DNA of 64,000 nt, taken from NCBI RefSeq assembly GCF_020171745.1, contig NZ_JAIVAH010000004.1, positions 310,001 to 374,000 of the forward strand. Direction: 5' to 3'. Positions 1-64,000 of the stretch are shown one piece after another. Each line of letters starts with the position of its first letter. Positions within the stretch are counted from its first letter, which is position 1. The position numbers were made by a program, and so were the translations under genes. The DNA is from Prescottella equi (GTDB lineage: Bacteria > Actinomycetota > Actinomycetes > Mycobacteriales > Mycobacteriaceae). The notes below the pieces were generated by a model. That model was not told where the DNA came from. It ran no database searches and saw nothing but the letters and a program-made list of their open reading frames with translations.

Positions 1-16
1 GCGTAAACCTCCGCAC

Positions 17-73
17 GGCCGGGAACCGAAAACTAGAATTATTTCCAATTCTGGACTGTTCCGGTTCCCGGCC
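17..73. promoter_or_regulatory. Nested inverted repeat upstream of the DUF1214 gene
   Basis: Bases 17-28 (GGCCGGGAACCG) are the exact reverse complement of 62-73, and a second inverted pair, AGAATT at 35-40 and AATTCT at 47-52, lies inside. The outer arm ends next to the ribosome binding site of the following gene. It could be an operator for the MarR regulator downstream, a 5' hairpin that masks the binding site, or the terminator of a gene outside the window. The sequence does not decide between these. Confidence 0.4.
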
Positions 74-87
74 GACAGGAGTTGCCC

Positions 88-1416
88 GTGAGTGATCGTC
101 CCCTGTTCGCCGTCGCCGGCCTGCCGTCCAACGCCCCGGGCGGGGTGCTCGACACCGCACAGCAGATCGTCTTCGAGACCGCGGTCAACGAGGTTGTCGC
201 CCTGCCCGCCGTGCAGGCCGCGCGCCGGGACGTCGTCGAGATGTACCGGGCCGATCCGCAGGGACGCACCGCCGCCGGCGCCGCGACCCTCGAGGCCGCG
301 GCCGACGCGATCACCGTGGCCGCGGCCCAGATGATCGTCAACGACGACCCCTCCCGGCCGCAGTTCTCGTGGGAGGCGAACGCCGCCCACCAGTGGCACG
401 CGCTCGACGTCCCCGCCTCCGGCTATGGGATCGACAACCCCGACAACGTGCACCGGCACGCCGCGGTCGACGGCGCGTCCACCTACGTGGTGCACGGCCG
501 GATGCCCGCAGGCAGCCCGTCCCAGCTGTCGTTCGTCCTGTACGGCGAGATCCCCGGCACCGGCGCGGTCACCAGGGAGGGCGCGCCGATCCTCGGGTTC
601 CTCACCAGCGACCGCATGCACATCGAGCCCGACGGCTCCTTCACGATCACGGTTTCCCCCGAACCCGCCGACGGCGGCGCCAACCACATCCGGACCGCCG
701 CCGGCGCCCGACTGCTCATCGCGCGCGATTCGCTCGACGACTGGTCGGCGCAGACGCCGTCGGAGTTGTCGATCGAACGAATCGCCGGCCCGCCGCTCGA
801 CGCGCCGCGCAGCACCGAGGACCTGGCCGACCGCACCGCCGACCTGCTGCGCCGGGTCGGGCGCTACTGGCTCGACTACGACAACGCGTTCGTCTACGCC
901 AAGCCCGCGAACACCGTGCAGCCCCCGCCCGGGCTGCGGGCGTCCGGTTTCGGCTTCGCGACGAGCGGGCACTTCGCGCTCGGGCCGGGGCAGGCCCTGG
1001 TCGTCACCCTCGACCCGGTCGGCGCGAAGTACCTGGGCTTCGAACTCACCGACCCGTGGGGCGTCGCGCGCGAGTACGTGCGCCGGACCGGGAGCCTCAA
1101 TCAGGCCCAGGCCGAACCCAATCCCGACGGCACCATCACCTACGTCGTGGCCGCCGAGGATCCCGGTACCGCGAACTGGCTCGACACCGACGGCATCGAC
1201 GCCGGGCTGTTCGCCATCCGCTGGCAGTCGGTGCCCGCCGGCGCCGACGTGAGCGGCGCGGTCGGAGCGGTGGACCTGGTGGCCGTCGTGGACCTGCCCA
1301 CAGAACTCGCCGCACGCGGCGCGCTCGTCGGCGCGGTGACGCCCACCCAGCGGAGCGCCCGACTGGACCGCCGGGTCATGGACTACCTGCAGCGACTGTC
1401 GAGCCCGCCGATTTAG
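88..1416 (+). CDS. DUF1214-domain protein
   Basis: Predicted protein of 442 residues with no signal peptide or membrane segment. The C-terminal half, around YLGFELTDPWG and the later GLFAIRWQ, resembles the DUF1214 domain often found with DUF1254 in actinobacterial proteins of unknown function. GTG at 88 is preferred because AGGAG at 77-81 sits six bases before it; a TTG at 82 in the same frame would touch the binding site. The MarR gene follows 34 bases after the stop, so the two may be co-regulated. No catalytic residues are recognised and no reaction can be assigned. Confidence 0.75.
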   Translation: MSDRPLFAVAGLPSNAPGGVLDTAQQIVFETAVNEVVALPAVQAARRDVVEMYRADPQGRTAAGAATLEAAADAITVAAAQMIVNDDPSRPQFSWEANAAHQWHALDVPASGYGIDNPDNVHRHAAVDGASTYVVHGRMPAGSPSQLSFVLYGEIPGTGAVTREGAPILGFLTSDRMHIEPDGSFTITVSPEPADGGANHIRTAAGARLLIARDSLDDWSAQTPSELSIERIAGPPLDAPRSTEDLADRTADLLRRVGRYWLDYDNAFVYAKPANTVQPPPGLRASGFGFATSGHFALGPGQALVVTLDPVGAKYLGFELTDPWGVAREYVRRTGSLNQAQAEPNPDGTITYVVAAEDPGTANWLDTDGIDAGLFAIRWQSVPAGADVSGAVGAVDLVAVVDLPTELAARGALVGAVTPTQRSARLDRRVMDYLQRLSSPPI

Positions 1417-1430
1417 TGAACAGCATTCAC
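1416..1430. promoter_or_regulatory. Candidate MarR operator
   Basis: A perfect inverted repeat, GTGAA-CAGCA-TTCAC, lies between the DUF1214 stop and the MarR start, 20 bases before the GTG. MarR proteins commonly bind short inverted repeats in their own promoters, so autoregulation is plausible. This is inference from position and symmetry only. Confidence 0.35.
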
Positions 1431-1450
1431 AATGAACTAGCATCACCGCC

Positions 1451-1903
1451 GTGCCCGACCACCACGACGCCGCCGACGCGCTCGGTCGCGCCTACGTGCT
1501 CGCGGAGAATCTGTCGGCATCGCTGCAGTCGGGTACCCGCGATTTCGGGCTGACGACCGCGCGGACCCGCGCCCTGCTGTGCGTCCTCGAGAATCCGCCG
1601 ATGACGCAGCGCGATCTCGCGGGCGCGCTGCGCTGCAGCACCCGACAGGTGACCGCGCTGGTCGATGCTCTCGAGAAGTCCGGGCACCTGCGCCGGGACC
1701 CGCACCCGACGGATCGGCGCGCCCATCTCGTCGCGCTCACCGACCGCGGTCTCCGCGACGCCGACCGGGTCCGGCACCTGCGGGCGAGCACCGCGCAGCA
1801 CCTGTTCGACGGCGTCGACCCACACGATCTCGACGCGTTCGTCCGGGTCGCCGACACCCTGATCGCACGTTCCGACCGAGTGCGCCCGCGGCCGGAGGAG
1901 TGA
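1451..1903 (+). CDS. MarR-family transcriptional regulator
   Basis: Predicted protein of 150 residues, usual for MarR repressors. The winged-helix region holds [30 protein letters not shown] followed by [15 protein letters not shown], the recognition helix and the wing with the conserved D-x-R motif. GTG at 1451 is the only good start, though no strong ribosome binding site precedes it. It lies between the DUF1214 gene and prrA on the same strand. The ligand is unknown; an inverted repeat just upstream may be its operator. Confidence 0.85.
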
Positions 1904-1947
1904 CGAAGATGAGGGGAAACGCCGCGGCCGCCGGGCACAATGCTCAG

Positions 1948-2649
1948 GTGACCGCCACTGCAACCGTCCTGGTCGTCGACGACGACCCGGACGTGCTCGC
2001 CTCGCTCGAGCGTGGGCTCCGCCTGTCCGGCTTCACCGTCCTCACCGCGTCGGACGGGGCGATCGCCCTGAAGGTGGTCGCGACCGCGGCACCCGACGCC
2101 GTCGTGCTCGACATGAACATGCCCGTGCTCGACGGCACCGGTGTGGTCACCGCGCTGCGCCGGGAGGGCAACGAGGTCCCGATCTGTGTGCTCAGCGCCC
2201 GCAGTTCGGTCGATGACCGCATCGCCGGCCTCGAGTCCGGCGCCGACGACTACCTCGTCAAGCCGTTCGTGCTCGCCGAACTCGTCGCCCGGATCCGGGC
2301 GATGCTGCGCCGCCGCTCGGCGGCCGTCGCCGCGGCCGACACCGATCCCCCGATCACCGTCGGCCCCCTGGCGGTCGACGTCGCGGGCCGACGCGTCTGG
2401 CTGAACGACACCGAACTCACCCTCACCAAGCGGGAATTCGAGCTGACCGAGGTGCTGGCCCGCAACGCCGGGGTGGTGCTGAGCCGGGAACGACTGCTGG
2501 ATCTGGTGTGGGGCTACGACTTCGTCGCCGACACCAACGTGGTCGACGTGTTCGTCGGGTATCTGCGCCGCAAGTTCGAGATCGACGGCACCCCGCGGCT
2601 CGTGCACACCGTGCGCGGAGTGGGATTCGTGCTGCGGGAACCGACGTGA
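1948..2649 (+). CDS. prrA: Two-component response regulator PrrA
   Basis: OmpR-class DNA-binding response regulator of 233 residues. The receiver domain (about residues 5-120) has the acidic pair DDD at 11-13, phospho-acceptor Asp55 in [12 protein letters not shown] and the lysine in YLVKPF. The winged-helix effector domain covers about 135-233 and ends [13 protein letters not shown]. The segments [13 protein letters not shown] and [11 protein letters not shown] match what I recall of M. tuberculosis PrrA (Rv0903c), an essential regulator involved in early intracellular adaptation. GTG 1948 is chosen because the conserved receiver begins a few residues later. Its stop overlaps the kinase start by four bases, giving translational coupling. 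Confidence 0.93.
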
Positions 2650-3950
2650 GGCCGCAGTCGCTGCGGGCGCGCGTCGCCGCGGCCACCGCACTCGGGGCGA
2701 CGATCATCGTCGCCGCGGTCGGCGTGTATCTGGCCCTCGCGATCGCCCGCAACAACCTGCAGCAACTCGACCGGCGGCTCGAGACCGCGTCGCGGGTGCT
2801 GATCGTCAATGCCGGTGCCGCGGCGCCGTTCCTGAACGTCCTCGGTGACGGCGGCGCGTTCGCGGTGACGATCCGGTCGGGCGACAAGGTCGTCTCGAGC
2901 ACGTCCAGTCGGCTGCCCGAACTCGATCTCGGATCGCACACCGTCGATGTCGCCGGCACCCCGTTCCGTGCGTTCACCGCGCCGCTGAGTCCCGGCTCCA
3001 CGTCCCTGCTGTCGGTGGCCGTCCCGCTCGCCGAGGCGAAGGACCCCACCACCGATCAGCAGCAGCAGGTCGCGCTCGTCGGTGTAGGCGCGATCGTCGC
3101 CGCCACCGGCCTCGGCTGGGTGTTCGGCGGCCGGGCCGTCCGCCCGCTCGTCGAGCTCACCCAGCGTGTCGGCCGCCGCGACCGCGACCTCGCCACCGCG
3201 GCGTCCGGGGTCCGCGAGGCCGACGAACTCGCCGCCGCGGCCGGCGCCATGCTGCAGGACGTCTCCGACGCGCAGGAACGCACCGCGGCCGCACTCGACA
3301 CCGCCCGCGACTTCGCGGCCGCGTCCGCGCACGAACTGCGGACCCCGCTCACCGCGATGCGCACCGACCTCGAGGTCCTCACGACCCTCGACCTGTCCGA
3401 CGCCCAGCGCGCCGAGATCCTCGCCGACCTCGCCCGCACGCAGGGCCGGCTCGAGGCCACCCTCACCGCGCTGGAACGGCTCGCATCCGGTGAACTGTCC
3501 AGCGAGAAGGACCACGTCGACCTCGATCTGACGGAACTGTGCGACCTCGCCGCCGAGGACGCGCAGCGCCTGCACCCGGGCCTCACCGTCACCGTCGACG
3601 CCCCGCCCGGACTCGTCGTGCGCGGCCTGCCGGTGGGCCTGCGGCTCTCGATCGACAACGCGATCAGCAACGCCGTCCGGCACGGCGGCGCACGGCACGT
3701 GTCCGTCGGTGCACGCCGCGACGACGCCGGGACCGTCACGGTCACCGTCGACGACGACGGCGACGGCATCCCGCACGAGGAGAGGGTCGCGGTGTTCGAG
3801 CGCTTCCGGCGCGGCAGCAGTGCCGCCAAGGGCGGCTCCGGGCTGGGGCTGGCGCTCGTGGCGCAGCAGGCCGGACTGCACGGGGGCACGGCCCACATCG
3901 CGGACAGTCCCCTCGGCGGTGCCCGACTGGTGGTGACCCTTGAAAGTTGA
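2646..3950 (+). CDS. prrB: Sensor histidine kinase PrrB
   Basis: Predicted protein of 434 residues. Membrane segments at about 12-34 and 141-161 flank an extracytoplasmic loop of about 105 residues, followed by a HAMP linker. The dimerisation domain has the phospho-accepting His229 in SAHELRTPL. The ATP-binding domain shows the N box [12 protein letters not shown], the G1 box DDDGDGIP and the G2 box GSGLGLALV. It should phosphorylate PrrA, with which it overlaps by four bases (GTGA). The start of the next gene lies within its last 11 bases, so all three are probably translated together. The sensed signal is not evident. Confidence 0.93.
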
Positions 3951-6330
3951 CGGACGCGAGATCCCGGTCAGCGGCAGCCTGCTGCCGCCGCTGATCCGAC
4001 GCACCAGCGACATCCTGCGGGTCGTCGTCGCGCTGATCCTGCTCGGCGCGGTCATCGCCGGCTCGGTGATCACCCGCAGCGAGTGGGACGCCCTCGAGAC
4101 CTCGGTGTCCGACATCGTCGGCATCCTGTCGCCGGGCGTCTCGGACACCGTCTACCTGCTGTACGGCGTCGCTATCCTCGCGCTGCCGTTCGCGATCCTG
4201 ATCCAGCTGATCGTGGGCCGCCGCTGGAAGCTGCTCGCCGGGTACGCGGCCGCCGGTCTCATCGCCGGCGTGGCGCTGTCGTTCACCGGATCCGGGCTGG
4301 CGGCCCCGCGCTGGCACCTCGACGTCTCCGACCGCCTCAACACGTTCCTGTCGCAGTTCCTCGACGATCCACGCTGGATCGCGATGCTCGCGGCAGTCCT
4401 GACGGTGTCCGGACCGTGGCTACCGAAGCGCTGGCGACGCCTGTGGTGGGCACTGCTGCTGCTGTTCGCACCGATCCATCTGGTCGTCAGCTCGATCGTG
4501 CCGGCCCGCTCGATGCTCGGCCTGGCCGTCGGCTATCTCGTCGGCGCGGTCATCGTGCTGGTGGTGGGCACCCCCGCGCTGGAGGTGCCGCTCGAGTCCG
4601 CGGTGGAGGCGCTGCAGCGCCTGGGCCACCGGATCACCGCGTTCCGGGTCATCACCACGGCGGGCAGCGGACCGCTGATCCTCGGCGCGTCCCGCGACGG
4701 CGAGCCCGAGATGATCGTCGAAATGTACGGGCAGAACCAGCGCAGCAGCGGCGCGATCCGCCAGGTGTCCAAGTGGCTCACCCTCCGCAGCAGCGAGAGC
4801 GCGCCCGCGCACGCCTCGTTGGCGCGGGCCGTCGAGCATCGGGCGCTGATGGGGATCGCCGTCGCCGACCTGGGGCTCGCGGCATCCAAGCCGATGGCCG
4901 TCACCACCCTGGACCGCGGTTGGCAGCTCTACGCCCGGCCGCTCTCGCACGGTGCCCCCGTCGCGACGCTCCGCACGGACAACCCGCATCCCCGCGACAC
5001 GCTGCTCGAGATGCTGTGGGACTCGCTCGGCGAACTGCACGCCCGTCAGATCACGCACGGCGACCTGCGGGCGTCGGAGATCCGGATCGACGACGGCCAG
5101 GCCCTGTTCGATGGCTTCACCTACGCCGAACTCGGGTCGTCGGAGGCGCAGATCCAGTCCGACACCGCACAGCTCCTCCTGACCACCGCGGCGCTGTTCG
5201 GGGAGGAGCCGGCGGTCCGCGCCGCGCTCACCGCGCGCGGCCGCGACCGGATCCTCGCCGCGTCGGGCCGGCTCACGAAGTCGGCGATGCCGTCGCGGCT
5301 GCGCAAACAGGCTCCCGACTCGTCCGCGCTGCTCGGCGCGATCCGCGACGAGGTGAGCAACCAGACCGACATCGAGAAGATCGCGCCGGAACAGGTCACC
5401 CGGTTCACCCGGAACCAGATCATCCAGCTGGTGCTGCTGATCGGTCTGGTCTACGTGGCCTACCCGTTCATCAGCCAGGTCCCCACGTTCGTCACCGAAC
5501 TGAAGACGGCGAACTGGTGGTGGGCGCTGGCCGGCCTGATCGTCTCCGCGCTCACGTACTTCGGCGCCGCGGCCTCGCTGTGGGCGTGCGCCTCCGAGCT
5601 GGTGCGCTATCGGCACCTGGTGATCATGCAGGTCGCCAACACGTTCGCCGCCACCACCACCCCGGCCGGCGTCGGCGGCCTCGCGCTGAGCGTGCGGTTC
5701 CTCCAGAAGGGCGGTCTCGGCACCGTCCGGGCGACGGCCGCGGTGGCCCTGCAGCAGACCGTGCAGGTGGTCACCCACGTGGCGCTGCTGATCTTCTTCA
5801 GCGTCGCGGCCGGACGCGACGCCGATCTGTCGCACTTCGTCCCCAAGGGCACGACGCTCTATCTCATCGCGGGCATCGCGTTGGGCGCGATCGGCACCTT
5901 CACGTTCCTCCCCAAGGCCAGGCGGTGGCTGAACAACGAAGTCCGGCCGCAGCTGACCGAGGTGCTCGGATCCCTCGCGCAACTGGCCCGCAACCCGGGC
6001 CGCTTCATGCTGATCGTCCTCGGCAGCGCCGGCACCACCTTGGGGGCCGCGCTCGCGCTGTGGGCGAGCATCGAGGCGTTCGGCGGCGGCACCACGTTCG
6101 TCACGGTCACGATCGTCACGATGATCGGCGGCACCCTCGCGTCGGCCGCGCCCACCCCCGGTGGTGTGGGCGCGGTGGAGGCCGCCCTCATCGGTGGCCT
6201 GACCGCCTTCGGGCTGCCGGTGGGCATCGCGGTACCGTCGGTGCTGCTGTACCGCGTCCTGACCTGCTGGCTGCCGGTGTTCTGCGGCTGGCCGACCTTG
6301 CGCTGGTTGCAGAAAAACGACATGGTCTGA
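3940..6330 (+). CDS. Flippase-like (LPG synthase TM family) membrane protein with degenerate kinase domain
   Basis: Predicted protein of 796 residues in three parts. Residues about 20-215 form a membrane domain of roughly six or seven segments. Residues about 220-470 are soluble and resemble an aminoglycoside-phosphotransferase or kinase fold, with HGDLRASEIRIDDG followed by LFDGF; the catalytic-loop Asn is replaced by Glu, so activity is doubtful. Residues about 490-790 form a second bundle with ATTTPAGVGGLALSVR and SAAPTPGGVGAVEAAL, the paired motifs of the lysylphosphatidylglycerol synthase/flippase (UPF0104) family. The TTG at 3940 overlaps prrB by 11 bases. It may move or modify an envelope lipid; the substrate is unknown. 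A small hairpin at 6358-6374 follows. Confidence 0.8.
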   Translation: MKVDGREIPVSGSLLPPLIRRTSDILRVVVALILLGAVIAGSVITRSEWDALETSVSDIVGILSPGVSDTVYLLYGVAILALPFAILIQLIVGRRWKLLAGYAAAGLIAGVALSFTGSGLAAPRWHLDVSDRLNTFLSQFLDDPRWIAMLAAVLTVSGPWLPKRWRRLWWALLLLFAPIHLVVSSIVPARSMLGLAVGYLVGAVIVLVVGTPALEVPLESAVEALQRLGHRITAFRVITTAGSGPLILGASRDGEPEMIVEMYGQNQRSSGAIRQVSKWLTLRSSESAPAHASLARAVEHRALMGIAVADLGLAASKPMAVTTLDRGWQLYARPLSHGAPVATLRTDNPHPRDTLLEMLWDSLGELHARQITHGDLRASEIRIDDGQALFDGFTYAELGSSEAQIQSDTAQLLLTTAALFGEEPAVRAALTARGRDRILAASGRLTKSAMPSRLRKQAPDSSALLGAIRDEVSNQTDIEKIAPEQVTRFTRNQIIQLVLLIGLVYVAYPFISQVPTFVTELKTANWWWALAGLIVSALTYFGAAASLWACASELVRYRHLVIMQVANTFAATTTPAGVGGLALSVRFLQKGGLGTVRATAAVALQQTVQVVTHVALLIFFSVAAGRDADLSHFVPKGTTLYLIAGIALGAIGTFTFLPKARRWLNNEVRPQLTEVLGSLAQLARNPGRFMLIVLGSAGTTLGAALALWASIEAFGGGTTFVTVTIVTMIGGTLASAAPTPGGVGAVEAALIGGLTAFGLPVGIAVPSVLLYRVLTCWLPVFCGWPTLRWLQKNDMV

Positions 6331-6482
6331 TGGTTTGTGACCGATAATTCTGGAACGCCGGAAGAATTTTCCGGCAACCAGTAGCAAATCGAGACGTAGT
6401 CCCGATAGCGAAAGTGATATACACCTGTTCAGAACCGCGGAGCTGATCCTTGCTCCCGGCCGACCACCGAAGCGGAGAAAGC

Positions 6483-7571
6483 ATGCGCGTAACCCAGAAG
6501 TCCCGCCGGCTCAAAGCACTGATCGGCGCCACGACTGCGGCGGTCGCCGCACTGCCCGTCTTCGTCGGAGCCGGAGTGGCCACCGCCGCGACACCGGGTG
6601 CGACGGACGCCGCGAACGTCCAGTCCGCGGCCCGCGCGAACGGCGGCACCAAGCTCGTCTCGGCGACGTCGACCGGCCCGAACAAGCTCCGCCTGGTGGT
6701 CCGCTCGGAGTCGATGGGGCGCGACATCCCGCTCGACGTCATCCGCCCGGCCGACACGTCCAAGGCCGCCCCCACGCTGTACCTGCTCAACGGTGCCGGC
6801 GGCGGCGAGGACTCGGCGTCGTGGCAGAAGCAGGCCGACATCGGCACCTTCTTCCAGGGCAAGCAGGTCAACGTGGTCACCCCGATGCAGGGCGCGTTCA
6901 CCTACTACACCGACTGGCAGAAGGCCGACGACGCCCTGCACGGCGTCAACAAGTGGGAGACGTTCCTGACGCAGGAACTGCCGCCGGTCGTCGACTCCGC
7001 GCTCGGCACCACCAAGGTCAACTCGCTGGCCGGCATCTCGACGTCGGGCACCTCGGTGTTCAACCTCGCGCTCAAGGATCCGCAGCTGTACAAGGCCGTC
7101 GGCGCGTACAGCGGCTGCGCGGACACCGTGACCCCGATGGGCCAGACCTACATCCAGATCGTCATCGCGGCCCGCGGCTCGGCTGACGTCGAGAACATGT
7201 GGGGCCCGGTCGGCAGCCCGGACTGGCAGGCACACGACCCGATCTACAACATCGGCAAGCTCAAGGGCGGCCCGAAGCTGTACGTCGCCAACGCGTCCGG
7301 CCTGCCGGGCCCGCACGACACGCTCGACAGCCAGGGCATCAACGGCAATGTCGGGACGCTGGCCAACCAGATCATCGTCGGCGGCATCATCGAGGCGGCC
7401 ACCAACGAGTGCACCCACCGACTGTTCGACGCCGTCAACTTCAACGGCATGGGCGACCAGGCGCACTTCGACTTCAAGCCGGCCGGCACCCACTCGTGGG
7501 GCTACTGGCGTGACGACCTGAACAACTCGTGGCCGATGCTGGCCGACGCCATGGGCACCCCCCGGGGATAG
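6483..7571 (+). CDS. Secreted antigen-85-like esterase/mycolyltransferase
   Basis: Predicted protein of 362 residues with a signal peptide at about 1-36 ending GVATAA. The alpha/beta-hydrolase fold resembles antigen 85, which transfers mycolic acids onto trehalose and arabinogalactan outside the membrane. The nucleophile elbow is GISTSG with Ser186, and the catalytic His lies in the family motif GTHSWGYW near residue 337. LYLLNGAGGGED matches the oxyanion strand. ATG 6483 follows GGAGAAAG at a good distance. It is flanked upstream by a 152-base non-coding stretch and downstream by a strong terminator, so it is probably monocistronic. Rhodococci usually carry several paralogues; which lipid this one handles cannot be told. 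Confidence 0.88.
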   Translation: MRVTQKSRRLKALIGATTAAVAALPVFVGAGVATAATPGATDAANVQSAARANGGTKLVSATSTGPNKLRLVVRSESMGRDIPLDVIRPADTSKAAPTLYLLNGAGGGEDSASWQKQADIGTFFQGKQVNVVTPMQGAFTYYTDWQKADDALHGVNKWETFLTQELPPVVDSALGTTKVNSLAGISTSGTSVFNLALKDPQLYKAVGAYSGCADTVTPMGQTYIQIVIAARGSADVENMWGPVGSPDWQAHDPIYNIGKLKGGPKLYVANASGLPGPHDTLDSQGINGNVGTLANQIIVGGIIEAATNECTHRLFDAVNFNGMGDQAHFDFKPAGTHSWGYWRDDLNNSWPMLADAMGTPRG

Positions 7572-7600
7572 TCCGGCACCAGCAGCACCACGCTGAGCAG

Positions 7601-7630
7601 AGGGCGCTCCGACTTCGGTCGGGGCGCCCT
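7601..7630 (+). terminator. Intrinsic terminator of the Ag85-like gene
   Basis: A 13-base arm (AGGGCGCTCCGAC) and a TTCG tetraloop are followed by the matching arm with one G-U pair, then TTTC. It sits 30 bases past the stop codon. Confidence 0.9.
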
Positions 7631-7700
7631 TTCTCGTCCCGCAACTCCCTGAGGCGGCTCATACTGTTGACGTCGGAAGCCGACGACGACGGGACCGGTC

Positions 7701-8159
7701 ATGACCTTCAGCAATCCCCAGGGCACTCGCGGACCGAAACCCCCGCACGGGCGGATGGTGCGCTGGGTCAACAAGTTCGCGATGGGCCGCGTCCGCCGTG
7801 GCGGCAAGTTCATGGGCATGGACACCCTCGTGCTCACCACCGTCGGCCGCAAGAGCGGGGAGCCTCGCTCCACGCCGGTCGGCTGGTTCGCGGGACCGGA
7901 CGGCACGTGGTTCATCGTGGCGTCGGCGGCCGGTGCCCGCGCCAATCCGGCCTGGTATCTCAATCTGGCCGCGCACCCCGACCAGGTGACGATCGAGGTG
8001 GGCGGTGACTCGATTCCGGTGACGGCCCGCGAACTCCACGACACCGAGCGCGCCGACGCCTGGGCGACGATCACGGCGGCGGCCCCGCAGTTCACCAAGT
8101 ACGAACAGAAGACCGACCGGGAGTTGCCGGTGATAGAACTCAGGCCCCGCACCGACTGA
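7701..8159 (+). CDS. Nitroreductase/deazaflavin-dependent oxidoreductase (Ddn-like)
   Basis: Predicted protein of 152 residues from the F420-binding split-barrel family (DUF385), whose best-known member is M. tuberculosis Ddn. Typical features are the N-terminal basic helix, TLVLTTVGRKSGEPRSTPV at about 48-66, then a glycine-rich strand and NPAWYLNLAAHPD. Members reduce quinones or xenobiotics with reduced coenzyme F420; a few bind FMN or heme instead. ATG 7701 is the only start in the expected position. The stop codon lies inside a large hairpin shared with the convergent FKBP gene. The natural substrate is unknown. Confidence 0.85.
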   Translation: MTFSNPQGTRGPKPPHGRMVRWVNKFAMGRVRRGGKFMGMDTLVLTTVGRKSGEPRSTPVGWFAGPDGTWFIVASAAGARANPAWYLNLAAHPDQVTIEVGGDSIPVTARELHDTERADAWATITAAAPQFTKYEQKTDRELPVIELRPRTD

Positions 8160-8180
8160 ACGGTGCAGGGCCTGAGTTCT
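8135..8180. terminator. Bidirectional terminator between the reductase and FKBP genes
   Basis: The arms AGAACTCAGGCCC (8135-8147) and its exact complement (8168-8180) enclose GCACCG/CGGTGC around the loop ACTGAA. The stem covers the last codons of the plus-strand reductase and ends 14 bases from the stop of the minus-strand FKBP gene. Confidence 0.9.
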
Positions 8181-8194
8181 GTTGCTCTACAGGA

Positions 8195-8920
8195 CTACTG
8201 GGTACCCAGCAGGTCGATGATGAACACCAGCGTCTTGCCCGACAGCTGGTGGCCGCCACCGGCCGGACCGTACGCGAGCTCCGGCGGAACCGTGAGCTTG
8301 CGGCGGCCGCCGACCTTCATGCCGGGGATGCCTTCCTGCCAGCCCGGGATCAGCCGGTTGAGCGGGAAAGCGACGGACTCGCCACGCAGGAACGACGAGT
8401 CGAACACCTCGTTCGAGTCGTACTCGACACCGTGGTAGTGCACATCCACGACGCCGCCCGGCTGGGCCTCCGCGCCGTCGCCGACCGTGATGTCCTCGAT
8501 GACCAGCTCGGCCGGGGCCGGGCCATCGGCGGGCTCGATGACCGGCGGCTTCGGCGGCACGACGACGTCGAGCAGGTCGATGACGAACACGAGGGTCTTG
8601 CCGGACAGCTGGTGACCGCTGCCGGCCGGACCGTACGCAAGCTCCGGCGGGATGGTCAGCTGACGCCGGCCGCCCACCTTCATGCCCGGGATGCCTTCCT
8701 GCCAGCCTGCGATCAGGCCCTGCAGCGGAAAGGTGATGGACTCGCCGCGGCCCCACGAGGAGTCGAACTCCTCGCCGGAGTCGAACTCGACGCCCACGTA
8801 GTGGACCTCGACCTTGGCGCCGGGGGTGGCCTCCGGGCCGTCACCGACGACGATGTCCTTGATGACGAGTTCGGTGGGCGCGGGGCCTTCCTGGAACTCG
8901 ATCTCGGGCTTGGTGCTCAT
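8195..8920 (-). CDS. Tandem FKBP-type peptidyl-prolyl isomerase
   Basis: Predicted protein of 241 residues with two FKBP domains, about 30-120 and 145-238. Each carries the family signature, such as IPGMKVGGRRQLTIPPELAYG in the first and the same block with KLTVPP in the second. No signal peptide is seen, so it should act in the cytoplasm as a proline isomerase and folding helper. The two domains are so similar at DNA level that a fairly recent internal duplication is likely. It lies 37 bases downstream of gltA on the same strand and may be co-transcribed. The stop faces a bidirectional terminator. Confidence 0.92.
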   Translation of the reverse strand: MSTKPEIEFQEGPAPTELVIKDIVVGDGPEATPGAKVEVHYVGVEFDSGEEFDSSWGRGESITFPLQGLIAGWQEGIPGMKVGGRRQLTIPPELAYGPAGSGHQLSGKTLVFVIDLLDVVVPPKPPVIEPADGPAPAELVIEDITVGDGAEAQPGGVVDVHYHGVEYDSNEVFDSSFLRGESVAFPLNRLIPGWQEGIPGMKVGGRRKLTVPPELAYGPAGGGHQLSGKTLVFIIDLLGTQ

Positions 8921-8957
8921 GATGTTGTCCGATCAGTAGTAGTCGGGCAGAAACAGG

Positions 8958-10256
<1,299 letters not shown>

Positions 10257-10313
10257 GGAAGGATCCCTCTCAAACTCAGACCAGTGAGTAACTTCGTAAC
10301 ATTCAAGTAGAAA

Positions 10314-11234
10314 CTAGCCGCCCGTCAGGCGCGCTGCCCACGGAGGGTCCGCACCGGCCCGCGAAACGGTGATCGCCGCCGCGCGTGCCGCGAATTCCAG
10401 GGCGTCCTGCCATTGTCCCCCGTCGAGCCCCGTTACCGAATTCCGACCGAGGAGTCCACGGCGGTCGAGCCGGTGGAGAAGCGCCGCCTGAACGGTGTCA
10501 CCTGCACCGATGGTGTCGACGACGGAAACCGGAACGCCCGGCACGCGCACGGTCAGCGACCGCGTCCGCACGCTCAGCCCGTCCGCCCCGTGTGTGGTGA
10601 CGACGGCGGCCACTCCCCGGTCGAGCCACTGCTCCGGCGTCGTGCCGTCCACACCGCGTCCCAGCCACTGGACATCGTCGTCGGAGACCTTCACGACATC
10701 GACCCACGGCAGCAGTTCGGTGAAACGGCGGCGATAGTCGTCGGGAAAGACGGCCGGACGGATATTGGGGTCGAGGACCGTCAGCCGCCCCTCGTCGTGG
10801 CAGCGGCGGAGCAGATCCGTGTAGACGCTCGCGCCGGGTTCGAACACGAGCGACAGCGTCCCGAAGGACGCCGCCGCGACCGAGTCCGGGAGACGGCCGG
10901 GATCTTCGACGAGCCGGTCGGCGGTGCCGTCGGCGTAGAAGGTGTAGCGCGCACCGCCGTCCGGTCCGATGCCCGCGACCGCGAGGGTGGTGGGCTCGGG
11001 CCCGCGCTGGACGGTCCCGGTGTCGACGCCCGACGCGGTGAGCGCCGCGAGCAACCGGTCGCCGAACGCGTCGGTGGAGAGACGCGAACAGAACGCCACC
11101 GGACTGCCGAGACGTCCGAGCGCGACGGCGACGTTGAACGGCCCGCCGCCGAGCCGTGCGTCGAACGACTCGGCGCCGGCCGGGACGAGGTCGACGAGCG
11201 CCTCGCCGCACACCAGGATTCGCGGGTCAGACAT
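10314..11234 (-). CDS. PfkB-family carbohydrate kinase (fructokinase-like)
   Basis: Predicted protein of 306 residues, usual for ribokinase/PfkB sugar kinases, which phosphorylate a sugar with ATP. The N-terminal ILVCGEALVDLVP and GGGPFNVAVALGRLG form the sugar-binding part; VDTIGAGDTVQAALL near residue 255 holds the anion hole and catalytic Asp. The pattern is closest to fructokinases, but specificity cannot be read. Its ATG lies eight bases inside the end of the MFS gene, so pdxH, MFS and kinase form one minus-strand operon. Confidence 0.9.
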   Translation of the reverse strand: MSDPRILVCGEALVDLVPAGAESFDARLGGGPFNVAVALGRLGSPVAFCSRLSTDAFGDRLLAALTASGVDTGTVQRGPEPTTLAVAGIGPDGGARYTFYADGTADRLVEDPGRLPDSVAAASFGTLSLVFEPGASVYTDLLRRCHDEGRLTVLDPNIRPAVFPDDYRRRFTELLPWVDVVKVSDDDVQWLGRGVDGTTPEQWLDRGVAAVVTTHGADGLSVRTRSLTVRVPGVPVSVVDTIGAGDTVQAALLHRLDRRGLLGRNSVTGLDGGQWQDALEFAARAAAITVSRAGADPPWAARLTGG

Positions 11235-12507
11235 GTTCGGGCTGTCCCGTCCGGCTGACCCGGTATCGCATGAATGCCGGGAAGGCCACGATCGAGGCGA
11301 CGACGCCGACCACCACCAGGATTCCGCCGCCGGCCGACGCGACGGCCGTGCCGAAGTAGTACGCCGCGGCGCCGTGCAGGACGTCGCCGATTCGCGGCCC
11401 GCCAGCCACGACGACGGTGAACACACCCTGCAGTCGTCCGCGCATGTCGTCGGTGGCCACCTGCTGCAGCATCGTGCTGCGCAGCGCCGCGGAGACCATG
11501 TCGACGGCGCCGCCGAACGCGAGGAACGCGAGCGCGAGCCACAACAGGAACGCCGGACTGTCCGGGTTCGCGACGCCGATGACCACACCGAACCCGACCA
11601 TCGCCAGGCCCCACAGCACGATGCAGATCACGACGGCGCGCCCCTGGAACCGGATCCGGGGCAGCCACCCGGAGAACACCCCACCGAGCACGGCGCCCGC
11701 CGACATCGCCGCGAACAGCAGGCCGAGGGCGACACCGCCGTCGAGCGGGTCGCCGAACGATTCGTGCGCGATCTCCGGGAACAGCGCCCGCGGCATACCG
11801 AACACCATCGCGATGATGTCGACGACGAACGACGCCAGCAGCACCTTCTGGGTGGCGAGGTACGCGAAGCCCTCCCCCACGGCTCGCAGTCCGGCGCGGC
11901 GGGCGGGACCGGTCGGCGGCAGCGCCGGCAGCTTGATCACCGCCCACAGCGTCGCGAGCAGCGCGATCGAGTCGAGCAGGTACACCGTGGACAGCCCGGC
12001 CGCGGGGATGAGGACGCCCGCGAGCAGCGGCCCGGCGATGGCGCCGAACTGCATCACCGTCATGTTGAGCGAGTTCGCCGCGGGCAGGTCGTTCATCGGC
12101 AGCAGGCGCGGGATGATCGCGCTGCGGGTGGGCGAGTTCACCGCGAAGAACACCTGTTGCAGCGAGAACAGGCATAGCAGCAGCCACACGTTGTTCGTGT
12201 TCGCGGCGGCCTGCAGCCACAGCAGCAGCGACGTGCCGATCATGCCCAGCGTCGTGATGATGATCAGCTTGCGGCGATCCATGACGTCCGCGAGCGCACC
12301 GCCCCACAGCCCGAACACCACCAGCGGCACGAGCCCGAAGATGCCGGCGAGTCCGACGTAGGCCGAGTTCTGGGTGATCGCGAAGATCTGCAGCGGCACC
12401 GCGACGACGGTGAGCTGGCCTCCGATGACGGTGACGATGCCGCTGGTCCACAGGCGCCGGTAGTCCTGGTTTCGGAGCGGGGTGACGTCGGCGAGCAGTC
12501 CTCTCAT
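11227..12507 (-). CDS. MFS transporter (EntS-like)
   Basis: Predicted protein of 426 residues with 12 hydrophobic segments. The motif GGALADVMDRRKLI follows segment 2 and resembles loop 2-3 of major facilitator proteins. GDVLHGAAAYYFG and LQGVFTVVVAGGPRIG in the second half match the MFS_3 (enterobactin exporter-like) group. It probably exports a small molecule by proton antiport. Its ATG overlaps the pdxH stop by one base (TGATG), and its own end overlaps the sugar kinase start by eight bases. No substrate can be named from context. Confidence 0.85.
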   Translation of the reverse strand: MRGLLADVTPLRNQDYRRLWTSGIVTVIGGQLTVVAVPLQIFAITQNSAYVGLAGIFGLVPLVVFGLWGGALADVMDRRKLIIITTLGMIGTSLLLWLQAAANTNNVWLLLCLFSLQQVFFAVNSPTRSAIIPRLLPMNDLPAANSLNMTVMQFGAIAGPLLAGVLIPAAGLSTVYLLDSIALLATLWAVIKLPALPPTGPARRAGLRAVGEGFAYLATQKVLLASFVVDIIAMVFGMPRALFPEIAHESFGDPLDGGVALGLLFAAMSAGAVLGGVFSGWLPRIRFQGRAVVICIVLWGLAMVGFGVVIGVANPDSPAFLLWLALAFLAFGGAVDMVSAALRSTMLQQVATDDMRGRLQGVFTVVVAGGPRIGDVLHGAAAYYFGTAVASAGGGILVVVGVVASIVAFPAFMRYRVSRTGQPEHV

Positions 12508-13157
12508 CACGGCTGCAGACGCTCGACGGTCCAGGCGCCGTCGACGAAACGCGTACGGATCCGGTTGTGCATGCGGTTGGGCCGCCCCTGCCAGAACTCG
12601 ACCGATTCGGGCCGGATCCGGAAACCGCCCCAGTGCGGAGGCAGCGGAATGTCGCCGTCGACGCCGAAACGTCGCCCCGCGTCGACGAGTTGAGCTTCGA
12701 GGTCCGCGCGCGTGTCGATCGGACGGGACTGGTTCGACGCCCACGCGCCGAGCCGGGAGCCTCGCGGACGGCTGTTCCAGTACTCGGTCGTCGTGTTCTC
12801 GCTGGTTTTCTCCACGGGGCCGCGAACCGTGAGCTGGTGCGCCAGCGGCATCCACGTGAACGTCACCGACGCGTACGGCGTGGCCGCAAGCTGGCGGCCC
12901 TTGTCGGAGTCGTAGTTGGTGAAGAACTGAACGCCGTCCGCGTCGAATCCCTTGCACAGCACCGTCCGGGTGCACGGGTGCCCATCCGCGTCTACGGTGC
13001 CGAGCACCATCGCGTTCGGCTCCGGCAGTCCGGCCTCGACGGCCTCCTCGACCCACCGTCGTGCCAATGCGACCCATCCGTCGTCGAGCCAGGACGGTTC
13101 CAGATCGGGTTCGACGACGGGTCGCTGCGGCCCGATTTCGCCGTAGCTCACCCTCAT
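12507..13157 (-). CDS. pdxH: Pyridoxamine 5'-phosphate oxidase
   Basis: Predicted protein of 216 residues, normal for PdxH, which uses FMN and oxygen to make pyridoxal 5'-phosphate from the pyridoxine or pyridoxamine phosphate. Landmarks are [20 protein letters not shown] (FMN site), [23 protein letters not shown] and the C-terminal [12 protein letters not shown] with R-x-H-x-R as RMHNRIR. The ATG at 13157 is preferred because MRVSYGE matches family N-termini; longer frames upstream lack family similarity. It is the first gene of the minus-strand operon with the MFS and kinase genes. The PLP-dependent SerC lies close by. Confidence 0.93.
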
Positions 13158-13384
13158 CGCGGAGAGATCGGAATTCCGGGGATCCCGGCGGCGGGAATCT
13201 GACGACACAGCCCCTGACGCTACCCCTGGGTAGTCGCTGGCCGGGTGACCGGTGACACCGGCTAGAGTTTGATTAGCACCAGGCCCGACGGAGTATCTCG
13301 ACCCCCCATTACGCAGTAGTCGAAGGCTGACATAGGCAGTGCAGCTCGCACGGGCGGCACTCGGATGAGGAGAGTCCAGGAGCA
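13158..13384. promoter_or_regulatory. Divergent promoter region of pdxH and citA
   Basis: The 227 non-coding bases between two divergent genes must contain both promoters. A small palindrome, CTACCC-CT-GGGTAG, lies at 13220-13233, and CCGGTGACACCGG-like symmetry lies near 13250-13262. Neither matches an operator I can name. The citA binding site AGGAG is at 13376-13380. Confidence 0.5.
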
Positions 13385-15675
<2,291 letters not shown>

Positions 15676-15706
15676 TTTCCGCCGGGTCGTAGGGCTTTCC
15701 GCTGAC

Positions 15707-15738
15707 GAGGGCGGGCACGCGCAAGCGTGCCCGCCCTC
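15707..15738 (+). terminator. serC terminator
   Basis: A perfect 14-base stem (GAGGGCGGGCACGC and its complement) closes on a GCAA tetraloop 32 bases after the serC stop. Confidence 0.93.
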
Positions 15739-15782
15739 TCCGCATCTCGCCTCTGCATCTCCCCCGGTCCACCCCGCCTCCC

Positions 15783-15844
15783 GCGCTTTGCGCACTTGTC
15801 GCGCTCATCACACCCGCGACGCGTCGATAAGTGCGCAAAACGCC
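15783..15844. repeat. Dispersed palindromic element, copy 1
   Basis: Arms TTTGCGCACTTGTCG (15787-15801) and CGATAAGTGCGCAAA (15825-15839) pair with one G-T mismatch around a 23-base loop, flanked by CTCCCGCG on the left and GGGGAG on the right. The same arms and flanks recur at 55121-55184, with an unrelated loop. It lies between the serC terminator and sepH. Confidence 0.8.
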
Positions 15845-15950
15845 CGGGGAGAGTGATATACGGCGCGCGTGTCTTTCCTGCGCGCGGGTCACGGATGAAT
15901 TACAGTCGATCTTGACGTGATCGCGAGTCGGCGCGATGAGGAGGACGAAC

Positions 15951-16820
15951 GTGCGGGAGCTGCGAGTAATTGGTCTCGAGCCTGGCGGCGCGCACGTGGT
16001 GTGTTCTGATCCAGACACCGGCGAGAAGTTCCGGCTACCAGCCGATGACAAGCTCCGCGCGGCCTCCCGCGGGGACATCGCTCGACTCGGCCAGATTGAG
16101 ATCGAAATGGACAGTCAGCTCCGCCCCCGTGAGATCCAGGCCCGCATCCGTGCCGGCGCGTCCGTCGAACAGGTCGCCGAGCAGGCGGGTATCCCACACG
16201 CCAAGGTGGACCGATTCGCGTACCCCGTGCTGCTCGAGCGCGCGCGGGCCGCGGAGATGGCGCAGGCCGGACATCCGGTGCGCCCGGACGGCCCCGCCGT
16301 CCACACCCTTTCGGAGATCGTGACGCTGGCGTTCAAGGCCCGCGGCCACGAGAACAGCGCCATCGCGTGGGACGCGTGGAAGGACGAGGACGGCTTCTGG
16401 GTCGCCCAACTGCAGTGGCAGACCGGCCGCACGACCAACACTGCGCACTGGCGGTACCAGCCGGACGCGCACGGCGGCACCATCACCGCGCTCGACGACA
16501 CCGCGGTCCAGCTCGTCGACCCCGATTTCGGTCGACGCGGGCTCGCGCCGGTGCCGACCAACCCGGTCTACGGGCCGGCGGATTTCGAGCAGGATCACGA
16601 GCACGAGACCGCAGAGCAGTCCGTGCAGTCCGTGGAGCCCCCGATCACGTTGGCGGACAACGAGTCCGACGACGTCGAAGTTGTTGTCGCGGACGAGGCC
16701 GAGCACGATCATCCCAAGGTTGCGCCGCAGCAGACGCCGGGTAAGGACAAGCGCGGCAAGCCCGCCCTGCCGTCCTGGGACGACGTTCTGCTGGGCGTGC
16801 GGAGCAACGGGCGCGGCTGA
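15951..16820 (+). CDS. sepH: Septation protein SepH
   Basis: Predicted protein of 289 residues. The N-terminal domain (DUF3071, about 1-185) starts MRELRVIGLEPGGAHVVC and contains the helix-turn-helix-like segment IRAGASVEQVAEQAGIPHAKVDRFAYPVL. The C-terminal third is acidic and disordered, ending in the conserved PSWDDVLLGVRS. SepH in Streptomyces and Mycobacterium binds FtsZ and promotes Z-ring assembly. GTG 15951 is chosen because GAGGAGG at 15938-15944 precedes it; the ATG at 15936 overlaps that site. The next gene begins five bases after the stop. Confidence 0.93.
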   Translation: MRELRVIGLEPGGAHVVCSDPDTGEKFRLPADDKLRAASRGDIARLGQIEIEMDSQLRPREIQARIRAGASVEQVAEQAGIPHAKVDRFAYPVLLERARAAEMAQAGHPVRPDGPAVHTLSEIVTLAFKARGHENSAIAWDAWKDEDGFWVAQLQWQTGRTTNTAHWRYQPDAHGGTITALDDTAVQLVDPDFGRRGLAPVPTNPVYGPADFEQDHEHETAEQSVQSVEPPITLADNESDDVEVVVADEAEHDHPKVAPQQTPGKDKRGKPALPSWDDVLLGVRSNGRG

Positions 16821-16825
16821 CGCCG

Positions 16826-17566
16826 GTGCTGGGGGTCACCTCCTCGACGATCTGGTACGTCGACGCCACCGAACCCGTCGCGGTAGTGCGCGGGACGACG
16901 CCGGACCGGGAGGCCGCCCGCGAACTCGCCGCGGCGCTCCACCCGGGACTCGACATCGCCTACCTCGGCGACGAGCAACTGTCCGACGCCGTGAAACCCG
17001 AACCCGGCGAGGTGGTCGTCGGCTGCTATCCGGGCGTCGCCGTGGTTCGCACGGGCGAGGCATTGCCGCCGACGCCGTCGACGCTCGTCGAGCACTGGAT
17101 CCGTCCGACGGGGGCCGCGCACACGTACCTGAGTTCGTCGACCACGCACATGGCGGCCGGGTCGTGGGGTGCGTTCGCGCACTGGGAGAACGACGAACTC
17201 AAGCGTTCGTTCAGCGCGACCCCGGTGCACATCATCGAGGATCTCGGTCTGCCGCAGGTGTGGGAGCGACCGTACTGGGCCGGCGAGCATCCGGCACCGC
17301 CGATGATGGACGTGTTGCCGGATCCGCAGACGCTGCCGTTCGATCCGGGCGCGTTCGCGGAGGCGGCACCGGCCGCGTGGCTCGGGGACGCCCTGGACCT
17401 GTCGTCGATCACGGTGTGCCGCTTCGCCGTCCACCCGCCCGGTCAGGTTCCGGAATCGGTGCGGCGGGTGCAGGAGAAGCTACGCGCCGAGCAGGCACGG
17501 GCCGAGCAGGCGGCCCGGCCGCCGCGGCGATCGCTGTTCGCGCGACTGTTCCGACGCGAGAGCTGA
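16826..17566 (+). CDS. Conserved hypothetical protein (DUF6928-like)
   Basis: Predicted protein of 246 residues without signal peptide or membrane segment. The opening, SSTIWYVDATEPVAVVRG, and the later GAFAHWENDELKRSFSATP resemble an actinobacterial family of unknown function that I tentatively place with DUF6928. The C-terminal 50 residues are charged and helical and end in an Arg-rich SLFARLFRRES. GTG 16826 lies five bases past the sepH stop, so the two are almost certainly co-transcribed, which suggests but does not show a link to cell division. Confidence 0.7.
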   Translation: MLGVTSSTIWYVDATEPVAVVRGTTPDREAARELAAALHPGLDIAYLGDEQLSDAVKPEPGEVVVGCYPGVAVVRTGEALPPTPSTLVEHWIRPTGAAHTYLSSSTTHMAAGSWGAFAHWENDELKRSFSATPVHIIEDLGLPQVWERPYWAGEHPAPPMMDVLPDPQTLPFDPGAFAEAAPAAWLGDALDLSSITVCRFAVHPPGQVPESVRRVQEKLRAEQARAEQAARPPRRSLFARLFRRES

Positions 17567-17572
17567 CGCCCG

Positions 17573-17845
17573 CTAGAGGATCTCGAAAAGCAGTGTGATC
17601 CAACCGGATACGACACCAGCAGTTACCCCGTACACCACCCAGCGCCACACCGGCAGGTTCCGCCACCGCCACACGGTGGGTGCGGCGCCGCCGACCGCCA
17701 CCAGGTTGAACCCCACCGTGAGCAGCGGATGGATGTGCGCGAGGGTGACGCCGAACGCCACCACCCCGACCAGCGTCACGACCGCGGCGAACGCACTGAC
17801 CAGCAGACCCGTCGCCCACGGGGTCGGATCCACGGACGCCGTCAC
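17573..17845 (-). CDS. Small membrane protein (DUF2537-like)
   Basis: Predicted protein of 90 residues with three hydrophobic segments at about 10-33, 38-56 and 65-85. The start overlaps the stop of the RNA methyltransferase by four bases (GTGA), so it is translationally coupled. It occupies the place of a small transmembrane protein next to the methyltransferase in M. tuberculosis (Rv0882, from memory) and resembles DUF2537 proteins. No function is known. It converges on the DUF6928-like gene with a six-base gap. Confidence 0.7.
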   Translation of the reverse strand: MTASVDPTPWATGLLVSAFAAVVTLVGVVAFGVTLAHIHPLLTVGFNLVAVGGAAPTVWRWRNLPVWRWVVYGVTAGVVSGWITLLFEIL

Positions 17846-18648
17846 GATCCGGCCCGGATGCGCTCGTAGAACGCCATCGCCGCCGCAGTCGCCACGTTGA
17901 GCGAGTCGGTGCCCCGGGCCATCGGGATGCGGGCGCGAACGTCGGTGGCGCGCATGGCCTCCTCCGTCAGGCCAGGCCCCTCGGCGCCGAGCAGCAGGGC
18001 AACCTTGTCGCCCGTCATCGCCTCCGCGAGTGTCGGCGCGGACGGGTTGGGGGTGAGCGATACCAGCTGGAAGCCCCTGTCGCGCAGAATGTTCAACCCG
18101 CGTGGCCATTCCGGGATCTGCGCGAACGGCACCCGCAGCGCATGCCCCATCGACACCCGCACCGCGCGCCGGTACAGCGGGTCGGCGACGGATGCCCCGA
18201 ACAGAATGGCGTCCACCCCGAGGCCGGCCGCGTTGCGGAACATCGAGCCGATGTTCTCGTGGTCGTTGACGCCCTCGAGCACCGCGACGGTGCGGGCGCC
18301 GCGCAGCACGTCCTCGACATCAAGCTCGGGCGGGCGGTTCGCGGCGGCGAGCACACCGCGGTTGAGGTGGAAGCCCACCACCTGCGCCATGACGTCGGCG
18401 GTGGTCCGGTAGAACGGCACGTCCACGCCCGCGAGGTCCGCCGACAGCTCCCCCAACCGGCGATCGACACCCAGCAGGCTGTTCGGCGCGAAGCGGGAGC
18501 CGAGCATGCGCTGGACCACCAGCACGCCCTCCGCGATGACCAGCCCCTTGCCGCCGGGCAGGTCAGGGCGGCGATCCGACGAGTTCAGATCGCGGTAGTC
18601 GCCCAACCGCGGGTCGTCGGGGTCTGCAATGTCGATGACGTGAACCAC
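17842..18648 (-). CDS. TrmH/SpoU-family RNA 2'-O-methyltransferase
   Basis: Predicted protein of 268 residues. The N-terminal substrate-binding part is followed by the knotted SPOUT domain with motif 1 GVNDHENIGSMFRNAAGLGV, motif 2 LLLGAEGPGLTEEAM and motif 3 IPMARGTDSLNVATAAA, the three SAM-binding and catalytic blocks. It methylates a ribose in rRNA or tRNA; the site is unknown, and mycobacterial relatives are annotated TsnR-like. GTG 18648 is the first start before the conserved VIDIADPDDPRLGDY. A longer frame upstream runs into the TetR gene region and lacks similarity. Confidence 0.9.
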   Translation of the reverse strand: MVHVIDIADPDDPRLGDYRDLNSSDRRPDLPGGKGLVIAEGVLVVQRMLGSRFAPNSLLGVDRRLGELSADLAGVDVPFYRTTADVMAQVVGFHLNRGVLAAANRPPELDVEDVLRGARTVAVLEGVNDHENIGSMFRNAAGLGVDAILFGASVADPLYRRAVRVSMGHALRVPFAQIPEWPRGLNILRDRGFQLVSLTPNPSAPTLAEAMTGDKVALLLGAEGPGLTEEAMRATDVRARIPMARGTDSLNVATAAAMAFYERIRAGS

Positions 18649-18682
18649 GGATCCATCGTGCCGTACCGGACCCGACGTTCGG

Positions 18683-19288
18683 CTACACGGTGCCCCGACC
18701 CCCGAAAAGCGCCGCGAAATGGGCGTCGAGGACGGCATGGATGCGGTCGGCGTTCATCCGGCGGGGGTGGTTGACGCCGTGCGCGGCGAGACCGTCGACC
18801 AGGGCGTGCAACCGCATCGCCTCCACCTCCGCCGACGCACCCGGCACGAGCAGCCCCGCGTCCTGCAGCGGGCCCACGATCCGCAGGAACCCCTCGTACA
18901 TCTCCCGGTCGGTGCGGTCGCGCACCTCGGCGAGGGCGGGATCCGTCCGCGCCGCCACCACGAACGCCTGCCAGACGTCCATCTCGCCGCGCCGGTCGTC
19001 GTCGAGCGGGACGAACTGTTCGGCCAGTAGTCGGGCGTCGGCGCGCAGGTCTCCGGTGAACCCGATCGCGGCGAGGCGTTCGTAGACCCGTTTGGTGATC
19101 AGTTCCATGGCGAACAGCAGCAGGTCGGACTGGGTTCCGAAGAAGTGCCGCAGCGAACCGGTGGACAACCCGGCCTCGTCGGCGATCGTCCGCACGCTGG
19201 CGGCGCCGATGCCGTCGCGGCGGATCACCCGAAGGACCGCGTCGGCTATCTCCTCGCGCCGGGCCTCGGTACTGGTTCGCTTCACCAC
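18683..19288 (-). CDS. TetR-family repressor
   Basis: Predicted protein of 201 residues. The N-terminal helix-turn-helix, ASVRTIADEAGLSTGSLRHFF at about 29-49, is of the BetI-like type, and the C-terminal ligand domain fits TetR_C_6. It is transcribed away from the membrane protein gene at 19358. The 69-base intergenic region holds two copies of an 18-base palindrome, so this regulator very likely represses itself and its neighbour. The inducer is unknown. Confidence 0.9.
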   Translation of the reverse strand: MVKRTSTEARREEIADAVLRVIRRDGIGAASVRTIADEAGLSTGSLRHFFGTQSDLLLFAMELITKRVYERLAAIGFTGDLRADARLLAEQFVPLDDDRRGEMDVWQAFVVAARTDPALAEVRDRTDREMYEGFLRIVGPLQDAGLLVPGASAEVEAMRLHALVDGLAAHGVNHPRRMNADRIHAVLDAHFAALFGGRGTV

Positions 19289-19297
19289 ATCGCCAAA

Positions 19298-19344
19298 CTA
19301 ACACAGTCGTGCTAGTTTCGAACCGACTAACACAGTCGTACTAG
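19298..19344. promoter_or_regulatory. Two TetR operator copies
   Basis: CTAACACAGTCGTGCTAG at 19298-19315 and CTAACACAGTCGTACTAG at 19327-19344 are near-identical direct repeats, each an imperfect palindrome, with centres 29 bases apart. They fill the gap between the divergent TetR and membrane-protein genes. Two sites on nearly the same helix face suggest cooperative binding or two dimers. Confidence 0.85.
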
Positions 19345-19357
19345 AAATGGGGCGGAC

Positions 19358-19909
19358 ATGATCGTGCAGCTGATCGTCGCGTGCGAGATCCTCTTCTGGG
19401 TGTTCCTCGGCGCCGGCCTGACGGCCCGCTACCTCCTGCGCCGCCCCACGCTCGGCGCGGTACTGCTCGTCGGCGCTCCCCTGGTGGACGTGGTGCTGCT
19501 GGTTGCCACCACGATCGACCTGCGCGGCGGGGCCGAGGCGTCGTGGAGCCACGGCCTGGCCGCCGCGTACATCGGCTTCTCGGTCGCGTTCGGGCACAGC
19601 ATCATCCGCTGGGCCGACGCCCGCTTCGCCCACCGCTTCGCGGGCGGGCCCGCACCGGTACGTCCACCGCGCCACGGGAAGGCGCGGGCGATCCGCGAGT
19701 GGCGCGAATTCGGCAAGGCCCTGGTGGCGTGGGGCATCGCGAGCGGTCTACTGCTCGGCGCGATCGCGATGGTCGGCGATCCGGCCCGCACCGCGGCGCT
19801 GTCCGACTGGATCCGCACGCTCACCGCCGTGCTCGGCATCTGGGGCGTGATCGCGCTCAGTTACACGCTGTTTCCCGCCCGCCCGAAGGTGGCCGAGCGC
19901 CGCACGTAG
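19358..19909 (+). CDS. TetR-controlled membrane protein
   Basis: Predicted protein of 183 residues with about five hydrophobic segments (near 3-24, 32-50, 63-82, 124-143 and 152-170) and a basic cytoplasmic loop around 92-118 (PPRHGKARAIREWREFGK). I do not recognise a functional family; such proteins are annotated as hypothetical membrane proteins in actinobacteria. The upstream TetR gene and two operators indicate tight, ligand-responsive control, which suggests a role in transport or envelope stress. Its 3' end overlaps the convergent MFS gene by 49 bases. Confidence 0.75.
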   Translation: MIVQLIVACEILFWVFLGAGLTARYLLRRPTLGAVLLVGAPLVDVVLLVATTIDLRGGAEASWSHGLAAAYIGFSVAFGHSIIRWADARFAHRFAGGPAPVRPPRHGKARAIREWREFGKALVAWGIASGLLLGAIAMVGDPARTAALSDWIRTLTAVLGIWGVIALSYTLFPARPKVAERRT

Positions 19910-21117
19910 ACCGCGGCGGCCAGGCCCGCGACCAGCGAGACGACGCCGCCGATCACCAGCGGGGCGCGGGGGTCGACGGCGTCGGCGAGCCAGCCCAGCA
20001 CCGGACTGCCCAGCGGGGTGCCGCCGAGGAACGCGAGCATGTACATGCCCATCACCCGGCCCCGCATCTCGGCGGGCACCGACATCTGCAGGATGCTCAT
20101 CGCGGCCGTCGAGAACGTGAGGACGAGCGCGCCGGTGGGCACCAGCAGCACGATGACCGCGACGTACGACGGCACCAGGCCGATGGCGGTCTCGAGGACG
20201 CCGAATCCGACGGCGGCGCCGAGACACCAGCCGACGGTGGGGGTCGACGCCCGCCGCGCGGCGAGGGTGGCGCCGGCGAGCATGCCGACCGCCAGCATCG
20301 TCGAGAGCAGGCCGAAGGCGTCGGCGCCCTTGTCGAAGGTGTTGCGGGCCAGGACCGCCAGCGTGAGCGAGAAGTTGAGCCCGAACGTGGAGACCACGAA
20401 CACGGTGAGGAGGACGACGGTGAGGTCCGCTCTGCCGCGGACGTACTGGAAACCTTCACGCACCTGGCCTTTGGCGCGCGGCGCGGGCGCGGACCGGGTG
20501 AGTTCGTCCACCCGCATCCACAGCAACGACGCGAAGACGGCGACGAACGACACGGAGTTCACGAGGAACACCGGGCCGGTGCCGATCAGCGTGATGAGCA
20601 CGCCGGCGATCGCCGGCCCGACGATGCGGGCGGCGTTGAACATCATGGAGTTCAACGCGATTGCGTTGGCCAATCGGTCGGGGCCGACCATCTCGATCGT
20701 GAACGACTGGCGCACCGGGGTTTCGAGGGCCGTGACGCAGCCGAGCGCGAACGCCAGCACGTACACGTGCCACAACTGCACCACACCGCCGACGTCGAGG
20801 AGTCCGAGGATCAACCCGAACGACGCCATCGCGACCAGCGAGATCATCAGGATGCGCCGCTTGTCGTAGCGGTCGGCGAGCACCCCGCCGTACATCGACA
20901 GGAACAGCGTCGGCCCGAACTGCAGGGCCATCACGACGCCCACCGCGAAACCGTCTCCGCCGGAGAGGGTCAGGACCAGCCAGTCCTGCGCGATCCGCTG
21001 CATCCAGGTCCCGACGAGGGACACGATCTGACCGGCCGTCCAGTACCGGTAGTTGCGGGAGCGCAGCGCGGCGAACATCGACGGCGCGAGATCGGTTGGC
21101 ACCCCGCGATCTTGCAC
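19861..21117 (-). CDS. MFS transporter (MFS_3 type)
   Basis: Predicted protein of 418 residues with 12 membrane segments. MYGGVLADRYDKRRIL is the loop 2-3 signature, and RGRVMGMYMLAFLGGTPLGSP in the second half is typical of EntS-like exporters. GTG 21117 begins MQDRGVPTDL. It follows the MarR gene on the same strand, but a strong hairpin separates them, so co-transcription is limited. Together with the MarR repressor it resembles a drug or metabolite efflux unit; the substrate is unknown. The 3' end overlaps the convergent membrane-protein gene by 49 bases. Confidence 0.87.
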   Translation of the reverse strand: MQDRGVPTDLAPSMFAALRSRNYRYWTAGQIVSLVGTWMQRIAQDWLVLTLSGGDGFAVGVVMALQFGPTLFLSMYGGVLADRYDKRRILMISLVAMASFGLILGLLDVGGVVQLWHVYVLAFALGCVTALETPVRQSFTIEMVGPDRLANAIALNSMMFNAARIVGPAIAGVLITLIGTGPVFLVNSVSFVAVFASLLWMRVDELTRSAPAPRAKGQVREGFQYVRGRADLTVVLLTVFVVSTFGLNFSLTLAVLARNTFDKGADAFGLLSTMLAVGMLAGATLAARRASTPTVGWCLGAAVGFGVLETAIGLVPSYVAVIVLLVPTGALVLTFSTAAMSILQMSVPAEMRGRVMGMYMLAFLGGTPLGSPVLGWLADAVDPRAPLVIGGVVSLVAGLAAAVYVRRSATFGRAGNSV

Positions 21118-21120
21118 ACG

Positions 21121-21162
21121 CGAAACCGGTCAGCGGGGAATACATCCCGCTGACCGGTTTCG
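21121..21162 (-). terminator. Hairpin terminator after the MarR gene
   Basis: A perfect 17-base stem (CGAAACCGGTCAGCGGG and complement) with an eight-base loop lies between the MarR stop and the MFS start. It should end MarR transcripts or attenuate read-through into the MFS gene. Confidence 0.85.
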
Positions 21163-21172
21163 GGTGGAGAGG

Positions 21173-21604
21173 TCAGTCGTTCTCGGAGACCAGGGAACTG
21201 ATGATCGTGACGGCGTCGCGCAGGGTGTCCAGCTGGGCGGCATCGAGGCCGGACAGCTTCTCGGTCATCCACGCCTCACGGGCCTGGGTCTCGCCCTCGA
21301 TGAGGGCGTGCCCGGCATCCGACAGCGACACGATGATCTGCCGGCCGTCGGTGGGATGCGGTGTGCGGTCGACCAGTCCGACGTCCGCGAGGGAGGCGAT
21401 GACCCGGGTCATCGACGGCGGCTGGACCTTCTCCCGGGCCGCGAGGGCGCCCGGGGTCATGGGGCCTTCGGCGCTGAGCGTGACGAGCGCGGACAGCTGC
21501 GTCAGCGTCACCTGTGCGTCCGCCCGCCGTCCCCGTAGGTGGCGCGTGAGGCGCACCACCGCTAGGGAAAGGTCGCTGGCAAGGGCGCGAGTATCCGTTG
21601 TCAC
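21173..21604 (-). CDS. MarR-family regulator (Rv0880-like)
   Basis: Predicted protein of 143 residues. The DNA-binding part includes MTPGALAAREKVQPPSMTRVIASL followed by the wing HPTDGRQIIVSLS. RALASDLSLAVVRLTRHLR near the N-terminus closely resembles the recalled M. tuberculosis Rv0880, a MarR regulator linked to pH and drug responses. GTG 21604 is chosen because it gives the family N-terminus. A GTG at 21643 overlaps the stop of the upstream permease gene by four bases and could also be used. Confidence 0.88.
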   Translation of the reverse strand: MTTDTRALASDLSLAVVRLTRHLRGRRADAQVTLTQLSALVTLSAEGPMTPGALAAREKVQPPSMTRVIASLADVGLVDRTPHPTDGRQIIVSLSDAGHALIEGETQAREAWMTEKLSGLDAAQLDTLRDAVTIISSLVSEND

Positions 21605-21639
21605 AACTTCGAACAATACGGGAACTCGCGCCCCGCCAA

Positions 21640-23130
21640 TCACGTAACGGCGTCAGTGATGGGGCCGACCGCGAAGTATGCGACGAACAGTGCGGCGACG
21701 ATCCACAGCAGCGGATGGATCTTCTTGGCGTTGCCACCCGCGGCCGCGAGGACGACGTAGGAGATGAAGCCGATGCCGATGCCGTTGGCGATCGAGTAGG
21801 TGAACGGCATCGTGACGACGGTGAGGAACGCCGGCAGGGCGATCGAGAACTTGCTGAAGTCGATCTCGCGCAGCTGACCGATCATCAACGCGCCCACCAC
21901 GACCAGGGCCGGTGCGGCCGCCTCGATCGGGACCACCGAGTACAGCGGGGTCAGGAACATCGCGGCCAGGAACAGCGTGCCGGTGACGACGTTGGCGAGG
22001 CCGGTGCGAGCGCCCTCGGCGATGCCGGACGCGGACTCGACGAACACCGTGTTGGACGACGCGGACGCGCCACCACCGACGACGGCGCCGGCGCCCTCGA
22101 CGATCAGGGCCTTGCCGATACCGGGCAGGTTGCCGTCCTTGTCGGCCAGCTTCGCTTCCTTGCCGAGGCCGGTCATGGTGCCCATGGCGTCGAAGAAGTT
22201 GGCGAGCACCAGCGTGAACACGAGCAGGCTGGCGGCGATGACACCGATGCGGGTGAACGCGCCGAACAGGCTGACATCGCCGACCAGGCTCAGGTCGGGC
22301 ATCTGCGCGAAGACGTCGGGCATCGTGGGAACGCTGAGGTTCCAGCCCTGGGGGTCGACGCCCTTCGAGGCGCCGATGTCGAAGACGGCCTCGAGGATCG
22401 CGGCGAGCACGGTGGTGACGACGATGCCGATCAGCAGACCGCCGCGGACCTTGCGCACGACGAGGATGCCCATGAGCAGGACGCCGAAGATGAACACGAC
22501 CGTCGGCCACGCCGAGATCGAGCCGTTGATGCCGAGGCCGACGGGGACCGTGGTGCCGGCGGCGTCGGGGATGCGGCGGACGAAACCGGCGTCGACGAGG
22601 CCGATGAAGGCGATGAACATGCCGATGCCGGCGGCGATCGCGGCCTTGAGTTCACGCGGGATCGCGTTGAACACCGCGGTGCGGAAGCCGGTCGCGGCCA
22701 GCGCGACGATGATGATGCCGTCGATGACGACCAGACCCATCGCCTCGGGCCACGTCACCTGCGGGGCGATCGTGACGGCGAGCAGGCTGTTGATGCCGAG
22801 GCCCGCGGCGATACCGAACGGATAGTTCGCGATGATGCCGAAGGCGATGCTCATCAGGCCCGCGACGAGCGCGGTGACGGCGGCGACCTGGCTGACGGGA
22901 AGGATGTTGCCGAGCACGTCGGTCTTGGCGACGGCGTCGTCGGCCGAGAAGCTACCGAGGATCAGCGGGTTGAGGACCACGATGTAGGCCATGGCCACGA
23001 ACGTGACCAGGCCGCCGCGGACCTCGGTGCTGATGGTCGAGCCCCGCTCGCTGATCTTGAAATAGGTGTCGAGCATCCGCGAGGGTGCCGACGGCCGCGT
23101 GGGCTCGGTGGTTTTGTCGGTAACCGCCAT
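21640..23130 (-). CDS. NCS2-family purine permease (AzgA-like)
   Basis: Predicted protein of 496 residues with about 12 to 14 membrane segments. Blocks such as TFVAMAYIVVLNPLIL, ANYPFGIAAGLGINSLLA, VEGAGAVVGGGASASSNTVFVESASGIAEG and LANFFDAMGTMTGLG match the AzgA group, which imports guanine, hypoxanthine or adenine with protons. ATG 23130 starts MAVTDKTTEP; the longer frame to 23226 overlaps the divergent DUF2530 gene and has no similarity. The MarR gene follows directly, overlapping by four bases if its longer start is used. Confidence 0.92.
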   Translation of the reverse strand: MAVTDKTTEPTRPSAPSRMLDTYFKISERGSTISTEVRGGLVTFVAMAYIVVLNPLILGSFSADDAVAKTDVLGNILPVSQVAAVTALVAGLMSIAFGIIANYPFGIAAGLGINSLLAVTIAPQVTWPEAMGLVVIDGIIIVALAATGFRTAVFNAIPRELKAAIAAGIGMFIAFIGLVDAGFVRRIPDAAGTTVPVGLGINGSISAWPTVVFIFGVLLMGILVVRKVRGGLLIGIVVTTVLAAILEAVFDIGASKGVDPQGWNLSVPTMPDVFAQMPDLSLVGDVSLFGAFTRIGVIAASLLVFTLVLANFFDAMGTMTGLGKEAKLADKDGNLPGIGKALIVEGAGAVVGGGASASSNTVFVESASGIAEGARTGLANVVTGTLFLAAMFLTPLYSVVPIEAAAPALVVVGALMIGQLREIDFSKFSIALPAFLTVVTMPFTYSIANGIGIGFISYVVLAAAGGNAKKIHPLLWIVAALFVAYFAVGPITDAVT

Positions 23131-23211
23131 GTCGTGTTTCGGTCCAATCGCCGGGAAGTGGGGTTTCGCACCTGGCAGATTAGGGCACCGACGCACGGGT
23201 AACTTAATCGT

Positions 23212-23460
23212 GTGACCGAAATCCATAGCACGCCGACGCTCGTGGAGCGCCTGTCCGACCCGCGCCCGGTACTGGCGGTGGGAACCCTCGCGTGGATCGT
23301 GGCGACCGTCGTGGTGCTCGCGGCCGGCGACCGATGGAGTGCAGCGCTACCGGTCTGTTATGCCGGAATCGCGCTGGGCCTCCTCGGATTCGGCTTGTTC
23401 CTCGTCCAACGCGGCGCGGCACGGCGCGGCCGGCGTGGCGCGCAGCAGGGACTCGTCTGA
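23212..23460 (+). CDS. DUF2530 membrane protein
   Basis: Predicted protein of 82 residues with two membrane segments (about 20-39 and 46-66), separated by GDRWSAALPVCYAG, and a basic tail. RLSDPRPVLAVGTLAWIVA matches DUF2530, a small actinobacterial family that includes Rv0879c in the same neighbourhood of M. tuberculosis (from memory). It starts at GTG 23212 and diverges from the purine permease gene with an 81-base gap. No function is known. Confidence 0.8.
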   Translation: MTEIHSTPTLVERLSDPRPVLAVGTLAWIVATVVVLAAGDRWSAALPVCYAGIALGLLGFGLFLVQRGAARRGRRGAQQGLV

Positions 23461-23506
23461 CCGGCCGGGCCCGTTCTGCCGCAACCTGTTTACCCGGTGA
23501 CTGATC

Positions 23507-24064
23507 TCACAGGGCATCCGCGCGTGTCCGGCCGCGGCTGCGGCGGCTGATCGCCCAGATCCACAGCGCGGCCCACGCGATCCCGAACGCCCATCCGGCC
23601 AGCACATCGGTGAGCCAGTGCGCGGCCAGGTAGACGCGGGAAAGTCCGACGGCGAGCGTGTAGCAGCCGAGCAGCACGAGCAGTCCGATCCGCCGGACGC
23701 CGGGCGCGACGAGACGCACGACGACGGCGCCGAGCACGCACGCGAGGATCGCCGACATCATCGCGTGCCCCGACGGGAACGAGTAGCTGTCGAGTTCGAC
23801 GAGACGCTCCGGCACCGGCGGACGTTCACGCCCGAACAATAGTTTGAGCAGGCTCATCGCCGCCCACCCGGACAGCATCGCGCCCGCGACCATCACCGCC
23901 TCCGCGGTGTACCGGCGGAGCAGCAGCGCGACCGTCACGACCGTCGAGATCACGAACGCGGCGACGGTGCCGCCGCTGTGGGTGATCACGGTGACCACGT
24001 CCGTCAGGCCGGGGGTGCGGATGTCGAGCATCCAGTTCAGTACCGACTGGTCCATGTCCGTCAT
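23507..24064 (-). CDS. PAP2-family membrane phosphatase
   Basis: Predicted protein of 185 residues with about five or six membrane segments. All three acid-phosphatase motifs are present: KLLFGRERPP, PSGHAMM and SRVYLAAHWLTDV. Members dephosphorylate lipid phosphates such as undecaprenyl diphosphate or phosphatidate at the outer face of the membrane. ATG 24064 overlaps the stop of the GHKL ATPase gene (ATGA), so it is the third gene of an operon with DUF3027 and that ATPase. The substrate cannot be told from the sequence. Confidence 0.9.
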   Translation of the reverse strand: MTDMDQSVLNWMLDIRTPGLTDVVTVITHSGGTVAAFVISTVVTVALLLRRYTAEAVMVAGAMLSGWAAMSLLKLLFGRERPPVPERLVELDSYSFPSGHAMMSAILACVLGAVVVRLVAPGVRRIGLLVLLGCYTLAVGLSRVYLAAHWLTDVLAGWAFGIAWAALWIWAISRRSRGRTRADAL

Positions 24065-26814
24065 CGCCGCTCCCCCGCCGGCCGGCGCCGGAAGTGGGCG
24101 CGGCCGTCGTCGTCGATCCAGAACGGCACCGCGACGTCGCCGTCGAGCGCGCCGCCCAGCCGCACCACGAGATCGTCGTGCACCACGACGTCACCGGTCG
24201 GCAGCGGCAGGCCCAGCGCCGTGCACGCGAGCACCGCGCCGGGCTCCCGGTCCCACGTGCTCGGCCGGCCGTCGCCGACGACGCGCGCCTCGAGCGCGGC
24301 CGACGCGAGCGGCAGGTCGAGCAGGTCGGCGAGGGCCGCGGCGGTGTCGAGCGCGCCGAGCACCAGCCGCTCCGGCGGGACGACGGCCGCGAGGTGCGCG
24401 CGGTCGAGCACGAGCGCGACGTCGGGGTCGACGACGGCGCCGGTGAGGCTGCGGACCTGCGCGGGCAGGTCCAGGTCGTCGAGGTCGAGCACGCCGCGCC
24501 CGGCGGCGTCGGCGAGCAGGCGGTGGGCGCGGGTCGTGACGTCGGGGGTGGGCGTGCGGGCGGCGTCGGCGAGGCGGTCGAGCAGGACTACGGCGAGCGC
24601 GTTGTCGTCGACTGTCCGCGGGGCCAGCGCGGCCGCCAGGGCCGGGGCGTCGGGATGGTCGAGGACGTCGAGCAGCCCGGCGAAGGTGTCGTCGTCGGCG
24701 GCGCGGAGCAGTCCCAGCGGACGGCCGTCGATCTCGGCGTGGGTGCGCAGCCACCACGCGGTGTAGCCGGCACGGTCGGTGAGCGCGGCCGCGGTGTCGG
24801 GCTCCGCGGCGAGCAAGGTCAGCGCCCTCGGCCAGCGGTCCGGGTCGACCAGGTCGAGGTCACGGACCGCGATCAGGGTCTCGGGGTCGTCGGCGAGGGT
24901 GTCCCACCAGGCGTCCTCGTCGTCGAGGTCGTGTTCGGGTCCGGTGGGCAGTTCGGCGCGCAGCACCGTGAAACCCCAGCCGACGCCCACGGCGCGCAGC
25001 GCCTCCGCGCCCACCCGGTCGACGAGCGCGGCGTCGACGGTCGCGAACGGCGAGTCGTCGTCCAGCACGTCGGCCAGCGGCGCGCCGGGCAGCAGCAGTT
25101 GGTCGGCCGGCACCAGTTCGCCGTCGGCGTCGGGCAGCGGCAGTTCGCCGAGCCACGGCGGCCGGGCGTCGGGCGCGGTGAGCGTCACGAGCGCGAGCAC
25201 GGCCGACGCGAGTTCGGTTGTCTCGCCGGGATCGTCGTAGTCGAGGTCCTCGATCCGGGCCTGCAGCGCGGGATCCGACAGCAGGTCGCCGGCGGTGGCG
25301 CGCTGCGCGCCCAACCGGTTCAGCAGCGGGTGCGCGGCGTCCGGGTGCACCAACCGCACCCAGTCCAGGGCGGACGCGGCATCGCCCAGCGCGTGCCCCA
25401 GGTCGGTGCCGGTGACGACGGTGCGCGGGCCGGTGACGGTGCGGCCGTCCGCGAGCGGAACGGGAACGGCGGCAAGCTCTTCCACCGCCAGCGCGTCCAC
25501 CACCAGCGGCTCGAGCGCGTCGTAGACGGCGTGCCACCACGACGGTTCGCGGCTGTGCCCGCCGAGCAGTTCCGCGATGCGCGCCAGCCCGAAGCGGTGC
25601 ACGTCGACCGCGGCCAGCGCCGCAGCGTGCCGCGGGCCGGACAGGTCCGGATCCACCAGGCCGGGCACGACGTCGGCGAGCGCGTCGGCCAGTTCCCGGG
25701 TGAGCCCGGACAGCACGCTCGCCCGATTGGGAACGAGATCCTTTGCATCGGAGCCGGTTTCGGCGGGCGGCACCCACGGCTGGGTCCGCAGATCGGCCAG
25801 CACTGCCTCCCGCAGGGCCGCGTCGGCCTCGCTGCGGGCGAACCCGGGCAGCGGCACCAGATCCAGACGCTGGTCGCGGGGCAGCGCGGCGACGAACCGC
25901 GCGTAGCCGTCCGCGACGCGGGCGAGCGGCGCACCGGGCAGCAGGCGTCGGCGGTCGGGCTGCATCGGGACGTCGGCGATGAGCAGCGCGGGCAGCGACA
26001 GTTCCTCGTCGGACCGGGTGGGCGCGCGCAGCACGTCCTCGGCGACGGGGCGGACGCGGCCGTCCACCACGGGCACCAGCCAGCGCGCGGTGTCGGTGGC
26101 GTACTGCCACCAGGTGCGGTCGCCGACGGTGACCTCGGTGAGTCCGCCGTCGAGATCGCGGCTCGTGCGGTGCAGCGTGCGCTCACCCACCGTGATCGTC
26201 TCGAGCGCGGGCAGTTCCAGCAGCAGGTCGAGCGCCTCGGCGGCGAAGCCGGACAGCAACGCGGCGCCGTCGACGTCGGGGCGTAGGTGCAGCACCACCT
26301 CGGAGTCGAACCCGGCGGCCGGGGTCTCGTCGGTGGCCCACACCAGGCGCAGCACCGGGATGCCCGACGTCGGCGGCTCCAGGCCCGCCTCGGCGATCTC
26401 GGCGCGGGTGCGTACGGCGGAGAACTGCAGCGACCCGCTGGTGGAGCGGAGTTCGATCTCGTCGCTCACCGAGCGGACGGCGGTGAAGCCGACGCCGAAC
26501 CGTCCCACCCCGGTGGACTTCCCGGAGGCCCGCAACGCGGCGAGCGCCTGCACGCCTTCGACGTCGAGGGGGGCGCCGGTGTTCGCGATCCGCAGCACGT
26601 CGCCGTGCAGTTCGACGCGCAGCGTCCCGGGCACGCCGGCCCGGGCGGCCGCGTCGGCGGCGTTCTGCGCGAGTTCGGTCAGCAGCCGGTCGCGGTATCC
26701 GGCCCGGACGAGGTCTGCCTCCGCGGCGGCATCCTCACGCAGCCGCGTCGGGGAGTTGCGCCACGCGAGGAGCGTGCCCTCGCGCAGCGCGTCGGTACCG
26801 AAGGGGTCGGTCAA
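24061..26814 (-). CDS. Hsp90/sacsin-like GHKL ATPase protein
   Basis: Predicted protein of 917 residues. The first 200 residues form a GHKL ATPase of the Hsp90/sacsin type: ELAQNAADA with Glu47, Asn51 and Asp54, VLRIANTGAPLDVEG, then GRFGVGF. The remaining 700 residues are Leu/Ala/Asp-rich with no domain I can name. Actinobacterial relatives are annotated as molecular chaperone or sacsin N-terminal ATP-binding-like proteins, but chaperone activity is unproved. TTG 26814 overlaps the DUF3027 stop (TTGA) and begins LTDPFGTDALREGTLLAW; the frame continues upstream to 27648 but only as a shadow of DUF3027. Confidence 0.85.
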   Translation of the reverse strand: MTDPFGTDALREGTLLAWRNSPTRLREDAAAEADLVRAGYRDRLLTELAQNAADAAARAGVPGTLRVELHGDVLRIANTGAPLDVEGVQALAALRASGKSTGVGRFGVGFTAVRSVSDEIELRSTSGSLQFSAVRTRAEIAEAGLEPPTSGIPVLRLVWATDETPAAGFDSEVVLHLRPDVDGAALLSGFAAEALDLLLELPALETITVGERTLHRTSRDLDGGLTEVTVGDRTWWQYATDTARWLVPVVDGRVRPVAEDVLRAPTRSDEELSLPALLIADVPMQPDRRRLLPGAPLARVADGYARFVAALPRDQRLDLVPLPGFARSEADAALREAVLADLRTQPWVPPAETGSDAKDLVPNRASVLSGLTRELADALADVVPGLVDPDLSGPRHAAALAAVDVHRFGLARIAELLGGHSREPSWWHAVYDALEPLVVDALAVEELAAVPVPLADGRTVTGPRTVVTGTDLGHALGDAASALDWVRLVHPDAAHPLLNRLGAQRATAGDLLSDPALQARIEDLDYDDPGETTELASAVLALVTLTAPDARPPWLGELPLPDADGELVPADQLLLPGAPLADVLDDDSPFATVDAALVDRVGAEALRAVGVGWGFTVLRAELPTGPEHDLDDEDAWWDTLADDPETLIAVRDLDLVDPDRWPRALTLLAAEPDTAAALTDRAGYTAWWLRTHAEIDGRPLGLLRAADDDTFAGLLDVLDHPDAPALAAALAPRTVDDNALAVVLLDRLADAARTPTPDVTTRAHRLLADAAGRGVLDLDDLDLPAQVRSLTGAVVDPDVALVLDRAHLAAVVPPERLVLGALDTAAALADLLDLPLASAALEARVVGDGRPSTWDREPGAVLACTALGLPLPTGDVVVHDDLVVRLGGALDGDVAVPFWIDDDGRAHFRRRPAGERR

Positions 26815-27638
26815 TCGGTTGAGGTCGTGTCCGAGGGAGCGTCCGAAGACTCGGCGGCCTCGACGGCCGGCTCGACACGCTCGATCTGCACCATCTCGAC
26901 GGCGCCGTCGTCGTAGGCGTCGTAGCGCGGGGACCCGGCGCCGGTGGGCAGCGTGGTGTCGGAGTGCGCGCCGCAGCCGTGCGCGGCGTGCACGACGTGC
27001 CCGTCGGCGGCCATCTCGTTGCCGCACACGCCGAACGCGGCGTGCAGCGAACCGGACAGCGGCAGGTAGAAGCCGCACAGGTCGCACGTCGAGGGCGCGG
27101 CCTTGGCCATCTCGGAGTCGGGGCCGAAGTCGCCGTCGTGCCAGCGGGCAGCGCAGTCGAGGCGGCCCTCGCGGCTCATGACCTGCTTGCGTCCCAGGCC
27201 CACCTCGAACGCGACGTCGTCGATCTCGGGGTCGCCGGTGGCGACGTAGCCGGGCACCAGCCGCGGGTCGTTCTCCCGCGGCGCCAGCAGGTCGCCGGGA
27301 GAGAGATCGCCGGGGCGGATCCGCTCGTCCCACGGCAGCCACTCGGGCGCGACGAGCGCGTCCGGCCCGGGCAGCAGCGCGAGTTCGCTGACGGTGACGT
27401 GATCGGAGTCCGGCACCGCGGCCACCACCACGGCCCACTGCCAGCCGCGGTAGCCGGGAAGTTCGGCGTCGAAGCGGTGAGTGGCGGCGCAGTCGTCCTC
27501 GGCGGTCACGCCGAGGTATCTGCCCACTCCTCCCTCTCCGAGGTCGACCAGTGCCGTGCGAGCAAGCTCGACGGCATCGGCGAGGACGGGGCGCACGACG
27601 GCGCTCTCGGGAGACGACGTAACACTCACGGTGTCCAT
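26811..27638 (-). CDS. DUF3027 protein
   Basis: Predicted protein of 275 residues matching DUF3027 (M. tuberculosis Rv0877, from memory). The core holds GWQWAVVVAAVPDSDHVTVSE and LVAPEWLPWDERIRPGDL. The C-terminal third holds CDLCGFYLPL, then GVCGNEMA and HGCGAHSD, a cysteine and histidine pattern that looks like a metal site. ATG 27638 starts MDTVSVTSS. It heads the operon with the GHKL ATPase and PAP2 phosphatase, overlapping the former by four bases, and diverges from the glutaminyl cyclase gene across 51 bases. Function unknown. Confidence 0.85.
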   Translation of the reverse strand: MDTVSVTSSPESAVVRPVLADAVELARTALVDLGEGGVGRYLGVTAEDDCAATHRFDAELPGYRGWQWAVVVAAVPDSDHVTVSELALLPGPDALVAPEWLPWDERIRPGDLSPGDLLAPRENDPRLVPGYVATGDPEIDDVAFEVGLGRKQVMSREGRLDCAARWHDGDFGPDSEMAKAAPSTCDLCGFYLPLSGSLHAAFGVCGNEMAADGHVVHAAHGCGAHSDTTLPTGAGSPRYDAYDDGAVEMVQIERVEPAVEAAESSDAPSDTTSTD

Positions 27639-27689
27639 CTTGCCGCACTCGGTCCCGTCTGTGCTCGTGTGGGCTGCCATGCTGGGCGA

Positions 27690-28499
27690 GTGAATCTGCG
27701 TAGCACCCCCGCCCGGGCCGCGATTGCGGTGTCCGCGGCGGCCGTCGCTCTGCTCACCGGGTGCTCGGGCAGCACCCCGCCGGCGGGCGCGACGATCGCC
27801 GAACGGATGCATCCGGAGATCGTCCGGGAACTCCCGCACGATCCGTCCGCGTTCACGCAAGGCCTGGAGATCTCCGACGGCACGCTGTTCGAGAGCACCG
27901 GGCGGGTGGGGCAGTCGTGGGTGCGGGCGACCGCGCTCGACACCGGCGCCGAGCAGGCCCGCGCCGACCTCCCGCGGCCGATGTTCGGCGAGGGCATCAC
28001 CGTCGTCGGCGACACGGTGTGGCAGATCACGTGGAAGGACGGGGTGGCGATCGAGCGCGACCGCGACACCCTCGCGCAGCGCCGGACCGTCGACTACGAC
28101 GGCGAGGGCTGGGGGCTGTGCACGCAGCCCGACCGGCTGGTGATGAGCAACGGTTCCGACGCGCTCACCTTCCGTGACCCCGAGACGTTCGCGGAGATCG
28201 GTTCGGTCGACGTCACGCTCGACGGCCGGCCGATCGACAAGCTCAACGAACTCGAGTGCGCGAGCGACGGTTCGGTGTACGCGAACGTGTGGACCACCGA
28301 CACCATCGTGCGGATCGACCCGGCGACCGGCATCGTGACCGGCCGGATCGATGCGGCGGCGTTGAAGGACGCACTGCCGTCCGGCGAGCGGGGCGGCATC
28401 GACGTGCTCAACGGCATCGCGCAGATCCCCGGCACCGACCGGTTCCTCGTGACGGGGAAGCTGTGGCCGCGGATGTTCGAGGTCCGCTTCGTCGGCTGA
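27690..28499 (+). CDS. Glutaminyl-peptide cyclotransferase, lipoprotein
   Basis: Predicted protein of 269 residues. A lipoprotein signal ends in LLTGC with the lipidated Cys near residue 25. The rest is a five-bladed beta-propeller of the plant-type glutaminyl cyclase family, with HDPSAFTQGLEISDGTLFESTG, WKDGVAIERDRDTL, LNELECASDGSVYANVW and LNGIAQIPGTDRFLVTGKLWP. Such enzymes convert N-terminal Gln to pyroglutamate in exported proteins. GTG 27690 gives a proper signal peptide. It stands alone, divergent from the DUF3027 operon. Confidence 0.88.
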   Translation: MNLRSTPARAAIAVSAAAVALLTGCSGSTPPAGATIAERMHPEIVRELPHDPSAFTQGLEISDGTLFESTGRVGQSWVRATALDTGAEQARADLPRPMFGEGITVVGDTVWQITWKDGVAIERDRDTLAQRRTVDYDGEGWGLCTQPDRLVMSNGSDALTFRDPETFAEIGSVDVTLDGRPIDKLNELECASDGSVYANVWTTDTIVRIDPATGIVTGRIDAAALKDALPSGERGGIDVLNGIAQIPGTDRFLVTGKLWPRMFEVRFVG

Positions 28500-28589
28500 G
28501 TGCGTCTCGCCGGGCTCCGACACGTCCGAGCGAGCAGGAACGGACCGCCCGTGTCGTGCAATGTCCGGGGACTAGGACAGAATTGAGGG

Positions 28590-30311
28590 GTGACCGGACC
28601 CCGCGACCCCCACGACGCCTCTCGGCGTGGGCCTCACCCGCAGGATCCTTCGCCGCGACGTCACCCCGGCTTCGAGAACTATCCGCCGTCGCAGCGGGTC
28701 AACGGGCGTAAGGCGCCGTTGCCGCCGCTGCACCCGGTGGACCGGTCGGCGCGCACCGAACGCATCGAGCAGCCCACCGAGCGTTTCGCGTCGCGGCCGG
28801 CGGAGGAGACCCGCCGGATCGACGCCGAGGCGGACGGCGCGGGCCCCGAACGTCCTGAGTCCCCCGAGGCCGACGCCCCCAAGCCGCGCCCCATGCCGCG
28901 CAAGCTGACGGTCACCCGGGTGGCCGCGATGCGGGGCCGCGAGCTCACCAACAAGGGCATCGCCACGTTCCGGCGGGCCGCGACCGCGGACGGCGCCGAC
29001 AAGTCGGGGCTGACCGCGATGACGTACGCGGTGATGGCGAACTTCGCGACCGACGCGACCGTCGCGGTCGCGCTCGCGAACACCCTCTTCTTCTCCGCGG
29101 CGACGGGCGAGGACAAGACCAAGGTTGCGCTGTACCTCCTGATCACGATCGCGCCGTTCGCGGTGATCGCGCCGCTGATCGGGCCGGCGCTCGACCGTCT
29201 GCAGCGGGGCCGCCGGATCGCGCTGGCGTCGTCGTTCGCGCTGCGGACCCAGCTGGCGATCGTGCTGATCTTCAACTTCGACAGCTGGGCGTTGTACCCG
29301 TGTGCGCTGGGCATGATGGTGCTCAGCAAGTCGTTCGCCGTACTCAAGAGCGCGGTGACGCCACGCGTGCTACCACCGGAGATCGACCTGGTGCGAGTCA
29401 ATTCGCGGCTGACGGTGTTCGGCCTGATCGGCGGCACCATCGGTGCCGGCGCGCTGGCGGGCGCGCTCGCGTTCCTCACCGGTTCCACGGGCGCTCTGTG
29501 CCTGACCGCCGTGATCACCGTGTTCGGCGCCTACCTGAGCATGCGGATCCCGGCGTGGGTCGAGGTCACCGAGGGCGAGGTGCCGGCCAAACTCGCCTTC
29601 CACGGGGACGACTCCCCCACCGAACTGATCGACGCCGCCGCCGTCGCGGGCGTCAAACCCGACAAGCGCCGCCAACCCCTCGGCCGCACGGTCGTCACCG
29701 GGCTGTGGGGCAACGGCACCATCCGGGTGCTCACCGGCTTCCTCACGCTCTACATCGCGTTCGTCGCCAAGGCCAACACCGAACACGAGGCGATCATGCA
29801 GGCCGCGATGCTGGGTCTGGTCGGCGCCGCCGCCGGCATCGGCAACTTCGCCGGCAACGCCGCCGGCGCCCGCCTCGAACTGGGCCGACCGGCGATGATG
29901 GTCGTGCGGTGCACCATCGCCGTCACGGTCGTCGCGATCCTCGCCGCGATCACCGGCAACCTGCTCACCGCGGCGCTGGCCGCGCTGGTGGCGTCCGCGG
30001 CCAGCGCGCTCGCGAAGGTCTCGCTCGACGCGTCGCTGCAGCAGGACCTGCCCGAGGAGTCCATCGCGTCCGGCTTCGGCCGGTCCGAGACCGTGCTGCA
30101 GCTCAGCTGGGTCATCGGCGGCGCGATGGGCGTCCTGCTGCCCACCGAACTGTGGATCGGTTTCACCGTCGTCTCGGTGGTGCTTACGATCGGGCTGGTG
30201 CAGACCGTGCTGACGTATCGCGGTGGCTCGCTGCTGCCCGGCCTCGGCGGCAAGCGTCCCGAGCACGTGAACCAGGAGACCACCGTCGGCCACAGCCCTC
30301 GTGCCGACTGA
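28590..30311 (+). CDS. MFS-like membrane protein (Rv0876c-like)
   Basis: Predicted protein of 573 residues. Residues 1-130 are hydrophilic, Pro/Arg/Glu-rich and probably disordered and cytoplasmic. The rest carries about 10 to 12 membrane segments of the major facilitator type, including FAVIAPLIGPALDRLQRGRR (loop 2-3 motif) and ASGFGRSETVLQLSWVIGGAMG. The long N-terminal tail and position match the recalled M. tuberculosis Rv0876c. GTG 28590 follows TTGAGGGG. The next gene starts 15 bases after the stop, so they are co-transcribed. Substrate unknown. Confidence 0.83.
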   Translation: MTGPRDPHDASRRGPHPQDPSPRRHPGFENYPPSQRVNGRKAPLPPLHPVDRSARTERIEQPTERFASRPAEETRRIDAEADGAGPERPESPEADAPKPRPMPRKLTVTRVAAMRGRELTNKGIATFRRAATADGADKSGLTAMTYAVMANFATDATVAVALANTLFFSAATGEDKTKVALYLLITIAPFAVIAPLIGPALDRLQRGRRIALASSFALRTQLAIVLIFNFDSWALYPCALGMMVLSKSFAVLKSAVTPRVLPPEIDLVRVNSRLTVFGLIGGTIGAGALAGALAFLTGSTGALCLTAVITVFGAYLSMRIPAWVEVTEGEVPAKLAFHGDDSPTELIDAAAVAGVKPDKRRQPLGRTVVTGLWGNGTIRVLTGFLTLYIAFVAKANTEHEAIMQAAMLGLVGAAAGIGNFAGNAAGARLELGRPAMMVVRCTIAVTVVAILAAITGNLLTAALAALVASAASALAKVSLDASLQQDLPEESIASGFGRSETVLQLSWVIGGAMGVLLPTELWIGFTVVSVVLTIGLVQTVLTYRGGSLLPGLGGKRPEHVNQETTVGHSPRAD

Positions 30312-30326
30312 TACACCGAACGAGAA

Positions 30327-30836
30327 ATGGATTTCATGATGCAGGACCGGACGAAGAAGATTCTTGCGCTGATCGCCGCGGTGGTGATCGTGGCGGCTGC
30401 AGGTCTGGCCGGAGTCGTGGCATACCTCGTCGGACAGTCGGAGGAGAAGCTGCCGACCATCACCGCGTACTCCAAGCAGGAGACCGTCAGCGTGGCGCCC
30501 GGTTTCTGCGACCCGTCGCTGCAGTGCGAGGGCCTCGAGATCGTCGAACTGCACGTGCCCGAGGGCTACCCGCTGCAGCTGTCGCTGCCCAAGGAGATCG
30601 CCGACTCGGATTGGCGCCTGAACGTGCAGATCGGCAACCCGAAGACCGGTGAGATCTACGAGGGCTACCGCGACTACAAGCCCGGCGACGCCTGGGCCGT
30701 GACCGTGCCCGGCGCCCCCGGCGAGCAGCTGATCAGCGCCATCATCCAGCTTCCCGCGCAGGGCGGGCTGGCCCCGGTGTGGGCGCTGCAGACGATGCCG
30801 CTGCCCGGTGGCGGTGTGGTCGCTCCCGCTTCCTGA
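30327..30836 (+). CDS. Membrane-anchored DUF2771 protein (Rv0875c-like)
   Basis: Predicted protein of 169 residues. One N-terminal membrane anchor (about 12-35) is followed by an exported domain with a Cys pair in GFCDPSLQCEGL and conserved VPEGYPLQLSLPKEI and YRDYKPGD. It matches DUF2771, including Rv0875c in the same position of M. tuberculosis (from memory). ATG 30327 has CGAGAA upstream; ATGs at 30336 and 30339 are possible. It follows the MFS-like gene by 15 bases and ends at a very strong terminator. Function unknown. Confidence 0.82.
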   Translation: MDFMMQDRTKKILALIAAVVIVAAAGLAGVVAYLVGQSEEKLPTITAYSKQETVSVAPGFCDPSLQCEGLEIVELHVPEGYPLQLSLPKEIADSDWRLNVQIGNPKTGEIYEGYRDYKPGDAWAVTVPGAPGEQLISAIIQLPAQGGLAPVWALQTMPLPGGGVVAPAS

Positions 30837-30850
30837 TTCGACGCAACGAC

Positions 30851-30897
30851 CGAAACGGGCGCCCTCCGGTGATCTTCACCGGAGGGCGCCCGTTTCG
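30851..30897. terminator. Bidirectional terminator between DUF2771 and cspB
   Basis: A perfect 22-base stem from CGAAACGGGCGCCCTCCGGT onward with a three-base loop lies between two convergent genes, with T-rich flanks on both sides. Confidence 0.95.
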
Positions 30898-30909
30898 TGT
30901 CGTGGTCGA

Positions 30910-31323
30910 CTAGCTGTCGAGCTCGCGCGCGACGGCGCGTACCACCTCGGAGATCCGCTGCGCGGTCTTGCGGTCCGGGTACTTGCCCTTGCGCAGGTCC
31001 GGCTGGATCTTGGCCTCGAGCAGCGTGATCATGTCCTCGACCATGCCGTGCAGCTCGTCGGGCGAGTGCTTGCGGGCCACGGCCTCCTTGCGGGCGCCGC
31101 CGCCCTGACGCAGCGTCGGGGCCGGCTCGAGCACCTGGACCTTGAGCGCCTGCGGGCCGCGGCGGCCGGCGGCCATGTCGAACTCGACGCGCTGGCCGGC
31201 CTTGAGTCCCTCGACGTCGCCGGGCAGCGCGGACGCGCGGACGTAGACGTCCTCGCCCTCGTCCTGGGACAGGAAGCCGAAGCCCTTCTCGACGTCGTAC
31301 CACTTCACCTTGCCGCTAGGCAC
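30910..31323 (-). CDS. cspB: Cold-shock domain protein CspB
   Basis: Predicted protein of 137 residues. The cold-shock domain (1-68) has the RNP motifs KGFGFLSQ and VYVRASAL and binds single-stranded nucleic acid. A C-terminal extension of about 65 residues, with [37 protein letters not shown], is absent from short Csp proteins and matches the recalled M. tuberculosis CspB (Rv0871). GTG 31323 ([10 protein letters not shown]) is preferred from that match; GTG 31332 adds three residues. It probably acts as an RNA chaperone or regulator. Confidence 0.92.
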
Positions 31324-31556
31324 CGTGTTCACCTGCTCATCTGCCTGCCGCGCTCCTCGTTGAGCGCGCGCGTGTATCTATGCAAAACAACGCGCCCCAC
31401 TCGGAGTGCGGGACGCGTGAATGCCCGAGTGTACCCGTCTGGCCCGGTCACAGGCATCCTCGTTTCCCGCCGCGTGACGCGTAGCCGATGTCGGTTTCAG
31501 CAGTCGTGAAGCTCCGGGCCCTGCAGGCAACTGGACGCGGACTATGCTGCTGGGCG

Positions 31557-32471
31557 ATGCCTGTCACCATGCCGCGCGATCTTCCCGCCAGGGCCATCCT
31601 GGAGGCGGAGCGAGTCTTCGTAATGTCCGACGAGCGTGCCGGACATCAGGATATTCGCCCTATGCGGATCGCCATCTTGAATCTGATGCCGACGAAGGTC
31701 AGCACCGAGACGCAGCTGCTGCGGTTGCTCAGCAATAGTCCGCTGCAGATCGAGATCACCCTGCTGCACATGGCCAGCCATGTCTCGCGTAACACCTCTG
31801 CAGAGCATCTCGAAGCGTTCTACTCGACTTTCGATGACGTGGCCCACATGCACTTCGACGGCCTCATCATCACCGGGGCGCCCATCGAGAAGCTCGACTT
31901 CGAGGACGTCGACTACTGGCCGGAGATGACCAAGATCCTCGACTGGGCCCGCAGCGCCGTGCAGTCGACCCTGCACGTCTGTTGGGGTGCGCAGGCAGCC
32001 CTCTACCACCACTACGGTGTCCGCAAACACGAAGTCCCACAGAAGATCTCCGGCGTTTTCTCCCATCGGCTCACCGGGGCGCCATCTCCGATCGTCACCG
32101 GGTTCGACGACGAGTTCCTGGCGCCGCACTCACGGCACACCGATATCCACGCCGCCGACATCGAGGCCACCGGCAAGGTCGACGTGTTGGCGGTGAGCGA
32201 GGAGGCCGGGGTCTACCTGGCAGCCACCGCGGACGGCCGCCAGGTCTTCGTGACCGGCCACCCGGAGTACGACGCGGACACCCTGGCGCGTGAATACCTC
32301 CGCGACAGCGAGCAGGGACTGCCGGTCCCACCGCCGGCGCACTACTTCCCCGGCGACGACCCCGCCGCCGCCCCGCTCAACCGATGGCGCGGCCACGGAC
32401 ACCTGCTGTACTCCAACTGGCTGAACTACTGCGTCTACCAGGAGACACCGTTCATTCCGGACCAGGTCTGA
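31557..32471 (+). CDS. metA: Homoserine O-acyltransferase MetA, probably acetyl-CoA-specific
   Basis: Predicted protein of 304 residues of the MetA/MetAS family, which activates homoserine for methionine synthesis. The nucleophile is Cys142 (HVCWGAQAALYHHYG), with His235 and Glu237 in TGHPEYD, exactly at the usual numbering. Residue 111 is Glu in TGAPIEKL; published work on Bacillus enzymes links Glu111 to acetyl-CoA and Gly111 to succinyl-CoA. ATG 31557 starts MPVTMPRDLP. Most mycolate actinomycetes use the unrelated MetX, so this gene may be acquired or redundant. No SAM riboswitch is recognised in the 233 bases upstream. Confidence 0.93.
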   Translation: MPVTMPRDLPARAILEAERVFVMSDERAGHQDIRPMRIAILNLMPTKVSTETQLLRLLSNSPLQIEITLLHMASHVSRNTSAEHLEAFYSTFDDVAHMHFDGLIITGAPIEKLDFEDVDYWPEMTKILDWARSAVQSTLHVCWGAQAALYHHYGVRKHEVPQKISGVFSHRLTGAPSPIVTGFDDEFLAPHSRHTDIHAADIEATGKVDVLAVSEEAGVYLAATADGRQVFVTGHPEYDADTLAREYLRDSEQGLPVPPPAHYFPGDDPAAAPLNRWRGHGHLLYSNWLNYCVYQETPFIPDQV

Positions 32472-32599
32472 CCGGCTGAGCCGGTCCCGTCGACAAGGAA
32501 GCAGTCCTACCCGTAGTTCTTGCGACCAGGCGGTCGGTCCGTGCGCGGCGTGCCCGATACTGGTGCGCACGGACTTTCGACGACAGTGAGGACCACGCC

Positions 32600-33376
32600 G
32601 TGACGACGCTGAACGACCTGCTCACCAAGATCGGCTCCAAGAGCATCGAGGTGCTCGACCTCACCGCGCCGCTGAGCTCGGAGACGCCCGTGCTGCATCT
32701 GCCGGAGCCGTTCGCGAACACCATTCCGGCACGGCTGGAGACGGTCAGCAACTTCGACGACGACGGCCCGGCGTGGGCGTGGAACAACCTGCACACCGGC
32801 GAGCACACCGGCACCCACCTGGATGCGCCGACGCACTGGATCACCGGACGCGACGGCGCCAGCGTCGACCAGATCCCGCCGGAGCGGCTGATCGGCCCGG
32901 TCGCGGTCGTCGACGTCACCGCCGAGGTGGAGGCGAACCCGGACTTCGTGCTCGAGGTGGAGCACCTGGAGGCATGGCAGGCGGAGAACGGGCCGCTGCC
33001 GGACGGCGCCTGGCTGATCCTGCGCACCGGGTGGGCCGAGCGCGGCAGCGATCCGGTGCGGTTCGCGAACGCCGACGCCGACGGCCCGCACACCCCCGGC
33101 GTCTCGGCGGCGGCCGCGAAGTGGCTGGCCGAGCAGAGCCCCATCACCGGTCTCGGGGTGGAGACGGTGGGCATCGACGCGGGCATCGCGGGCGGCTTCG
33201 ACCCAATGTTCCCGGCGCACTACTACCTGCTCGGCAACGACAAGTACGGCCTGACGCAGCTGCGCAACGTCGACAAGCTGCCGACGCTGGGCGCGGTGCT
33301 GGTGGCGTCGCCGCTGCCGATCGTCGGCGGCACCGGCAGCCCGGCCCGCGTGTTCGCACTGGTCGAACAGGCATGA
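32600..33376 (+). CDS. Cyclase-family metal-dependent hydrolase
   Basis: Predicted protein of 258 residues from the cyclase/kynurenine formamidase family. The metal-binding signature HTGTHLDAPTHW lies at 69-80, with His69, His73, Asp75 and His79 as likely ligands. Other family blocks are WLILRTGWAER and GVETVGIDAG. GTG 32600 begins MTTLNDLLTK. It overlaps the following ThDP-dependent enzyme gene by four bases (ATGA), so they form a two-gene unit. The pair suggests breakdown of a 2-keto or cyclic dicarbonyl compound, but the substrate is unknown. Confidence 0.87.
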   Translation: MTTLNDLLTKIGSKSIEVLDLTAPLSSETPVLHLPEPFANTIPARLETVSNFDDDGPAWAWNNLHTGEHTGTHLDAPTHWITGRDGASVDQIPPERLIGPVAVVDVTAEVEANPDFVLEVEHLEAWQAENGPLPDGAWLILRTGWAERGSDPVRFANADADGPHTPGVSAAAAKWLAEQSPITGLGVETVGIDAGIAGGFDPMFPAHYYLLGNDKYGLTQLRNVDKLPTLGAVLVASPLPIVGGTGSPARVFALVEQA

Positions 33377-35028
33377 GTTCCACTGCTTCCAGATTCACCG
33401 TCGCGCAGCTGGTCGGCGCCACCCTCGCCGAGCTCGGCGTCGGGCACGCGTTCGGGGTGGTGGGCAGCGGCAACTTCGCGGTCACCAACGCGCTGATCGC
33501 GGCCGGGGTGCCGTTCGTCGCGGCCCGGCACGAGGGCGGCGCGGCGACGATGGCCGACGCCTACTCGCGGCTGTCGGCACTGCCGGCGGTGGTCACCACC
33601 CATCAGGGCTGCGGGCTCACCAACGCGATCACCGGCATCGGCGAGGCCGCGAAGAGCCGCACCCCGCTGATCGTGCTCACCGCGGACACCGCGGGTTCGG
33701 CGGTGCGGTCGAACTTCCGGATCGACCAGGATGCGTTGGCACGCAGCGTCGGTGCGGTGGCCGAGCGGGTGCATTCGGCGGCGTCGGCGGTGGCCGACAC
33801 CGTCCGCGCCTACCGCACCGCGGTGCGCGAGCGGCGGACGGTCGTTCTGAGTCTGCCGCTGGACGTGCAGGAGCAGGCCGTCCCCGACTCGTGGGCGGTG
33901 CCGCTGCTGCCACCGATCCAGCGGGTGCGCCCGGACGCGGGCGCACTGACGTCACTGGTGGCGCTGCTCGAGCGCGCCGAGCGGCCGGTGTTCGTGGCCG
34001 GTCGCGGTGCCCGCGACGCGGGCCCGCAGCTCGCGGCGCTGGCCGAGCGCACCGGCGCGCTGGTGGCGACGTCGGCGGTGGCCAACGGTTTGTTCGAGGG
34101 GAATCCGTTCTCACTGGGCATCTCCGGCGGCTTCTCCTGCCCGCTCACGGCGGAGCTGATCGCCGGCGCCGACCTGATCGTCGGCTGGGGCTGCGCGCTG
34201 AACATGTGGACGATGCGGCACGGCTGGCTGATCGGCGCCGACGCCACCGTCGTGCAGGTGGACGTCGAGGACGAGGCGCTGGGCGCGAACCGGCCAATCG
34301 ACCTGGGTGTGCTCGGCGACTGCCGCGAGACCGCGGTCGCGGCGCTCGACGCCGTCGGCCCCGCGCGGGCCGGCTACCGCAGCGATGAGGTGCGGGGCCG
34401 CATTGCGGCGCAGGGCCGTTGGAACGACGTTGCTTTCGACGATCTGTCGACGGAGACGACGATCGACCCGCGCCTGCTCTCCCGGGAGCTGGACGCGATC
34501 CTGCCGCGGGAGCGGACCGTGTCGGTGGACTCGGGCAACTTCATGGGCTACCCCAGCGCGTACCTGGGCGTGCCGGACGAGTTCGGCTTCAACTTCACCC
34601 AGGCGTTCCAGTCGATCGGGCTGGGCCTGGCGACGGCGATCGGAACCGCGCTGGCGCAACCGGATCGGCTGCCGGTCGCGGCGCTGGGCGACGGCGGGTT
34701 CCTGATGGGGATCTCCGAGCTGGAGACCGTCGTGAGGCTGGGTCTGCCGATGGTGCTGGTGGTCTACAACGACAGCGCGTACGGCGCGGAGGTCCACCAC
34801 TTCGACGCCCCCGGCACCGATCATTCGGCAGTCACGTTCCCGGACACCGACATTGCGGCGATAGCCCGGGGGTACGGAGCCGAGGCCGTCACGGTACGCT
34901 CGGTCGCCGACCTTGATGCCGCGCGCGCGTGGGTCGCGGGTCCGAGGGTTCGGCCGTTGCTCATCGATGCGAAGGTGAGCTCCGACGGGGGCGCGTGGTG
35001 GCTGGCGGAGGCGTTCAAGGGGCACTGA
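33373..35028 (+). CDS. Thiamine-diphosphate-dependent enzyme (acetolactate synthase-like)
   Basis: Predicted protein of 551 residues with the three-domain layout of the acetolactate synthase/benzoylformate decarboxylase superfamily. The pyrimidine-binding domain has catalytic Glu54 in ARHEGGAATMADAYSR. The central domain covers about 190-330. The diphosphate domain has GDGGFLMGISELETVVRLG through VVYNDSAYG, the GDG-N motif. The flavin site of true acetolactate synthases is not obvious, so decarboxylase, lyase or hydrolase activity is as likely. ATG 33373 overlaps the cyclase gene by four bases. Related enzymes cleave 2-keto acids or cyclic diketones. Confidence 0.87.
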   Translation: MSSTASRFTVAQLVGATLAELGVGHAFGVVGSGNFAVTNALIAAGVPFVAARHEGGAATMADAYSRLSALPAVVTTHQGCGLTNAITGIGEAAKSRTPLIVLTADTAGSAVRSNFRIDQDALARSVGAVAERVHSAASAVADTVRAYRTAVRERRTVVLSLPLDVQEQAVPDSWAVPLLPPIQRVRPDAGALTSLVALLERAERPVFVAGRGARDAGPQLAALAERTGALVATSAVANGLFEGNPFSLGISGGFSCPLTAELIAGADLIVGWGCALNMWTMRHGWLIGADATVVQVDVEDEALGANRPIDLGVLGDCRETAVAALDAVGPARAGYRSDEVRGRIAAQGRWNDVAFDDLSTETTIDPRLLSRELDAILPRERTVSVDSGNFMGYPSAYLGVPDEFGFNFTQAFQSIGLGLATAIGTALAQPDRLPVAALGDGGFLMGISELETVVRLGLPMVLVVYNDSAYGAEVHHFDAPGTDHSAVTFPDTDIAAIARGYGAEAVTVRSVADLDAARAWVAGPRVRPLLIDAKVSSDGGAWWLAEAFKGH

Positions 35029-35122
35029 CTCGACGATCCGTCTTGTTCTCGGCTGAAGAATGCGCAACAGCGAGACAAGCGGCATCGGCTGACCTGCTCG
35101 ACTTCCACATCAGCCGAACAGA

Positions 35123-35169
35123 TTCGGGCGGATTCCAGTGACCGTGAGGTGCACCGGAATCCGCCTGAA
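35123..35169. terminator. Hairpin at the end of the SipW-type operon
   Basis: TTCGGGCGGATTCC (35123-35136) pairs with GGAATCCGCCTGAA (35156-35169) with one G-T pair and a 19-base loop, 10 bases past the stop of the Thr-rich protein gene. No long T-run follows, so efficiency is uncertain; it may also serve the convergent ThDP enzyme gene. Confidence 0.65.
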
Positions 35170-35178
35170 GAGGTTTGG

Positions 35179-36177
35179 TCAGCTGATCGCGCAGTTGGCG
35201 GTGTCGACGTAGCGGACACCGTCGTCGCTGCCGCCAACAGCGATTCTGCCGTCGCCGTGGTCGGCGATCTTCTCCGCGCCACTAACGCTCGCACTGCACT
35301 GTTCCAAACCGGCAGCGAGGATGACGAGATTGCCGTCGATCAGCTTCGCCGACAGTCCATCGCCCAAATCGATCGTGCTTGCAGCCGGACGAGGTTGCGC
35401 CGTCGTGGTGGTCGGCGCTGCTGTCGTACTCAGCGTGGTTGTCAGCTCCGTCGTTGTAGATTCCGTCGTTGCAGATTCCGTCGTTGTCGGAGTTGATGTC
35501 GTGGGCGGCGCAGCCGTCGTCGATTCCGTCGTTGTCGGAGTTGATGTCGTGGTCGGCGCAGCCGTCGTCGATTCCGCCGTTGTGGGCGCGCCCCGGTCGA
35601 AGTTGACCATCTCGCTAGCGCTGGTCACTCCAGGCGGCAATCCCGTACCGGAAGTAGCCGAACCACTGCAATTGACTCGATAAACAGTTGGCTGGTGCAA
35701 AGTCCAGCCAATCCAGTCCGCTGACATCTCACCGCTAATTCGATTCACCGCATAAATTCGGACATAGTAGTTCTTATTGGTGCGTCGACCAACAGTATTT
35801 CCACTCACTCCGTCGAAATAGATTCGAGTGCCCACACTGAGTCCCGATGTATCCTTGTTGGCCTGCGTCTGCGCAACTGAGCCGTCATATAGCACGTACA
35901 TCCTATAGTTGAACGCCTGATTGATGTGCGTCAAACTCACCTGCGAATCATAATTGTCGAGCAAGGCATGTGTGCCGTTCTTGTAGGTGTCGCACCATGC
36001 CTCTGTGGCCCGGGGTAGCACGTTCGCGGCCGCGGACAGCGATCCCGATGTCGCGTTCACCGTATCGGTGCTGGCAGCGCTTGTTTCCACCGCTTGTGAG
36101 ACGCCAAGGACTGTCAGGGCGGCCGCGCATCCGACGAGAATCGTGCGCACGGGACGACGCTTGAAATGGTCAGACAT
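35179..36177 (-). CDS. Exported Thr-rich protein of the SipW-type locus
   Basis: Predicted protein of 332 residues. An N-terminal signal (about 12-36) is followed by TDTVNATSGSLSA, reminiscent of mature ends in SipW-processed proteins. Residues 45-175 form a globular domain rich in Tyr and Asn with Cys62 and Cys170. Residues 199-261 are a Thr/Ser/Pro stalk made of short repeats, likely extended and perhaps glycosylated. A last domain (265-332) has Cys294 and Cys329. ATG 36177 has AGGAGGG upstream and overlaps the second signal-peptidase gene by eight bases. There is no LPXTG motif. I do not recognise the folded domains; a surface adhesin or stalk is only a guess. Confidence 0.8.
   Translation of the reverse strand: MSDHFKRRPVRTILVGCAAALTVLGVSQAVETSAASTDTVNATSGSLSAAANVLPRATEAWCDTYKNGTHALLDNYDSQVSLTHINQAFNYRMYVLYDGSVAQTQANKDTSGLSVGTRIYFDGVSGNTVGRRTNKNYYVRIYAVNRISGEMSADWIGWTLHQPTVYRVNCSGSATSGTGLPPGVTSASEMVNFDRGAPTTAESTTAAPTTTSTPTTTESTTAAPPTTSTPTTTESATTESTTTELTTTLSTTAAPTTTTAQPRPAASTIDLGDGLSAKLIDGNLVILAAGLEQCSASVSGAEKIADHGDGRIAVGGSDDGVRYVDTANCAIS
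35475..35585. repeat. 48-base tandem repeats encoding the Thr-rich stalk
   Basis: ATTCCGTCGTTGTCGG begins at 35475 and again at 35523, with a partial third unit from 35571, a period of 48 bases or 16 codons. A 15-base sub-period precedes it (ATTCCGTCGTTG at 35460 and 35475). The units keep the reading frame, so copy-number changes would alter stalk length only. Confidence 0.85.
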
Positions 36178-36781
36178 GGCTGCCCTCCTGTGGCGGCGAG
36201 AGTTCATCGGCCGCGGCATCGCCGGCCGGCATTTCATCGTTGGTCGCTTGCGTTGTATCGCTGATAGATCGGTTCGGGCCGAACGCGAGCATCATCAAGA
36301 CACCCGCCAGAACCCCTCCGATAAAGATCGCCACTCGACTGGACATCCACGACACGACGTAGCCCAGCGTCGGAACATGGACGAACACCTTCTTGACTTC
36401 GGTGATCGAGTACGGCAGTGGGTCCGCTTGCATGTTGGCGTCACCTTTGAGGATCACCGTCGCGGCATCATCGCCCGAGGGATCGATCGAAACCACACGG
36501 TGTGTGATCGACACTCCTTCTGCGTTCTCGACACTGATGATGTCGCCCTCCTGAACATCCGAGGCAGGGACTGTCTTCGCAAAGGCAAGGGCACCAGTGC
36601 CGATCGTCGGCGACATCGACCCAGAGCGGAAGATCAGTGGCGTGATACCGAAGAAGATCGATACCGCGGCCAGGACAATGCACACGACGCCGGCAGCGGC
36701 GCCAAAATTCAGTGCGATCTCACGCCAACCCCGCCGACGCAGGGGCGCGCCAGGCACATCGTGGTTCGACGTCGAGGACAT
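36170..36781 (-). CDS. SipW-type signal peptidase I (second copy)
   Basis: Predicted protein of 203 residues. A membrane segment (about 27-50) precedes the catalytic Ser55 in FRSGSMSPTI. The usual bacterial lysine is replaced by histidine, His94 in ITHRVV, the hallmark of the SipW/archaeal/ER type. A second membrane segment lies at about 148-170, with an acidic tail after it. It shows clear similarity but low identity to the peptidase at 37417-38109. It starts two bases after the upstream exported-protein stop and overlaps the Thr-rich gene by eight bases. It should cleave signals of locally encoded exported proteins. Confidence 0.88.
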   Translation of the reverse strand: MSSTSNHDVPGAPLRRRGWREIALNFGAAAGVVCIVLAAVSIFFGITPLIFRSGSMSPTIGTGALAFAKTVPASDVQEGDIISVENAEGVSITHRVVSIDPSGDDAATVILKGDANMQADPLPYSITEVKKVFVHVPTLGYVVSWMSSRVAIFIGGVLAGVLMMLAFGPNRSISDTTQATNDEMPAGDAAADELSPPQEGSHV

Positions 36782-36783
36782 GA

Positions 36784-37371
36784 CTACGTACCGATCGCGT
36801 TGAACTCGATGATGGCGGTGGCCGACTTACCGTTGGTGGCCTTGGTGACTCCACCGGAAAGTTGGATCTGGAAGCACAGCGTTTCCGATGGTGCGCTTCC
36901 GCCGAGCGCACGCGCGGTCGTGATCAGCGGCTTCGAGGTACCGACGGCCAGGGTGGTCGAGCCGATGTTCGAACCGTTCGAGCAGGTCTTCGCGTTGCCC
37001 GTTCCGGCCACGGTTGCACCACTGAAAGCGGTCAGCGTGAGGAACCCGGCCATACCCGCGTCGCCCGTCGCTGAGGCCTTGGCGGTGTATGTGAAACTGC
37101 CTGGCCCGGTGTTCTTTACGACGAGGGTTGCCGCCGTCGTCTCCAGGGGCATCAGTCCCGTTGCAGCAAGCGTGGTGAACGCTGCATTGGGACGATCATC
37201 GTTCACCTTCATCTCGATCGGGATGGAACCAACGCTGAAAACGCCAGTCGTCGCGGTCGCACTGCTCGACCATGCCGCCATCGTGCCGACCGCGCCGAGG
37301 CCGAAAACCATGCCTAGGGACAGCACCGCGCGCGTGCGAGTCCACGCGGACTTCCCCATCCGCAGACTCAT
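36784..37371 (-). CDS. SipW-dependent exported protein C
   Basis: Predicted protein of 195 residues. The signal peptide has the SipW pattern, a hydrophobic stretch LSLGMVFGLGAVG followed by TMAAWSSSATATTGVFSVGS. The mature part is Thr/Ala-rich and beta-like, with two Cys, as in TasA/CalY-type proteins. ATG 37371 is chosen because GGAGGGGAG lies directly before it; an ATG at 37407 would add 12 basic residues. It is encoded between the two peptidase genes, two bases from the downstream one. Function unknown; a fibre or matrix subunit is suggested by the family. Confidence 0.82.
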   Translation of the reverse strand: MSLRMGKSAWTRTRAVLSLGMVFGLGAVGTMAAWSSSATATTGVFSVGSIPIEMKVNDDRPNAAFTTLAATGLMPLETTAATLVVKNTGPGSFTYTAKASATGDAGMAGFLTLTAFSGATVAGTGNAKTCSNGSNIGSTTLAVGTSKPLITTARALGGSAPSETLCFQIQLSGGVTKATNGKSATAIIEFNAIGT

Positions 37372-37416
37372 CCGCGCTCCCCTCCGTTGGTCCTGCTGTC
37401 GAGACATTGTGCTGCC

Positions 37417-38109
37417 CTATTTCGTTTCTGTGGTTGATGTCAGGCCCGGGTCCGCGGGACCGTCCGCCGGACCGCCGTTGCCGCTACTGCTGTCGCCGCT
37501 GCCCGCGGGGCGGCTATTCCGGTCTCTGAACGAGCCGCCGAACATCCAGAGTGCATAGCCCGCCAGCGCCACCCCGACGACCGTGACAAGCACCGAGCGG
37601 GACTTGCCGCTCAGCAGTGAGTTCACCCGCCCCAGTTGCGGCACCGAGTACCAGACGCGGCCGCGAACCTGTTCCGGCACAAGCACCCAATCGTCAGCAA
37701 CATTGTTGGCGTCGCCCTTGGTGTAGATCCGCATCTGGCTCTGCGCGTCGTAGTAGATCCCTTCGACGCGATGGGTGACCACCGCCGGGTTCCCCGAGTA
37801 CGGCTGGAATGTGATGACATCGCCGGCGCTCAAGTCCGCTGCCGGAGTCGGCTTTACGACCACCAGCGTGCCTGGCGGCAGGCCGGGCTCCATCGAACCG
37901 GTGAGCACCGTGTAGGGGGTTGCCCCCGACAGTCGCGGTACGACCACCATCGCCAGCAGCACGGCCCCCACCGCCAGCAACAACACCCACGAGACGATGT
38001 TGCGCACCCACCACCACACCGAGGTCGCGTCCGAATCTCCGGACGCCACCTTCTCGAGAGCATGGCGGGCGCCGTCTGAAGTGGGATCGGCTGCTTCGAC
38101 GGACGTCAT
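37417..38109 (-). CDS. SipW-type signal peptidase I (first copy)
   Basis: Predicted protein of 230 residues. The membrane segment at about 38-58 is followed by PYTVLTGSMEPGL with catalytic Ser72 and by VTHRVEG with His113 in place of lysine. KGDANN and VWYSVPQLG are further SipW-family blocks; a second membrane segment is near 180-200, with a Gly/Ser/Pro-rich tail. ATG 38109 overlaps the stop of the upstream exported-protein gene (ATGA), so its synthesis is coupled to that of a probable substrate. Confidence 0.9.
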   Translation of the reverse strand: MTSVEAADPTSDGARHALEKVASGDSDATSVWWWVRNIVSWVLLLAVGAVLLAMVVVPRLSGATPYTVLTGSMEPGLPPGTLVVVKPTPAADLSAGDVITFQPYSGNPAVVTHRVEGIYYDAQSQMRIYTKGDANNVADDWVLVPEQVRGRVWYSVPQLGRVNSLLSGKSRSVLVTVVGVALAGYALWMFGGSFRDRNSRPAGSGDSSSGNGGPADGPADPGLTSTTETK

Positions 38110-38654
38110 CGATCTACTACCGCTCCGAACGTGAACTTGGCGGTGGCGCTCTGGCCGCTGGTCGCAGTCGAACCCAGCGTGGCCCGCAGGCAGAGTACCT
38201 CGGACGCACCCGACGCCACCTGTCTCTGTGGTGTCGTGGCGCCGCTCATGGCTCCGGTCTCGTAAAGCGTGGTACCCGTGAGAGTTCCCGAACTGCACGC
38301 AGCCGCCGACGCGACCTTGACGATCTTCAGGTCGATCGGGGGTGCAGTCTTTGTCGGCGATGGCGTGACAACCACCGACTGCAACTTGTAGCCCATCTGC
38401 ACGTTGCCGGTGTTGAACACCTCAAGGGGCTTCGAGACGCTCTCGCCAGGCTGCTTGTCCTGCAGCTTGAAGTCGGACAGATCGAACGCCTTGTCGTTGA
38501 TCTGGCCGGCCGAGATATCTAGTCTGCCGGTGTGAATCGTGGTGGGCGCAGTTGTCTTGGAATCACTCCAGGCGGCGCCGGTCGCCTGCACTGAGGCGAA
38601 CCCCAGAGCCAGGACCGACGCCGCCGCGAGCGCCCACTTGTAGTGAGACTTCAC
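38106..38654 (-). CDS. SipW-dependent exported protein B
   Basis: Predicted protein of 182 residues. The signal is MKSHYKWALAAASVLALGFA followed by SVQATGAAWSDSKTT, fitting the SipW-type G-x-x-W-S/T-D rule. The mature part contains GRLDISAGQIN, LEVFNTGNVQMGYKLQ and C-terminal SGQSATAKFTFGAVV, a beta-rich pattern like the TasA/CalY group. GTG 38654 has AAAGGAA upstream. Its stop overlaps the first peptidase start by four bases. It follows protein A by nine bases. Confidence 0.82.
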   Translation of the reverse strand: MKSHYKWALAAASVLALGFASVQATGAAWSDSKTTAPTTIHTGRLDISAGQINDKAFDLSDFKLQDKQPGESVSKPLEVFNTGNVQMGYKLQSVVVTPSPTKTAPPIDLKIVKVASAAACSSGTLTGTTLYETGAMSGATTPQRQVASGASEVLCLRATLGSTATSGQSATAKFTFGAVVDR

Positions 38655-38663
38655 AGGGTTCCT

Positions 38664-39191
38664 TTACGGAGTAGCAGCCGCCGGAGCCGTCTGCTTCAGG
38701 GTGACCGCAACATCGCTGATGTCAATCGTCTTGTTCATCGAACCGGTCTCGGTCCCAGCGAAAGTGAGCGTTCCGGTGACGGTGACCTCGGTGCCATCGT
38801 CTTCCTCGTCGAGACCAGTCAGGTTCCCTGCGGAACCGTCGGTGCTGAAAGTAAGGCCAGAGGGCAGCGCGCCGCCGCTCAAAGTACCGACAGTGAGATT
38901 GGCCGTAAGGTTCGTACCCTCAATACCGAGAACGTAGGTCCCCGTGTAGGTCACGGAGTCGCCGGGGACGAGAGTCTGCGTCGCGGGATCGAAGGTGCCG
39001 GTCTTACCCGGGGTGCTCCACTCCCATCCCGCAGTCGTTCCGGACTTCTGCGTGACGGTCAGGTGGCCGGACTTGATGTCGGCTCCAGTCACGGACTCGG
39101 AAGCCGTCCACGCCGCCATCGTGCCCGCACCACCAGCAAGGAGCACGGCGGCAGCACCGGCCGCGATTGCGCCCTTGGTCTTCTTGTTCAT
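38664..39191 (-). CDS. Alternate-signal exported protein A (RER_14450-like)
   Basis: Predicted protein of 175 residues, first gene of the SipW-type operon. Its N-terminus, KGAIAAGAAAVLLAGGAG then TMAAWTASESVTG, matches the alternate signal-mediated exported family that I recall as named after R. erythropolis RER_14450. The mature domain is Thr/Gly-rich, with LVPGDSVTYTGTY, GTNLTANLTV and TVTGTLTFAGTETGSM. No Cys, anchor or sortase signal is present, so it is either released or polymerised. The divergent lipoprotein at 40051 shares the VPGD-TY-G-Y and GT-L-A-LTV blocks. Confidence 0.85.
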   Translation of the reverse strand: MNKKTKGAIAAGAAAVLLAGGAGTMAAWTASESVTGADIKSGHLTVTQKSGTTAGWEWSTPGKTGTFDPATQTLVPGDSVTYTGTYVLGIEGTNLTANLTVGTLSGGALPSGLTFSTDGSAGNLTGLDEEDDGTEVTVTGTLTFAGTETGSMNKTIDISDVAVTLKQTAPAAATP

Positions 39192-40050
39192 GTCGCACGT
39201 TCTTTCTGTCGAGACACCGCCCCGCCGCGTGTCAGGTTGTCGCACCGCCACAGTGTGGCTGTTCGTAGCCGACTGTTTGTTTCGCACAGCCGTTTTGGCG
39301 CGCAGAGGCACACCCCCTGCGTTAACCGAGTGTCGAACTTCGGCACCCACCCCACACTCCGCCTGACCAGGCCATGGGCATGGACAACGCCGCGAGCAGA
39401 ACTGGTGGATCCCGCATTTCCACGGCACCCCGACACCAACCGACGAGTCGGACGTCCGTTCAGGAAGGAAGATATGGCACCAACTGCACCCCTGTCCAAG
39501 GATTGGCCAAATCTCCGTTAATTCTTCAACCGGACGGTCGCCACTTTAGCGACACGACTGCCATCCACCCGACGCCCACCCTGCCGCCGGACCCAGCAAT
39601 GCCACACCGCGCCACCTTCGTTCAACGCCGATCGTGCCGGCGAAGCTGAACAGCCACGCGCCGAGATCAATTCGCCACCACCGACCCCAACAGCCAGCTC
39701 CGAGCCGAAGGGTTCATCCGAATATGGACGATTGACCAGTTCTTGTTACAGATGAGCCGCTCGGGTGCTAGAAATAGCTGCGCAAGAACCGGAGGGTTCG
39801 GACAGCGGTCGGCCAAGCGCGCCTACACAGCGACCGCAGCGCGCGCCAAGCATGACCCAACGTGTAGGACTTCATCGACAACATTCGGCCGCCATCGTCC
39901 TGCGGTGCGGTCCGCAATGTTTGTCGGTACCAGAGGGGGAGCTCGACAGGTGACGCAAGCGCCAGCAGGCGGGCGAGACTCTCACCGAGAACCCGACCGA
40001 TCCAATCGAATCAGCGGCGAGTGCCTGAACCGAGACAACTGAGAGAACCG
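39192..40050. other. 860-base gene-free leader between the SipW operon and the lipoprotein gene
   Basis: No frame here has good codon bias, a ribosome binding site and family similarity together; open frames at 39374-39649 (+) and 39743-40042 (+) look accidental. The G+C content appears lower than in neighbouring genes, and third positions show no bias. The region must hold the divergent promoters. Its length suggests long leader RNAs, a small RNA or several regulator sites, but no known riboswitch, tRNA or strong hairpin is recognised. Confidence 0.6.
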
Positions 40051-40644
40051 ATGCAGACATACAAGAAGGCCCTGGCTGCCGGTGTTGCGATCAGCGCCGC
40101 GCTGTTGACCTCCGCGTGCGATCCGACCGGCAGCCTCGGCAGCGGAAGTGCCGGTGGCGCAACCACCACCACGCCGGCCGGACCCACTACGACGGCACCC
40201 CCGACGACGATCGGTGGAGGCGGCAACGGGTCGGGCTCGCTCTCGATCACACAGGTCACCGCACCCACGTGGAGCGATCAGAACGGCCCGATCAACATTT
40301 CGACTTTCCGCATCGTTCCCGGTGACGTCCTCACATACAAGGGCAGCTACCGGATCAACCTCTCCGGGACCGACCTGAAGGCGAAGCTCACCGTCGACGA
40401 CATCACTTTCACCGGCGGCGGCCAGCTCAAGGGCAAGCTGCAGCCCCAGGTGACCGCGACCATCGGCGGCAACGTCGTCCCCGGCGGGCCCACGGGCATC
40501 GTCGTCACCCCCACCCAGAACAACGCGATCGTCGACGTGGCAGCCAAGTTCACGTTCGATCCGCAGACCTCCGGCATTGTCGGACAGGCCGACTCGGCGA
40601 ACTTCGCGGACTTCCGCGTCCGACTCGAGCAGGTCATCTCCTAG
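40051..40644 (+). CDS. Lipoprotein related to exported protein A
   Basis: Predicted protein of 197 residues. The signal ends in the lipobox LLTSAC (Cys at about 23), then a Gly/Thr/Pro linker (about 24-60). The mature domain repeats features of exported protein A: RIVPGDVLTYKGSYRINLSGTDLKAKLTVDD against LVPGDSVTYTGTY and GTNLTANLTV. It is therefore a lipid-anchored member of the same fold. ATG 40051 has GAGAGAA upstream. It is transcribed away from the SipW-type operon across an 860-base gap and ends at a terminator. It might anchor or nucleate a structure made of protein A. Confidence 0.8.
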   Translation: MQTYKKALAAGVAISAALLTSACDPTGSLGSGSAGGATTTTPAGPTTTAPPTTIGGGGNGSGSLSITQVTAPTWSDQNGPINISTFRIVPGDVLTYKGSYRINLSGTDLKAKLTVDDITFTGGGQLKGKLQPQVTATIGGNVVPGGPTGIVVTPTQNNAIVDVAAKFTFDPQTSGIVGQADSANFADFRVRLEQVIS

Positions 40645-40659
40645 TTCCCGAACAGACTC

Positions 40660-40696
40660 GAGGCCACCGGCGGACCCCCTCCCAGCCGGTGGCCTC
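40660..40696 (+). terminator. Terminator of the lipoprotein gene
   Basis: GAGGCCACCGGC (40660-40671) pairs exactly with 40685-40696, with a 13-base loop, followed by AATTCTC; it starts 16 bases after the stop. Confidence 0.88.
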
Positions 40697-40703
40697 AATT
40701 CTC

Positions 40704-40760
40704 ATTCCCGCGCCCTCCCGATCCGGCACCGGAGTCGGGTGAACGACGTTGCGCGGGAAT
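40704..40760. repeat. Long imperfect hairpin
   Basis: ATTCCCGCGC at 40704-40713 is the exact complement of 40751-40760, and CCGATCCGG/CCGGAGTCGG pair inside. It lies right after the lipoprotein terminator and may be a second terminator. Confidence 0.55.
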
Positions 40761-40789
40761 GGGCCGCGTGCGCGCCCCTGTCGCACGCC

Positions 40790-40831
40790 ACGCAGCGCCG
40801 GTTCATCACCCCCCATGAACCGGCGCTGCGT
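40790..40831. repeat. Perfect 17-base intergenic palindrome
   Basis: ACGCAGCGCCGGTTCAT and its exact complement enclose an eight-base C-rich loop. It lies between two converging transcription units; no T-run follows on the plus strand. Confidence 0.75.
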
Positions 40832-40882
40832 CATATCCGCCTTGCCGAGACACCGAACCTGCCTAGCCGACCCGAAAATGGC

Positions 40883-40937
40883 GAACGGGCGGTTGTCCGG
40901 CTATCGGCCGAGGGCCGTGCCGAACAACCGCCCGTTC
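40883..40937 (-). terminator. Terminator of the minus-strand exported-protein gene
   Basis: GAACGGGCGGTTGT (40883-40896) pairs with 40924-40937; read on the minus strand it lies 19 bases past the stop and is followed by CCATTTTC. Confidence 0.75.
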
Positions 40938-40955
40938 AGGGTCGGTAGGACGAAA

Positions 40956-41585
40956 TTAAGACGCGAGGCTGCCCGAGCTACCTGCGCCGGCGAAGAGGCA
41001 GGACAGCGAGCCCAAGGAACCGCTCGGGACACAGCCCGGATCGGGCAGTTCTTCAGGGGTGAAGCCGACGGCCCACATCGGGTTGGCATGACCGTTCTGG
41101 GTGCCGTTGTTGGCGTCGGCCGGCATGCCGACGACGAGGTCGATGTTCGCAGTGGCACCGGGCTCGAGATGGACCGAGCGGACCTCCGCACCCGGCGCCA
41201 CGGCGCCACCGTCGGTCAGCGTCACCGACGTTCCGGCGTTCCCGTCGACGTCCACCCGCACGCTGGCGATCATCCCGGGCGACACCGTGTACTTGCCCAC
41301 CGCGAAACCGACCCAGCCCGCGACACCGGAGGCGTTGCGCACCTGGAAGGTGGTCTTCAGCTCCTCGCCGGGCACCAGCAGGCCGTTGTTCCACGAGATC
41401 TTCTCGGTGCCGCCCCACGTGGCGCCGTTGTCGGACGAGTACTCGACCGTCGCGGGCTCGTCGGCGCGCGCGACGGACGGCACGGCGATCACGGCGAGGG
41501 CCGAGAGGAACAGCGCAAGCAGCAAGGCGCCCAGGAGCTTGCCCGGCAGCGACAGCGCCCCGGACACACGGGTGATAGCGGTCAT
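40956..41585 (-). CDS. Exported protein with GSLGSL tail
   Basis: Predicted protein of 209 residues. A signal peptide of about 42 residues ends PSVARA. The mature domain looks like a beta-sandwich, with WGGTEKISWNNGLLVPGEELKTTFQVRNAS and VTLTDGGAVAPGAEVRSVHLEPGATANIDLVVGMPA, resembling the conserved extracellular domain of actinobacterial cell-surface proteins. Two Cys lie near the end. The C-terminus contains GSLGSLS and ends SSGSLAS, a motif also seen in two secreted propellers in this window. It may be surface-associated. Function unknown. Confidence 0.78.
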   Translation of the reverse strand: MTAITRVSGALSLPGKLLGALLLALFLSALAVIAVPSVARADEPATVEYSSDNGATWGGTEKISWNNGLLVPGEELKTTFQVRNASGVAGWVGFAVGKYTVSPGMIASVRVDVDGNAGTSVTLTDGGAVAPGAEVRSVHLEPGATANIDLVVGMPADANNGTQNGHANPMWAVGFTPEELPDPGCVPSGSLGSLSCLFAGAGSSGSLAS

Positions 41586-41700
41586 TTCGCGGAGCCTAGA
41601 GCAGCAAACCTGGCCAAGCGTCCAATTCGGCGATATTGGATGCGTCACGCGAGTCGAACTGGCGTGCACCGCCCCGCCACGAGTGGCCTACCGTGGTGTT

Positions 41701-41940
41701 GTGACGAAAGAATCGAACCGCAACACCGCCGGCGCCTCCACCGAGCCCGGCAAGGGACTGTTTTATGCGGCAGTCGTCAGCTTCCTGATCGGTATCGCGG
41801 CCATCGTCGCCATCTTCTTCGTCCACTCGCTCTCCGAGGGCGACCCCGGTCTGGTTCTCTACTTCATGACGCTGGCGTGCCCGCTCGGCTTCGTGCTCGC
41901 CATCGCATACGCCCTCCGCTCCGGCCGCCGGAGTCACTGA
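41701..41940 (+). CDS. Small two-segment membrane protein
   Basis: Predicted protein of 79 residues with membrane segments at about 19-42 and 51-73, a polar N-terminus and the basic end RSGRRSH. GTG 41701 is the first suitable start. It precedes the yccF gene by 11 bases and is probably co-transcribed with it. No family is recognised. Confidence 0.7.
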   Translation: MTKESNRNTAGASTEPGKGLFYAAVVSFLIGIAAIVAIFFVHSLSEGDPGLVLYFMTLACPLGFVLAIAYALRSGRRSH

Positions 41941-41951
41941 AAGGAACGACC

Positions 41952-42356
41952 ATGAGGATCCTGCTGAACATCATCTGGCTGATCTTCGGCGGCCTGTGGC
42001 TGGCGCTGGGCTACTTCCTGGCCGGCGTCGTCATGTGCATCCTCATCATCACGATCCCATTCGGTATCGCGGCGTTCCGCATCGGCGTCTACGCGCTGTG
42101 GCCGTTCGGCAAGACCGTCGTCGACAAGCCGACCGCGGGCGTGGGCTCGCTCATCGGCAACGTCATCTGGCTGATCCTCGCGGGCATCTGGCTCGCGATC
42201 GGCCACATCGTGTCCGCCATCGCGATGGCCATCACGATCATCGGCATCCCGTTGGCGATCGCGAACCTCAAGATGATCCCGATCTCGCTGATGCCGCTCG
42301 GCAAGGAGATCGTCGACGTCGGGTCCCGCGATCAGGCGCAGTGGTCCCCCGCCTGA
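41952..42356 (+). CDS. yccF: YccF-domain membrane protein
   Basis: Predicted protein of 134 residues. It consists of two YccF repeats, each with NIIWLIFGGLWLALGY-like and ITIPFGIAAFRIGVYALWPFG-like segments, giving about four membrane segments. Family members are inner-membrane proteins of unknown function; the counterpart I recall is M. tuberculosis Rv0870c, which neighbours cspB there. Here about 10.6 kb separates it from cspB. ATG 41952 has AAGGAA upstream. Confidence 0.9.
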   Translation: MRILLNIIWLIFGGLWLALGYFLAGVVMCILIITIPFGIAAFRIGVYALWPFGKTVVDKPTAGVGSLIGNVIWLILAGIWLAIGHIVSAIAMAITIIGIPLAIANLKMIPISLMPLGKEIVDVGSRDQAQWSPA

Positions 42357-42414
42357 TCCGCCCCGAACCGTTCCGGATCCGTTCCGGATTCTGAGACAGA
42401 CCACCCTGTATACC

Positions 42415-42430
42415 TGTGATCTCGATCACA
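42415..42430. promoter_or_regulatory. CRP/GlxR-type binding site upstream of rpfA
   Basis: TGTGATCTCGATCACA is a perfect match to TGTGA-N6-TCACA, the consensus of cAMP receptor proteins including mycobacterial Crp and corynebacterial GlxR. It lies about 190-210 bases before the riboswitch and 437 bases before the rpfA start codon, where a promoter is expected. Crp control of rpfA is reported in M. tuberculosis. Confidence 0.85.
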
Positions 42431-42620
42431 TTACGCGTCGATAACGGAGCGGTGTCGACCCGTGACCATCCGAACCCCGGCGCGACTAGCTGGGGATAAG
42501 CCGTCTTAGTCGAATCCCGCACGCGAACAACACAAGACGCGCCGCGTTATCAACCAGTGACGTTCGGCGGCGGATTCTCGTACCGTCGTTTTCGGCCGCA
42601 ACCTCGGCCACACCGGGCCC

Positions 42621-42847
42621 GCCGCGCCAAACCCCGTCCAGTGGGCCCGGAAGCACCCACGAACCATCCATGGACGGGGACGGGGGACCCAAGGTCCTCC
42701 GGGGAAACAAGTCCCGAACGAGGGACTACCCCGCAGGCATCGGGAGAGCAATCTCCCTGGGGGTGAAGCCAGACCCGCTCCAACCAGGAGTGGCGAGGCC
42801 GGGCGACCTCTCAGTCCGAACCCGACAGCTGACCTCGCAGGCGCGTG
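42621..42847 (+). promoter_or_regulatory. ydaO-type cyclic di-AMP riboswitch
   Basis: The leader contains the conserved blocks GACGGGGGACCCAAGG at about 42675, GGGGTGAAGCC near 42759, and the 3' block GGGCGACCTCTCAGTCCGAA then CCCGACAGCTGACCTCGCAG ending at 42840. CGCGCC at 42623-42628 can pair with GGCGCG at 42840-42845 to close P1. These are signature features of the ydaO/yuaA class, which senses c-di-AMP and in actinobacteria precedes genes for cell-wall lytic Rpf proteins, usually turning them off when ligand is high. The edges are approximate. Confidence 0.92.
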
Positions 42848-42866
42848 CGGAGAGGAAACGACCGAC

Positions 42867-43496
42867 ATGAGCGGACGCCATCGCAAGCCGACTACCACCG
42901 GCCGTACCGTCGCCAAGGTCGCCGTCACCGGCGCCATCATGGGCGTGGGCGGCGTTGCCTTCGCCGGCACCGCCAACGCGGCCCCCGATTCCGACTGGGA
43001 TCGCCTGGCGCAGTGCGAGGCCAGCGGCAACTGGGGCATCAACACCGGCAACGGCTACCAGGGCGGGCTGCAGTTCTCGCCCAGCACCTGGACCGGCCAC
43101 GGCGGCGGCCAGTTCGCCTCCACCGCGGACAAGGCCACCCGTGAGCAGCAGATCGTCGTCGCCGAGCGTGTGCTCGCGTCGCAGGGCTGGGGCGCCTGGC
43201 CGTCCTGCTCCTCCAAGCTCGGCCTGAGCAGCGCGCCGTCGCAGCGCAGCGTCCCGGCCACCCCCGCGCCGGCCCCGGTCGCCCCGGCCCCCGTCGCCGC
43301 CGCCCCGGCTCCGGCCGCACCGTCGGCCGTGCAGGCCGCGTTCGCCGGTATCGACGCGCTGATCGACGCCGCCGAGGACAACGGCATCGTCATCCACCAG
43401 GACGTGCTCAACGCCTACGACGCGGCGAAGTCGTTCGACTTCAACCAGGCGGCCATGCAGAACATCGCCGGTGTCGCGAACCAGTCGCAGAGCTGA
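42867..43496 (+). CDS. rpfA: Resuscitation-promoting factor RpfA
   Basis: Predicted protein of 209 residues. A signal peptide ends near residue 39 (GTANAA). The Rpf transglycosylase-like domain at 40-115 has catalytic Glu51 in LAQCEASGNWGINTGNGY and the usual Cys pair. An Ala/Pro linker (about 126-155) leads to a helical C-terminal segment. RpfA cleaves peptidoglycan to allow growth resumption and cell expansion. ATG 42867 has GGAGAGGAAA upstream. Expression is probably controlled by a CRP-type site and a c-di-AMP riboswitch in the 510-base leader. Confidence 0.95.
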   Translation: MSGRHRKPTTTGRTVAKVAVTGAIMGVGGVAFAGTANAAPDSDWDRLAQCEASGNWGINTGNGYQGGLQFSPSTWTGHGGGQFASTADKATREQQIVVAERVLASQGWGAWPSCSSKLGLSSAPSQRSVPATPAPAPVAPAPVAAAPAPAAPSAVQAAFAGIDALIDAAEDNGIVIHQDVLNAYDAAKSFDFNQAAMQNIAGVANQSQS

Positions 43497-43515
43497 TCGC
43501 CCCACCCGGAACAGC

Positions 43516-43550
43516 AAACGGGCCCCTCGCCATCGGCGAGGGGCCCGTTT
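43516..43550. terminator. Bidirectional terminator after rpfA
   Basis: A perfect 16-base stem (AAACGGGCCCCTCGCC and complement) with loop ATC and T-rich flank lies 19 bases after the rpfA stop and before the convergent small gene. Confidence 0.93.
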
Positions 43551-43565
43551 CGTTGTGTGTGCGCG

Positions 43566-43754
43566 TCAGCGGTTGATCACGGTGTGCGGGTGCACGTAGG
43601 GCAGAGAATCCACCGGAAGGGGGAACTCCGTCTCCTCGCCGAACGGCGAGAGGTTGCCTGCACGGCTGGAAGACAACTCGGTAACCGCGTGATCTCCATC
43701 CGCAGTTTCCGGCCACCCTGGATCGACATAGCGCTTCTTCGAATTGTTAGCCAC
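43566..43754 (-). CDS. Small conserved hypothetical (Rv0863-like)
   Basis: Predicted protein of 62 residues, hydrophilic, with KKRYVDPGWPETADGDHAVTEL and EETEFPLPVDSLPYVHPHTVI. A GTG at 43754 begins it. It sits between rpfA and the helicase-associated gene, where M. tuberculosis has the small protein Rv0863 (from memory), and it uses normal codons for this genome. No known domain. Confidence 0.7.
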   Translation of the reverse strand: MANNSKKRYVDPGWPETADGDHAVTELSSSRAGNLSPFGEETEFPLPVDSLPYVHPHTVINR

Positions 43755-43814
43755 GCGCCCATTTTGACAGGAGTGCGAAGCGCGGTACAGCCCAGGTCAC
43801 TAATCTCATACTCG

Positions 43815-46115
43815 ATGACCCCCACGCCAGGCACCGAGGGCGCCGCCCAGACCGCGTCGACCGCACCGACACCGACCCTGACCAGCTGGTTGGGCGACCG
43901 CAAGGATGCGGCGCTCACCGAGCTGCTGCGGCTGCGTCCCGACCTCGCGGTGCCCCCGCCCGCCACCTCCGCCGTCCTCGCCGCCCGCGCCGAGCAGCGC
44001 GCGTCGGTCATGCGGGCCGCCGACCTGCTCGATTCCCTCGAGTTCACGATCCTCGAGATCCTTGCGCTCGAGCAGGCCGACCAGATGCCGGTGGCCCGGC
44101 AGCACGTCGACGAGGCGCTGGCGGGCCGGGTACCGCAGCGCACGCTGGACCGGGCGCTGACCCGGCTGCGCGCGCTGGCGCTGGTGTGGGGCGACGACGA
44201 GCACCTGCGCATCGTGCGCGCCGCGGTGGAGGCGATCCCGTGGCGGGTGGGCCGGATCAACGCCGAACCCGACGAGCTGAGCGAGGACGAGATCCGCGCC
44301 GCGCTCGACGCCAGCGAACCGAACGAGCGCGACCTGCTGACCACGCTGGCCCGGTCGTCGCCGATCGGACGCACCCGCGACGCCGCGCCCGGCACGTCCC
44401 CGGACCGGCCCGTGCAGCGGCTGCTGTCCCGCGGACTACTGCGCTGGATCGACGCCGAGACCGTGGAGCTGCCGTCCGGGGTGGGCCAGGTGCTGCGCGG
44501 CGAGGCCGTGTTCGACCCGTCCTCCCCCACCCCGCCGCCGCTGTCCGGCCGCAAACGCAAGCCCGCCGACGTCAACGCCGCCGCGGCCGGTGAGGCCCTC
44601 GAGCTCGTCCGGCACTGCGAGGACCTCGTCGCCGCGCTCGGCGACGCCCCCGCACCGGCCCTCAAGGCCGGCGGGGTGGGCGTGCGCGAGGTGCGCCGGC
44701 TGTCCAAGGCCACCGGCGTCGACGAGGCCCGCGTCGGCCTGCTGCTCGAACTGCTCGCCGCGGCCGGCCTGATCGCGCGCGGCATCCCCGATCCGGCGCC
44801 GCTCACCGACGTCGACGACTACTGGGCGCCCACCGTCGCCGTCGACGGCTGGCTCACCGCCGGCACCGCCCGCCGCTGGGCCACCGTCGCCGGCGCGTGG
44901 CTGACGCTGCCGCGGCGGCCCTGGATCATCGGCAGCCGCGACGCCACCGACAAGCCGATCTCGGCGCTCTCGGAGGAGGTGCGCGCGCCCGGCGCCGCGC
45001 ACGAACGCCGGCTGCTGCTCGAGCTGCTCGCCGAGACCGGCGGCAAGGAGGTCTCCGCGACCGAGGCCGCCCGCCTGCTCGCCTGGCGGCGCCCCCGCTG
45101 GGCCGGGCGGCTGGGCCCGCACGTCGTCGAACGCACGCTCGGCGAGGCCCGCACGCTCGGACTGGTGGCGCACGGCGCGCTCAGCTCCCCCGGCAAGGCG
45201 CTGCTGCACGGCGGCGACCCGGAGGCCGAGATGGACGCGGCCCTGCCCGAGCCCATCGACTACGTGCTGGTGCAGGCCGACCTCACCGTGGTCGCCCCCG
45301 GGCCGCTGATCCCGGAACTGCTCGAGCAGATCACGCTCGTCGCCGACATCGAGTCGGCCGGCGCCGCGACGATGTACCGGATCAGCGAGGCCAGCATCCG
45401 ACGCGCGCTCGACGCCGGACTCACCGCGTCCGAGCTGCAGACGCTGTTCGCGACCCGCTCCAAGACCCCGGTACCGCAGTCGCTGACCTACCTGATCGAC
45501 GACGTCGCCCGCCGGCACGGCCGCCTCCGGGCCGGGGTCGCCGCGTCGTTCATCCGCTGCGAGGACCCGGCGCTGCTCGCCGAGGTGCTGTCCTCGCCGG
45601 TGGCCGAGCACCTGGCACTGCGCGCGCTCGCCCCCACCGTCGTGATCTCGCAGGCACCGCTCAAGGAGGTGCTCACCGAACTGCGCGGCGCCGGGTTCGC
45701 GCCGGCCGGAGAGGACTCGAGCGGCGCGATCGTCGACCTGCGCCCGCGCGGGGCCCGCGTGTCCGCCGCCCGGGCCGCGCGCACGCGTGTCCCGGCGGTG
45801 CCCACCGACGAACAGCTCGCGGCGCTGGTGCGGTCGCTGCGCTCCGGCGACAAGGCGGCGGCGTCGTCCGGGCTGGGGCTGCGCAGCGACGGCACCCGCG
45901 CCTCCACGGCCGCGACCATGACGCTGCTGCAGACCGCCGCGCAGGTGCGGCGGTCGGTCACCATCGGCTACGTCGATGCGCAGGGCGTCGCGTCGCACCG
46001 GATCGTGCAGCCCGTCAGCGTGGGCGGCGGACAACTGGACGCACTCGATCAGGCGTCCGGCGAGGTGCGCCGGTTCACCCTGCACCGGATCACGTCCGTC
46101 GCGTTCGCAGACTGA
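43815..46115 (+). CDS. Helicase-associated protein (XPB C-terminal-like)
   Basis: Predicted protein of 766 residues. The bulk is helical, with winged-helix-like segments. The C-terminal third, from about DYVLVQADLTVVAPGPL through YRISEASIRRALDAGLTASELQTLF and QSLTYLIDDVARRHGRLRAG, matches the helicase C-terminal-associated domain (PF13625 type), usually encoded beside XPB-like helicases. It ends in a WYL-like part, VTIGYVDAQGVASHRIVQPV. In M. tuberculosis the homologue (Rv0862c, from memory) lies next to the XPB gene; here about 4.7 kb of other genes intervene. ATG 43815 starts MTPTPGTEG. A role in DNA repair is inferred. Confidence 0.87.
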   Translation: MTPTPGTEGAAQTASTAPTPTLTSWLGDRKDAALTELLRLRPDLAVPPPATSAVLAARAEQRASVMRAADLLDSLEFTILEILALEQADQMPVARQHVDEALAGRVPQRTLDRALTRLRALALVWGDDEHLRIVRAAVEAIPWRVGRINAEPDELSEDEIRAALDASEPNERDLLTTLARSSPIGRTRDAAPGTSPDRPVQRLLSRGLLRWIDAETVELPSGVGQVLRGEAVFDPSSPTPPPLSGRKRKPADVNAAAAGEALELVRHCEDLVAALGDAPAPALKAGGVGVREVRRLSKATGVDEARVGLLLELLAAAGLIARGIPDPAPLTDVDDYWAPTVAVDGWLTAGTARRWATVAGAWLTLPRRPWIIGSRDATDKPISALSEEVRAPGAAHERRLLLELLAETGGKEVSATEAARLLAWRRPRWAGRLGPHVVERTLGEARTLGLVAHGALSSPGKALLHGGDPEAEMDAALPEPIDYVLVQADLTVVAPGPLIPELLEQITLVADIESAGAATMYRISEASIRRALDAGLTASELQTLFATRSKTPVPQSLTYLIDDVARRHGRLRAGVAASFIRCEDPALLAEVLSSPVAEHLALRALAPTVVISQAPLKEVLTELRGAGFAPAGEDSSGAIVDLRPRGARVSAARAARTRVPAVPTDEQLAALVRSLRSGDKAAASSGLGLRSDGTRASTAATMTLLQTAAQVRRSVTIGYVDAQGVASHRIVQPVSVGGGQLDALDQASGEVRRFTLHRITSVAFAD

Positions 46116-46345
46116 ACAGGGCTCGCCTCCAACGGCATTGGTGCCGGTATCCGTGCTCGGACACGCTCACGCCGCTCTGCGACATTTGAGCTGAACCACC
46201 CGTTTCGGTCGCTAGTGTTCCGCAGTGAAGTGCCCGGGGTCGGTGCCGCCGCCGAGCCCAGGGAGTCGGGGCTTCCGCGGCGATTCCGTGCCGGGGCTGT
46301 CCGACGACGTGTCGAGGCGGTCCAGTCCCGGAAGGAAATTCGCAC

Positions 46346-47683
46346 ATGGTTCTGTTCCACCCGCCCGGCTCACGGCGCGACACGCGCCGTCGGACCGGCC
46401 GATTCCACACCGCCCTCGCGGCACTCGCTGCGGCGGGGATCGTCCTGTCGGGTGCCGCGACCGCGGCCGCGGCACCCGTCGGCGTCCCGGTCCCGCCCGG
46501 CGGAGAGGTGGCCGCCTGGGGATCCGACGGCTACGGCCAGACCGCCGTGCCGGCACCGCCCGCCGGACAGTCCTACACCGCTGTCGCCGCGGGCACCCAC
46601 CATTCGCTGGCGCTGACCTCCGACGGGCAGATCGTCGCCTGGGGTGCCGACCGGTACGGACAGAGCCAGGTTCCGGTCCCGCCCACCGGCCAGACCTACA
46701 CCGCCGTCTCGGCCGGTGAAGCCCATTCGCTCGCACTGACTTCGGCCGGACGGGTCGTCGCCTGGGGCGACAACCGGGACGGGCAGACCGAGGTCCCTGC
46801 GGCGCCTGCCGGGCAGACCTACACCGCGGTCTCCGCCGGCTTCAACTATTCGCTGGCGCTGACCTCCGCCGGGCAGATCGTCGCGTGGGGATCCAACGGC
46901 TTCGGGCAGGCCGACGTCCCCGAACCGCCTGCGGGACAGACATTCACCGCCGTCGCCGGCGGTGAACACCATGCGCTGGCGCTGACCTCCGCCGGACAGA
47001 TCGTCGGCTGGGGCGACAGCGACTACGAGAAGCTCGATGTGCCCGCGCTGCCGACCGGGCAGACGTACACCGCCGTCGCCGCGGGCCGTGGTCACTCGCT
47101 GGCGCTGACCTCCGCCGGACAGGTCGTCGCCTGGGGATCGAACAGCGACGGCCAGACCGACGCGCTGCCGCCGCCGTCCGGGCAGACCTACACCGCGATC
47201 GCCGCCGGCTACTACCACTCGCTGGCGCTGACCTCCGCCGGGCAGATCGTCGCCTGGGGATACAACGGCGACGGGCAGATCGACGTGCCGACGTTGCCCG
47301 CGTGGCAGTCCTACGCCGCCGTCGCCGCCGGCGCCTCCCATTCACTCGCCCTCGTGACGCCGCCGGGGCAGGCCCCTTCGATCACCGGCACCGCCCCGGC
47401 CGCCGTCACCGGCCGGCCCTACACCCACGTGTTCACCGTCACCGGCACCCCCGCCCCCACCGCGGCCGTATCCGCCGGCGAGTTGCCCGACGGGCTGACG
47501 CTGTCCTCGGACGGGATCCTGTCGGGCACGCCCACCGCCGCCGGGCAGTTCGGCTTCACCGTGACCGTGTCCAACGGCATCGGTGACCCCGCGGACCTGT
47601 CGGTCGTCCTTCAGGTCACCGACCCGGAGCCGAGCGCCACGGGATCGATCGGGAGCCTCGGTTCCCTGAATTGGACCTCCTGA
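46346..47683 (+). CDS. Secreted RCC1-like beta-propeller with Ig-like module and GSLGSL tail
   Basis: Predicted protein of 445 residues. After a signal peptide (about 18-43) come seven RCC1-type repeats of about 41 residues, each with VAWGSNGFGQ-like and SLALTSAGQ-like cores, forming a seven-bladed propeller (52-340). A putative Ig/cadherin-like module follows (about 345-430, with GLPDGLTLS-like ELPDGLTLSSDGILSGTP). The last residues are SATGSIGSLGSLNWTS. The last 105 residues closely match those of the YVTN propeller at 59475-60797. ATG 46346 has GGAAGGAAA upstream. It is in a patch absent from the recalled mycobacterial order. Ligand and role unknown. Confidence 0.88.
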   Translation: MVLFHPPGSRRDTRRRTGRFHTALAALAAAGIVLSGAATAAAAPVGVPVPPGGEVAAWGSDGYGQTAVPAPPAGQSYTAVAAGTHHSLALTSDGQIVAWGADRYGQSQVPVPPTGQTYTAVSAGEAHSLALTSAGRVVAWGDNRDGQTEVPAAPAGQTYTAVSAGFNYSLALTSAGQIVAWGSNGFGQADVPEPPAGQTFTAVAGGEHHALALTSAGQIVGWGDSDYEKLDVPALPTGQTYTAVAAGRGHSLALTSAGQVVAWGSNSDGQTDALPPPSGQTYTAIAAGYYHSLALTSAGQIVAWGYNGDGQIDVPTLPAWQSYAAVAAGASHSLALVTPPGQAPSITGTAPAAVTGRPYTHVFTVTGTPAPTAAVSAGELPDGLTLSSDGILSGTPTAAGQFGFTVTVSNGIGDPADLSVVLQVTDPEPSATGSIGSLGSLNWTS

Positions 47684-47696
47684 CCCGTCGACTCCG

Positions 47697-47742
47697 CTAC
47701 GAGTGGTCATGCGGGCCACGCCGCCCACATGACCACTCGTAG
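47697..47742. repeat. Perfect 15-base intergenic palindrome
   Basis: CTACGAGTGGTCATG (47697-47711) and its complement (47728-47742) enclose a 16-base loop, 14 bases after the RCC1-like gene stop. It may terminate transcription, although no T-run follows closely. Confidence 0.75.
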
Positions 47743-47827
47743 AGCCCCGAACTGCACGACTGGCTTTTTCCTGGAAAACGGCTATGGTCTCGGTCAAGTG
47801 ATTGCCACTTCGAATTCAGGAGCGACA

Positions 47828-47953
47828 ATGGCAGACCGAAAACCCGGTAAGAGTCTGAAAAAGTCCGGACAGTCCATCAAGGAAAAGCGGGCGGAAAAGC
47901 GCGAGCGCGCCGCTGATGCCGGTGAGTTGATCAAAAAGCGGAAGCGCCACTGA
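47828..47953 (+). CDS. Tiny basic protein
   Basis: Predicted protein of 41 residues, about 40% Lys/Arg: KSLKKSGQSIKEKRAEKRER in the middle and LIKKRKRH at the end. ATG 47828 has AGGAG eight bases upstream. The sequence suggests a nucleic-acid-binding or ribosome-associated peptide. It is the first of three tiny genes reading the same way with spacings of 11 and 1 bases. Confidence 0.72.
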   Translation: MADRKPGKSLKKSGQSIKEKRAEKRERAADAGELIKKRKRH

Positions 47954-47964
47954 CGGATCTCGCC

Positions 47965-48177
47965 ATGACCCGCGAGGCCCCGGCGCCCGACGCGCCGGAC
48001 GTCCTGGACCACCTGCACCGGAAACTGGACCTGCTGCTGGGCGACGACGCCCCCGGGCAACCCCGCCCGACCGGCTTCCGGTCCGCGATCGCGTCGGCGA
48101 AATTGTTCGTCCTCGACGAACGTGCACAAAATTCTGGTTTTCACAAATTTGCCGACGCCGAAAAAAGAGGATCCTGA
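47965..48177 (+). CDS. Small hypothetical protein
   Basis: Predicted protein of 70 residues from a possible TTG/ATG start; the ATG at 47965 gives MTREAPAPDAPDVLDHLHRKLDLLLGDD and SAIASAKLFVLDERAQ. The first 50 codons have the usual G+C-rich third positions; the end is A+T-richer and may be less constrained. It starts 11 bases after the basic-peptide gene and ends one base before the next. No domain is recognised. Confidence 0.55.
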   Translation: MTREAPAPDAPDVLDHLHRKLDLLLGDDAPGQPRPTGFRSAIASAKLFVLDERAQNSGFHKFADAEKRGS

Positions 48178-48178
48178 C

Positions 48179-48343
48179 GTGAAGCGGACCCTGCTCGCCC
48201 TGGACAGAATTCAGACGCGACTGGAAAACGAACTCGACACCACCGAAGTCCGCTCCGAACGGGACGCCGGATATCGCGCCGGAATTTCCGAGGCGCTGGT
48301 GCAGGTGATGGAGACAAGAAAAACGCTCACCGCCGAACGCTGA
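48179..48343 (+). CDS. Small hypothetical helical protein
   Basis: Predicted protein of 54 residues: MKRTLLALDRIQTRLE, then VRSERDAGYRAGISEALVQV and METRKTLTAER. It is predicted to be almost entirely helical. GTG 48179 has AGAGGA eight bases before it. Together with the two preceding small genes it forms a compact operon closed by a strong terminator. No family is recognised. Confidence 0.6.
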   Translation: MKRTLLALDRIQTRLENELDTTEVRSERDAGYRAGISEALVQVMETRKTLTAER

Positions 48344-48345
48344 CC

Positions 48346-48392
48346 CGATCGTGAAGGATTTCCGTCGGCTACCGACGGAAATCCTTCACGAT
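48346..48392. terminator. Bidirectional terminator between the small-gene operon and the TetR gene
   Basis: A perfect 22-base stem beginning GATCGTGAAGGATTTCCGTC with loop CTA starts three bases after the last small gene and touches the stop of the minus-strand TetR gene. Confidence 0.93.
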
Positions 48393-48952
48393 CATCGCGG
48401 GCGGGCGCCGTCGAGGAACAGCGCGACGATCCGGCGCATGTCGTCCGGCGCGGACGCCAGATCGCCGGCACGCACCAGGTGGAGGAACGCGTTCATCAGG
48501 AACTGCGGATCGCCCGCGATGTCTCCCTCGGCGACCGCGGCCGCGAACAGCGCCGCGACAGGGTCGAGGATCTCGGCCACGTACAGCCGCGAGATGCGAT
48601 CCTTCGTCTCGGCACCGACGTGATCGAGCGCGTCGTAGACCCGCTGCTCGAACGAGATCGTCGCCCCACCGTGCTCGGCGGCGGCCGTCGCCAACGCGAC
48701 CAGCCGCTCCTCGAGCGTGCCGCCGTGCACGAGCGCCTGCCCGATCCCGTCGTGCAGCGTGTCGATGTAGCGCACCGCGACCGCGGCGTACAGGTCCTCC
48801 TTGCCACCCGGAAAGTGGTGGTAGATCGACGGTTTCCGGATCCCGACCGTGCGGGCCACCTCGACGAGCGAGATGCCCGGATAGCCCGTGGCCGACAGCT
48901 GGTCGCCGAACGCGTCCATGATCTGCGTCCGGGTGTCTGCCCCAGCGGTCAT
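48392..48952 (-). CDS. TetR-family repressor of the ABC exporter
   Basis: Predicted protein of 186 residues. The helix-turn-helix is ISLVEVARTVGIRKPSIYHHF at about 27-47, typical TetR. ATG 48952 overlaps the permease stop (ATGA), so the regulator is the last gene of the exporter operon and is coupled to it. The likely operator is the 12-base palindrome in front of the ATPase gene. The inducer is unknown. Confidence 0.9.
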   Translation of the reverse strand: MTAGADTRTQIMDAFGDQLSATGYPGISLVEVARTVGIRKPSIYHHFPGGKEDLYAAVAVRYIDTLHDGIGQALVHGGTLEERLVALATAAAEHGGATISFEQRVYDALDHVGAETKDRISRLYVAEILDPVAALFAAAVAEGDIAGDPQFLMNAFLHLVRAGDLASAPDDMRRIVALFLDGARPR

Positions 48953-49773
48953 CGGTTCCTCCGTGCGTGGTCGAGCGCGACGGCACAGGCGGTCAGCCCG
49001 GCCGCGACGAGCGTAACGAGGACGACGGCGGCGACCGGTGCCGCGTCGAGCGCACTGCCGCTCTCGAGTTGACGCGCGACGTCGACGACGTAGGTGAGCG
49101 GATTGACGGTGGCGACCGCACCCATCCATCCGGAGAGTTTGTCGACGGGCGCGAAGACGCCGGTGAAGAACGACAGGCCGAACACGACCAGCGTCACGAC
49201 GTTCACCGTCGACTCGGACGCCGCCCGCAGCGCGACCGCGATGCTGACGAGCGCGACGGCGACGCCCAGGACCAGCAGCACTGCGAGCATGCCGGCGGTG
49301 CCCGCCCAGGTGGTCGGCCGGTAGCCGAACAGCACCGCGCCGCCGACCGTGGCGACCAGCAGCAGTGTCATCCCGAGGAGGGTCGCGACGAGCGCCCCGA
49401 CGAGGAACGGCGTGGTGGTGCCGTGCGCCATGCGGAGCCGGTCGAGATAGCCGCTGGTGGCGTCCCGGAACACGAGGGTGCCCGCCGACCCGGCGCCGGT
49501 GGCGACGGCGGTCAGCAGGATCAGCGGCAGGATGAAGGCGATGAAACTGCCGCCGGACAGGTAGGACGCACCGACGTTGCCGAGCTGCCCGTTGTAGACG
49601 AGCAGGAAGAACAGCGACTGCGCGAGCGGGCTGAGCAGCAGTGCCGGCGACCGCAACACCGTGCGGGTCGATCGGCGCATCGCGGCGACGGTGACGGCGA
49701 GCGCGGGCGTCCGGGACGAGGTCGGGCGGGTTGGGGTCGGGCGGGGCGTGGCGGTCAGGGTTCGTGTGGTCAC
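48949..49773 (-). CDS. ABC-2 type exporter permease
   Basis: Predicted protein of 274 residues with six membrane segments after a Thr/Pro-rich cytoplasmic N-terminus. LLSPLAQSLFFLLVYNGQLG and FGLSFFTGVFAPVDKLSGWMGAVATVNPLTYVVD fit the ABC-2 (DrrB-like) family. GTG 49773 is preferred because AAGGAA lies seven bases before it; ATG 49791 would place that binding site inside the gene. It pairs with the ATPase gene 33 bases upstream. Drug or lipid export is likely. Confidence 0.9.
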   Translation of the reverse strand: MTTRTLTATPRPTPTRPTSSRTPALAVTVAAMRRSTRTVLRSPALLLSPLAQSLFFLLVYNGQLGNVGASYLSGGSFIAFILPLILLTAVATGAGSAGTLVFRDATSGYLDRLRMAHGTTTPFLVGALVATLLGMTLLLVATVGGAVLFGYRPTTWAGTAGMLAVLLVLGVAVALVSIAVALRAASESTVNVVTLVVFGLSFFTGVFAPVDKLSGWMGAVATVNPLTYVVDVARQLESGSALDAAPVAAVVLVTLVAAGLTACAVALDHARRNR

Positions 49774-49806
49774 GGCGGGATTCCTTTCCATGTCGGGGTG
49801 GCCGGG

Positions 49807-50742
49807 TCAGGCGGTGGCCAGGGCGACGAAGACGTCGTCGAGGGACGGCTCGGTGAGCCGGATCTCCTCGACGTCGCGTGCGACGGCGCCGATCTCACGC
49901 AGGGCCGCCTCGAGCGCCGCCGACTCGCGGGGCAGCGCCAGCCGGACGGTGCCGGACGCGTCGGGCACGGCGTGGAATCCGGCGCGGGTGCCGGCGACCA
50001 GCCGGTCTGCGGCCGCCGCGTCCGCCAGGCCCAGCGTCAGGGTGCGGTCGCCGACCCGGCGTTTGAGGGTGTCCGGCGCGTCGTGGGCCGCGACCCGACC
50101 GGCCCGCAGCACCACGATGTCGGTGGCGAGCACCTCGGCCTCGTGCAGATCCTGCGTCGAGATCAGCAGCGTCCGGCCGTCGTCGTTGAGTCGCTTCAGC
50201 TCGTCCCAGAACTCCATCCGGCTCAGCGGGTCGAGGCCCGTGGTCGGTTCGTCGAGGATGACGACGGGCGGCTCCCCGACCAGCGCGACGGCCAGGTCGA
50301 CCTTGCGGCGGGTGCCGCCGGACAGCTTGTCGATGCGGGTGTTCCGGTGCTCGCCGAGGCCGAACAGTTCCACCAGTTCGCGGGTGCGGGTCCGCGCCGC
50401 GGCCCGGCCCGCGCCCAGCGCCGCGGCCTGGAAGTCGAGGACCTCGACCGGGGTGGCCATGGGATCGAGGGCGTTCGACTGCGGGGTCAGCCCAATCAGG
50501 CGGCGCACGTCCCGGCCGTGGACGGCGGCGTCGAGGCCGTCTACCCGGACGGTGCCCGACGTCGGCGTCCGCAGTGTGCAGATGACCTCGAGCAGGGTGG
50601 ACTTCCCGGCGCCGTTGGGCCCGAGCACGAGCGTCCGGCTCCCCCGGCGCACCGACAGCGAGACATCGTCGAGCACCCGCCGGTCGCCGTAGGACTTCGT
50701 CAGAGCGGTCACCTCGACCGCGAGATTCGTGTTCGTGCGCAT
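49807..50742 (-). CDS. ABC exporter ATP-binding protein (DrrA-like)
   Basis: Predicted protein of 311 residues. Walker A is GPNGAGKST, the signature LSGGTRRK, Walker B VVILDEP with the following DPLSR, and the switch region near STQDLHEAE. A C-terminal extension of about 90 residues is typical of the DrrA/daunorubicin-resistance group. ATG 50742 has AGGAA directly upstream. First gene of the operon with the permease and TetR repressor. Confidence 0.93.
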   Translation of the reverse strand: MRTNTNLAVEVTALTKSYGDRRVLDDVSLSVRRGSRTLVLGPNGAGKSTLLEVICTLRTPTSGTVRVDGLDAAVHGRDVRRLIGLTPQSNALDPMATPVEVLDFQAAALGAGRAAARTRTRELVELFGLGEHRNTRIDKLSGGTRRKVDLAVALVGEPPVVILDEPTTGLDPLSRMEFWDELKRLNDDGRTLLISTQDLHEAEVLATDIVVLRAGRVAAHDAPDTLKRRVGDRTLTLGLADAAAADRLVAGTRAGFHAVPDASGTVRLALPRESAALEAALREIGAVARDVEEIRLTEPSLDDVFVALATA

Positions 50743-50754
50743 TTCCTCAGCCTA

Positions 50755-50766
50755 CCTACCGGTAGG
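50755..50766. promoter_or_regulatory. Candidate TetR operator of the ABC exporter operon
   Basis: CCTACCGGTAGG is a perfect 12-base palindrome 13 bases before the ATPase start codon. Its place fits an operator for the TetR encoded at the end of the operon. GTAGG-like direct repeats on either side (CCTACC at 50751-50756) add to the pattern. Confidence 0.7.
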
Positions 50767-50854
50767 GCGGCCCGCGTAAGGGGGCGCCACATGGCGGGAC
50801 GACGCCGACGTCTGGACAATGGTCTGGTTACCGTTCCGCTGCTAGGAGGCGCAC

Positions 50855-52513
50855 GTGACCGACGGCCCGCTGATCGTCCAGTCCGACAAGACCCTGTTGC
50901 TCGAGGTCGACCACGAGCGCGCGAACGACGCACGGCAGGCGATCGCACCGTTCGCGGAACTGGAGCGCGCCCCCGAGCACGTGCACACCTACCGGATCAC
51001 CCCGCTCGCGCTGTGGAACGCGCGCGCGGCCGGGCACGACGCCGAGCAGGTCGTCGACGCGCTGGTCTCGTTCTCCCGGTTCGCGGTGCCGCAGCCGCTG
51101 CTGGTCGACATCGTCGACACGATGGCCCGCTACGGCCGCCTGCAGCTGGTGAAGAGCCCGGTGCACGGGTTGACGCTGGTCAGCCTGGACCGCGCGGTGC
51201 TCACCGAGGTGATGCGGCACAAGAAGATCGCCCCCATGCTCGGCGCCAAGGTCGACGACGACACCGTGATCGTGCACCCCAGCGAGCGCGGACACCTCAA
51301 GCAGATGCTGCTCAAGATCGGCTGGCCGGCCGAGGACCTCGCCGGCTACGTCGACGGCGAGGCGCACCCGATCGACCTCGCGTTCGAGGAGGGCCACTGG
51401 CACCTGCGCGACTACCAGGAGATGGCGGCCGACTCGTTCTGGGCCGGCGGGTCCGGCGTCGTCGTGCTGCCCTGCGGCGCCGGTAAGACGATGGTCGGCG
51501 CGGCCGCGATGGCGAAGGCCAAGGCGACGACGCTGATCCTGGTCACCAACACCGTCGCCGGACGGCAGTGGAAGCGCGAGCTGATCGCGCGCACGTCGCT
51601 CACCGAGGAGGAGATCGGCGAGTACTCGGGCGAGAAGAAGGAGATCCGCCCGGTCACCATCGCCACCTATCAGGTGATCACCCGCAAGTCGAAGGGCGAG
51701 TACAAGCACCTCGAGCTGTTCGACTCCCGCGACTGGGGCCTGGTGATCTACGACGAGGTGCACCTGCTGCCCGCGCCGGTGTTCCGGATGACCGCCGACC
51801 TGCAGTCCCGCCGCCGCCTCGGGCTCACCGCCACGCTGGTCCGCGAGGACGGCCGCGAGGGCGACGTGTTCTCGCTGATCGGCCCCAAGCGCTACGACGC
51901 GCCGTGGAAGGACATCGAGGCGCAGGGCTGGATCGCGCCCGCCGACTGCGTCGAGGTGCGGGTGACGCTCACCGACGCCGAGCGGATGGCGTACGCGACG
52001 GCCGAACCGGAGGAGCGCTACAAGCTGTGCTCGACGGCCCGGACCAAGCACGCCGTGGTGAAGTCGATCCTGGACAAGCACCCCGGCGCGCCGACGCTGG
52101 TGATCGGCGCCTACCTGGACCAGCTCGAGGAACTCGGCGAGGAACTGGGCGCCCCCGTCATCCAGGGTTCCACGCGAAACAAGGAACGTGAGCTGCTCTT
52201 CGACCAGTTCCGCAACGGCGAGATCCAGACCCTCGTGGTCAGCAAGGTCGCGAACTTCTCGATCGACCTGCCCGAGGCGTCGGTGGCGGTCCAGGTGTCC
52301 GGCACCTTCGGCTCCCGGCAGGAGGAGGCGCAGCGTCTGGGCCGACTCCTGCGTCCCAAGCACGACGGCGGTCAGGCACACTTCTACTCGGTGGTCGCTC
52401 GGGACACGCTCGACGCCGAGTACGCCGCCCACCGTCAACGCTTCCTCGCCGAACAGGGCTACGCGTACCGGATCACGGACGCCGACGACCTGCTCGGCCC
52501 GGCCATCGGATAG
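50855..52513 (+). CDS. XPB/ERCC3-type DNA repair helicase
   Basis: Predicted protein of 552 residues, superfamily 2. An N-terminal damage-recognition-like domain (about 1-175) precedes helicase domain 1, with VVVLPCGAGKTMVG (Walker A) and VIYDEVHLLP (motif II, DEVH), and domain 2 with NFSIDLPEASVAVQVSGTFGSRQEEAQRLGRLLRP (motifs V and VI). GLTATLVREDGREGD includes the RED motif of XPB. Bacterial XPB unwinds DNA 3'-5' in vitro; its repair role is not settled. GTG 50855 has AGGAGG upstream. The next gene starts 12 bases after the stop. Confidence 0.94.
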   Translation: MTDGPLIVQSDKTLLLEVDHERANDARQAIAPFAELERAPEHVHTYRITPLALWNARAAGHDAEQVVDALVSFSRFAVPQPLLVDIVDTMARYGRLQLVKSPVHGLTLVSLDRAVLTEVMRHKKIAPMLGAKVDDDTVIVHPSERGHLKQMLLKIGWPAEDLAGYVDGEAHPIDLAFEEGHWHLRDYQEMAADSFWAGGSGVVVLPCGAGKTMVGAAAMAKAKATTLILVTNTVAGRQWKRELIARTSLTEEEIGEYSGEKKEIRPVTIATYQVITRKSKGEYKHLELFDSRDWGLVIYDEVHLLPAPVFRMTADLQSRRRLGLTATLVREDGREGDVFSLIGPKRYDAPWKDIEAQGWIAPADCVEVRVTLTDAERMAYATAEPEERYKLCSTARTKHAVVKSILDKHPGAPTLVIGAYLDQLEELGEELGAPVIQGSTRNKERELLFDQFRNGEIQTLVVSKVANFSIDLPEASVAVQVSGTFGSRQEEAQRLGRLLRPKHDGGQAHFYSVVARDTLDAEYAAHRQRFLAEQGYAYRITDADDLLGPAIG

Positions 52514-52525
52514 GACCCCTCACCC

Positions 52526-53194
52526 GTGCGACGCTTCGAGTTCCCGGTCGACAAACTTCACGCCAAGGCCGTCAACGAGACCCTCGGCGACCTGCGGCGG
52601 CTGCAGTGGTCGGCCGCGCTGATGGCGGTCCTCCTCGGCGCCGGCGCGGCCTGGATGTTCGTGCTGGCCCATCCGTGGTCGTACATCCTCGGCGTGGTGC
52701 TGGCGATCTGCGCGCTGACCTCGCTGTTCATGGTCGTGTGGACGCCCCGCAAGGTGGGCAGCATCGAGGACCTGTACGCGAAGGGCGACCTGGTGCCGGC
52801 GGTGGTGTCCGAGGTGCATCCGCGCGGCTACACGCTGCTGTCGCTGGTCGACATCGCCAAGCCCGGAGCGACCAGGCCGCACTACGCGCTGGCCGCCCGC
52901 ACCGTGCGCACGCTGCCCGGCAAGGCCTACGCGGTGGGCGCGAAGCTGCCGTCGGTGTCGGTGCTCGGTGACCGGGGTTCGCGCTCCGACGGCGAGACGT
53001 GGCAGATGGTCAGCTTCATGCCGGTCTCCTGGGGCACCCGCGACAGCAAGGTGCTCACCAAGGCGTCGGCCGCGATCGGCGACGCCGAGTGGAAACTGCT
53101 GAACAAGAGCATCGCGAAGTCGGAGAAGGTGCGCGGATCGGAAGGTCAGTTCGTGCTGCTCGATCCGGCGGATCTGCCCGACGAACTGCGCTGA
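52526..53194 (+). CDS. DUF3239 membrane protein
   Basis: Predicted protein of 222 residues. Two membrane segments lie at about 29-48 and 50-70, after FPVDKLHAKAVNETLGDLRRLQW; the rest is a soluble domain with VVSEVHPRGYTLLSLVDIAK and WGTRDSKVLTKA. It matches DUF3239, an actinobacterial family of unknown function. GTG 52526 lies 12 bases after the XPB stop, so they are probably co-transcribed. Confidence 0.78.
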   Translation: MRRFEFPVDKLHAKAVNETLGDLRRLQWSAALMAVLLGAGAAWMFVLAHPWSYILGVVLAICALTSLFMVVWTPRKVGSIEDLYAKGDLVPAVVSEVHPRGYTLLSLVDIAKPGATRPHYALAARTVRTLPGKAYAVGAKLPSVSVLGDRGSRSDGETWQMVSFMPVSWGTRDSKVLTKASAAIGDAEWKLLNKSIAKSEKVRGSEGQFVLLDPADLPDELR

Positions 53195-53221
53195 CGCACA
53201 GCGAATTACAACGACGGGATT

Positions 53222-53253
53222 CACCCCGGTCCCACTCCCCTGGGGCCGGGGTG
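53222..53253. terminator. Bidirectional terminator after the DUF3239 gene
   Basis: CACCCCGGTCCC pairs with GGGGCCGGGGTG (one G-T pair) around an eight-base loop, directly before the stop of the convergent small membrane protein gene. Confidence 0.8.
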
Positions 53254-53502
53254 TCAGATCATCAGGGCCGCAAGGCCGACGCCACCGACCGCGACGAGCG
53301 CGATCGTGAGGGCGAGGGTGACGGACCCCATCAGCACCACTGTCGCGAGGGCCGGCACGGCCGCGACCATGATCAGCAGGGCGACCCACCACAGCGCCGT
53401 CCCGACGGAATTGGATCTGTCGAATTCCAAGTCTTGCAACATGTTCGGCCGGACAGCGCCGGTCATCGGCCGGGGAAAGGACCCGTTGGTTCGGAGTTCC
53501 AT
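53254..53502 (-). CDS. Small membrane protein
   Basis: Predicted protein of 82 residues. A polar N-terminus (ELRTNGSFPRPMTGAVRPNM) is followed by two membrane segments (about 36-56 and 60-82) and a very short end. ATG 53502 has AAGGAGG eight bases upstream, a strong site. It is monocistronic. No family is recognised. Confidence 0.7.
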   Translation of the reverse strand: MELRTNGSFPRPMTGAVRPNMLQDLEFDRSNSVGTALWWVALLIMVAAVPALATVVLMGSVTLALTIALVAVGGVGLAALMI

Positions 53503-53694
53503 AGAGGTGACCTCCTTCAGGGGGTCAGCTCAGTCTCTCGCACTTCGGTCGATTTCGCAGCCGTGTCGGCAGACCGATCGACATTGACCACTGTGTCGCG
53601 TTCGCTTGAACGCGTTCCGGGCCACCGAACCTGTTGAACGCTGAACGTTTTTCGGATGAACGTCAATTGAACTGAAGTGCAGCAACTTCGATGA
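53503..53694. other. 192-base region between the small membrane protein and MCE genes
   Basis: The promoter of the small membrane protein and the 3' end of the MCE unit must lie here. GAACG-N-GAACG-like direct repeats (TTGAACGCTGAACG at 53635-53648, GATGAACGTCAATTGAAC after it) stand out, but no known operator or strong hairpin is seen. Confidence 0.4.
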
Positions 53695-54951
53695 TCAACG
53701 CACCGGAAGCAGCCCCATCACCGCCGCGAGTTGCGTCGCAATCGGGTTGAGGTTCAACGCATCCGGGGCCACCTTCGGCTTGCCGTCCCACGGCTGCGCG
53801 ACGCTCGGATCGGCCAGCGCCGCACGCTCGGCACTGCGCACACCGGTGACGCTGCCCTGCGGCGCGAGGCACCGGACGTCGGACGCGAACGGGAAGTCGT
53901 CGCGGGTGTCGTCGAAGTCGGGGTCGCGTCGCTTCATCTCGGCCAGGATCTCGTGCGTGCTCTCGTAGCCGATCGTGCACGCGGGCGGATTGTTGGTCTC
54001 GAGGATGATCCCGAAGTGGATGGTGCCGTCGCCGGGCGCGACGGCCCGGGCCGCCACCGGCAACGCGGGCAGCAGTTGCAGCATCGAGCGCAGGTAGGGC
54101 TCACGGCCGGGCGCCAGCGACGTGACCTGCTGCGTGTTCGCCAGCACCTCGGTGAGGTCGGCGCCGCTCTCCCGGACCAGCGCACCCACCTGGTCGCTCG
54201 CCGCCGCGCCCGTGCCGATCAGCTTGCGGACGTCCGGGTCGCTGGACCGCAGCTGGGCGGCGAGCGCGTCGAGGTCGGTGCTGAACGAGCGGATCGACGA
54301 CGCCTGGTCGGCCTGGCTGTCGAGCACGGTGCGACCGTCGCCGATCAGGTCCAGGGTTTGCGGCAGCGCGGCGGCCGCCTCGCGAGTGAAGGCATTGAGC
54401 GAGTCGACGACGGTCTGCAGGTTGTCGCCCTGCCCGTCGAAGGCCCTGCCGAGTTCGGTCGCGACGGTGTGCAGCCCGTCGGCGGGCACGGACCGGGCGA
54501 ACGCGTCCACCGAGGCCACGAGGTCCTCGACCGGGGTCGGGACGGCCGTGTTCTTCCGGTCGATGACCGACCCCTCCGCCAGGTACGGCCCGTCGTCGGC
54601 GGTGGGCTGCAGGTCGACGTACTGCTCGCCGATCGCCGACCGGTTCGCGACGATGGCCGCCGCGGACGCCGGCACCTGCGGGCCGCCGTCGTCGAGGCGC
54701 AGTTCCACGCGGACGCCGTCGGCGGTGAGCTGCAGGTCCCCCACCCGCCCCACCGGAACACCCCGGTAGGTGACCTCGGCGTTGGTGAAGATGCCGCCCG
54801 AGGTCGGCAGGTCGACGAACACCGAGTACTGCCCGAAGCCGAGGAGGTTGTCGATGCGGGCATACTTGCCGCCGACGAAGACGATGCTCAGGACGGCCAG
54901 GATCAGAAAGGCCGCGATCTGGCCCTTCGCCAGCTTCGAGATCATGTTCAT
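53695..54951 (-). CDS. Orphan MCE-family protein
   Basis: Predicted protein of 418 residues. A membrane anchor at about 10-30 is followed by the MCE domain (about 38-115, with YSVFVDLPTSGGIFTNAEVTYRGVPVGRVG) and a long helical region with LGRAFDGQGDNLQTVVDSLNAF. The pattern is closest to the MceF type. MCE proteins form tunnels for lipid import in mycobacteria, but a full operon has six of them plus two YrbE permeases; here it is single, so it may join a complex encoded elsewhere. ATG 54951. Confidence 0.88.
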   Translation of the reverse strand: MNMISKLAKGQIAAFLILAVLSIVFVGGKYARIDNLLGFGQYSVFVDLPTSGGIFTNAEVTYRGVPVGRVGDLQLTADGVRVELRLDDGGPQVPASAAAIVANRSAIGEQYVDLQPTADDGPYLAEGSVIDRKNTAVPTPVEDLVASVDAFARSVPADGLHTVATELGRAFDGQGDNLQTVVDSLNAFTREAAAALPQTLDLIGDGRTVLDSQADQASSIRSFSTDLDALAAQLRSSDPDVRKLIGTGAAASDQVGALVRESGADLTEVLANTQQVTSLAPGREPYLRSMLQLLPALPVAARAVAPGDGTIHFGIILETNNPPACTIGYESTHEILAEMKRRDPDFDDTRDDFPFASDVRCLAPQGSVTGVRSAERAALADPSVAQPWDGKPKVAPDALNLNPIATQLAAVMGLLPVR

Positions 54952-55055
54952 CGCCGCCGGTCCTCCATGCTCGCCCCGAAGAGAATGTCGGCGAGATCAC
55001 CCGAACCGCCCCACTGTTACGCAGGCAACACGCTACAGCTATCCGTTACCTGGGG

Positions 55056-55069
55056 TCACATTCATGTGA
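55056..55069. promoter_or_regulatory. Palindrome upstream of the MCE gene
   Basis: TCACAT-TC-ATGTGA is a 14-base palindrome in the divergent region between the MCE and ECF41 genes. The half-sites are those of CRP but in opposite order, so it is not a standard CRP site; a TetR or GntR regulator is possible. Confidence 0.4.
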
Positions 55070-55120
55070 TCGGGGTTACAAAGTGGACAAATGTCCGGCC
55101 GGCGCTGCCCCTTCCCCTCC

Positions 55121-55184
55121 CGCGTTTTGCGCACTTATCGCGGGGATCCGGGGGCCCGGAGTCGCGATAAGTGCGCAAAGCGCG
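55121..55184. repeat. Dispersed palindromic element, copy 2
   Basis: CGCGTTTTGCGCACTTATCG plus CG (55121-55142) pairs with 55163-55184 with one mismatch, around a 20-base loop that is itself G+C-palindromic (GGGGATCC...GGGCCCGG). CTCC and GGGGAGG flank it. The arms match copy 1 at 15783-15844 base for base except for two positions per arm. It lies 40 bases before the ECF41 sigma start. Confidence 0.82.
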
Positions 55185-55224
55185 AGGGGAGGCCGGGCGG
55201 GAGGGGGCGTCGTAGGATCGCGGC

Positions 55225-56196
55225 ATGAGCGCTCCGACTCTCGCGGACTCGTTCGAATCCCATCGCGGCCACCTGCTGTCGGCGGCGTATCGCCTCACCG
55301 GCAGCGTCAGCGACGCCGAGGACGCCGTGCAGGAGGCGTGGCTGCGTCTCGCGGGCGCCGACGCCGACCGGATCGACGACCTGCGGGCGTGGCTCACCAC
55401 CGTCGTCGGACGCCTCTGCCTCGACCGCCTGCGCTCGGCGACGGCCCGCCGCGAGCGCTACGTCGGCCAGTGGCTGCCCGAGCCGATCGTCACGGACCTG
55501 ACGCCGTCGGCGATGCCCGACCCGCTGGAGTCGGTGGTCCGGCAGGAGGACAACCGCCTGGCCGCGCTGATCGTGCTCGACACCCTCACCCCCGACCAGC
55601 GGGTGGCGTTCGTGCTGCACGACGGGTTCGGGGTGCCGTTCGGGGAGATCGCCGGCGTGCTGTCGGTGAGTGTCACCTCCGCCCGTCAGCTCGCGTCCCG
55701 GGCCCGACACGCCGTCGCCGACGCCCCGCCGCCGGTGCCGGACGCCGAGCACACCGAGGCGGTCACTCGTTTGATGGCCGCGATGGCCCGCGGCGACCTG
55801 GACGCCGTCCTGGACGCGCTGCACCCGGACGCGATCACCATCGGCGACGCGAACGGCACCACCCGCACCGCCGTCAACGTCATCACCGGCGCCGACCACA
55901 CCGCCCGGTTCTTCCTCGGGCTGGCGCACAAGTACGGTCTCGAGGAGTTCCTGGCCGCCGCGCAACCGGCGCTGGTCAACGGCCAGCTCGGCTTCGTCAG
56001 CCACGGCTCCCCCGGCGACGACACCCACCCCGGCTTCCCGGGGCGGGTCACCGGCTTCACCGTCCGCGACGGCCGGGTGTGGGCCGCCTACGACATCGCC
56101 AACCCCGAGAAGCACGGCGGGATCAGGCTTTCCGCTCCTCCTGCGTCCCCGACTCCTCCGTCGCCCACGGCACCCGGCACGCGTCGCCCGAGTTGA
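55225..56196 (+). CDS. ECF41-type sigma factor (SigJ-like)
   Basis: Predicted protein of 323 residues. Sigma regions 2 (SVSDAEDAVQEAWLRL) and 4 (LTPDQRVAFVLHDGFGVPFGEIAGVLSVS) are joined by a linker with WLPEP. A C-terminal SnoaL-like domain (about 175-290) has DGRVWAAYDIANPEKHGG, equal to the ECF41 NPDKL-like motif. In this family the C-terminal domain is a built-in regulator, and the usual target is a neighbouring carboxymuconolactone decarboxylase-type gene, as here. Its last 74 bases overlap that convergent gene. ATG 55225. Confidence 0.93.
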   Translation: MSAPTLADSFESHRGHLLSAAYRLTGSVSDAEDAVQEAWLRLAGADADRIDDLRAWLTTVVGRLCLDRLRSATARRERYVGQWLPEPIVTDLTPSAMPDPLESVVRQEDNRLAALIVLDTLTPDQRVAFVLHDGFGVPFGEIAGVLSVSVTSARQLASRARHAVADAPPPVPDAEHTEAVTRLMAAMARGDLDAVLDALHPDAITIGDANGTTRTAVNVITGADHTARFFLGLAHKYGLEEFLAAAQPALVNGQLGFVSHGSPGDDTHPGFPGRVTGFTVRDGRVWAAYDIANPEKHGGIRLSAPPASPTPPSPTAPGTRRPS

Positions 56197-56725
56197 AGCC
56201 CTGGTCGTGGATGCCGAGCGCCGAGTTCATCCGCGAGCGCATGTTCTCCAGCGCGATCTGGTAGGTCAGCTCGACGACGCCGTCGCGGCCGAACCGCCGC
56301 TCGAGGTCGGTCACTTGTTCGTCCGTGGCGGTCGTGGGTGTCTCGGTCATCGCGTCCGCGTAGGCGATCGCGGCCCGCTCGTCGTCGCTGTACAGCGGCG
56401 AGGTGTCGTAGTCGCCGATGTGCTGCAGCCGGTCGATGTCGAGGCCCTCGAGTCGCTGCAGCATGGTGCCGAAGTCGACGCACCACGAGCATCCGACGGT
56501 CCACGCGACGCGGTAGACGGCGATGTCGCGGACGTTCGGCGGCAGCACCGTCGACGCCTTCTGCGCGCCCATCTCGTGCCGCGCCGACACCGTGAACAGC
56601 CTGCGGTGGTTGGCCAGCACCGCGAACGGTTCCGGTACCTCGCCGAACCGGCGACCGGCGTACCAGTAGGCGGCCTTCACCAACGGACCGGCCTCCTGCG
56701 GTGTCACTGCGTGAATGCGAGCCAT
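56123..56725 (-). CDS. Carboxymuconolactone decarboxylase-family protein, ECF41 partner
   Basis: Predicted protein of 200 residues in the AhpD/CMD fold. VGCSWCVDFG gives the redox Cys79 and Cys82. Related proteins are decarboxylases or alkylhydroperoxidase-like disulfide reductases. ATG 56725 has AGGAGG upstream. A match to the ECF41 promoter lies 50-76 bases before the start. The convergent sigma gene overlaps its last 74 bases, a common ECF41 arrangement in kind but with an unusually long overlap. Confidence 0.9.
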   Translation of the reverse strand: MARIHAVTPQEAGPLVKAAYWYAGRRFGEVPEPFAVLANHRRLFTVSARHEMGAQKASTVLPPNVRDIAVYRVAWTVGCSWCVDFGTMLQRLEGLDIDRLQHIGDYDTSPLYSDDERAAIAYADAMTETPTTATDEQVTDLERRFGRDGVVELTYQIALENMRSRMNSALGIHDQGFNSGDACRVPWATEESGTQEERKA

Positions 56726-56774
56726 GAGGTCCTCCTGCTCGTCGGGGCGCCGTTTTGCGCCCGTTCACCCTGTG

Positions 56775-56801
56775 GACGAGACAGCGCCCGCAAACGTGAC
56801 A
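56775..56801 (-). promoter_or_regulatory. Predicted ECF41 promoter of the CMD gene
   Basis: On the minus strand TGTCAC (56801-56796) and CGTC (56778-56775) are 17 bases apart; the published ECF41 consensus is TGTCACA-N16-CGTC, with G here in the seventh position. The start codon is 50 bases downstream. Confidence 0.8.
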
Positions 56802-56845
56802 CGGCCGGGTTCGGACGACGGCGCCCACGCCGCTACGCTGGACAA

Positions 56846-58030
56846 ATGCCCGCAGCGCCACGATCCCGCACCGTCTCGCGACTGCAACCGTTCGCGTCCA
56901 CGATCTTCGCCGAGATGACGGCGCTGGCCACCGAGCACGACGCGATCAACCTGGGCCAGGGCTTTCCCGACACCGACGGTCCCGCGGCGATGCTCGAGGT
57001 CGCGCGGCAGGCGATCGCGGACGGCCTCAACCAGTACCCGCCGGGGCCGGGCATGCCGGTGCTGCGGCAGGCGATCGTGACCGATCGCGCGCTGCGCTAC
57101 GGGATCTCGCACGACCCCAACTCGGAGGTCCTGGTCACCGTCGGCGCCACCGAGGCGATCAGCGCGGCGATCCTCGGCCTGGTCGAGCCCGGCGAGGAGG
57201 TGGTGCTGATCGAGCCGTACTACGACTCGTACGCCGCCGCCGTCGCGCTGGCCGGCGCGGTCCGGCGCACGGTACCGCTGGTACGCGACGGTGACCGGTT
57301 CGCCCTGGACCTCGACGGTCTGCGGGCCGCGATCACCCCGAACACCAAGATGCTCGTGGTCAACTCGCCGCACAACCCCACCGGCACGGTGTTCACCGAG
57401 GCCGAACTGCTGGCGGTCGCCGAACTGGCGTGCGAACACGATCTGCTGGTGCTCAGCGACGAGGTGTACGAGCACCTGGTGTTCGACGGCCTCAGCCACA
57501 CCCCGCTCGCGGCGCTGCCCGGCATGTACGAGCGCACGATCACCGTGTCGAGTGCGGCCAAGACGTTCAACGTCACCGGATGGAAGACCGGATGGGCTTG
57601 CGGCCCTGCGGAACTGGTCGACGCCGTCCGCGCCGCGAAGCAGTTCATGTCGTTCGTGGCGGGCGGCCCGTTCCAGCCCGCCGTCGCGCACGCCCTCGAA
57701 CACGAGCAGCCGTGGGTGCAGCAGATGCGAAACGAGTTGCAGGGCAAGCGGGATCTGCTCGCAACGGCGCTGCGGGACGCGGGGTTCGACGTCTACTCCG
57801 GCGGCGGCACGTACTTCCTGCTCGCCGACATCTCCGCGTTCGGCACGCGGGACGGCATCGAGTTCTGCCGGCGCCTGCCCCGGGAGGTCGGGGTGGCTGC
57901 GGTGCCGGTGAGTGTGTTCACCGACCACCCGGAGCAGTGGAATCATCTGGTGCGCTTCGCGTTCTGCAAGCGTGACGAGATCCTCGCGGAGGCGGCGTCC
58001 CGGCTGAGGCGACTGGGGGTGCCCGGGTGA
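56846..58030 (+). CDS. dapC: Class I aminotransferase (DapC-like)
   Basis: Predicted protein of 394 residues. PLP-binding features are VTVGATEAI, NSPHNPTGTVF, LSDEVYEHLVF, the Schiff-base lysine in SSAAKTFNVTGWKTGW, and the carboxylate-binding Arg in LVRFAFCK. It corresponds in sequence and position to M. tuberculosis DapC (Rv0858c, from memory), N-succinyldiaminopimelate aminotransferase of the lysine/peptidoglycan pathway; related enzymes act on methionine or kynurenine. ATG 56846. The AraC gene overlaps its stop by four bases (GTGA). Confidence 0.9.
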   Translation: MPAAPRSRTVSRLQPFASTIFAEMTALATEHDAINLGQGFPDTDGPAAMLEVARQAIADGLNQYPPGPGMPVLRQAIVTDRALRYGISHDPNSEVLVTVGATEAISAAILGLVEPGEEVVLIEPYYDSYAAAVALAGAVRRTVPLVRDGDRFALDLDGLRAAITPNTKMLVVNSPHNPTGTVFTEAELLAVAELACEHDLLVLSDEVYEHLVFDGLSHTPLAALPGMYERTITVSSAAKTFNVTGWKTGWACGPAELVDAVRAAKQFMSFVAGGPFQPAVAHALEHEQPWVQQMRNELQGKRDLLATALRDAGFDVYSGGGTYFLLADISAFGTRDGIEFCRRLPREVGVAAVPVSVFTDHPEQWNHLVRFAFCKRDEILAEAASRLRRLGVPG

Positions 58031-59043
58031 GCCTGGCGACGGTCCCCGCCGACTTCCTCAAGCGGGCGCTGCGACTGGCCGAGACCGCCGGCGCGGACCT
58101 GGCGTCGACGCTCGAGGCGTCGGGCATCGACGTCGAGTCGCTCGACGATCCCCGCGCCCGGCTCACCCCCGAGCAGGTCACCGCGTTCACGCAGGCCACG
58201 TGGCAGCTCACCGACGACGAACTGTTCGGCATCGGTGCGTCCCCGGTCCCGCGCGGGACGTTCCGGCTGATCTGCCTGTCGCTGATCCATCGCCCGGATC
58301 TCGGCAGCGCGCTCGAGCGGATGGCCGACGTCACCCGCGCGCTGCCGGTGCCGCCGCTCACGCTGATCCAAGGCGAGCGGTCGACACGGCTCGAGGTGCG
58401 GGTCGACGTCCGCGACGACGCCTACTCCCCCGAGTTCGTCGACGAGGCGTTCCGTCTGGTCACCGATTTCGAGCTGATCCTGTTGCACCGCTTCGCCGCC
58501 TGGCTGGTGGGCCGCCGGGTCAGACTGCAGGCGGTGCTCATCCCGTACCCGGAGCCCGAGGCCCGGTTCGCCAAGCACTACGACGCCATCTTCGGTGTCC
58601 CGGTCACCTTCGGGGCGAGCGTGGCGACGCTCGAGTTCGACAACGCGATCCTGCGGGCACCGATCATCCAGAACGAGGGCACCCTCGCCGAGTACCTGCG
58701 CGAGTCTCCGAATCTTCTTCTCTCCGAACGTGATTACGACAGCACCGCCGCGGCCCAGGTGCGCCGGGTGCTCGAGATGGGCGCGCGCGGACGCACCTGC
58801 ACCGCCGACGAGATCGCCGAGATGCTCTCGATCAGCGTGCCGCACCTGCGCCGACTGCTGCGACAGGAGGGCACCTCGCTCAATGCGCTCCGCGAGGAGG
58901 TGCTGCGCGACGCCGCCGTCGCCGCACTCCGCCGGGGCGAACCGGTGGACGAACTGTCCGCCCGACTGGGGTTCTCCGAGGCGAGCGCCTTCCGGCGCGC
59001 GTTCAAACGGTGGACCGGCGCGACGCCCGGGGCGTATCGCTAG
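58027..59043 (+). CDS. AraC-family regulator (OruR/ArgR-like arrangement)
   Basis: Predicted protein of 338 residues. The N-terminal ~200 residues match the arabinose-binding-like DUF of AraC regulators with DELFGIGASPVPRGTF and FAAWLVGRRVRL; the C-terminal AraC DNA-binding domain has LSISVPHLRRLLRQEGTS and the signature ARLGFSEASAFRRAFKRWTGATPGAYR. GTG 58027 overlaps dapC by four bases, so the two are coupled. It probably controls dapC or a catabolic locus nearby. The effector is unknown. Confidence 0.9.
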   Translation: MSLATVPADFLKRALRLAETAGADLASTLEASGIDVESLDDPRARLTPEQVTAFTQATWQLTDDELFGIGASPVPRGTFRLICLSLIHRPDLGSALERMADVTRALPVPPLTLIQGERSTRLEVRVDVRDDAYSPEFVDEAFRLVTDFELILLHRFAAWLVGRRVRLQAVLIPYPEPEARFAKHYDAIFGVPVTFGASVATLEFDNAILRAPIIQNEGTLAEYLRESPNLLLSERDYDSTAAAQVRRVLEMGARGRTCTADEIAEMLSISVPHLRRLLRQEGTSLNALREEVLRDAAVAALRRGEPVDELSARLGFSEASAFRRAFKRWTGATPGAYR

Positions 59044-59321
59044 GACACCACCGCCCGGCAGGACCCCGCCGTCGAGCGGGGCCGCCCCCTCAGACGCTTC
59101 CGGGCGACGACGACGCCGCGGTGCAGGATCTCGCCACCCCACACGCCCCACGGCTCGGCCCGTTCCAGCGCCTCGGCCAGACAGCGCGACCGGATCGGGC
59201 ACCCGCCGCACTGCCGTTTGGCGCGTTCGAGGTCGGCGGGGACGGGTGAGAACCACAGCTCAGGGTCGCCGGTGCGGCACGGCGTCGTCTGTTCCTCGAT
59301 GACTCTCACGCAGCCCGACAT
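59040..59321 (-). CDS. whiB7: WhiB7-type iron-sulfur regulator
   Basis: Predicted protein of 93 residues. The four iron-sulfur ligands are Cys15, Cys38, Cys41 and Cys47 (CGGCPIRSRC), followed by EPWGVWGGE and the AT-hook RGRPR at 78-82. GDPELWFSPVPADLERAK and RAEPWGVWGGEI match the recalled M. tuberculosis WhiB7, which turns on intrinsic antibiotic resistance. It is usually a single gene, so this may be the true WhiB7 or a close paralogue. Its TAG overlaps the TAG of the convergent AraC gene. Confidence 0.88.
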   Translation of the reverse strand: MSGCVRVIEEQTTPCRTGDPELWFSPVPADLERAKRQCGGCPIRSRCLAEALERAEPWGVWGGEILHRGVVVARKRLRGRPRSTAGSCRAVVS

Positions 59322-59474
59322 CCCGATGGCCCCCTCGTCTCCCCGTGGCCGAGCGAATCCCGCGCCATGAGTACAGACCCGAGTCGGGTCGAAAACTCAT
59401 CGCACGATCGTGAACGGGATCGCACCGGTCGAAGGGGTGGGCGGCCACCGGGCCGCTCTGGTGCCCTTGGCGGG

Positions 59475-60797
59475 TCAGGAGGTCCAGGTCAGCGAGCCGA
59501 GGCTGCCGAGCGATCCGAGGGAACCGGTTGCGGGTGGGGTGACCTCGAGGATCACCGGGAGGACCGCGTCATTGCCGATGCCGTTCGACGCGGTGAGGGT
59601 GAACTCGAATCGCCCAGCGGTGGTGGGGGTTCCGGACAGCACCCCACCCGTCGAAAGGGTGAGGCCGTCGGGCAGGACACCGGCGGCAGTCACCGTGGGG
59701 GCAGGTTTGCCGGTGACGGTGAAGGCGTAGGTGTAGGACTGGCCCACGGCCCCCGCGGCAGGGGCTCCGGTGAGGGTCGGCGCGTTCGTTCCGATCGCGA
59801 TCACCGACACCGAGTCGCTACCCCAGTTGGTGATGTAGGCGTGAGCGCCGTCCGGGGTGATCGCCAACTCTTCCGGCTGCGAGCCGACCGTCACGGGTGC
59901 GCCGACCGTGTTCGTGGCGGTGTCGATCACCGACACCGAGTCGCTGTCGTGGTTGGTGACGTAGGCGCGGGCGCCGTCCGGGGTGATCGCCACCGCGATC
60001 GGTTCCGAGCCGACCGTCACGGGTGCGCCGACGACGGTGTTCGTGGCGGTGTCGATCACCGACACCGAGCCGCTGCCGTGGTTGGTGACGTAGACGCGGG
60101 ACCCGTCCGGGGCGATCGCCACCCCGATCGGCACCGAGCCGACCGCCGCGGTCCCGGCGACCGTGTTCGTGACGGTGTCGATCACCGACACCGAGTCGCT
60201 GCCGACGTTGGTGACATAGACGCGGGACCCGTCCCGGGTGATCGCCACCCCGACCGGATTCACGCCGACCCTCACTGGTGCGCCGACGACAGTGTCGGTC
60301 GCGGTCTCGATCACCGACACCGAGTCGCTGCCCCGGTTGGCGACGTAGACGCGGGAGCCGTCCGGGGCGATCGCCACCCCGGACGGATTCTTGCCGACCG
60401 TGATCGGGTCGCCGACGACGGTATCGGTCGCGGTCTCGATCACCGACACCGTGCCGCCGCCCCAGTTGGTGACGTAGACACGGGACCCGTCCGGCGTGAT
60501 CGCCACCCCGGACGGATTCTTGCCGACCGTGATGGGGTCGCCGACGACGGTGTTCGTGGCGGTCTCGATCACCGACACCGAGTCGCTCATCTGGTTGGCG
60601 ACGTAGGCGTGGGCGCCGTCCGGGGTGATCGCCACCGCGATCGGTTCCGAGCCGACCGGGACGGTCGCGGTGACGGTGTCCGCCGATGCCGGGCCGGCCG
60701 CAGTGAAGAGGGTCGTGACCGCGACCGCGGCCGCGCCGACACTCGCGAACAGTCGAGCGCGGCGCGTCGGCGGGTGCGATCGGTCGAGGATGATCAT
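59475..60797 (-). CDS. Secreted YVTN beta-propeller with Ig-like module and GSLGSL tail
   Basis: Predicted protein of 440 residues. A signal peptide (about 14-39, ending GPASA) is followed by seven YVTN repeats of about 43 residues (VAITPDGSRVYVTN and DSVSVIETATNTVVG), a full propeller (about 41-340). The C-terminal part repeats the Ig-like module of the RCC1 protein (FTVTGKPAPTVTAAG, LPDGLTLSTGGVLSGTP) and ends GSLGSLGSLGSLTWTS. ATG 60797. It is monocistronic and follows a DUF of unknown function upstream on the same strand by 107 bases. Possibly surface-bound; ligand unknown. Confidence 0.88.
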   Translation of the reverse strand: MIILDRSHPPTRRARLFASVGAAAVAVTTLFTAAGPASADTVTATVPVGSEPIAVAITPDGAHAYVANQMSDSVSVIETATNTVVGDPITVGKNPSGVAITPDGSRVYVTNWGGGTVSVIETATDTVVGDPITVGKNPSGVAIAPDGSRVYVANRGSDSVSVIETATDTVVGAPVRVGVNPVGVAITRDGSRVYVTNVGSDSVSVIDTVTNTVAGTAAVGSVPIGVAIAPDGSRVYVTNHGSGSVSVIDTATNTVVGAPVTVGSEPIAVAITPDGARAYVTNHDSDSVSVIDTATNTVGAPVTVGSQPEELAITPDGAHAYITNWGSDSVSVIAIGTNAPTLTGAPAAGAVGQSYTYAFTVTGKPAPTVTAAGVLPDGLTLSTGGVLSGTPTTAGRFEFTLTASNGIGNDAVLPVILEVTPPATGSLGSLGSLGSLTWTS

Positions 60798-60904
60798 GAG
60801 AAGTGCGCCTTCCGGGGTGCAGTCCGCACCCTCCCCGGGGCGCGCAGCAGCCACGGGGAAGCAGCCACCGCACCAGAACATAACGGACATTCGTCCAAAA
60901 GTGG

Positions 60905-61312
60905 CTACATCGTGCAGCGATCCGGCACCGCGAAGATTTGCGCCCCTCGAGCGGCGCCGGCAGAGGGCAGGACCACCGCGGAGCATGTGCGATGCGGTCG
61001 GGGCGTCGCCCGAACTGCGTCGAACACGAGGTCGAGCGCGTCGACCAACCACTCGTCCGTGGCCTCGGCGAGCACGCCCGCCGACGGGTCCAGCTCGTCG
61101 TGGACGGTCACGGTCCACCGTCCGCTGGCGTCGGGATCGGTGGTGACGCCGGTGTCGTCGTTCCTCGCGAGAAGGTACCGCCCGAACTCGAAGTCCACCC
61201 GGACCACGTGGCGGCCCTGGTGCAGGACGACACGGACGGGACGGTGGGTCGCCGCAGCCAGCACCGTGACGGCATCGGTGTAGCGCTGATCCGGCGTGTC
61301 CAGCCATCCCAT
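60905..61312 (-). CDS. Hypothetical protein
   Basis: Predicted protein of 135 residues, soluble, with VRVVLHQGRHVVRVDFEFGRYLLARNDD, TVTVHDELDPSAGVLAE and a Cys-containing end. ATG 61312 is chosen because AAAGGACC lies before it; a longer start at 61366 adds 18 residues without better support. It faces away from the SigF operon. No family is recognised. Confidence 0.6.
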   Translation of the reverse strand: MGWLDTPDQRYTDAVTVLAAATHRPVRVVLHQGRHVVRVDFEFGRYLLARNDDTGVTTDPDASGRWTVTVHDELDPSAGVLAEATDEWLVDALDLVFDAVRATPRPHRTCSAVVLPSAGAARGAQIFAVPDRCTM

Positions 61313-61738
61313 GCTGAGGTCCTTTCCCGACAACTTCTCCGCCGACGGCAGCTGCCGACAACGCACTTCTCCGCTCTTACCCCAGGACGACGGCGGCTAT
61401 ACCTCCGATGTCACACACGTCACCGAAATCTTCCGAATCGGCCGGACGGACACCGATCGACCAGGTATTTCGAATTCGGAGGTATAGGCCGTCGGGAGTG
61501 TGGGTACAGACCTGGAGATCGCATCGAAATCTCTCACCGGGAGTTCCACTCATGTCGTTGTTCTCGAGGACCGCCGTTCGCGTCACCTGCGTCAAGAGCG
61601 TCTACTCGTGGTGCGGCGTGCCGTACTTCGGCGCGCGCAGTGATCGCACAGTCCGCACCTCCCCGACCCCGTTGTCGGTGCTGTCGGCGGCACGGGCGTA
61701 GGGCCCGCCGAGTGAGCACCGACCGTATATTCACACCC
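61313..61738. promoter_or_regulatory. Region upstream of the SigF operon
   Basis: This 426-base stretch has no convincing gene. TATACCTCCG (61398-61407) and its exact complement CGGAGGTATA (61477-61486) are 69 bases apart and could be paired operator sites. ATTCGAAT-like symmetry lies at about 61468-61477. A possible 49-codon frame from ATG 61552 has a poor ribosome binding site. The promoters of the SigF operon and of the hypothetical gene must be here. Confidence 0.45.
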
Positions 61739-62104
61739 ATGGAGATGTCCGGATCTGCCGCCGAACCCGCCCTGTCGCTCGACGTCGAACTGATCGAGGG
61801 CGTCGTCGTCCTGCGTGCCCGCGGCGAGATCGATGTCCTCACCGCGCAGATGTTCGAGGACGCGCTCGACGACGCCGTGTCGCGTCTGGACGGCTCGGTA
61901 CTGATCGCGGACCTGTCCGGCGTGACGTTCCTCGCGTCGGCCGGCCTGGCCGTGCTGGTCCGGTGCAGCGACGACGTCCCCGACGGCAACAGGTTCATCG
62001 TGGTAGCCCACGGCCCCACCACGATCCGACCACTCGAGCTGACCGGACTGACCGAGGTGCTCGAGGTGCATCCGTCCGTCGAAGCGGCCCTGTCGACGGT
62101 GTGA
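61739..62104 (+). CDS. STAS-domain anti-sigma factor antagonist
   Basis: Predicted protein of 121 residues. The SpoIIAA-like STAS fold includes GVVVLRARGEIDVLTAQMFEDAL and LIADLSGVTFLASAGLAVL, with Ser67 at the usual phosphorylation position. It should free a sigma factor by binding an anti-sigma kinase when unphosphorylated. First gene of a four-gene operon; the next gene begins at its stop (GTGA). Preceded by a shared promoter region. Confidence 0.88.
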   Translation: MEMSGSAAEPALSLDVELIEGVVVLRARGEIDVLTAQMFEDALDDAVSRLDGSVLIADLSGVTFLASAGLAVLVRCSDDVPDGNRFIVVAHGPTTIRPLELTGLTEVLEVHPSVEAALSTV

Positions 62105-62601
62105 TCCTCGTGGCCGACAGAACGGTGATGCCGGCCTCCCCGGCACAGGAACCGGTCGCCGACGCGACGCGGGGCGACGACAGGTTGTCGCTGATCGAAC
62201 TCCGCGCCGAACCGGCAGTGCTCGCCCCCGCTCGCAACGCGCTCGCAGAATTCCTGCGGCAGAACAGGTTTCCCGACGACCGGGCTTACGACGTGCTGTT
62301 GGCCTGCTACGAGGCGATGGCGAATACCGTCGAGCACGCATACCCCAGCGGAACCGACGGCACCTTCGACCTGTCGGCGACGTGCGACCGCACCGGAACC
62401 CTCACGGTGACGATCACCGATCGTGGCGAATGGAAGACCGGCGGACCGGATCCCGCGTCGCGTCGGGGCCGCGGTCTGCAATTGGTCCGCGCGTGCGCCG
62501 ACCGATCCGAGGTCGTCTCCGGTGACACCGGGACGCGGGTACACCTCCAGTGGCTCGGCGCTCCGAGCAGCGCCGCGCCGTACGACGAACAGGGTGGCTA
62601 G
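62101..62601 (+). CDS. RsbW-like anti-sigma/ATP-binding protein
   Basis: Predicted protein of 166 residues in the HATPase_c_2/GHKL fold: ACYEAMANTVEHAYP (N box), ITDRGEW (G1 box) and RRGRGLQLVRACAD (G2). Such proteins phosphorylate STAS antagonists or bind sigma factors. GTG 62101 overlaps the STAS stop by four bases. Presence of a second GHKL protein next to the sigma gene suggests a two-kinase switch. Confidence 0.87.
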   Translation: MILVADRTVMPASPAQEPVADATRGDDRLSLIELRAEPAVLAPARNALAEFLRQNRFPDDRAYDVLLACYEAMANTVEHAYPSGTDGTFDLSATCDRTGTLTVTITDRGEWKTGGPDPASRRGRGLQLVRACADRSEVVSGDTGTRVHLQWLGAPSSAAPYDEQGG

Positions 62602-62607
62602 AACACG

Positions 62608-63039
62608 ATGCAGACCGACCCCACTCCCGAAGTCTCCCAACGACAGAGCGACACCGCTCCCGCCGTCACGGTGTCCGTGGCTGCACGGCACGACCAGCTC
62701 CCCATCCTGCGGATGCTGACCGAGGTCGTGGCGATGCGCAACAACTGCACGCTCGACCAGTCGGCCGATCTCAAGTTGGCCGTCGACCAGATCTGCACCC
62801 TGCTGATCTCTTCCGCCGCCCCGGACACCGAGGTGACCTGTCGGTACACCACGGTGGACGACACGTTCCGCATCGTGCTGACCGCGTTCACGGTCGCCGA
62901 GTGGTACCCCGAACGCGGCAGCCTCGAGTGGCGCATCCTCAGTGCACTGGCCGATTCGATCGCGATCGACCAGCAGCCCGACGCCTCCGGCCACACCACC
63001 GAATCGACCGTCACGATCTGCACCCGAAAGCTGGTGTGA
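62608..63039 (+). CDS. SigF anti-sigma factor (UsfX/RsbW-like)
   Basis: Predicted protein of 143 residues. LRMLTEVVAMRNNCTLDQSADLKLAVDQICTLLI is the N-box region with Asp/Gln replacing the usual Glu-Asn spacing, and the G boxes are weak, like mycobacterial UsfX (RsbW), the SigF anti-sigma. ATG 62608; the sigF gene begins three bases after the stop. Confidence 0.85.
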   Translation: MQTDPTPEVSQRQSDTAPAVTVSVAARHDQLPILRMLTEVVAMRNNCTLDQSADLKLAVDQICTLLISSAAPDTEVTCRYTTVDDTFRIVLTAFTVAEWYPERGSLEWRILSALADSIAIDQQPDASGHTTESTVTICTRKLV

Positions 63040-63042
63040 CGG

Positions 63043-63828
63043 GTGGTTGCTCAGGCCGACACCCCGTCGTCGCAGTCCTCGGGCGACCTCGACGGGGTGG
63101 CCGAGCTCTTCGCCGAGCTGGCGGAGTGCGACCCCGGTGACGACCGGGGCAACGCGCTCCGCGACCGGATCGTCGCACAATCACTTCCTCTGGCGCGCAA
63201 CATCGCTCGACGATTCGCCAGCCGCGGCGAGGAGATGGACGACCTCTACCAGGTCGCCTGTGTCGGGCTCATCAACGCCGTCGACCGTTTCGACCCCGCG
63301 CAGGGGAACTTCGCCGCCTACGCGATCCCGACCATCATGGGCGAGGTCCGACGCTACTTCCGCGATCATGTGTGGGCGGCGCGGGTTCCGCGCCGAGTCA
63401 AGGATCTGACGCTCGACGTCGGCAAGGCCACCGAGACACTGTCACAGCGCCTCGGACGCTCCCCCACCGCAACCGAACTGGCCGTCGAACTCGGCACCGA
63501 CCCGGACTCGGTCATCGAGGCGATCGCCGCCGCCGGTGCGTACCAGACGCATTCGCTCGACAGCCCCGTCGGCCGGGACGGTGAGAGCGCGACCCTCGCA
63601 GACACCCTCGCGACCGACGACGCGGAACTCGAGCAGACCGAACTCCAGCTCGCGTTGAAGCCCGTCATCGACCAGCTCGAGCCGCGCGAGAAGCGCATCG
63701 TCGTGATGCGCTTCTTCGAGGAGAAGACCCAGACCGAGATCGCGCGTGAGATCGGCGTCTCGCAGGTCCAGATCTCCCGACTGCTGTCGAAGATCCTCAC
63801 CCGGATCCGCACGAACCTGGGCGAGTGA
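63043..63828 (+). CDS. sigF: Stress sigma factor SigF
   Basis: Predicted protein of 261 residues, group 3 sigma (SigB/F/G). Region 2 has DDLYQVACVGLINAVDRFDPAQGNFAAYAIPTIMGEVRRYFRDH, region 3 VPRRVKDLTLDVGKA, and region 4 LEPREKRIVVMRFFEEKTQTEIAREIGVSQVQISRLL. GTG 63043. Controlled by the upstream partner-switching proteins; directs general stress and envelope genes. Confidence 0.94.
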   Translation: MVAQADTPSSQSSGDLDGVAELFAELAECDPGDDRGNALRDRIVAQSLPLARNIARRFASRGEEMDDLYQVACVGLINAVDRFDPAQGNFAAYAIPTIMGEVRRYFRDHVWAARVPRRVKDLTLDVGKATETLSQRLGRSPTATELAVELGTDPDSVIEAIAAAGAYQTHSLDSPVGRDGESATLADTLATDDAELEQTELQLALKPVIDQLEPREKRIVVMRFFEEKTQTEIAREIGVSQVQISRLLSKILTRIRTNLGE

Positions 63829-63835
63829 GACGGGC

Positions 63836-64000
63836 TCAGTAGGCGCGTCGCAACCGCATGCGGAAGGGCCTGCCATCGGGGTCGACGACGAGTCGATAGA
63901 CGAGGGCGGCGGCGCGCTGCTGCCACAGCGGCGGCACGTCGATGTGGTGTCGCCGCAACCGACCCGCCGGCCTGGTACCGGCCGAGGGAGCCTCGTGCCA
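63836..64000 (-). CDS. Partial hypothetical protein, C-terminal end
   Basis: The last 54 codons of a gene that starts beyond the window: WHEAPSAGTRPAGRLRR, then VPPLWQQRAAALVYRLVVD and PDGRPFRMRLRRAY. It converges on sigF with seven bases between the stops. No family is recognised from this piece. Confidence 0.65.
   Translation of the reverse strand, partial: WHEAPSAGTRPAGRLRRHHIDVPPLWQQRAAALVYRLVVDPDGRPFRMRLRRAY

Follow-up and report, generated by a model that had tools for sequence, protein, structure and literature searches.

The window, as we call the whole stretch of 64,000 nucleotides of Prescottella equi DNA that was analysed, contains an operon in the order A-B-S1-C-S2-D on the minus strand (35179-39191) and a divergent lipoprotein gene. 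The locus is a genuine actinobacterial relative of the SipW/TasA-type export systems, widespread but patchy in its occurrence. Its genes, their families and linkage, the adjacency of peptidases and partners, and the fusion of one peptidase to D in relatives were observed directly. We are highly confident that the locus is to be read as an export system related to SipW/TasA, and we give the full model, SipW-dependent export of fibres akin to TasA/BsaA in Actinobacteria, a probability of roughly 0.6. The notable point of the locus, missed in the original prediction, is the fusion of a peptidase to a likely substrate.

The ORFs and translations of the window gave, as had been claimed, a single minus-strand operon plus the divergent lipoprotein gene (Table 1). 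The gaps of "2-45 bases or overlaps" described before had to be revised, since with re-set starts the distances along A-B-S1-C-S2-D are 9, -4, 9, 2 and -8 nt; at the last junction, where D overlaps S2 by 8 nt, AGGAGG stands before the ATG of D. The exported family at the locus is presumably the one that goes by the label RER_14450-type. A genome-wide profile search of the 5.49 Mb genome found TIGR04089 and TIGR02228 matches at the locus and nowhere else. Neither sortase genes in the operon (profile search) nor LPXTG at the C-termini of the locus proteins (by eye) were found, so that the locus lacks the marks of a sortase-assembled pilus; the predicted absence of both holds for the locus, but the genome has three sortases, all on other contigs. 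Gene E adjoins the locus in many relatives. No Rfam family was detected at 34900-42000, no tRNA gene in the window and no close relative of A in viral contigs; among the literature matches listed, no title or abstract start describes the locus.

Table 1. Features of the locus, in coordinates of the window
Feature	Position	Strand	Description
D	35179..36177	-	332 aa; SipW-type-like signal, Fn3-like domain (judged from relatives), Thr-rich stalk, C-terminal domain
D N-terminal signal region	36028..36177	-	Internal to the S2-D polypeptide in fused relatives
S2	36170..36781	-	SipW-type Ser/His signal peptidase, 203 aa; clade often fused to D
C	36784..37407	-	Paralogue of B, 207 aa; SipW-type signal; directly before S2
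S1	37417..38109	-	Stand-alone SipW-type Ser/His signal peptidase, 230 aa; ATG overlaps B by 4 nt; directly behind B
B	38106..38654	-	Exported subunit, 182 aa, GTG start; sub-cut-off SipW-type signal; TasA/BsaA-resembling
A	38664..39191	-	Exported protein, 175 aa; TIGR04089; SipW-type signal; beta-sandwich predicted
Lipoprotein relative of A	40051..40644	+	Lipobox TSAC, Thr/Gly linker, A-like domain; longer ORF from 40021
E	40956..41669	-	Exported protein; no above-chance family match; possible accessory part

Both peptidases belong to the archaeal-type signal peptidase family TIGR02228 (S1 83.9 and S2 65.7 bits, cut-off 51.85), and their scores with the Bacillus SipW equivalog model NF046067 (72.7 and 57.5 bits, cut-off 190) mark them as related to SipW but not as its equivalogs. 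The catalytic Ser (GSM) and His (THR) are invariant in the 17 S2 rows of the alignment, and the same motifs are seen by eye in S1, in agreement with the earlier claim that both enzymes carry Ser/His in place of Ser/Lys. A tree of 18 S1 and 17 S2 rows separates them into two clades (support 100/100).

Among the exported proteins, A is a member of TIGR04089 (118.4 bits, cut-off 60). The SipW-type signal model TIGR04088 (cut-off 19 bits) recognises A (26.9-30.2 bits) and C (24.8-28.6 bits), leaves B below the cut-off (14.9-17.5 bits) and finds no match in the window's D. Genome-wide, its top three matches are A, C and B (30.2, 28.6 and 17.5 bits), B standing barely ahead of two matches elsewhere (15.7 and 14.1 bits); the signals above cut-off are thus two in the genome, both at the locus. 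B and C fall into two clades (100/100; 18 rows of each), and a Cys pair is invariant in their joint alignment.

A lack of conserved linkage in other genomes had been named beforehand as one outcome that would refute the proposal, and linkage was found. In the 19 fetched stretches of relatives plus the window, B immediately precedes S1 in all 18 loci having both, and C is the gene next before S2 in 17 of 18; the alternation of two peptidases with likely substrates is seen in the window and in relatives alike. The remaining locus, L042, has S2 apart and C followed by D. One fetched stretch (L053, at a contig end) gave no match and another (L059) yielded A and S1 only, and in L055 and L056 the order A-C-S2-A-B-S1 looks like a tandem duplication of an A-substrate-peptidase unit. 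With the S2 alignment as query we also scanned named genomes; the best 80 of the 465 stretches that were confirmed represent 79 loci, some genomes giving two. By HMM (E <= 1e-3), S1 is present in 73, A in 72 and B or C in all 79 of these loci, counts that lean partly on the shared signal. They come from Rhodococcus, Rhodococcoides, Prescottella, Gordonia, Dietzia, Nocardia, Tomitella, Nocardioides, Aeromicrobium, Marmoricola, Cryobacterium, Frigoribacterium, Arthrobacter, Glutamicibacter, Psychromicrobium and others. Within the same best 80 of 465, C precedes S2 in 67 of the 70 loci where the position rule placed S2, and S1 is preceded by B in 41 and by A in 29 of 75, so that B is absent from many sets, above all those of Nocardioides and Aeromicrobium.

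The system is wide but patchy, as S2-like matches at E <= 1e-15 in 30 of 296 genomes of a phylum sample indicate. TIGR04089 occurs in all 14 genomes of the genus, 13 above cut-off (the weakest match, in G308, is truncated where its contig ends), in 8 of 298 genomes of the order sample, five of them above cut-off, and in none of 14 control genomes, B. subtilis included.

The original prediction had treated D as a separate Thr-stalk protein. The Thr-rich stalk is there, but D is the split-off C-terminus of the second peptidase. In ten loci of the fetched stretches S2 is 504-647 aa long, whereas six loci, the window included, have a short S2 of 194-204 aa followed by D (the D gene of L047 was seen in the same record as L074); as to the others, S2 and D are apart in L042 and L043 is frameshifted. 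Topology read by eye gives the long chain as a membrane segment, the Ser/His domain, a second membrane segment, a cytosolic linker, a signal such as GTSAAFTDSATAKSGTL, and D. The frame of D is continuous with S2 in relatives, which rules out an unrelated Thr-stalk adhesin. Among the 79 named loci (best 80 of 465), S2 continues into an extension in 63, and this extension opens with an anchorable, SipW-type-like internal signal in 60 of the 63, two of these being truncated at a contig end; in L088, L142 and L144 the S2 tail has no signal that the anchoring rule could find. The remaining loci comprise ten split ones with D as the next gene, five without D directly behind and one frameshifted. One step of this survey left out L079, L085, L088, L142 and L144, and its length rule dropped L089, L090, L093 and L099, in which S2 is not immediately followed by D. 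As a control, tails longer than 120 aa were found in 3 of 79 S1-type ORFs against 68 of 91 S2-type ORFs, and none of the three S1-type tails has the signal in a scan that covered tails longer than 60 aa.

With four S1 rows as root, the S2 tree has 25 rows outside a clade of 58 (94/83), every one of them fused, while that clade holds 39 fused, 13 split and five lone forms and one unassigned row. Since every row outside the large clade is fused, the fusion is likely the ancestral state within the S2 clade, with splitting several times; the S2 of the window has the split Tomitella form as its partner in the tree (99/98). Beyond the S2 clade fusion is not the rule: among 37 S2-like matches of the phylum sample, taken down to weak relatives, seven lie in open frames longer than 400 aa.

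The segment that opens D resembles the signals of A, B and C. Of 34 fused D segments from relatives, 5 are recognised by TIGR04088 at E <= 0.1, the best at 7.4e-5. An HMM of the A/B/C signals, from which the C row of L052 was omitted because the anchoring rule found no anchor, is weak on D (6.8 bits at best), and an HMM of the internal signal was therefore run on ORFs instead. Of the 60 fused rows, 55 went into this HMM, with named records known to lie among the searched stretches excluded; it was applied to 1743 ORFs from the 19 stretches, a set apart from the window's own genes. Its top 44 matches are all A, B, C, D or S2-fusion ORFs (ranks 42-44 at E 0.1-0.7) and the first outsider appears at rank 45 (E 1.1); it misses some A and B rows, and no lipobox form occurs among the 75 matches listed. 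In the aligned rows the domain that follows is Fn3-like (PDB 3mpc, E 8.4e-6; Pfam fn3 in 4 of 34), with one Cys invariant and another nearly so. From these results we consider it probable that D is a SipW-type substrate once fused to S2. No peptidase-substrate fusion of this kind is described in the titles and abstract starts of the literature matches listed.

One alternative is that S2-D stays uncut, its third membrane segment serving as an anchor and its Fn3-like ectodomain as a fixed sensing or docking module that holds C or a growing polymer near the active site. A fusion likely ancestral and kept in several families suggests that the covalent link could matter, and 13 of the 60 fused forms (best 80 of 465) have no aromatic residue at presumed P2'; the aromatic is found in 47 of 60 fused against 3 of 10 split forms (Fisher p 0.004, confounded by kinship), and the window's D has Ser there. 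However, the SipW-type signal model does recognise some of these segments, the segment HMM retrieves the signals of A, B and C, and in split forms a similar segment stands at the start of D as a free signal, so that the covalent link is not always needed. We judge an uncut S2-D rather unlikely.

The earlier interpretation, a fibre or surface layer with TasA/CalY of Bacillus as the known parallel, is supported in part. TasA heads the second-look fold ranking of B, but it is tied with unrelated rows by the rule of the tool; the N-terminus of the B model is unordered in the predicted structure. The families of two polymer-forming proteins, TasA and BsaA, give weak matches to B/C rows, the BsaA model in 7 of 34; with the TasA equivalog model NF046066 (cut-off 450 bits) B scores 14.9, outside that equivalog. 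The archaeal bundling pili 7ueg (rank 27) and the Sulfolobus 0406 filament 7pnb (rank 32) appear in the Foldseek list of B as weak matches amid many unrelated folds. A TasA-like fold of B is moderately supported by these models, and so is the resemblance of B and C to TasA and BsaA. A second alternative would take these as secreted beta-sandwich proteins that do not polymerise, separate surface or wall binders with an unusual export route in common. It could draw on the tie, on the structure search with the A model, which returned general matches only, and on the divergence of the operon against its conserved flanks (see below), which fits variable surface binders. The place of TasA at the top of the list, the unordered N-terminus of B and the family matches to polymer-formers speak against it, and we judge it rather improbable.

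Comparison with known systems, for which we consulted parts of the sources, places the locus nearest to these matrix loci. With tapA-sipW-tasA of Bacillus subtilis (PMC9674648, PMC10151520) it shares a SipW-type peptidase adjoining its substrates, overlapping peptidase and substrate genes, a sortase-free locus, and in B a TasA-like model whose N-terminal segment past the presumed cut site is unordered. It differs in having two peptidases of two clades rather than one, the invariant Cys pair in B/C, the TIGR04089 family, a lipoprotein relative of A, and one peptidase fused to a likely Fn3-like substrate. In Clostridium perfringens, sipW-bsaABCRSD (PMC7395162) likewise has a SipW-dependent polymer-forming matrix protein, the one weakly matched above, whereas here there are two peptidases and an operon without two-component genes; the consulted part of that source does not mention a peptidase fusion. 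The TasA/CalY/CapP filaments of Bacillus cereus (PMC13082335) also have two related subunits and are sortase-independent, and the corresponding part of that paper mentions neither a second peptidase nor a relative that is a lipoprotein, nor a fused peptidase.

The lipoprotein is kin to A, as had been claimed: it too belongs to TIGR04089 (79 bits, cut-off 60), and within the A family all 11 lipoprotein rows group in a single clade (100/100). Its lipobox replaces the SipW-type signal and the segment that follows, and in the alignment its Thr/Gly linker stands where A has the donor-like segment. It is present in 11 of 14 genomes of the genus, being absent from G306 and G310, while G308 could not be judged; lipobox forms are also found in R. 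erythropolis, R. tukisamuensis, Rhodococcus sp. P-2 and sp. IEGM 1409. The gene order in R. erythropolis is A-B-S1-C-S2D-lipoprotein-E. A role as the A partner of C-S2 was considered and ruled out, as the tree groups the lipoprotein with the A that precedes B in two relatives (99/95), and R. tukisamuensis has a lipobox on the very A that lies before B. Having the A domain without the donor-like segment, the lipoprotein would by its natural reading be an acceptor-only end subunit.

In the fibre-export model that we prefer, A, B, C and D would be exported with SipW-type signals, S1 being a dedicated peptidase chiefly for B (and A) and S2 chiefly for C and D. Cleavage would release the N-terminal segment, the donor strand in TasA, and this freed segment would let B and C polymerise outside the membrane by donor-strand exchange; that fibres are formed seems to us somewhat better than an even chance. 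The lipoprotein would cap or anchor the fibre at the membrane. D, made of a signal with donor-like segment, the Fn3-like domain and the stalk, would ancestrally be the C-terminal part of the peptidase in the S2 clade, and for that reason a likely substrate delivered by the peptidase in cis, probably as a TapA-like starter or platform; in the window's genome the fusion would have been split into two overlapping genes. Cutting of S2-D in cis is a tentative extension of the model, and self-cutting would couple fibre initiation to the site of export. Equally tentative is the wider picture of S2-D as a self-processing polyprotein whose cis cut frees a donor strand, with the anchor lipoprotein ending the fibre and the whole carried in old, patchy, swapped cassettes. 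We infer the cut sites and their specificity, polymerisation, and the roles of A, D and the lipoprotein. If the model is true, a sortase-free, TasA-type fibre route reaches a broad though patchy set of Actinobacteria, among them mycolate-bearing cells, and gains two peptidases with set neighbours; the natural peptidase-substrate fusion, with split forms as counter-examples, would allow a cis-cut fibre start to be tested. It would also point to an exported domain, placed after an internal signal, in S2-type 'signal peptidase I' proteins of about 500-650 residues.

Processing of everything by the housekeeping peptidase LepB, with S1 and S2 dispensable, is very improbable: it would suit a genome with one canonical peptidase (one clear LepB, 133 bits, on another contig) and the lack of a P2' aromatic in the window's D, but the catalytic Ser and His are invariant in S2, TIGR04089 is kept throughout the genus, and Trp stands at presumed P2' in 34 of 34 B/C rows and in 19 of 19 A rows having a SipW-type signal, a position where an aromatic is reported to make LepB cleavage inefficient, although the part of that source consulted puts the TasA block on Trp at P2 (PMC10269814).

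The operon has diverged far more than its surroundings. Compared with the P. equi locus L044, A, B, S1, C and S2 are 43-53% identical and D, unmatched in the identity table, 29% by tblastn, while the lipoprotein, E and the flank proteins that we take to be, in names of our own, a cyclase, a TPP enzyme, YccF and Rpf are 84-96% identical. The operon has a G+C content of about 63-65%, the window as a whole one of 69%. B, S1, C and S2 of the window are nearer to Tomitella than to P. equi; for C and S2, L042 comes about equally close (50 and 59%). The operon is best read as replaced by recombination, in units that would match the pairing of B with S1 and of C with S2; between L041 and L042, A, B and S1 are 73-86% alike and C only 39%.

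The operon of the window, which encodes the exported proteins A, B and C, the SipW-type signal peptidases S1 and S2, and D (the split-off C-terminal half of an S2-D fusion), forms a divergent cassette of lower GC; the flanks of this site share 84-96% identity with P. equi. In the relatives' loci L041 and L042, C-S2 and A-B-S1 have separate histories.

Further sets were also seen among the relatives. Two genomes of the genus group, G301 (L045) and G306 (L051), carry a second A-B-S1-C-S2D set, with S2 and D fused, elsewhere in the genome. Three Aeromicrobium loci (L112, L117, L122) each contain two tandem sets that are separated by an additional S2. Four Rhodococcus loci (L089, L090, L093, L099) contain the C-S2 unit twice consecutively, the first S2 having no D behind it.

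A gap of ~0.86 kb, in which an Rfam search found no match, separates A from the divergent gene of its lipobox-bearing relative and may be the site of both promoters. Lipobox forms of the A family are present too in Rhodococcus erythropolis and R. tukisamuensis (for example, L070, 8563-9351), and in the latter such a form occupies the position of A preceding B.

Features of the window
Feature	Coordinates	Strand
Operon A-B-S1-C-S2-D	35179-39191	-
Gap	39192-40050	
Lipoprotein (TIGR04089)	40051-40644	+
E (exported protein)	40956-41669	-

Family searches with E gave nothing above chance. This gene adjoins the operon in many relatives, and at a loose threshold its HMM matched in 49 of the 79 named actinobacterial loci, the best-scoring set of a longer list.
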